Assembly (NCBI GenBank): GCA_026770585.1
Contig: MU646534.1
Span: forward strand, 25,306 to 45,764
Reading direction: 5' to 3'
DNA: 20,459 bases
Source: Baffinella frigidus
Taxonomy: Eukaryota > Cryptophyceae > Cryptomonadales > Baffinellaceae
Part shown: positions 1 to 20,459 of the stretch, one piece after another
How positions within the stretch are numbered: the first letter of the stretch is position 1
How the letters are laid out: each line of letters starts with the position of its first letter
Notes under the pieces: generated by a model
Told to the model about the DNA's origin: nothing
The model's database searches: none
The model's input: only the letters and a program-made list of their open reading frames with translations
Made by a program: the position numbers and the translations under genes

Positions 1-91
1 TAGGGTTTAGGGTTTAGGGTTTAGGGTTTAGGGTTTAGGGTTTAGGGTTTAGGGTTTAGGGTTAAGTGTTTAGGGTTTAGGGTTCAGGGTT
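1..91 (+). repeat. Telomere-like TTTAGGG tract
   Basis: About eight perfect TTTAGGG units run from position 1 to about 63 and then degrade (TTAAGTG, TTCAGGG). The G-rich strand points into the window. At a true left-hand chromosome end the plus strand would read CCCTAAA, so this is better read as an interstitial tract, a contig edge, or an inverted or misjoined end. Similar heptamers recur through the introns to the right. Confidence 0.9.
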
Positions 92-345
92 ATGTAGTGT
101 GTAGTGTGTAGTGTGTAGTGTGTAGTGTGTAGTGTGTAGTGTGTAGTGTGCAGGATGCAGTTTGTAGGGTGTAGGGTGCATGGTTTAGGGTTTAGGGTTG
201 ATGGTGGGCAGACCGGGAGGAAGGAAGCAGTAGCAGGTTTAGGTTTTAGGGTGCAGGGTTCAGGGCTCAGGGTTCAGGGTTAAGGGTGCAGGGTGTAGGG
301 TGTTGGGTGCAGGGTGTAGGGTTTAGGGTTTCAGGTTCTGGGATG
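92..345 (+). repeat. TGTAGTG heptamers and degenerate telomere-like DNA
   Basis: A run of about eight TGTAGTG heptamers (92-150) follows the TTTAGGG tract and keeps its 7-bp period. Degenerate GGGTTTAGGGTGCAGGGTG-type DNA continues to about 345. Around 380-445 the same kind of sequence appears in the opposite, C-rich orientation, so the two halves form a loose inverted pair around the partial exon copies described below. Confidence 0.8.
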
Positions 346-380
346 GCAGACCGGGAGGAAGGCAGCAGCAGCAGCAGATG
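207..380 (-). pseudogene. Two partial copies of the Cys-rich terminal exon
   Basis: On the minus strand, 347-380 reads ICCCCCLPPGLPSQN and about 207-240 reads CYCFLPPGLPTIN. Both match the tail of the terminal exons at 450-530 and 702-803 (CCCCCLPPG) but lack their upstream coding part. They lie inside telomere-like repeats. They are probably broken duplicates of the exon 3' end rather than separate exons. Confidence 0.45.
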
Positions 381-449
381 CCCACCATCAACCCTTAACC
401 CCTAACCATGCACCCTACACCCCACACACTGCATCATGCACACTACACA

Positions 450-530
450 CTACAGACCTGGGGGAAGGCAGCAGCAGCAGCAGATCCGGCAGAAGAAGTA
501 CTTGTAAATCAGGGATATGAACTCCGCGAC
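450..530 (-). CDS. C-terminal exon, Cys-cluster membrane protein (copy I1)
   Basis: The minus strand shows an acceptor GAGCAG at 533-531, then 26 codons and a TAG stop. The peptide begins VAEFISLIYKYFFCRI, continues with five consecutive cysteines and ends LPPGL. It is hydrophobic and aromatic, then cysteine-rich, which would suit a membrane-proximal, possibly S-acylated tail (inference). A second exon at 702-803 shares YKYFFCR, the five Cys and LPP. Between the two copies one Phe codon differs silently (TTC/TTT) and one change is Ile to Val, which favours this frame. The plus strand is also open across the shared segment but has less protein-like content. The exon is assigned to the second minus-strand gene only by position and hydrophobicity. 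Confidence 0.5.
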   Translation of the reverse strand, partial: VAEFISLIYKYFFCRICCCCCLPPGL

Positions 531-700
531 CTGCTCACCAACCCACGCGAGACCACTTAGCAGCGAGCCAAGACCTTTTCACCTTGGATTCAAGTTGACA
601 CTCCGGTTAGGTTCCTGGTCAATGGATAAGATTCTAGTACAAATATTTTAGATGGACTGTATCCGTGAAGCCCCCGATGGCTTCCAAGTGGCAACACGAG
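531..700 (+). repeat. Dispersed repeat, copy 1 (with 11870-12012)
   Basis: This segment is a diverged copy, in the same orientation, of 11870-12012. The shared landmarks in order are ACCACTTAGCAG, CAATGGATA-GATTCT-GTACAAAT, and GACTGTATCCGTGAAGCCCC. In both places it sits just upstream, in minus-strand sense, of a duplicated exon. This suggests one intron segment was copied into two loci about 11 kb apart. Confidence 0.75.
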
Positions 701-701
701 A

Positions 702-803
702 TTAAAGCCTAGCTGGGGGAAGGCAGCAGCAGCAGCAGACCCGGCAGAAAAAGTACTTGTAGAAGGAGGGGAGCACGGCACCTAAGAGGTAGGAGGTGTA
801 CAC
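702..803 (-). CDS. C-terminal exon, Cys-cluster membrane protein (copy I2)
   Basis: The minus-strand acceptor is ACCTAG at 809-804. Translation from 803 gives 33 residues and a TAA stop: VYTSYLLGAVLPSFYKYFF, then CRV, five cysteines and LPPARL. The first 14 or so residues make a plausible end of a membrane helix. It shares only its second half with exon I1, so the two could be alternative last exons, or one could be a decayed duplicate. Upstream in the same frame (to about 930) lie two more CTAG-GTG junctions, so short exons or old coding sequence may continue there. Confidence 0.5.
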   Translation of the reverse strand: MYTSYLLGAVLPSFYKYFFCRVCCCCCLPPARL

Positions 804-969
804 CTAGGTGGCGCACTTCAGCGTGCTGAGGCTGCAGTGCACCACCTAGTTGATCCTTTAGGTCCTTCGATGTTCGTTTAATTCCCACCATAGGCAGACA
901 CCGGAACTGGTTCTGTCGGCACCCAACATCTAGGTGGAGCCGCAGCACGTGGCCAAGGGCACATGCGGG

Positions 970-1165
970 CTTTCTTGAAACTTGCTCTTTAAAGAGCGCC
1001 CTTACTTTAAAGAAGCTCTTTACACCGCAGGAAGAAGCACTTTACACCTGCGGTGTAAGGAGCTGCGGTGTAAAGAGCTTGTAGCTTCTGTAAAGAGCTT
1101 CACAGCTTTCGATAAAACTGGACGTGGCAGGTTGCAGCCGTGCGACTGCCCTACACACGCAGCTG
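970..1165. other. Short repeats of an AAAGAGCTT motif
   Basis: GTAAAGAGCTT/CTTTAAAGA motifs and 'ACACCGCAGGAAG / ACACCTGCGGTGTAAGGAG' recur in direct and inverted orientation between 980 and 1110. The whole can fold into a small imperfect hairpin. No coding sequence is supported here. Confidence 0.4.
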
Positions 1166-1173
1166 GTCACCCT

Positions 1174-1244
1174 GTCACGCCCTCTCTCTCTCTCTCCCCA
1201 ACTCCATCTCTATGCCTCTATCTATTTCTCTCGCGCGCGCCCTT

Positions 1245-1285
<41 letters not shown>

Positions 1286-1376
1286 TTGTCTCTCTCTTTC
1301 GCGCGCGCGCCCTCTATCACCCTCTCTCCCTCTCTCTCTCTCTCTCCATCTTCCTCTATCCTCATCTCTCTCTGCA
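1174..1376. repeat. (CT)n-rich microsatellite
   Basis: Long CT runs are interrupted by CGCGCGCGCCC at two places (about 1232-1241 and 1302-1312). The open frames through it on both strands (Ser/Leu-rich or Arg/Glu-rich) are low-complexity artefacts. On the minus strand it is a purine tract. Confidence 0.9.
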
Positions 1377-1444
1377 GGCTCACAAGGCTCCACAGGTGTT
1401 TGCAGACAGGTTCCTGGTTGGTAGGCCTCACGGGAAGTCTAGTG

Positions 1445-1551
1445 CTGCCTGAGTAAAACTGGGCTCGCCGTGAAAGCATTTTAGTTGCCCGTTTGTACTA
1501 GAGTGTCTGCTCTGAATGTGATGTACGACGAGCCCAGTTTTACGCAGGCAG
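1445..1551. mobile_element. 107-bp element with near-perfect 23-bp terminal inverted repeats
   Basis: The left arm 1445-1467 starts CTGCCTGAGTAAAACTGG. The right arm 1529-1551 is its reverse complement with one mismatch in 23. The inner 61 bp carries no open frame. The size and ends fit a MITE or foldback element. No convincing target-site duplication is visible next to it. Confidence 0.7.
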
Positions 1552-1556
1552 AGCTA

Positions 1557-1640
1557 CCACACAGCGGGCTACGAAAGGATTCTTGGCGGCTCAGCCACCA
1601 AGAATCAGTTAGGATATCCGTAGGAACAACCCTATTGCCA
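1557..1640 (+). repeat. Dispersed hairpin-bearing repeat, copy 1 (inverted copy at 7243-7345)
   Basis: It contains the hairpin GATTCTTGGCGGC-TCA-GCCACCAAGAATC (1577-1605, one mismatch) followed by GGATATCCGTAGGAACAAC. The same string occurs as its reverse complement at 7243-7345, beside the same CACAGCGGG-TACG flank. It is a short non-autonomous repeat present in both orientations. Confidence 0.75.
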
Positions 1641-1782
1641 ACGGTTCTTGTGGGTTATCCATGAAATCCCGTCGCAGTCCGCTGTGGGGGAAGTGCACCA
1701 GGGCCGCGGAGAGGGCGGTGAAAAACGAGCCGATGAGCTCGAAAGTGAACACTGCCCCCCCGCTTGCCAGTGACCCCATGAT
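1612..1782 (-). CDS. Membrane-helix exon J1 (3' end uncertain)
   Basis: On the minus strand a pyrimidine-rich tract ends in CCCCACACAG (acceptor, 1783-1785), and an open frame starts ATC ATG GGG at 1782. The peptide opens IMGSLASGGAVFTFELIGSF and runs on through a hydrophobic stretch (FTALSAALVHF) to HSGLRRDFM. This is one clear transmembrane segment followed by a basic loop. The frame stays open to a TAA at 1612, but the true donor is not obvious; GTGCAC about 100 nt into the exon is one candidate. The first 5-6 codons and the acceptor are duplicated upstream at about 2080-2098. It is likely part of the second minus-strand gene; the family is not recognised. Confidence 0.5.
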
Positions 1783-2216
1783 CTGTGTGGGGAAAGAGAG
1801 AAACTTTTATTGGATGCCCACAGAACCGCGAAATTTAGGGTGTTGCAGCTGACCCCAGCCGAGCCCCGTCACGTGGGGAAAGCGGAGTCACACACCTGTA
1901 TACCACCCCCTACACGGCTCTGCGGAAGAGCTTTCCACGGAAGAGCGAGGAGTCCAGCGATCCACTCAAAACACTACGGGGTGCCTTCAGCCCCAGATAT
2001 ACGGGGTAACGTGACAATTGCCCGGTACACACCGAAGAAAAGGGTCCCGTTCCGGTTCAAAAGTGTTCCCTGTAGTCTGCAAGCGACCCCATGATCTGCG
2101 TGAGGGGATACAGAGATGTTTATTGGATGCCCTTGAAATCGCGAAATGTAGGGTGTTGCAGAGCGGAATCCAGCGTGACCGGAAAGGGGGGTCACACACC
2201 TGTATCCCTTAAGTGG
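1768..2216 (+). repeat. Tandem duplication of about 315 bp, including exon edge J2
   Basis: 1768-1905 and 2083-2216 are diverged copies: GACCCCATGATCTG-GTG, TTTATTGGATGCCC, CGCGAAAT-TAGGGTGTTGCAG and TCACACACCTGTAT occur in the same order in both. The second copy carries the minus-strand acceptor (CTCACGCAG, 2104-2096) and the first codons of exon J (IMGSLA, 2095-2078). It then diverges, leaving a truncated exon edge. Confidence 0.7.
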
Positions 2217-2219
2217 CGA

Positions 2220-2480
2220 GTAGGCTCATACGCCCTACCGTAGAGCCCTAGGACCTGTCTAGGACCTCAGGGGGTCTATGTGGAACCCCTCGCCACAGAG
2301 GGGTATATGCCACCACCTACACAGCTCTGCCTTTCCATGGAAGGGCGAGGAGTCCGGCTATGTGGCTTTCGATCGATCTTTCTTTGGCGGAATTGAATCA
2401 ATCCTGCAGGTCCTGGGATCGAATCAATCGTCAAGGTCGAATCAATCCTGGATCGAATCACTCCTGAAGGTCCTGAAAAC
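2220..2480. repeat. Short repeats around GATCGAATCAATCCTG
   Basis: A 16-bp motif GATCGAATCAATCCTG occurs in several imperfect copies (2389-2470) alternating with 'AGGTCCTG'. A third copy of the 'CACCACCTACAC-GCTCTGCC...GGGCGAGGAGTCC' block of 1900-1955 lies at 2312-2355. No gene is supported. Confidence 0.5.
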
Positions 2481-2611
2481 GACTCACAGGTTTTTGATGT
2501 GCGGGAGGCTCCGGGCAGGTCCGTGGGGCTGGCGGGAGGCAGATGGGTATGCGGGTTGCGCGGCAGGGGCCATGGGAGAGATAACAAACGACGTTTCCGG
2601 GCTGCGGTTTG

Positions 2612-3000
2612 CGTGGCGGGGTCCGTGCGAGAGGAACCACGCATTTGTCCGGACGTTGGGGCCATGCGAGAGAGAGAAAAAACGCGTGTGTTCGGGTGGT
2701 GCGGAGGGATATACGAGAAAAATCAAACGCGTTTGGTCGGATGGCGTGGATGGAAATCAGGGAGAAAAAAAACGCGTGTGTTCGGATGGTGCGGAGGGAC
2801 ATGAGAGAGCAAACAACACGCGTTTGGTCGGATGTTGTGGCCATGAGAGAGAAATCAAACGCGTTTCGGATGGTGTAGATGGAAATGAAAGAGCAAGCAG
2901 ACGCGTTTGGCCGGATGGTGCGGAGGGACATGAGAGATAAATCAAAGGCGTTGGGTGAACTTTGGTCCGACCAAACTCTGGTCGGATGGTGGGGAGGGAC
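2612..3000 (+). repeat. 45-bp minisatellite, about eight units, open on both strands
   Basis: Units follow the pattern CATGAGAGAG-AAA-ACGCGTTTGGTCGGATGGTG-GGAGG. Because the period is 45 nt, any reading frame repeats every 15 residues. A plus-strand frame of 220 codons (2278-2940) gives repeats of the type RVxSDGxxGxxRxxKx, and a minus-strand frame of 157 codons is open too. Being open on both strands argues for a repeat effect rather than a gene. A repeat protein cannot be excluded. Confidence 0.7.
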
Positions 3001-3198
3001 GCACCGTTGCAGCGCAGAACACCATTAGGAGGATTTCCTGCCATCAAACAGGCCATCACACATCAGTGGCCAATCTCATGGGGAAACATATCGAATTTTC
3101 AACACCGTTTTGTGTTATCTTACGGGTGGAATTTGTTAGCTAAGCATCGACATACCCTTAGTAAACATCAAAAACCAGTGGCCAATCTGCACCACGCG

Positions 3199-3325
3199 GG
3201 CTAGCTCTGCCTCACTCGGGTTGACCGTCCGACTATTCTCAAGTTGGCATGCTGCGTGCGCGGCAACATCCCGTCAACTTTGGAGCGGAAACGAGCCCGG
3301 GCCCACCACATTGGTGAGCCCGAAA
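3199..3325 (+). mobile_element. MITE-like repeat, copy 1
   Basis: This is the first of four related copies of about 120-140 bp. It begins CTAGCTCTGCCTCACTCGGG and includes CCGACTATTCTCAAGTTGG, CATCCCGTCAACTTTGGAGC and GAGCCCGGGCCCACC. Relatives lie at 4544-4681 (inverted), 17265-17385 and 18745-18882. Complete copies end in short inverted CTAGC-type termini. Confidence 0.75.
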
Positions 3326-3660
3326 AGACAGAGACACTGCCAGACGGTGGTTTGGGTATCTGGGCTCTACCTACGGATGCAAGGCTATCCACCTACGGAT
3401 GCAGGGTTATGCGGCTTGACGCGCTCCGTTTCCCAAGAACTTTGTAGCTGGTAAGTTGATCACTTTTCATGAGGCATGAGCGTACTCAAGAAGATGCAGA
3501 AGTTTTCCATCAGGCATCCACATCGCCTCGGGGCAGGGACGAGAATCTGTCAGGGAAACGATAACCACCAACCAGCACAAAAAATCGAAGGACAACGTTT
3601 TTCAGAAAAGGTACTCTCTCTCTCTCGCGGCACACCGAGAGCATTTCTTCGGGGATAGAA
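3326..3660. other. No gene seen
   Basis: The only repeat visible is a short 'CTACGGATGCA(A/G)GGCTATC' duplication at 3370-3410. No coherent exon with splice signals was found on either strand. Confidence 0.4.
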
Positions 3661-3698
3661 TTGGGCGCTTGGGAGCTAGTCGTGTGGAGCTTCCAGTT

Positions 3699-3912
3699 TT
3701 CGGGATTCGGGTTCAGGGTTCAGGGTTTCGGGATTCGGGTTTCGGGATTAGGGACTCGGGTTTCGGGATTCGGGATTAGAGTTTCGGGATTCGGGATTCG
3801 GGTTTCGGGTTTCGGGATTCGGGTTTCGGGTTTCAGATTTCGGCTTTCAGATTTCGGTTTTCGGTTTTCGGTTTTCGGGTTTCAAGCTTCGGGTTTCGGG
3901 TTTCCGGATGAG
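3699..3912 (+). repeat. TTTCGGG/ATTCGGG heptamer array
   Basis: About 28 units of TTTCGGG, ATTCGGG and TTCAGGG sit in tandem, with a 7-8-bp period. This is the telomere heptamer with A changed to C at position 4. The 85-codon Gly/Phe/Arg/Val frame inside it is a repeat artefact. Confidence 0.85.
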
Positions 3913-3939
3913 GGATGAGGGAACCTCGACCCGCAGGCC

Positions 3940-4330
3940 TCCACAGAGCGGCTGCTGGTTCATCCTGCGGGAAACATAGGCACGCACTTCAGATCACGTG
4001 CGTGGGTATTCAGGCCCTAGTCACACAAGGCCTTCGCGGAAGGGAATAAATGGTGGCCATGCTGGTTTCGATCCTTACTAAACGCACGTTTACGTGTCGT
4101 TTCCCTCACTCTTCACTGCCAGGCCGGAGATTTTGTAAAAGTCAATCCACCCACAAATTCTGTCAACTTAGAAGCGAGGTACCCAGAATGGGTACTTCGA
4201 AAATCGATTGTCGCCTTGAGTTGGCTAACACAAAAACTCCACCCTGGCAGTGCACCTCGTTCGACTGCTGGTTCATCCTGCGGGGAACAGAGGGATGCAC
4301 TCCAGATCACGTGCGTGTTTTTTCCCGCAG
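3940..4330 (-). repeat. Duplicated exon-edge candidates (O1 4256-4277, O2 3945-3964)
   Basis: On the minus strand both copies have a pyrimidine tract, CCCGCAG, then GATGAACCAGCAG-CG. The acceptor of O1 ends at 4278 and that of O2 at 3965. O1 is followed 22 nt later by a GAG/GTGCAC donor. Upstream of both acceptors the sequence is also shared (CACGCACGTGATCTG-AGTGC). This looks like one small exon start plus its acceptor, duplicated about 310 bp apart. The reading frame is undecided. Confidence 0.4.
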
Positions 4331-4540
4331 TGATCACTGTTTCCCGCAAACAACATGTTGTTTCCCAGGGAAACACCGTGTTGCTCCCCTCAACCAAGTG
4401 TGGGCACCGCCCCAGTATTTGCGTGAGGCAGGCCTCAGGATTTGTGTGAGGTAAGCCCGCCTCGGGACATGTAGCCCACCACACGAACACTCACGCAGAG
4501 CAACCGTGCGCGGCTGGACAACACACCACTTGAGCAGGTT
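4331..4540. other. No gene seen; short imperfect direct repeats
   Basis: GCCCGCCTCGGGACATGTAGCCC at 4455-4477 shares the CCCGCCTCGG core seen again near 10030, 11015 and 11200. No exon could be supported. Confidence 0.35.
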
Positions 4541-4543
4541 CTA

Positions 4544-4681
4544 GCTCTGTCACAGTTTATTTGGGCTCATCTGGTGAACCCGGGCTCGTCCCCACTCCAA
4601 AGGTGACGGATTTGCACCGCACACCTAGCACAGCACGCCAAGTTGAGAATAATCTGTCAACCCGAGTGAGGCAGCGCTAGA
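4544..4681 (-). mobile_element. MITE-like repeat, copy 2 (inverted)
   Basis: In minus-strand sense it reads CTAGCGCTGCCTCACTCGGG at its start and ends GTGACAGAGCTAG. The termini are thus short inverted repeats, about 138 bp apart. The inside matches copies 1, 3 and 4 (TATTCTCAACTTGGC, ATCCGTCACCTTTGGAG, GAGCCCGGGTTCACC). Confidence 0.75.
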
Positions 4682-4874
4682 GGCTCAATGCGTTGGGGTC
4701 TACTGTAAGCAAGGGGCTACTATAAGCGACTGGTATCTCACATGTGTAGGGGCTGATATCTTGGGGAGTGATCCCACCGGGCTGAGAGCTTGGGCAGTTC
4801 CGACTTGAGGCGGCACGTGAGCGGGAGGACCACCTGCCGCGAAATTTGAAAGGGTTCAGGCTTTTCGCAAGAGA

Positions 4875-5096
4875 GACCGTTGTTGATGATTGATACCATT
4901 GTGCTCACCATGCATCCCCCATGAATGCTATCGCTTTGAGCAGGACCCAGGCAGTGAGTGCGCAAGAGAGATCGAGAGCGAGCGAGCGAGCGAGCGAGAG
5001 AGAGAGATAGAGACCGTTATTGCTGATTGATACCGACATGCCCACCACGCATCCCTCGCGGATGCTAGATTCGCGCAGGACCCAGACAGTGAGCCT
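4875..5096 (-). pseudogene. Duplicated exon-like segments L1 and L2
   Basis: L2 (about 5012-5096) reads LTVWVLRESSIREGCVVG and goes on MSVSISNNGL. L1 (4875-4965) reads LTAWVLLKAIAFMG, then after a frameshift GCMVSTMVSIINNGL. They are tandem copies about 130 bp apart, separated by a GAGC/GAGA microsatellite. The shared core GC[MV]V..M.VSI..NNGL shows the frame that was once coding. The 3' edge (ATTGATACCAACATGGCCATC) also recurs at 13324-13348. These are probably decayed or partial exons of the second minus-strand gene. Confidence 0.35.
4968..5011. repeat. GAGC/GAGA microsatellite
   Basis: Tandem GAGCGAGC then GAGAGAGA separates the two L copies. Confidence 0.8.
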
Positions 5097-5310
5097 GCCC
5101 CGTGCGGCCCGCATGCCGTAGACCCGTCCTCCTCCAACCCAACCGCAGCCTTCAGGGCATCTCAGACAACCACCAGCGACCCGGGACAGCTTAAAACGGG
5201 CCGTCAACCTGTAGCAAGTTTCATCAGAGGCACACTTTAAAGAGTACCAGCTGTCCACTGACCCCTCTAGGAAAAGCCTATGCGCCTAGGGATGTCCTAC
5301 CGTAGGGTCC
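5097..5310. other. No gene seen
   Basis: This stretch is unique-looking sequence. A minus-strand frame through it continues from L2 but shows no second conserved copy or clear splice signals. Confidence 0.3.
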
Positions 5311-5312
5311 TG

Positions 5313-5349
5313 CGGAACGAACATCAACAGCTCCGACATGCAAAATAAG
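5313..5349 (-). pseudogene. Partial exon copy K3
   Basis: The minus strand has acceptor AAACAG (5355-5350), then one nucleotide and LFCMSELLMFVPQ. It matches exon K1 (LFCVSELVIFVPK) at a mix of silent and conservative changes and breaks off after the Pro codon. It is a truncated copy of the 5' half of exon K. Confidence 0.5.
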
Positions 5350-5466
5350 CTGTTTCGGGTTGCTGGTGGAACAGCGCCGTGCAGAAGATGCTAGAGGGTC
5401 ACCTACCCAGAGTCATATATCACCAAGTATACAACGTATGATCATGTGTGTGTGGGGGGGGCACAC

Positions 5467-5543
5467 CCTGATGCAGATGATGGAAGTTCCAAAGCCAGGC
5501 GGGCTTTGGAACGAATATTACCAGCTCCGAGACACAAAATAAG
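5467..5543 (-). pseudogene. Exon K1, frameshifted membrane exon
   Basis: The acceptor is AAACAG (5549-5544). After one nucleotide the frame reads LFCVSELVIFVPKPAWLWNF. One extra C then shifts the last 15 nt relative to copy K2, which continues IICIT up to a GTGTGC donor. The amphipathic, Trp-rich content suggests an interface or membrane segment. K1 holds the complete exon length but is broken; K2 has the intact 3' half. A good exon would have to be a combination not present in the window, or be read from another copy. Confidence 0.5.
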
Positions 5544-5699
5544 CTGTTTTGGATTTGGAACAGCGCCGTGGCCACGTGTAAGTGACCGACGCCAACCTTG
5601 CCCGGATTTCTGGGAAAGGTTGGCCACGTTACTGGCGAAAAGAGTTCACTTTGCACGAAAATCGTTCAGATGGACCGATTCCCGAAGGCACCGGTGGAT

Positions 5700-5718
5700 G
5701 CTCAGTGGGGGGGGGGGC
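5700..5718 (+). repeat. Poly-G tract beside duplicated block
   Basis: G-runs (5454-5461 and 5708-5717) lie at the same relative place in both copies of the GGGGCACACC-TGATGCAGATGATG block, which is part of the K1/K2 tandem duplication about 256 bp apart. Confidence 0.6.
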
Positions 5719-5722
5719 ACAC

Positions 5723-5765
5723 CGTGATGCAGATGATGAAGTTCCAAAGCCAGGCGGGCTTCGGG
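5723..5765 (-). pseudogene. Exon copy K2, 3' half
   Basis: The minus strand reads PKPAWLWNFIICIT followed by a GTGTGC donor (5722-5717). It has the intact frame at its 3' end that K1 lacks. Its 5' half is replaced by other sequence ending in CGGCAG, which could act as an acceptor. Confidence 0.45.
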
Positions 5766-5997
5766 CCTGCCGCGCCAGGACACACATCAGGATTTAAGGT
5801 TGAAACTGAAACAATGGCTCTGGCAGAGAGAAAGGTGTGTTTATTACGGTTCGAACCTGCTTGATTGAGGGGTGACGTGTCAGGTCGACACACTCTAGGC
5901 GGGAAATTCATCGATTTCAAGGCAAGCAGCACAGGTTAGGCAGAAAGGCGGATGGAAGAGACGCGGTCCTAGGGGTCCTAGGGCCTGCCGTACAGCT

Positions 5998-6056
5998 CAA
6001 AAGACTACGCGGCACGCCAGCCCCGGATACCCGGTGCGACGTGACCAACGATTGCT
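5998..6056 (+). repeat. Dispersed 60-bp repeat (copy at 1966-2027)
   Basis: TCAAAA-ACTACG-GG, GCC-CAGCCCC-GATA and ACGTGAC-A occur in the same order in both places, with about three quarters identity by eye. Confidence 0.6.
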
Positions 6057-6079
6057 GACGTTCGGCGTGTTTCCTAAGA

Positions 6080-6475
6080 AACAATCCAATAACCAACTGT
6101 AGAATGTTCCGCGTAGTGTTCTGAGTGGTCCAACACCGAACGGGGGTCCAAACCACCAAATAGTCTGAGGCAGAGCTAGGAGGCGTACCGCTGCCCTGGC
6201 ACCAGGAGGTGATGCGAAGGACGCACACCACCACGAACAGGAAGATGCACAGCCTGTGCCTTTCCTCGTAGTGTTCTGAGTGGTCCAACACCGAATGGGG
6301 ATCCACACCACCAAATAGTCTGAGGCAGAGCTAGGAAGGGTACCGCTGCCCTGGCACCAGGCCATGATGCAACCATGGCAGGGCGGGAGTGGATATGTCA
6401 AGCGCGTGCGGAGAGGAGGAGTCTCGAATAATGAGGAGCCTCGATTAGGTAAGGAAGAGCTGGGAGGAGGGGTAC
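6080..6475 (-). pseudogene. Tandem partial copies of exon T (T3, T4)
   Basis: T4 (6187-6270) reads ERHRLCIFLFVVVCVLRI, then TSWCQGSG before a GTACGCC donor. T3 (about 6347-6372) retains only CIMAWCQGSG plus GTACCC. Each is followed by TAGCTCTGCCTCAGACTATT and about 100 bp of shared intron ending CACTACGAGGAAAGG, giving units of roughly 150-160 bp. They lack the CAG acceptor and first codons of the complete exon at 6476-6560. Confidence 0.6.
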
Positions 6476-6560
6476 CGCTGCCCTGGCACCAAGCCGTGAT
6501 GAGAAGGACGCACACCACCACGAATAGGAAGATGAACAGCCTGTGCCGCCGCGAAAGTCC
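6476..6560 (-). CDS. Transmembrane exon T2 of the second minus-strand gene
   Basis: The acceptor is CGGCAG (6566-6561). There are 28 full codons, GLSRRHRLFIFLFVVVCV then LLITAWCQGS, plus one nucleotide before a GTACCCC donor. Basic residues lie just before a roughly 20-residue hydrophobic helix, so the N-terminal side is predicted cytosolic. It starts in phase 0, matching the phase-0 end of exon M (7667-7765). The join WFATPEE/GLSRRHRL gives a loop-then-helix arrangement typical of polytopic membrane proteins. Extra broken copies lie on both sides. The downstream partner exon is not settled, because K starts in another phase. Confidence 0.6.
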
Positions 6561-6584
6561 CTGCCGAACATACGCCTGGGCTTC

Positions 6585-6760
6585 AGATGGCGAAGCAGAG
6601 TCTGACCACGAACAGGAAGATCAAGAGTCTGGAATCCAGCCGAGCCCTGCTTCCAGGGTAGGGTTTGCTCCTCAAACTCTAAGCCGCTAAGTTGCCGTTT
6701 ATCCATCATACGGCCCCGGCCACACACGATCCTAGGGTTCAGCTGGCGAACCATAGTCTT
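6585..6760 (-). pseudogene. Upstream partial copy of exon T (T1) and repeat
   Basis: 6590-6635 reads SRLLIFLFVVRLCFAI, then TGA, a mutated copy of the exon T helix. Next to it, GACTCTGCTTCGCCATCTGAAGCCCAGGCG (6573-6602) and a similar stretch at 6727-6757 are a second direct repeat. No intact exon is present. Confidence 0.45.
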
Positions 6761-7020
6761 GCTATTATTTGTACCACGAATCGGCCACTTCGGGAGAGAA
6801 ATCACAGAATTCCGCTGCAATTCGCCAAAAGTCAAATACCCGAAATCGGATGTCGCCTCCGCAGGGAGCTCTGCCCAATCCTCTTGCGTGTTGCTCCCAG
6901 GGGGAAGCCCACCATTTATCCACCGCACAGCACCATCTCAGAAAGCTGCGGCTCAGGGCAGGGAGGGCGCGAGGAAGCACGGGTAACCCTCAGCCAAGCA
7001 GAAATCCGATACCACGCACC
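6761..7020. other. No gene supported
   Basis: Frames are open on both strands (for example minus 6765-6980), but no conserved second copy or clear splice-bounded exon was found. Confidence 0.3.
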
Positions 7021-7023
7021 ACC

Positions 7024-7180
7024 ACAACATCCTGGGTGTGTAGGGCGCGCCTGCCCACGAGTGGTGCAGCGAGGTGCCAGGGCAACCCACAGACAAGAGG
7101 AGGTTCATTAAATATCCCGTCCCACGGAAATATCCTGGGTAGGGCGCGCCTCCCCACGAGTCGTGGCGACACGAGCACGA
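7024..7180. repeat. Tandem duplication, about 104 bp
   Basis: ATCCTGGGT-AGGGCGCGCCT-CCCACGAGT occurs at 7029-7063 and again at 7129-7162. The minus strand reads HHSWAGAPYTP and HDSWGGAPYPG. This is conserved enough to hint at an exon copy, but without firm splice sites. Confidence 0.5.
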
Positions 7181-7242
7181 GGCGACCAAGGAATTTCGTG
7201 AATAACCCATACGTGGACGCCCTGTAAGACCCTACGGTAGGC

Positions 7243-7345
7243 TATCCGTAGGGACATAGTGTTGTTCCTACGGATATCCTAACCGATTCTTGGTGGCTCA
7301 ACCAACCGATTCTCCGCCACCAAGAATCCCTGCGTACCCCGCTGT
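7243..7345 (-). repeat. Dispersed hairpin-bearing repeat, copy 2 (inverted)
   Basis: It contains two hairpins: ATCCGTAGG...CCTACGGAT (7248-7277) and ATTCTTGGTGGC...GCCACCAAGAAT (7287-7327). It is the reverse complement of 1557-1640. Confidence 0.75.
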
Positions 7346-7660
7346 GTGGACGGGCACGGGGCACAGACCTGGGTGACGCTGGCGCTGCAGCAGCAGATGC
7401 ATGGAAGCAGCACTGGCGGGGCCTGCCAGACACCGAGCAGGGATCAGACGCCGCTGTTGCAGGTCCCCAAAGGACGTGCAGGTCTGCCGGCGCGTGCTCG
7501 AGCGTGTTTCTGCGCGCTGGCTGGCGAGGGCGCAGCCTGCACGATTACAGCCACGATTTTATTTTATAACTGTGCATGATCGGGGGATCGAGCCTCCCAG
7601 AGATGTACCTTTTCTTACCGGGTTGGGACGACTGTGTTGAGAGGTGTGGGAGGTCGGGGT
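7346..7660. other. No gene supported
   Basis: A minus-strand segment CTGCTGCTGCAGCGCCAGCG...CAGGTCTGT at 7370-7405 resembles the 3' edge of exon I1 (CTGCTGCTGCTGCC...CAGGTCTGT). This could be chance, as both are CTG-rich. Confidence 0.3.
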
Positions 7661-7666
7661 CTGTAC

Positions 7667-7765
7667 CTCCTCGGGAGTAGCGAACCAGATCGAAAGAAGG
7701 CTGTGGTTTTTGAGGATGAACTCAGGCAGCCCGACAACATCCCCCTTCGGCGGCGCTCCGGATTC
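7667..7765 (-). CDS. Exon M of the second minus-strand gene
   Basis: The acceptor is CCCGTGCAG (7774-7766 region) and the donor GAG/GTACAG (7667/7666). There are 33 codons in phase 0 at both ends: ESGAPPKGDVVGLPEFILK, then NHSLLSIWFATPEE. The N-terminal side is a polar linker. The H-SLLS-WF-TP pattern just before the helix of exon T2 recalls the segment preceding a membrane helix in polycystin/REJ-like proteins, but this is a weak impression from memory, not an identification. It joins in frame to exon Q1 upstream (QQDE/ESGA) and T2 downstream. No second copy was seen. Confidence 0.6.
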
Positions 7766-8002
7766 CTGCACGGGACTTGGCATGGGTGGTCTGTTTTCGT
7801 TCGGGTAGCAACCTGGCACTCCTAGCATGGAGGGCCACGCCCGTTTGAAATGCAGGGAGAGCTCATACGGGCACGGGCAGCAGGCTGCACAGCTGCTACA
7901 ACCGTAGCTGTATTATGTCGCGCAACTGCACCCACGAGAGGAGCACGCGCAAGTGCAAACATGTGTCTATTGGGGTGGCAAGAAAGTGATCAGCCGTCGC
8001 AC

Positions 8003-8046
8003 CTCATCTTGCTGCCCCGCTGTTTCCGACTGAGAGTTGACGACGC
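8003..8046 (-). CDS. Exon Q1 of the second minus-strand gene
   Basis: The acceptor CTCTGGCAG ends at 8047. The exon gives two nucleotides plus VVNSQSETAGQQDE, and the donor is GAG/GTGCGA at 8003/8002. Its first two nucleotides complete the glycine codon started in exon P1 (phase 1 to phase 1), and its end is phase 0, as exon M needs. The duplicate Q2 (10157-10200) differs by V/I and D/N in this stretch. The peptide is a polar, acidic linker, probably cytosolic. Confidence 0.6.
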
Positions 8047-8225
8047 CTGCCAGAGCAGCAGCCACCGTCCCAAATCAGTGTGGTCGCCACGCCCGACACA
8101 CCCCGCGCGCAGTGCCCTCGGCTGCTGCAAGGCTCTTCGGAAATAAAACCCAAACCAGACTGAACCTAGGCGCATCCAACCGGATACACGCACGCAGCGG
8201 GAGCAGCGGCGCTGGGCGGGAGGAC

Positions 8226-8308
8226 CTGGCGCCCCCGCACTTCGCAGCAGCGCTTCGTTGTTGTCCTCGGACATACCGCCAAGGTCGTGGGCAAGGAGAA
8301 CGGACTTT
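8226..8308 (-). CDS. Exon P1 of the second minus-strand gene
   Basis: The acceptor CCCCCAG ends at 8309 and the donor is GCGCCAG/GTCCTC. After one nucleotide the frame gives 27 codons: KSVLLAHDLGGMSEDNNE, then ALLRSAGAP, and one G. The copy P2 (10521-10603) differs by D/E, L/I and S/C plus several silent changes. This pattern of mostly silent or conservative change supports real coding history. The exon precedes Q1 through an intron of about 180 nt. Upstream exons must lie beyond 8308, but that space holds an opposite-strand gene and then a second P/Q pair. Confidence 0.6.
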
Positions 8309-8343
8309 CTGGGGGACACCCTCTGCGGTCAAATTCGGAGGAG

Positions 8344-8410
8344 GTACGTGACCAAAGTTGACTGAACCGGGGGCATTTGAGCCATTGGAGCTGCCCCTTC
8401 GCTGGCACAG
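8344..8410 (+). other. Possible 5'-UTR intron of the 8419 gene
   Basis: GAG/GTACGTG at 8341-8350 is a strong donor, TTGACTGA (8358-8365) a plausible branch site, and CCCCTTCGCTGGCACAG (8394-8410) a good acceptor eight bases before the ATG. Splicing would give a 67-nt intron and place the exon junction just upstream of the start codon. This is inference only. Confidence 0.45.
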
Positions 8411-8418
8411 AAAATCTC

Positions 8419-9039
8419 ATGGTCGCGGTGTACAACACCTTCGGCGATGCCGAGGCTGCCGTCGCGCCTAAGGGCAGCACGAAGAAGTACGTGGCTGCCG
8501 TCGCCGCCACCTGGGCCGTGCTCCTCGTGGCCGCCGTGCTGATCGTGGGGTCGGAGAACCAGGCGCCCGCGCGCTCGGTCCTTGCGCAGCGCACCCAGAA
8601 GCTCGCGTTCAAGCCGTTCGTGCCCGATGAGAACGTCTTCGAGAACTTCGATGACGGCTATGATGACTCTATGAAGTACACCTACGACCTGGCCGAGGAG
8701 GCTGACTACAACCAGATCAACATCAACTCCGGTGTCGAGGGCGGCACGGTCGAGGAGGGTATCGCTGACCCCTACGCCGATCAGTCCGCGCGCACCGAGG
8801 TCCCGGCCGCCGTGTACACCCAAGACGCGCCCTACGACCAGTCCGTTGTCGGCCTTGGCGAGAAGGTGTTCGGCGTGCCTTTCCACGAGTACACCCACGC
8901 CGAGGAGGGCGAGGCTGTCATGGGCGAGGAGTACGTCGACACCCCCTTCGACACCACCATCAACTCCGTCCCGGAGCCCAACCCCTCCCGCGAGTGGACC
9001 TCCCTCGACGTGGCGGCCACCGAGAACCCCAACTACTAA
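8419..9039 (+). CDS. Single-pass membrane protein, acidic outer domain, unknown family
   Basis: An uninterrupted 206-residue frame opens with ATG in a CTCATGG context and ends TAA. An upstream in-frame TTG at 8377 is less likely and would lie in a probable 5'-UTR intron. Residues 1-23 are short and basic near the end (KGSTKKY), 24-44 form one hydrophobic helix (VAAVAATWAVLLVAAVLIVG), and 45-206 are acidic and rich in Asp, Glu, Tyr and Asn. By the positive-inside rule the N-terminus is cytosolic and the bulk outside or in a lumen. Almost every codon ends in C or G, unlike the surroundings, which suggests strong selection and perhaps high expression. It has no coding introns, in contrast to its neighbours. 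No family was recognised. Antisense frames across it are shadows. Confidence 0.85.
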   Translation: MVAVYNTFGDAEAAVAPKGSTKKYVAAVAATWAVLLVAAVLIVGSENQAPARSVLAQRTQKLAFKPFVPDENVFENFDDGYDDSMKYTYDLAEEADYNQININSGVEGGTVEEGIADPYADQSARTEVPAAVYTQDAPYDQSVVGLGEKVFGVPFHEYTHAEEGEAVMGEEYVDTPFDTTINSVPEPNPSREWTSLDVAATENPNY

Positions 9040-10138
9040 ATTTTCGGCGAACCGGCCGGGCGTGGGGCGGTCGTGCCCGTGGCATCGATCGTGATCGTGC
9101 CAACAGGTGCGCAGGGTTGCGGCGGTGGGGGGGAGGAAGCGGAGGGGAGGCGAGCGCAGGAGCGCTGCCCTGTTTCTCCTGCTCTTCAGTACCGACTGTC
9201 GAAACGCCCGGCAGACTTGTCAAGTAGAACCCGGTACGTCCGTAGGTGGCTTGCTGCAGGCCTGGGAGCCCGTGGGCTCCGGACCAGCTATTCACGTTCG
9301 GATTAAACTTCATCCTGGGGGAGACCCTTCTCGCTCGGGGCGTTGGCCTTGTTGTCTCTCGTCCCTCGGTTTCTCGATTCGTGCTTGAGGGGGGGCTGCG
9401 TGTGCCGGTGGAAATGCTCGGTGTCTCCCTCATAGTCTTGCCACCCCACACAGCCTCCCCTCCCCACACAGCCTCACCACACAGCTCAACAACAGCGCTG
9501 AGCAGCGTACAGGGTGCGCAGGGCATCATTGCAACCCCCGTGTCATCCATCGTGCGTGCCCTGTGGAGAGAGCAGAGCGAGGTGGCAGCAAGGATGCGGG
9601 GAGGGGACGGATGAGGGGAATCGGTGAGGGTGGAACGCACGGTGGTGCATGCCACCATCGACCCACGGGCCCCTCTGTGACTGCAGCTGGGGCATCTTGC
9701 ATGCAAGATGATCCCGCACCTTGCGAAGTGTACATGTAGGTCCCTACAGGGCGTCAGGTTCGTGTACATGCTTTCGAGACATCTGTGTGTTGATTTTGGC
9801 AAGGAGCAAGCTCTCGTGAAATCGCTGAGCAGCTTGGCCCCGGACCCCCCGCACTCACGGTCGGGTTCAACAGTGCACACCCAGCACTCCCCGGGTGACT
9901 TTCTTGGCACGTCTGGCCGGCATACATGAACGGGTCAGCCACCAGAGGCGATGTTGACATGGCTGTAGTCAGCCTCGTTACATGTACAGGGATATCTGGG
10001 TTTCAAGAACTGTGAGGACCCTCTCGGGACGGGCCCGCCTCGGGCGATAAAAAAATTCACCCGGAACTGAAGAACCCACACCGGATTTGAAGATTCACTT
10101 AAATGAGCAAGAGTTGACTGCAGAGCCTAGAAATATAA
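9040..10138. other. 3' flank and spacer, no second gene supported
   Basis: Includes a G-run (9126-9133) and imperfect palindromes at 9699-9711 (TCTTGCATGCAAGA) and near ACATGTAC. A long minus-strand frame (8960-9910, 316 codons) overlaps the end of the 8419 gene and lacks biased codons or recognisable motifs, so it is not called. CCACACAGCCTC is repeated at 9455-9483. Confidence 0.5.
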
Positions 10139-10156
10139 AGGGATCAACCGTCGCAC

Positions 10157-10200
10157 CTCATTTTGCTGCCCCGCTGTTTCCGACTGAGAGTTGATGACGC
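10157..10200 (-). CDS. Exon copy Q2
   Basis: Same boundaries as Q1: acceptor TGGCAG next to 10200 and donor GAG/GTGCGA at 10157/10156. It reads two nucleotides plus VINSQSETAGQQNE. It is intact and in the same phase as Q1, so it could still be used, as an alternative exon or in a second gene copy. No M-like exon is visible between here and 8419. Confidence 0.5.
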
Positions 10201-10245
10201 CTGCCAGAGCAGCAACCACCGTCCCAATTCAGTGTGGTCGCCACG

Positions 10246-10394
10246 AGAAAAGGGTAGGATGTGGAGTTAGAATCCATCCAGAAATTGCTCGTGTGAGCAG
10301 CCGACACGGGGTACAGTAGTGGCACAATGCGTCGCATGTGCGGCGCTGACGCTGGTTGTTCGGCAATAAATTGTCAATCTCTGCGGCCGCCACG
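10246..10394. mobile_element. 149-bp insertion with 7-10-bp direct repeats in the P2-Q2 intron
   Basis: Relative to the P1-Q1 intron, copy 2 has an extra block starting after GGTCGCCACG (10236-10245) and ending with GGCCGCCACG (10385-10394). The direct repeat (9 of 10 match; CGCCACG perfect) looks like a target-site duplication. The block has no open frame and no clear GT..AG ends, so it is not an obvious introner. Confidence 0.6.
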
Positions 10395-10520
10395 CCCGGC
10401 GCCCAGTGCGCTTGGCTGCTGCAAGGAACCTCGGAAAGAAAACACAAACCCGACAGAACCTAGGGAGTATCTAACCGGATACACGCACGCGGCAGGAGCA
10501 GCGGGGCTGGGCGGGCGGAC

Positions 10521-10603
10521 CTGGCGCCCCTGCGCTTCGCAGCAGCGCTTCGTTGTTGTCCTCGGACATACCGCCAATCTCGTGGGCAAGGAGAACGCAC
10601 TTT
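10521..10603 (-). CDS. Exon copy P2
   Basis: Same acceptor (CCCCCAG), length (83 nt), phase and donor (CAG/GTCCGC) as P1. It reads KCVLLAHEIGGMSEDNNE, then ALLRSAGAP. Compared with P1 the changes are S/C, D/E, L/I and several third-base differences. The whole block 10139-10611 duplicates 7986-8319. Which copy is used, or whether both are, cannot be told from sequence. Confidence 0.5.
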
Positions 10604-10616
10604 CTGGGGGACAGGG

Positions 10617-10697
10617 GAATAAGAAACCAGAACTTAAGAACAATAAGAAACCAGAACTTAAGAACACAGGGATAAGAAACCAGAACTTAAGAACACA
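10617..10697 (+). repeat. Tandem AATAAGAAACCAGAACTTAAG repeat, three units
   Basis: Three near-identical units of about 25-28 bp (ATAAGAAACCAGAACTTAAG + AACA) lie at the edge of the duplicated P/Q block. Confidence 0.85.
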
Positions 10698-10727
10698 GAC
10701 CGGATTCGGGGCCACCGTTTTCTCAAC

Positions 10728-10780
10728 TTAGGACCAGAGGGTTGACTAAATCTTGCGTTTAGTCAACCCTCTGGTACTAA
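10728..10780. repeat. Long snap-back hairpin
   Basis: The arms 10733-10750 and 10758-10775 are perfect 18-bp complements around a 7-nt loop (TCTTGCG). One mismatch further out, the stem continues to TTAG/CTAA. There is no T-run typical of a terminator. It resembles a foldback scar or cruciform. Confidence 0.85.
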
Positions 10781-11310
10781 TTTAAGAAAACAGACACCGA
10801 CCGATGTCGGAGCACCCGTGTTCTTGTAGCCCAGATAGCCCTGTATGAGCGAGATACCCCCGTACAGCCGGAGGAGAGCAAGAGTGTGGAGGAGCATTCG
10901 AAGGAGGCGACACACCACCATGACTCGCACTCTTTTACATGCCCCATCTGGGGTATCTGTACTGCTCCAGCCCGTCTCGCCTGAACTAGACCTACCTTCT
11001 TGAGACGAACCCGCCTCGGTACAGGGGTACCCCGCGCATAAGAAACCGCCACCCCCCTACGATCACCACATGGCCCTAGGCATAGACCTACTGTACATGT
11101 AGGATCCTGGGGGGATGATGTTTCTTATGAGCGAGGTACCCCTGTACGCTTTGCGTGGAAGGTCGTGCTCTGAAGAGGCGTGATGACCGGGTCTAGGACG
11201 AGCCCGCCTCGGGCCATTAGATCGACTGTATTCGGGGTATCGTGGAAAATCCCCATCTTCCCCCCACGTGCGTGCTCGCGATGGCCTTCTGGGGATACTT
11301 CCCCGTGTAG
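10781..11310. repeat. Spacer with inverted copies of a GTTTCTTATG-GCG-GGTACCCCTGTAC motif
   Basis: The motif occurs on the plus strand at 11121-11150, inverted at 11021-11050, and partially at 10845-10873. Next to each lies a CCCGCCTCGG-type box (11010-11020, 11199-11215; also 10028-10042). No exon was supported on either strand. Confidence 0.55.
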
Positions 11311-11375
11311 GATGACCAGAGTGACTTTACACAGTCACGACCACTCTGGTCCTGTGTAAAGTCACTCTGGTCATC
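11311..11375. repeat. Perfect 24-bp foldback
   Basis: The arms 11311-11334 (GATGACCAGAGTGACTTTAC...) and 11352-11375 are perfect inverted repeats around a 17-nt loop. The loop itself contains the smaller palindrome GACC...GGTC. Confidence 0.9.
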
Positions 11376-11750
11376 CAGTCGAGGCTGCCCTCACCGCGTG
11401 AGTGCGGTCGATGGCTCTCCCAGCTGGTCATTCGACTCATTCGACGGATATCCGGTGGAAGCGCGCGCGAAGATTGTGGAAAGATGCCTGCCATTCGCAT
11501 GCGCCCGTCACTGACTGGGTCTAGCTTGACAGGGAATCAGTGGGTCGAGCTTGACAGGGAGTCAGCGGGGAGAAGCAAGGCACAGAACACGGTCCACGAG
11601 AATATGGCTGAAACTGAAGCTATTCCGGCAGTTGTCGGTTTGCCGATTTTCCGACTTGGGATGTTTCGTTGTCCACCACAACACTGGAACTGGTGCAGTT
11701 ACTGAAAAAATCAGACCTTTACAACCTCTTTAACTCGCAAAGTTGGCAAT
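11376..11750. other. Intergenic spacer, no gene supported
   Basis: A GGGTC(T/G)AGCTTGACAGGGA(A/G)TCAG direct repeat is present at 11517-11562. This interval separates the presumed 3' end of the helicase gene from the start side of the second minus-strand gene. Confidence 0.4.
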
Positions 11751-11753
11751 TTT

Positions 11754-11792
11754 TCAAGTCGGAAGCGGCCAGGACCTACCGGGATAGCTCTG
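11754..11792 (-). CDS. Possible terminal exon of the DDX1-like gene
   Basis: Acceptor TTTTCACATACAG ends at 11793. The frame gives QSYPGRSWPLPT and a TGA, in phase 0 with exon H1. It would supply a short C-terminus of about the length that follows the matching Ala-Gln in animal DDX1. Sequence similarity is negligible, so this rests on position, phase and acceptor only. Confidence 0.25.
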   Translation of the reverse strand, partial: QSYPGRSWPLPT

Positions 11793-11833
11793 CTGTATGT
11801 GAAAACGGTCATCAAGTCGGGAACCCTCAGGAC

Positions 11834-11869
11834 CTGCGCAGACGTCTCGATCGCAGCAAGGCGCGGGAC
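11834..11869 (-). pseudogene. DDX1: Partial exon copy H3
   Basis: Retains only the 3' edge of exon H ([10 protein letters not shown]) with its donor CAG/GTCCTG. Upstream it joins the dispersed repeat 11870-12012. Confidence 0.65.
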
Positions 11870-12012
11870 AACCACTTAGCAGGCGACGAGTTCCTTTTCG
11901 CCCGTATTTCCAGGCAAAAATCCGTTGAAATCCAGTGCAATGGATACGATTCTGGTACAAATCGTTGAGATAGACTGTATCCGTGAAGCCCCCGGTGGCT
12001 GCTAAGTGGCGG
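11870..12012 (+). repeat. Dispersed repeat, copy 2 (with 531-700)
   Basis: Matches 531-700 in order and orientation (see that entry). It lies in the intron between exon copies H2 and H3. Confidence 0.75.
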
Positions 12013-12108
12013 GCGCAGCGGTCGATTTCGACCGGAATAGCTCCAAAGCCCGCCCGAAACCCAAAACGCCAAATCCCAGATTTGGTTCACTTCTGAGGGC
12101 TATGGGAC

Positions 12109-12195
12109 CTGCGCAGACGTCTCGATCGCTGCGAGGCGTTGGACGACCGGGCGCAGGGCATCCACGTGCTCTCCCGTCACCAGGGGAGCCCCCTG
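12109..12195 (-). pseudogene. DDX1: Exon copy H2, nearly complete
   Basis: Reads [18 protein letters not shown], then [11 protein letters not shown], in frame, with donor CAG/GTCCCA. It lacks the first two codons (EQ) and has Pro for Ser compared with H1. ACACAG at its start could serve as an acceptor, giving an in-frame alternative exon, so it may not be dead. Confidence 0.65.
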
Positions 12196-12331
12196 TGTCT
12201 AACACCCACCAGCGTGTGTCTAACACTCCCCAGGGTGTGTCTAACACTCCCCATGGTGTGTCTAACACTCCCCAGGGTGTGTCTAACACTCCCCATGGTG
12301 TGTCTAACACTCGCCGGGATGTGTCGAACAC
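12196..12331. repeat. 21-bp minisatellite derived from the H1 donor region
   Basis: About six units of TGTGTCTAACACTCCCCA(T/G)GG. In minus sense each starts GTGTTAGACAC, close to the H1 donor context GTGTTCGACAC. The same GTGTCTAACAC/GTGTTAGACAC core forms a second array at 18468-18700. Confidence 0.85.
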
Positions 12332-12424
12332 CTGAGCAGACGTCTCGATGGCAGCAAGGCGCTGGACGACCGGGCGTAACGCATCCACGTGCTCCCCCGT
12401 CACCAGCGAGGCGCCCTGCTGCTC
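12332..12424 (-). CDS. DDX1: DDX1 exon H1 (C-terminal tail)
   Basis: Acceptor AACCAG next to 12424, donor CAG/GTGTTC. There are 31 codons, [20 protein letters not shown] then [11 protein letters not shown]. It matches the animal DDX1 tail around GHVDILAPTVQELAALE. It follows three 5'-edge copies (12697-12731, 12590-12618, 12503-12537) and precedes two 3'-edge copies. Confidence 0.75.
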
Positions 12425-13748
12425 CTGGTTGAGAGTTGAGGGTTGAGGGCCTGGTGCAGGATGTACATCGTGAAACCTACGCCTGGACCCTAAACCAAGC
12501 AGCGCTCCCCTGTAGCCAGAGATACCCCCTGCTGCTCCTAGAGTGAGGTTTGAGGGTTGAGGGCCTGGTGCAGGGTGTACACCCTAACCCCCGTCACTAG
12601 TGAGGCACCCTGCGGCTCCTGGCGTAGGGTTGAGGGTTGAGTGCCTGGTGCATGGTGTAAACCCTAAAACCTAGGCGTAAACCCTCAATCAAGCAACGCT
12701 CCCCTGTAACCAGCTAGGCGCTTTGCTGCTCCTGACGTGGGGTTGGGGGTTTAGGGCCTGGTGCAGGGTGTAAATCCTAAAACATAAGCCTAAACGGCCG
12801 CCCTCCATGACCTTTTGCTCGGGCATCGATTGTTTTCTGAACCAGAGGAGAAGGGTGGGGGGGGGGCGGGGAGGAATTGGCAGAAAGGAGGTACCAATAT
12901 GAAATTCCATCGCGCTCGAGCGTTCAATTCTGAAATTCTATTCTGAACCGGAGGAGGCTCGCTCGAGCATTGATTTTATTCTGAACCGGCGGAGGATGGA
13001 GGGGTGGGGGGAGAAAAGAGGTACCTCGCCGAACTTCAAGTTGAGGAGATCTGGTCGGAGGGTGAGGGATGGCGGCATCCGCTCGACTGATTTGCCCAGC
13101 AGCGTCTCTACCTGTTGGAAGAGACGAATTTTGAGAGAGTGAGAGAGCGGCAATCATTTTTCAGACGCAACGATTCTTGAGAGGGTGTGTGTGTGTGGTG
13201 GTGGTGGTGGTGGTGGGGGGAGATGGAGAAGAGACACAGAAGAGAGAGGGAGAGAGAGGGAGAGGGAGAGAGAGAGAGCAAACGAGAGAGAAAGAGAGAG
13301 AGAGAGAGAGCGAGAGAGAGACCTTGATTGATACCAACATGGCCATCGACTAGAATGTCAAGGAAATCGGGCCTGAACATCGAAACTTGTTCAAATGCAG
13401 ACGTCTATGAATCTCACTGCCGCACTCGACGTGCGTGACATCGGCAGAAGAATGGACACGTTAGCATTCGCAGTGTAAACTCTGGCTTCGTGAGGACGCA
13501 TTCACAGGCAGATCGGGGGGCAACACTGGGGTGAGTTGGAAGAGGCAATCAGAGCCCTACACCATAAACCCATGAACCCTCACGCCACGAAAGCAAAGGC
13601 TGACACACGAAGATAAGGTGCTCGAAGCTCTACGGCTTCGAACCTGAACCTTAAACTCTAACCCCTGACCCCTCAACGCTCAACGCTCACCGTTCAACGC
13701 TCAACGCTCAACGCTCAACGCTCAACCCCGAACCCTGAACCCTGAACC

Positions 13749-13787
<39 letters not shown>

Positions 13788-16700
13788 ACCCTGAACCCTA
13801 AACCTTCCAACCACCGAACCTGTTTCAGCAGTCCAGGCTCGTCATACCAAACGCAGTTCCCCCCCTTATCATAGTCCCGCGTATCCTCACAAGGTGGCGA
13901 ACCTGAACCGTAAACCCCAAATCCTGAACCCTAAACCCTAAACCCTGAACCCTACACCCTAACCCCTACACCCTGCTCCCTCCACCCTAAACCCTAAACC
14001 ACCGAACCTGTTTCAGAAGTCCCGGCTCGTCATACCAAACGCAGTTGCCCCCCTTATCATAGTCCCGCGTATCCTCACAAGGCGGCGCCCGCCCCCCCGG
14101 CCCGCGCCCCTTCACGCCTTTTTGGCAGAACCACACGCGCTCCTGCCCAAGAAGGGTTGAGAGCTCAGGGAGGGTGAAGGGTTGAGGAAGGAGAGAGGAG
14201 GGGGGTCACGTAGCGACGCCCTGGCACCGTGCGACCAGACGGAAAAGGCCATAAGGCCAAAAGAGGCGTGCCGGGATTTTCAGCGGGTGCAGTTTGGTGA
14301 GAGTCGAACTGGAACCGGGGTTCATTCGCAACAACAACGTCAAAGCAAAGCGCCCGATGCGGTGAGTGTAGTTTGCAGGGCCACGAAAACAATGACACAA
14401 TGGGTAACGTTAATGGTTCAGCACAAGCATCGTCAAAATTTGCCATCATTTTATCCTTTTCGTGGCCAACAGATGAGAAAACCGCGCTAGACCTTGGCTG
14501 TGGCGACGAGGGAGATCGCCAGGCCCATCTTGTCAGCGCGACCCACGCGTCCGATGCGGTGGATGTAGTTCGCTGGCGTGTCGGGCAGCGTCACGTTCAC
14601 CTGCCAGCTCCACGCTAGGTCACAAGTACGAATTTCAAACGCAACGTTCCGTGCTCAAAGTGTTTCGTGGTTCGGATGAAATATTGTTGCGCCCGTGAAT
14701 GGCTCCAAGGGCTAGACACGAGCCCGATGCGGTGGATGTACTTTGCTGGCGTGTCGGGCAGCGTCACATTCACCTGCCAGCTCCACGCCAGGTCACAAGT
14801 GCGAATTTGCCTAAAGTAAATTATTTTGCCTTTTCCAGGAACACGCCAAACGTCGGTCATTGAGACCATTCCTGGGTGCAATAATGTTTCATTTGCACCA
14901 GGAACTACTTTTGAGAGCGCCCGATGCGGTAGATGTAGTTTGCTGGCGTGTCGGGCAGCGTCACGTTCACCTGCCGGAGAGAAAGTTGCATTCAATAAGG
15001 ACCTTGTCCGGATAAGACAGCAGCCGCAGGAACGTCCAACCGTGTCCGGATAAGTCAACACCTGGGATAAGTCTACACCTGTTGGAATGTCCCCACGCGC
15101 CCGATACGCGGAACATGCCAAAAGTCGGCAATTGGAGCCATTCCTGGGCGCAATAATGTTTCATTTGCACCAGGAAACACTTTGAAAAGCACCCGATACG
15201 GTGGATGTAGTTTGCGAGGGTGTCGGGCGTCATATCCACCTGCTAGCTCCACCACCACTCAGACCGCCCATCTCTCCCTGCACGGAGCCTAAGCTTTCCA
15301 CGGTCGTACCTAGCTGATTCCTCTCGGCCCAAAGCCATCAGAAGGAGCACCACCCACGACTCCGGACTAGTTTCAGGATTATGTGCGAGGTTACCAGCAA
15401 CCTCCACCACCACCCAGACTCAGAGCACCACCCAGCATCCATGACGCAGAGCACCACCCAGCATCCATGACTAGTCTCAGGATTCTGTGCGACCAAGCTG
15501 GTCCGGTTTCACTAAACCGTGCACGTTTTGTCACAGGACAGTACATAATGTATTCCGAGCGGGCGTTTACCACGTAGGGGAGGCCGGAGATGTCGATGCC
15601 CCGCGCACCAGAAATGTCGATTTTACCACCTATATGAGGCCCAAAAAGTCGAGTTTGTACTGCTCCAGCCCTCGCGTCACCCCCTATAGGGTCCGGAAAT
15701 GTCGAGTTTACCACGTCAGGCCGGAGATGTCGAAGCTGCGGGCAGCGACGTCGGTCGCAACTAAGAACTGCACATCGCCGTCCAATTTCGCAGAGTTCGT
15801 GACCACTCTCACGAAAGTTACTACACATATGTTACAACTCACTTTTAAATACGCCCCTCTAGCATTCTCGTGTGGTGTGGGGTCCGGACATGTCGAGTTT
15901 ACCACGTAGAGGAGGCCGGAGATGTCGATGCTGCGGGCAGCGACGTCAGTTGCGACTAAGAACCGCACGTCGCCGTCCGACAATGTCAATTCTACCACGT
16001 ATGGGGGGCCCGAGATGTCGACTTGACCACCTATGAGAGGCCTGGAATGTCGATTGTACCACCTGTAAGAGGCCCGAAAAGTCGAGTTTGCCACCTATGG
16101 GGTCCGGGAATGTCGAGTTTACCACGTAGGGGAGGCCGGAAATGTCGATGCCCCGCGCAGCCACGTCTGTCGCGACCAGGAACCGCACGTCGCCATCCTT
16201 GAATGACTGGGGGTGTGGGGGTGTAGGGTTTAGGGTTTAGGGTTAAGGGTTGGGGGTTTAGGGTTTGGGGTTTAGGGTTTGGGGTTTAGGGTTTAGGGTT
16301 TAGGGTTGAGGGTTGAGGGTTTACGGTTTAATGTTCAGGTTTTGCGAGTGAGAGGGAGGGCGCTTCATGCTTGGTTCGGTTTGAACTAACGCGCATCGCT
16401 CGAAGGACGCGGTCGAGTTTGCTTTCTCTGAGAGAAACCTGGTGGATAGAACAAAGGTTTTTTGAGGAGGGGTCAGGGTTTAGGGTTTAGGGTTCAGAGT
16501 TCAGGGTTCAGGGATTAGGGGTCAGGGTTTAAGGTTTAAGGGTTATGATTTAGCATTTGGGGTTCGGGGGTTGAGTTTGGGTTTGGGGTTGGGGGTTTGT
16601 TGTTTGGGGTTTGGGGTTAATGATTGAGGATTTGGTGTTTGGGTTTAAGGTTCAGGGTTAATGATTTTGGATTGGGGGGGTTGGGTTGTGGATAAAGGGT

Positions 16701-19601
16701 AAGGGCACCTGGAGGTTAGCGCGGCGTTCTTCGACAGATCGCCAGCCCGCGAGGACCACGCACGAGTACGGCTTCTCCTCCATCAAAACCCCTTCCATAT
16801 AACTTGTAGCCCGAACCGACTACATCTGCGCGTATGCATGCCTGCAAAGACAACATGCACCTCCTTATGGTACCTGCACGTTGGCGCTCCTCCACACATG
16901 GCACTCTGCAGAACCGCAAACTGCTGGCCTGGACCACATAACACCCCACGAAAAAGAAGAAGAAAAAAAAACCCGGGGTGTTCGCGGAGGGCACCTGGAG
17001 GTTAGCGCGGCGCTCTTCAACAGATCGCCATCCCGCGAGGACCACGCACGAGTACGGATTCTCCCTGCCTTTCTCCGCCTGACCCCCCCCCCCACACGCT
17101 TCAGTGCCAAACCCACGGTCCATGTCTGTCACACAGTGGGCTTCCAAGAAAAAACTCCGGTCGAAACGTCGGTTAATAAAATGTCTTTGTACGGGGTAAT
17201 TCTCCCTGATCGGGACCCACGCTTCAGTGCCACCACACGGTCCACGTCCGTGACACAGTCGAGGTCCGTCCGCCTCACTCGGGTTGCCCGACTATTCTCA
17301 ACTTGGCATGCTGGGTTCGCGGTGCACATCCGTCAACTTTGGAGCAGACAAGAGCCCGGGCTCCCCAAAGTGGTAAGCCACAACAGACTAAGACGGAGAT
17401 AGGTACAGCGAACCTTACTGCGAAACGTGCTGCCTCCCAAAGAGTTGAAGTGCCCCTCGAGATTGTCCCTAAACCCCACACCAAAAACGCACAACCTAGA
17501 ACACGTGTCCTAGTCACCGGCGGAAAGCACCCAGCCTACAACACGTTGCGAAGCCCTCCGGCGGAAGACAAAGCAAAGACAGAGCAAAAACACCCTGAAC
17601 CCATACGGTTTGAGTATACGGTTGAGAACACGCAAGGCAGTCACGACCGACCGTCTGGCTTCGGCGTCCGTTCACGAGCCTGCCGGCGGGGCTGTTCCAC
17701 GCTCGTAACCTAACTGGGCCTCATAACCTCACAACCTGGGAGAAACCCATACGGTTTGAGTATACGGTTGAGAACACGCAAGGCAGTCACGACCGACCGT
17801 CTGGCTTCGGCGTCCGTTCACGAGCCTGCCGGCGGGGCTGTTCCACGCTCGTAACCTAACTGGGCCTCATAACCTCACAACCTGGGAGAAACCCATACGG
17901 TTTGAGTATACGGTTGAGAACACGCAAGGCAGTCACGACCGACCGTCTGGCTTCGGCGTCCGTTCACGAGCCTGCCGGCGGGGCTGTTCCACGGCGACTA
18001 GCCTGCTGGCAGCGCTGTCTGGCAGGGGTGGGACACGCACCTTGGGCCGCATCAGGGCGTTGATGCGTAAGGTGCCACACAGCTATCCACCAGATAGCCC
18101 ATACACCCTAACCCAGGATCCATGCACCTTGCCGCGGAACTTGCTGCCGCCCAGAGAGTTGAAGTGCTTTTCGAGGTTGTCGCAGTCGAGGTTCGTTCGG
18201 CAGAAGACGAGGCAGTGGTCCATCTTGATAGCATCCACCAGCTGCCAACATGTTAAAAGTTGATAGTTTGGTACCAGCATCATTTCGGCATTGTTTGTTA
18301 TTTTCGGCATTGTTTTTTATTTTCGTTTTTCGCATGGTTTATTATTTTCGCTTCTCGACTTGTGGCATCGTTTCATTATTTTCGCTTCTCGAGGTTGTCG
18401 CAGTCGAGGTTCGTTCGGAAGAAGACCAGACAGTGGTCCATCTTGATCGCATCTACCAGCTGTGATACACGAGTGTCAGACACACCTATGCGGGTGTTTG
18501 ACACACATATGCGGATATTGGACACGCCCGATCGAGTGTTAGACCCCCTCCCCGCCGTGTCTAACACACCCAGGCGAGTATTAGACACAGGGTGTCGCAG
18601 TCGAGGTTGGTCAGGCAGAAAACTAGACAGTGTTCCATCCTGATCGCGTCTACCAGCTGTGTTCGACACACCCGGGCGAGTGTTAGACACTGTATGAACC
18701 TGAAAACGGAGTCGGGGGCGGGTGAAAAGGGGGCAGGTGGGAGCCTAGCGATGCCTCACTCGGGTCCATCAACTATTCTCAAGTTAACATGCTGGATCCC
18801 CGGTACACATCCGTCAAAATTTGAGCGGAAACGAGCCCAGGCCCACCAAATTGGCGAGCCGCAATAGACTCAGCAGAGCTAGGAAGCGGGGGGCGCGGAG
18901 GCTTTCCTGGACCAGTCGCGCCAGCTTGAGCCGTTTGATGCCCTCTGACCGACTCTGCGTGCCACCACAATGCCAAAAGTCAACATTTCAGTACCCCCAC
19001 CGTCATCGTTTGGCATTGTTTCCTATTTTTCGGTGGCCAACAGATGCGGAAGCCGCTCCATGGACCGATGATCAAGGGCAGTTCAGTTTGAGAGGTCTGA
19101 TTGTCTTCGACTGAGGCTGTGTGGCAACACATCATTACACCATTACACCATTACACCATTACACCATTACACCATTATACCATTGCACTTTCACATGATC
19201 AACACGATTCGGGACGCGGGTCTGCAAGCAGTAGAACAGTGTTGCGTGTCGCGAGGCGGGCCACTCAAACGCCATCCCTACAGTGGTCCCCCAATGGTTT
19301 ATGGTTTGGGTTTTAGGTTTTAGGTTTTAGGGTTTAGGGTTTAGAGTGTAGGGTTTAGGGTTTAGGGTGCAGGGTTTAGGGTTTAGGGTTTAGGGTTTAG
19401 GGTTTAGGGTTTGGACTTGAGGGTTTGAGGGTTGAAGGTTGAGGGTGGAGGGTGGAGGGTTGAGGGTGGAAGGTGGAGAGTTGAGGGCGGAGGGTGGAGG
19501 ATTGAGGGTTGATGGTTGAGGGTTGAGCGTTGAATGGCGATTACCAGCGGGGAGGGGTTCTGCGGCTCGAGCTTCTTCTGAGCGTCGTCCTGGACGTGCA
19601 C
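12332..19601 (-). CDS. DDX1: DDX1-like DEAD-box RNA helicase, 3' part of gene (nine exons)
   Basis: Complete exons in order are 19601-19545, 18954-18907, 18241-18128, 17078-16995, 16206-16123, 14600-14493, 14142-14008, 13111-13025 and 12424-12332. They total 270 codons, all phase 0. The product covers the second RecA-like domain: motif IV region [14 protein letters not shown], motif [12 protein letters not shown], motif [22 protein letters not shown], then the DDX1-type C-terminal tail ([28 protein letters not shown]). DDX1 proteins are ATP-dependent RNA helicases acting in RNA processing and tRNA ligase complexes in animals. The DNLE and GGNC-WY signatures separate this from other DEAD-box families. 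The SPRY, Q, I, II and III motifs are off the right edge. Introns are 350-1520 nt and filled with partial exon copies. Weak points are the donor after 18907 (GA) and the one after 14493 (GTCTAG), so a decayed gene cannot be ruled out. Confidence 0.8.
12425..12800 (+). repeat. Telomere-like repeats with three copies of the exon H 5' edge
   Basis: Units of about 80-113 bp alternate GGGTTGAGGGTTTAGGGCCTGG-type sequence with a minus-strand acceptor plus the start of exon H. 12731-12697 reads EQQSA, TAG, LVTGE; 12618-12590 reads [10 protein letters not shown]; 12537-12503 reads [11 protein letters not shown]. Acceptors are CAG, CAG and TAG. Only the fourth copy, H1, is complete. Confidence 0.75.
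12815..13000 (-). repeat. Tandem copies of the exon G donor region
   Basis: GCTCG-GC-TTGATT...TTCTGAACC-G-GGAGG occurs at 12816, 12913 and 12955, preceded by GGTACC in the first and third. In minus sense, 12885-12912 ends in ATTG/GTACCTCCTTTC, echoing the true exon G edge GAG/GTACCTCTTTTC. It is a broken copy of the exon end plus donor and early intron. Confidence 0.6.
13025..13111 (-). CDS. DDX1: DDX1 exon G1
   Basis: A pyrimidine tract TCTCTTCCAACAG ends at 13112, and the donor is GAG/GTACCT. There are 29 codons: [20 protein letters not shown] then DLLNLKFGE. It follows LLKQ of exon F1 in phase 0 and corresponds to the DDX1 segment with IEEHLN...; conservation in this part is low across the family, so the call leans on position, phase and splice signals. 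Confidence 0.6.
13185..13320. repeat. Compound microsatellite (GT/GGT/GA)
   Basis: GTGTGTG, then GGTGGTGG, then long GAGA tracts. In minus sense it is the pyrimidine-rich region upstream of exon G1. At 13321-13348 the sequence CTTGATTGATACCAACATGGCCATC resembles the 3' edge of the L copies near 4890 and 5020. Confidence 0.9.
13349..13630. other. Intron sequence, nothing identified
   Basis: Lies between exon copies F2 and G1. No exon copy or strong repeat was seen. Confidence 0.4.
13640..13812 (-). repeat. CAACGCT/CAACCCT and CCCTGAA telomere-like arrays
   Basis: TCAACGC heptamers (13672-13725) run into CCCTGAA/CCCTCAA heptamers (13726-13800). The C-rich strand is on plus, the opposite orientation to the arrays at 12425-12800, 16215 and 19310. 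Confidence 0.85.
13820..13897 (-). pseudogene. DDX1: Exon copy F2, 5'-truncated
   Basis: Reads [20 protein letters not shown] then PGLLKQ, in frame, with the same CAG/GTTCGG donor as F1. It lacks the first 19 codons. GGTTCAG just before it might act as an acceptor. It is separated from F1 by about 110 bp of CCCTAAA-type repeats. Confidence 0.7.
13898..14007 (-). repeat. CCCTAAA/CCCTACA telomere-like tract between exon copies F1 and F2
   Basis: Heptamers CCCTAAA, CCCTGAA, CCCTACA and CCCTAAC fill the space. ACCACCGAACCTGTTTCAG is repeated at both sides (13812 and 14000), marking the unit of tandem duplication (about 188 bp). Confidence 0.85.
14008..14142 (-). CDS. DDX1: DDX1 exon F1
   Basis: Acceptor GGGCAG next to 14142, donor AAACAG/GTTCGG. 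There are 45 codons: [45 protein letters not shown]. In DDX1 the segment after motif VI is K-VW-H-C...GK-C-NT-L-E-GGC-IWY-E, and the order VWF, then GGNCVWYDE, matches. A Gly/Pro/Arg-rich insert sits between them. Confidence 0.75.
14349..14376 (-). pseudogene. DDX1: Partial exon copy E5
   Basis: Reads [10 protein letters not shown] and breaks at the same place as the other partial E copies. It lies after the complete exon in gene order. Confidence 0.55.
14430..14482 (-). repeat. Intron repeat shared with 18995-19052
   Basis: Both contain TTTGCCAT/TTTGGCATT, a TTTTCG run and GTGGCCAACAGATG-GGAA. One lies downstream of exon E4, the other upstream of exon A. Confidence 0.6.
14493..14600 (-). 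CDS. DDX1: DDX1 exon E4 (motif VI), complete
   Basis: Acceptor GAGCTGGCAG next to 14600. There are 36 codons: [20 protein letters not shown] then [24 protein letters not shown] is helicase motif VI, which contacts ATP and links hydrolysis to RNA unwinding. The donor reads AAG/GTCTAG, a weak GT site. It joins exon D1 as GLPYV/VNVTLPD, exactly the DDX1 order, and exon F1 as ATAK/ERVWF. Four incomplete copies flank it. Confidence 0.85.
14640..14773 (-). pseudogene. DDX1: Partial exon copy E3 with inverted insert
   Basis: Acceptor GAGCTGGCAG next to 14773; reads [19 protein letters not shown] and then stops matching. The following 75 nt (14716-14640) is the inverted form of the element found after E1 and E2. 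About 32 nt of intron before the acceptor is shared with E4 (ACTTGTGACCT-GCGTGGAG). Confidence 0.7.
14838..14970 (-). pseudogene. DDX1: Partial exon copy E2 with insert
   Basis: Acceptor TCTCCGGCAG next to 14970; reads [18 protein letters not shown], then TCTCAAAAG-AGTTCCTGGTGC, the same element as in E1. Confidence 0.7.
15095..15239 (-). pseudogene. DDX1: Partial exon copy E1 interrupted by a 92-bp insert
   Basis: Acceptor CTAGCAG next to 15239; reads [16 protein letters not shown] (one codon lost), then the insert, then RIGRVG resumes at 15108-15093. The direct repeat CCCGATACG at 15192-15200 and 15100-15108 brackets the insert like a target-site duplication. Confidence 0.7.
15380..15480 (+). 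repeat. Short direct repeats
   Basis: AGCACCACCCAGCATCCATGAC occurs twice (15424, 15449). A related AGCACCACCCACGACTCCGGACTAGTTTCAGGATT..TGTGCGA occurs at 15346 and 15466 onward. Confidence 0.7.
15571..15606 (-). pseudogene. DDX1: Partial exon copy D4
   Basis: Keeps [12 protein letters not shown] and the donor GTG/GTAAAC; the 5' part is missing. Confidence 0.7.
15712..15783 (-). pseudogene. DDX1: Exon copy D3, frameshifted
   Basis: Reads [20 protein letters not shown] then GL, after which 5 nt missing before ACGTG/GTAAAC break the frame. The conserved Gly of motif V (ARG) is Ser. Confidence 0.7.
15903..15980 (-). pseudogene. DDX1: Exon copy D2
   Basis: Reads [20 protein letters not shown] then SGLLYV with an intact GTG/GTAAAC donor. 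It lacks the acceptor and SFK start. Gly to Ser in motif V and Pro to Leu make it unlikely to work in a helicase. Confidence 0.7.
16123..16206 (-). CDS. DDX1: DDX1 exon D1 (motif V), complete
   Basis: Acceptor CCCCCAG next to 16206, donor TACGTG/GTAAAC. There are 28 codons: [20 protein letters not shown] then [19 protein letters not shown] is motif V of DEAD-box helicases. It follows exon C1 (RRANLQ/SFKDG) and precedes E4. Three decayed copies follow in the intron. Confidence 0.85.
16215..16690 (+). repeat. Telomere-like TTTAGGG/TTTGGGG intronic tract
   Basis: Two blocks (16224-16340 and 16466-16690) are made of TTTAGGG, TTTGGGG, GTTCAGGG and GTTGAGGG units, split by about 110 bp of ordinary sequence. 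They lie in the intron between exon C copies and exon D1. Confidence 0.85.
16709..16776 (-). pseudogene. DDX1: Exon copy C2, 5'-truncated
   Basis: Reads [18 protein letters not shown] then RANLQ with the same CAG/GTGCCC donor as C1, but lacks the AEKGR start and a clear CAG acceptor. A GAG could serve as a weak acceptor. Confidence 0.65.
16777..16990. other. Intron between C1 and C2
   Basis: Contains an A-rich run (about 16948-16972). No exon or known repeat was identified. Confidence 0.4.
16995..17078 (-). CDS. DDX1: DDX1 exon C1, complete
   Basis: Acceptor GGTCAG next to 17078 (behind a poly-G rather than pyrimidine tract), donor CAG/GTGCCC. There are 28 codons: [20 protein letters not shown] then EERRANLQ. 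It corresponds to FSCVCLHG-R-HERKQNLE in animal DDX1 and joins exon B3 (FRGK/AEKG) in phase 0. Confidence 0.8.
17265..17385 (+). mobile_element. MITE-like repeat, copy 3
   Basis: Contains GCCTCACTCGGGTTGCCCG, ACTATTCTCAACTTGGCATG, CATCCGTCAACTTTGGAGC and GAGCCCGGG. The CTAGC end is not evident here. Confidence 0.7.
17414..17467 (-). pseudogene. DDX1: Partial exon copy B4 (3' half)
   Basis: Reads [18 protein letters not shown] followed by a GTTCGC donor. It is the 3' half of exon B, the complement of copies B1 and B2, which keep the 5' half. Confidence 0.7.
17600..17992 (+). repeat. 146-bp tandem repeat, 2.7 identical units
   Basis: Units begin CCATACGGTTTGAGTATACG at 17601, 17747 and 17893. 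The period is exactly 146 bp and the units appear identical over their shared length, so the duplication is recent. It lies in the intron between exons B3 and C1. Confidence 0.95.
18128..18241 (-). CDS. DDX1: DDX1 exon B3 (motif IV region), complete
   Basis: Acceptor TTGGCAG next to 18241, donor AAG/GTGCAT. There are 38 codons: [20 protein letters not shown] then [18 protein letters not shown]. The IFCRTK-DCDNLE signature is characteristic of DDX1. Two 5'-half copies lie upstream and one 3'-half copy downstream in gene order. Confidence 0.85.
18270..18384 (-). repeat. Short intronic repeats
   Basis: TTTCGGCATTGTTT-TTATTTTCG and TTATTTTCGCTTCTCGA are each repeated two or three times. They are related to the GGCATTGTTTCCTATTTTTCG segment at 19010-19030. 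Confidence 0.6.
18385..18459 (-). pseudogene. DDX1: Partial exon copy B2 (5' half)
   Basis: Acceptor ATCACAG next to 18459; reads [20 protein letters not shown] then DNLEK and breaks into intron repeat. One Cys to Phe change. Confidence 0.75.
18468..18700. repeat. GTGTCTAACAC/GTGTTAGACAC array
   Basis: Direct and inverted copies of an 11-bp core at about 20-25-bp spacing surround exon copy B1. It is the same family as the minisatellite at 12196-12331. Confidence 0.75.
18594..18656 (-). pseudogene. DDX1: Partial exon copy B1 (5' half)
   Basis: Acceptor GAACACAG next to 18656; reads [20 protein letters not shown] then D and breaks into the GTGTCTAA array. The Arg of CRT is Leu. Confidence 0.7.
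18745..18882 (+). mobile_element. MITE-like repeat, copy 4
   Basis: Begins CTAGCGATGCCTCACTCGGG and ends CTCAGCAGAGCTAG, so the termini are imperfect inverted repeats. It is about 138 bp, the same length as copy 2. It lies in the intron just downstream of exon A. Confidence 0.75.
18907..18954 (-). CDS. DDX1: DDX1 exon A
   Basis: Acceptor GGCACGCAG next to 18954. There are 16 codons, [16 protein letters not shown]. With exon B3 it makes [23 protein letters not shown], the same length as the SEAIKILK...KMDQ stretch of animal DDX1. The base pair after CAG is GA, not GT. An alternative GTCCAG donor two codons earlier is possible. So this exon is either spliced at a non-canonical site or damaged. 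Confidence 0.6.
18995..19052 (-). repeat. Intron repeat shared with 14430-14482
   Basis: GGCATTGTTTCCTATTTTTCG then GTGGCCAACAGATG-GGAA; see the other copy. Confidence 0.6.
19133..19185 (+). repeat. ATTACACC 8-bp tandem repeat
   Basis: Six to seven units of CATTACAC, the last ones mutated. Confidence 0.9.
19300..19540 (+). repeat. TTTAGGG tract grading into GGGTGGA/GGGTTGA heptamers
   Basis: 19311-19412 is mostly TTTAGGG. 19413-19535 is GGGTTGAGGGTGGA-type. It abuts the donor of exon Z1. Confidence 0.9.
19545..19601 (-). CDS. DDX1: DDX1 exon Z1
   Basis: Acceptor GGGATGTAG next to 19601, donor CTG/GTAATC. There are 19 codons: [19 protein letters not shown]. It corresponds to the DDX1 stretch VHAKDN...SP just before SEAIK and joins exon A in phase 0. 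Two 5'-edge copies lie upstream. Confidence 0.55.
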
Positions 19602-19662
19602 CTACATCCCCGGGATCCTTCAGTTTAATTTAATTTCGCAAGATCACTGCAACAGTCCCACT

Positions 19663-19800
19663 TTTCACGTGCACCTTCATCCCTGGGAACATCAATCCTT
19701 CAATTGGAGTGATCCTTCAACTTAATTCAGCATTGATCTTTCAATACAATTGCGTTGTACGCCGTACTAAATCCGCACTTGGCGTGCACCTCCACCCGGG
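19663..19800 (-). pseudogene. DDX1: Exon-edge copies Z2 and Z3
   Basis: 19674-19663 reads VHVK after CAGGGATGAAG. 19789-19778 reads VHAK after CCCGGGTGGAG. Each keeps only the acceptor region and first four codons of exon Z, in AT-rich intron sequence (AATTTAATTT motifs). Confidence 0.5.
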
Positions 19801-19888
19801 AATATCGATTTAATTTAATCGATTTGATTCAATTCAAGACATTTAACTCAATTAATTTGACGGCTGCACCCAACCTCGCACATGGGAA

Positions 19889-19936
19889 CGCAACGAACAG
19901 ATGGTGCAGCGTCTCTGGCACCGAATCCTTGCTCAC
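19889..19936 (-). pseudogene. DDX1: Partial DDX1 exon W
   Basis: Reads SKDSVPETLHHLFVA, matching the EDSVPDTVHHVVV stretch after the SAT motif of DDX1. It has no clear donor at its end and loses similarity after LFVA. Probably a truncated copy whose complete form would overlap exon X or lie beyond the window. Confidence 0.55.
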
Positions 19937-20064
19937 TTTTGTCTATCTTAGGTGTGGATTTTCTGGTATTGTAAAGCTATGTACAGGCTAAAACAGCAAA
20001 TATCGCCCGAAAAATAACACAAAACGGTGCATACAGGCGCTGCAACCACGATGGACACACGATG

Positions 20065-20150
20065 CGGGTTTAGGGTATAAGGTTTAGGGTGTCTGGTTCA
20101 TGGATTATGGTTCGGGGTTCAGGGTTCAGTGTTAAGGGCTAAGGGTGCGT
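20065..20150 (+). repeat. Degenerate telomere-like tract
   Basis: GGGTTTAGGGTATAAGGTTTAGGG and GGTTCAGGGTTCAG units. Confidence 0.75.
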
Positions 20151-20257
20151 TCCACAAGACGCCTCCGCAAACTTCCATGTCGACTTCTTTTCAGGCAGGG
20201 TGGCAACTCATCGGTAGCCCCCCCCCCCCCCCTCACACACACAACGAGTTATCGACA

Positions 20258-20350
20258 GGGTTCAGGGTCCAGAGTTCAGGGTTCAGGGTTCAGGGCTCAG
20301 GGTCCAGGGTCCAGGGTTCATGGTTCAGGAGGCAGGGTTAAGGGTTCGGG
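20258..20350 (+). repeat. GGGTTCA heptamer tract
   Basis: About twelve GGGTTCA/GGGTCCA units, preceded by a C-run at 20219-20232. Confidence 0.85.
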
Positions 20351-20388
20351 ACATCTCGTTGGTAGGATACGCTCCCATGCCCCCTCAC

Positions 20389-20423
20389 GACGCGTCATCC
20401 ACAGGGTCTACGTCCACCACCAG
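20389..20423 (-). CDS. DDX1: Partial DDX1 exon X (3' edge)
   Basis: Reads LVVDVDPVDDA plus two nucleotides before a good GTGAGG donor. Animal DDX1 has VVV-VNP--D at this place, directly after the HH of exon W. Upstream (20424-20459) is a pyrimidine-rich stretch without an AG acceptor or the expected HH codons, so this may be a 5'-truncated copy. It ends in phase 2, unlike the other exons. Confidence 0.35.
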
Positions 20424-20459
20424 GAAGAGGGGAGGAGGGGGAAGAGTGGGGGGTTGGGG

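Follow-up and report, generated by a model that had tools for sequence, protein, structure and literature searches.

The growth of introns is usually attributed to transposons or simple repeats, and tandem exon duplication with mutually exclusive splicing places a second copy beside its exon. In the potato RdRp gene, intron gain has been traced to the local tandem duplication of an intron-exon piece with a 3' splice site (PMC4974935). For the repeat-expansion introns of Cryptococcus, unequal crossing over, conversion or slippage has been proposed to multiply intron-containing units (PMC2395259), and the 90-bp exon arrays of Tetrahymena represent genome-wide local exon duplication, with an extreme intron phase bias and with unequal crossing over as the proposed cause (PMC6564038). 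In addition, introners are dispersed intron-generating transposable elements that are a source of much new intron sequence (PMC9860276).

The locus described here lies in a stretch of 20,459 nucleotides of the Baffinella frigidus genome (hereafter the window), where truncated copies of DDX1 exons occupy the introns beside their complete exons. As in potato RdRp, going by the available text of that report (PMC4974935), local tandem duplication takes in exon sequence together with splice signals; unlike in potato, where a new intron forms, the complete DDX1 exon remains unsplit and the extra piece, one of many per gene, lies in an existing intron. The tandem-duplication intron gain of Rogers, in which an exon is split and splice sites arise at a duplicated AGGT, does not describe the ten DDX1 exons, which are unsplit. 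The Cryptococcus introns are identical and belong to one repetitive gene, and truncated exon edges or a rule for their side are not described in the available text (PMC2395259). The Tetrahymena arrays, as outlined in theirs, consist of complete exons lengthening repeat proteins (PMC6564038), whereas the fragments described here are concealed within the introns of ordinary genes; and unlike introners, as characterised in the text available (PMC9860276), the DDX1 pieces stay beside their own exon. Only exon K and its second copy would qualify as mutually exclusive tandem exons, the other DDX1 copies being truncated, with one splice site missing. A literature search of titles and abstracts, in which subscription journals were thinly covered, returned no description of exon-edge fragment arrays in introns or of the side rule, by which a fragment is located beside that end of the complete exon which it retains or to which it comes nearer. 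The first-pass annotation had known of no named system like this one; tandem-duplication introns, repeat-expansion introns and exon arrays are known, and the available texts of those reports contain no account of exon-edge fragments within introns (PMC4974935, PMC2395259, PMC6564038). The system is known in kind.

The DDX1 gene and its complete exons

Exons C to L on the minus strand (11437-19601) represent the C-terminal half of a gene assigned to DDX1 by its closest sequence relatives. Ten complete in-frame exons, from C (19601-19545) to L (11487-11437), join into 285 codons including the stop, a coherent DDX1 C-terminal half as the first-pass annotation had read it; the gene span given there, 12332-19601, was corrected to run from 11437 to beyond the window end. 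The comparison with DDX1 proteins proposed in that annotation was run as tblastn with P0001, P0002 and P0006; the exons lined up in order along the minus strand, with weak matches for the single exons C (E 0.022, P0001), D (E 0.029) and L (E 0.11, P0002). The hand-joined 227-aa product was 80% identical to P0001 over 89%; its two top matches among those listed were 80% and 68% identical, and proteins named DDX1 were numerous among the 120 of its 1131 matches that were listed. The first named relatives among the matches listed were from the green alga Tetrabaena socialis (60% over 80%) and the cryptophyte Hanusia phi (63% over 56%), and one peptide stretch was nearly identical in the window product, Hanusia phi, P0001 and P0002 and absent from Tetrabaena, which would suggest a cryptophyte-like alga. 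The closest solved structure for exons G-H was 8tbx_A, named DDX1 (E 7.9e-29; runner-up 4.1e-18). DDX1 characteristically carries a SPRY insertion in its N-terminal DEAD domain; the upstream half of the gene lies outside the window, and the readable part of the flank was without DDX1 match.

Besides exon C, which is delimited by splice sites and frame in addition to tblastn, the complete exons located by tblastn and frame were D (18913-18954), E (18128-18241), F (16995-17078), G (16123-16206, also matched by Pfam Helicase_C), H (14493-14600), I (14008-14142), J (13025-13111) and K (12332-12424), followed by the last exon, L, with its acceptor, frame and stop. Each of the ten is a multiple of 3, so that the nine introns between them (11437-19601) are all phase 0. 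Exon B gave two weak partial matches in tblastn, a 5' part at 19892-19930 (E 0.05) and a 3' part with an in-frame stop at 20352-20447 (E 0.029), and no complete exon B was found in the window. The donor of exon D (18913) is poor, as CTG/GTCCAG costs two residues present in P0001 and the expected position reads CAG/GAAAGC. This weak or non-canonical donor means that the DDX1 gene may not be entirely intact; judged by its intact frames, it appears to be functional.

Exon fragments and the side on which they lie

All ten complete exons were searched against the window on both strands (cut-off E<=0.01, self excluded). This revealed 19 partial copies, all on the gene strand and none on the other, compared with a chance expectation of 0.13 matches per window (mean of 30 Markov shuffles). 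All 19 fall between their flanking complete exons, which bears out the earlier statement that the copies adjoin their own exon and are never out of order. They derive from six of the ten complete exons (E 3, F 1, G 5, H 4, I 1 and K 5), and exons D, J and L had no copies in the window at this cut-off on either strand. Eight exons with copies, the number named in the first-pass annotation, are reached with these six, exon B with its two weak partial matches, and exon C, for which two short 5'-edge copies with acceptor (GATGAAG/GTGCACGTG at about 19675 and GGTGGAG/GTGCACGCC at about 19790, within 19640-19830) were seen by eye, with no statistic.

All copies lie on the minus strand. Exon E has two 5'-edge copies upstream, at 18589-18656 (nt 1-68, 82%, E 3e-14) and 18384-18459 (nt 1-76, 92%, E 9e-23), and one 3'-edge copy downstream, at 17414-17467 (nt 61-114, 81%, E 7e-10), and the single copy of exon F keeps the 3' edge and lies downstream at 16709-16778 (nt 15-84, 94%, E 4e-22). 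Two of the G copies (16054-16028 and 16021-15996) belong to 32-bp tandem units across the exon G/intron boundary (15977-16148, period 32, 5.4 copies), and the other three are 3'-edge copies downstream, at 15903-15985 (nt 2-84, 83%, E 4e-19), 15700-15783 (nt 9-84 with a small deletion, edge by reading; nt 9-74 80%, E 1e-12) and 15571-15619 (nt 35-84, 88%, E 6e-11). Exon H has three 5' copies upstream, at 15193-15240 (edge by reading; nt 15-50 86%, E 2e-6), 14917-14970 (nt 1-54, 94%, E 6e-16) and 14708-14773 (nt 1-66 with 35 nt of shared intron, 86%, E 6e-16), and an internal copy without an edge at 14350-14379 (nt 25-54, 83%, E 7e-4). The copy of exon I at 13820-13899 (nt 56-135, 95%, E 4e-26) keeps the 3' edge and forms part of a 188-bp tandem duplication. 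Upstream of exon K, three 5'-edge copies (12731-12698, 12618-12588 and 12537-12504; E 1e-5 to 6e-4) lie in a 194-bp tandem array (12504-12731), and a 3'-edge copy lies downstream at 11834-11873 (nt 54-93, 90%, E 4e-9). Moreover, a second copy of K at 12109-12195 (85%, E 1e-21) is nearly complete and in frame, with the acceptor ACACAG/ (12192) and the donor /GTCCCA, and its 12192-12109 part is a candidate alternative exon. The gap between K and this copy (12193-12331) consists throughout of a 21-bp minisatellite, which starts with GT and ends with AG exactly at the exon edges; a related repeat, GTGTCTAACAC, flanks the exon E copies (18470-18690).

By reading of the sequence, AG is kept in all eight 5'-edge copies and GT in all ten 3'-edge copies, so the description of copies that retain one exon edge with its splice site was accurate. 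That exactly one full-length copy of each exon exists was correct in so far as ten complete exons are present, with the second, nearly complete in-frame copy of K as the departure, and the phrase that the introns are built from exon copies was overstated, given that recognisable copies make up 1041 of the 7310 intron bases between C and L (14%). Two copies, G 16054 and K 12731, show decay in the form of in-frame stops. In the copies of E (three), F and K (two downstream), homology ends 2-7 nt beyond the splice site, and the exon parts are 81-94% alike.

The side rule was obeyed by 18 of the 19 DDX1 fragments, the exception being the internal H piece without an edge, and by 32 of 34 in four other gene groups (LpxB 10/12, SPB4-like helicase 5/5, CCT loci 4/4, HSP70 loci 13/13), where exon limits are protein-match limits instead of splice sites and the side was scored by the nearer end. 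Altogether, 50 of 53 truncated copies lie on the side of the end that they keep or approach, as local tandem duplication predicts; counted by exon-side clusters, the figure is 24/26, and the rule is independent of the strand on which a locus is read. The rule would follow if each duplicated piece began or ended within the exon, with its opposite end in the adjoining intron.

Exon fragments are also present in LpxB, an SPB4-like helicase and 7 of 27 CCT and HSP70 loci. The LpxB gene in L012 (Pfam 3.5e-19; relatives P0142, P0143 and P0221) has 12 fragments of four exons in gene order; the match of its last exon, 'e8', meets a stop, and the complete exon may lie outside the readable stretch. In the same locus (3920-4094), an LpxB exon copy is split at about nt 59 by a GT...AG stretch, like an intron gain in one copy. 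The SPB4-like helicase in L022, on another contig, has five fragments, one of which (DEAD2, 69%) is weak and out of gene order, and L020 gave two Pfam matches below the cut-offs, with no gene identified. Three Pfam families were picked blind to the loci: PF00562 had no match in the genome, and PF00118 and PF00012 gave the 27 loci, with same-strand fragments within 1.5 kb at 3/10 CCT and 4/17 HSP70 loci (6/17 if the inverted HSP70 pair L033/L034 is not excluded as fragments) and none within that distance at the other 20. This excluded pair (G000:C709:130108-134621) consists of two divergent HSP70 genes with uninterrupted full-length matches and equal scores, identical over the 634 nt compared. 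Loci L003-L010 are not in the counts, and L022 was scanned with Pfam on its plus strand. The clearest case is the HSP70 locus L045, in which the exon is flanked on its left by four left-end pieces and on its right by three right-end pieces; 2/4 left fragments end and 3/3 right fragments begin at exon nt 36, and 2/3 right-hand fragments directly follow a short ...GTAG end.

Local duplication, silent sites and competing origins

With simple and telomere-like repeats masked and pairs below 25 bp dropped, the window holds 45 local direct and four local inverted repeat pairs, and no local direct pair appeared in 20 shuffles. Local direct pairs amount to 3.55 per kb in the DDX1 part, 1.14 per kb in the first half of the window and 2.2-3.7 per kb in five other genome stretches of which 3 kb or more could be read (L019, whose 410 readable bases contain no pair, was left out). 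Local direct pairs take in 58% of the unmasked exon bases and 42% of the remaining unmasked bases, the latter indicating that duplications are not confined to exons. In DDX1, all 19 copies are same-strand and beside their source, as local tandem duplication predicts; L021 is an exception to the direct bias, with 20 direct and 23 inverted local pairs. Whole-period tandem units of 32 bp (exon G), 188 bp (exon I) and 194 bp (upstream of exon K) were identified, and whole-period homology is absent at E, F and K downstream. A simple tandem duplication of recent date would be expected to bring matching intron along, and the short homology at these three places counts against such an origin.

We consider it probable that this is an intact-frame DDX1 gene in a genome continually making short, same-strand, local duplications, whose fragments are hidden by splicing. 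The genome would keep producing such duplications, and a duplicated piece with one end in an exon and the other in the adjoining intron would yield a complete exon plus a truncated copy with a splice site: a piece reaching from the upstream intron into the exon would leave the 5' part upstream with its 5' edge, and one reaching from inside the exon into the next intron would leave the 3' part downstream with its 3' edge. Splicing would still use the complete exon, so that the fragment would be tolerated, decay and enlarge the intron, duplications within a coding exon would alter the protein and be lost, and repeated rounds would build fragment stacks in gene order. We infer that the molecular step is slippage, unequal exchange or one-sided break repair and that splicing provides the tolerance; templated one-sided break repair would yield the same products. 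The repeated local tandem duplication of exon edges proposed in the first-pass annotation remains the best reading and predicts the side rule, and it has to be qualified by the 14% share of copies in the intron bases, by the repeats beyond exons, and by amino-acid changes that are too few for copies born broken. Counted against our own model are the excess of silent differences, the 3/53 breaks of the side rule, the out-of-order SPB4-like fragment, the 20/27 loci without fragments and the exon D donor.

The silent excess was assessed with one copy per cluster against the complete exon in eight of the nine exon-side clusters (H downstream, with 10 codons, was left out), which gave 45 silent and 20 other differences (69% silent). 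If the exon were constrained and the copy neutral from birth, 40-45% silent would be expected, and the observed value was reached in 0/400 simulations under each of three mutation settings, so that copies neutral and dead from birth were rejected. Dead copies of the neighbouring exon are therefore too simple a description. Differences common to at least two copies were 20 silent to 1 not, compared with 33:31 for unique differences (Fisher P 0.0002) and 14 silent to 10 not at sites covered by one copy. The pN/pS over 16 copies ranged from 0.00 to 0.24, except for H 14773 at 0.77, which shows the opposite trend (3 silent, 6 not), partly where the copy passes the common break. In addition, a codon-phase test with 500 reshufflings was run on pairs that had at least three differences and were neither redundant nor overlapping nor telomere-like. 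The observed value was reached by 0 reshufflings for the DDX1 region, 5 for L012, 6 for L020, 33 for L022, 77 for L011, 365 for L021 and 403 for the window's first half; codon phase is thus not a universal mark of coding copies. The silent bias indicates that most fragments were long part of a functional exon after parting, or that the present exon changes fast at silent sites, and it suggests that, for some of the time since they separated, fragment and exon were each a functional version. The bias would be compatible with exchange between diverged alleles or with error-prone recopying, and the exchanged pieces were probably not always identical. Together with introns at E, F and K downstream that are unmatched past 2-7 nt, the bias points to exchange with a diverged version, or to old events and fast intron turnover.

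A specific form of the main explanation that would account for the silent bias is a break inside the exon, one-sided copying from a diverged allele or gene version, and end joining, leaving half an exon beside a fresh whole one. We hold this tentatively, as a possibility favoured by the contrast between shared and unique differences, by a silent divergence that fits a single value over the eight clusters (pooled 0.34, P 0.15, from few sites), and by two left and all three right fragments of L045 meeting at exon nt 36. A silent divergence of about 0.3 is, however, very high for alleles, and the break points of 5' and 3' fragments differ at K and in L042. A second DDX1 gene as the source of the copies is disfavoured, as none was found among 25 candidates scored in the searchable part of the genome, where 10/14 matches lie in C231 and the other four cover the helicase core only. 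A wider and rather doubtful version would make exons genome-wide seeds of intron growth through recurrent breaks or exchanges, sometimes at a preferred point, with the exon restored in full by copying a diverged homologue or by error-prone repair synthesis, and with the broken half left in the intron; if true, intron growth would be coupled to fast silent-site turnover of exons.

It is unlikely that complete exons were duplicated, long used as alternative exons and broken only later. Exon K and its in-frame copy with both splice sites, which are separated by 12 silent changes and one of another kind, would fit such a history, as would the lengths of the ten complete exons in multiples of 3, but random breakage would not give a side rule obeyed by 50/53, and K is the sole DDX1 exon whose second copy is near-complete and bears both splice sites. 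If the assembly had joined haplotype ends that were diverged and unmerged, the side rule and the silent bias would also be expected; we regard such an assembly artefact as highly improbable, as the window contains 0 N, C231 spans 423,270 bases in a 382-Mb assembly of 1364 contigs, the fragments have decayed to in-frame stops, with an inserted element in an H copy, unit arrays of 32, 188 and 194 bp are present, and an estimated 20 or so false joins in 9 kb would be needed. The placing of exon pieces by introner-like elements or transposition appears very unlikely. A small element with a repeated target in one H copy, the GT...AG minisatellite that occupies the interval from K to its copy throughout, and the ...GTAG ends before right-hand L045 fragments are compatible with it, whereas exon pieces (E<=0.01) occur only beside their own exon and on one strand, and DDX1-specific matches only in C231 in a genome search with exon sequence; introner insertion was accordingly disfavoured.

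Intron growth by small tandem duplications that begin within exons appears to be common in this genome. With our preferred model of continual local duplication, the ordinary genes of this alga would preserve a legible history of exon-edge duplications, in which the side rule tests the mechanism and the silent-site signal could date and source each duplication event. Furthermore, with genes filled with intact decoy splice sites, this alga would offer a natural test of how the spliceosome chooses exons.

Other repeats and the first half of the window

Cryptophyte genomes often consist of more than 50% repeats, according to the available text of one report (PMC12220804). In the window, a 146-bp unit inside an intron (17598-17993) is repeated 2.7 times at 100% identity, which would be very recent or an assembly effect, and an element of about 130 bp is dispersed over four places, in one of them inverted (3201-3344, 4540-4680, 17269-17403 and 18745-18883). 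By reading, an exon H copy (within 15100-15240) contains an element of about 75 bp whose core resembles a hairpin and which has CGTATCGGGYGC on both sides; a related copy of the element lies at about 14902.

Pfam gave one match in the first half of the window, below the cut-off, and the same method detects Helicase_C in the DDX1 half; Rfam and tRNA scans of the window found nothing. Of the viral contig scans, one gave no relative and another gave one contig (L001), which had no blastn match to the window, and the prokaryote contig scan gave one bacterial helicase (L002). An intronless gene of 206 aa (8419-9036) is free of overlap with the 13 local direct pairs in its window half, in keeping with our preferred model. 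It belongs to no Pfam family, has 20 relatives besides itself from sources including mmetsp and eukprot, is reported on two contigs, of which the longer, at 573 kb, exceeds C231 in length, and is flanked by two block pairs that are 94% and 88% alike (7983-8318 and 10137-10613).
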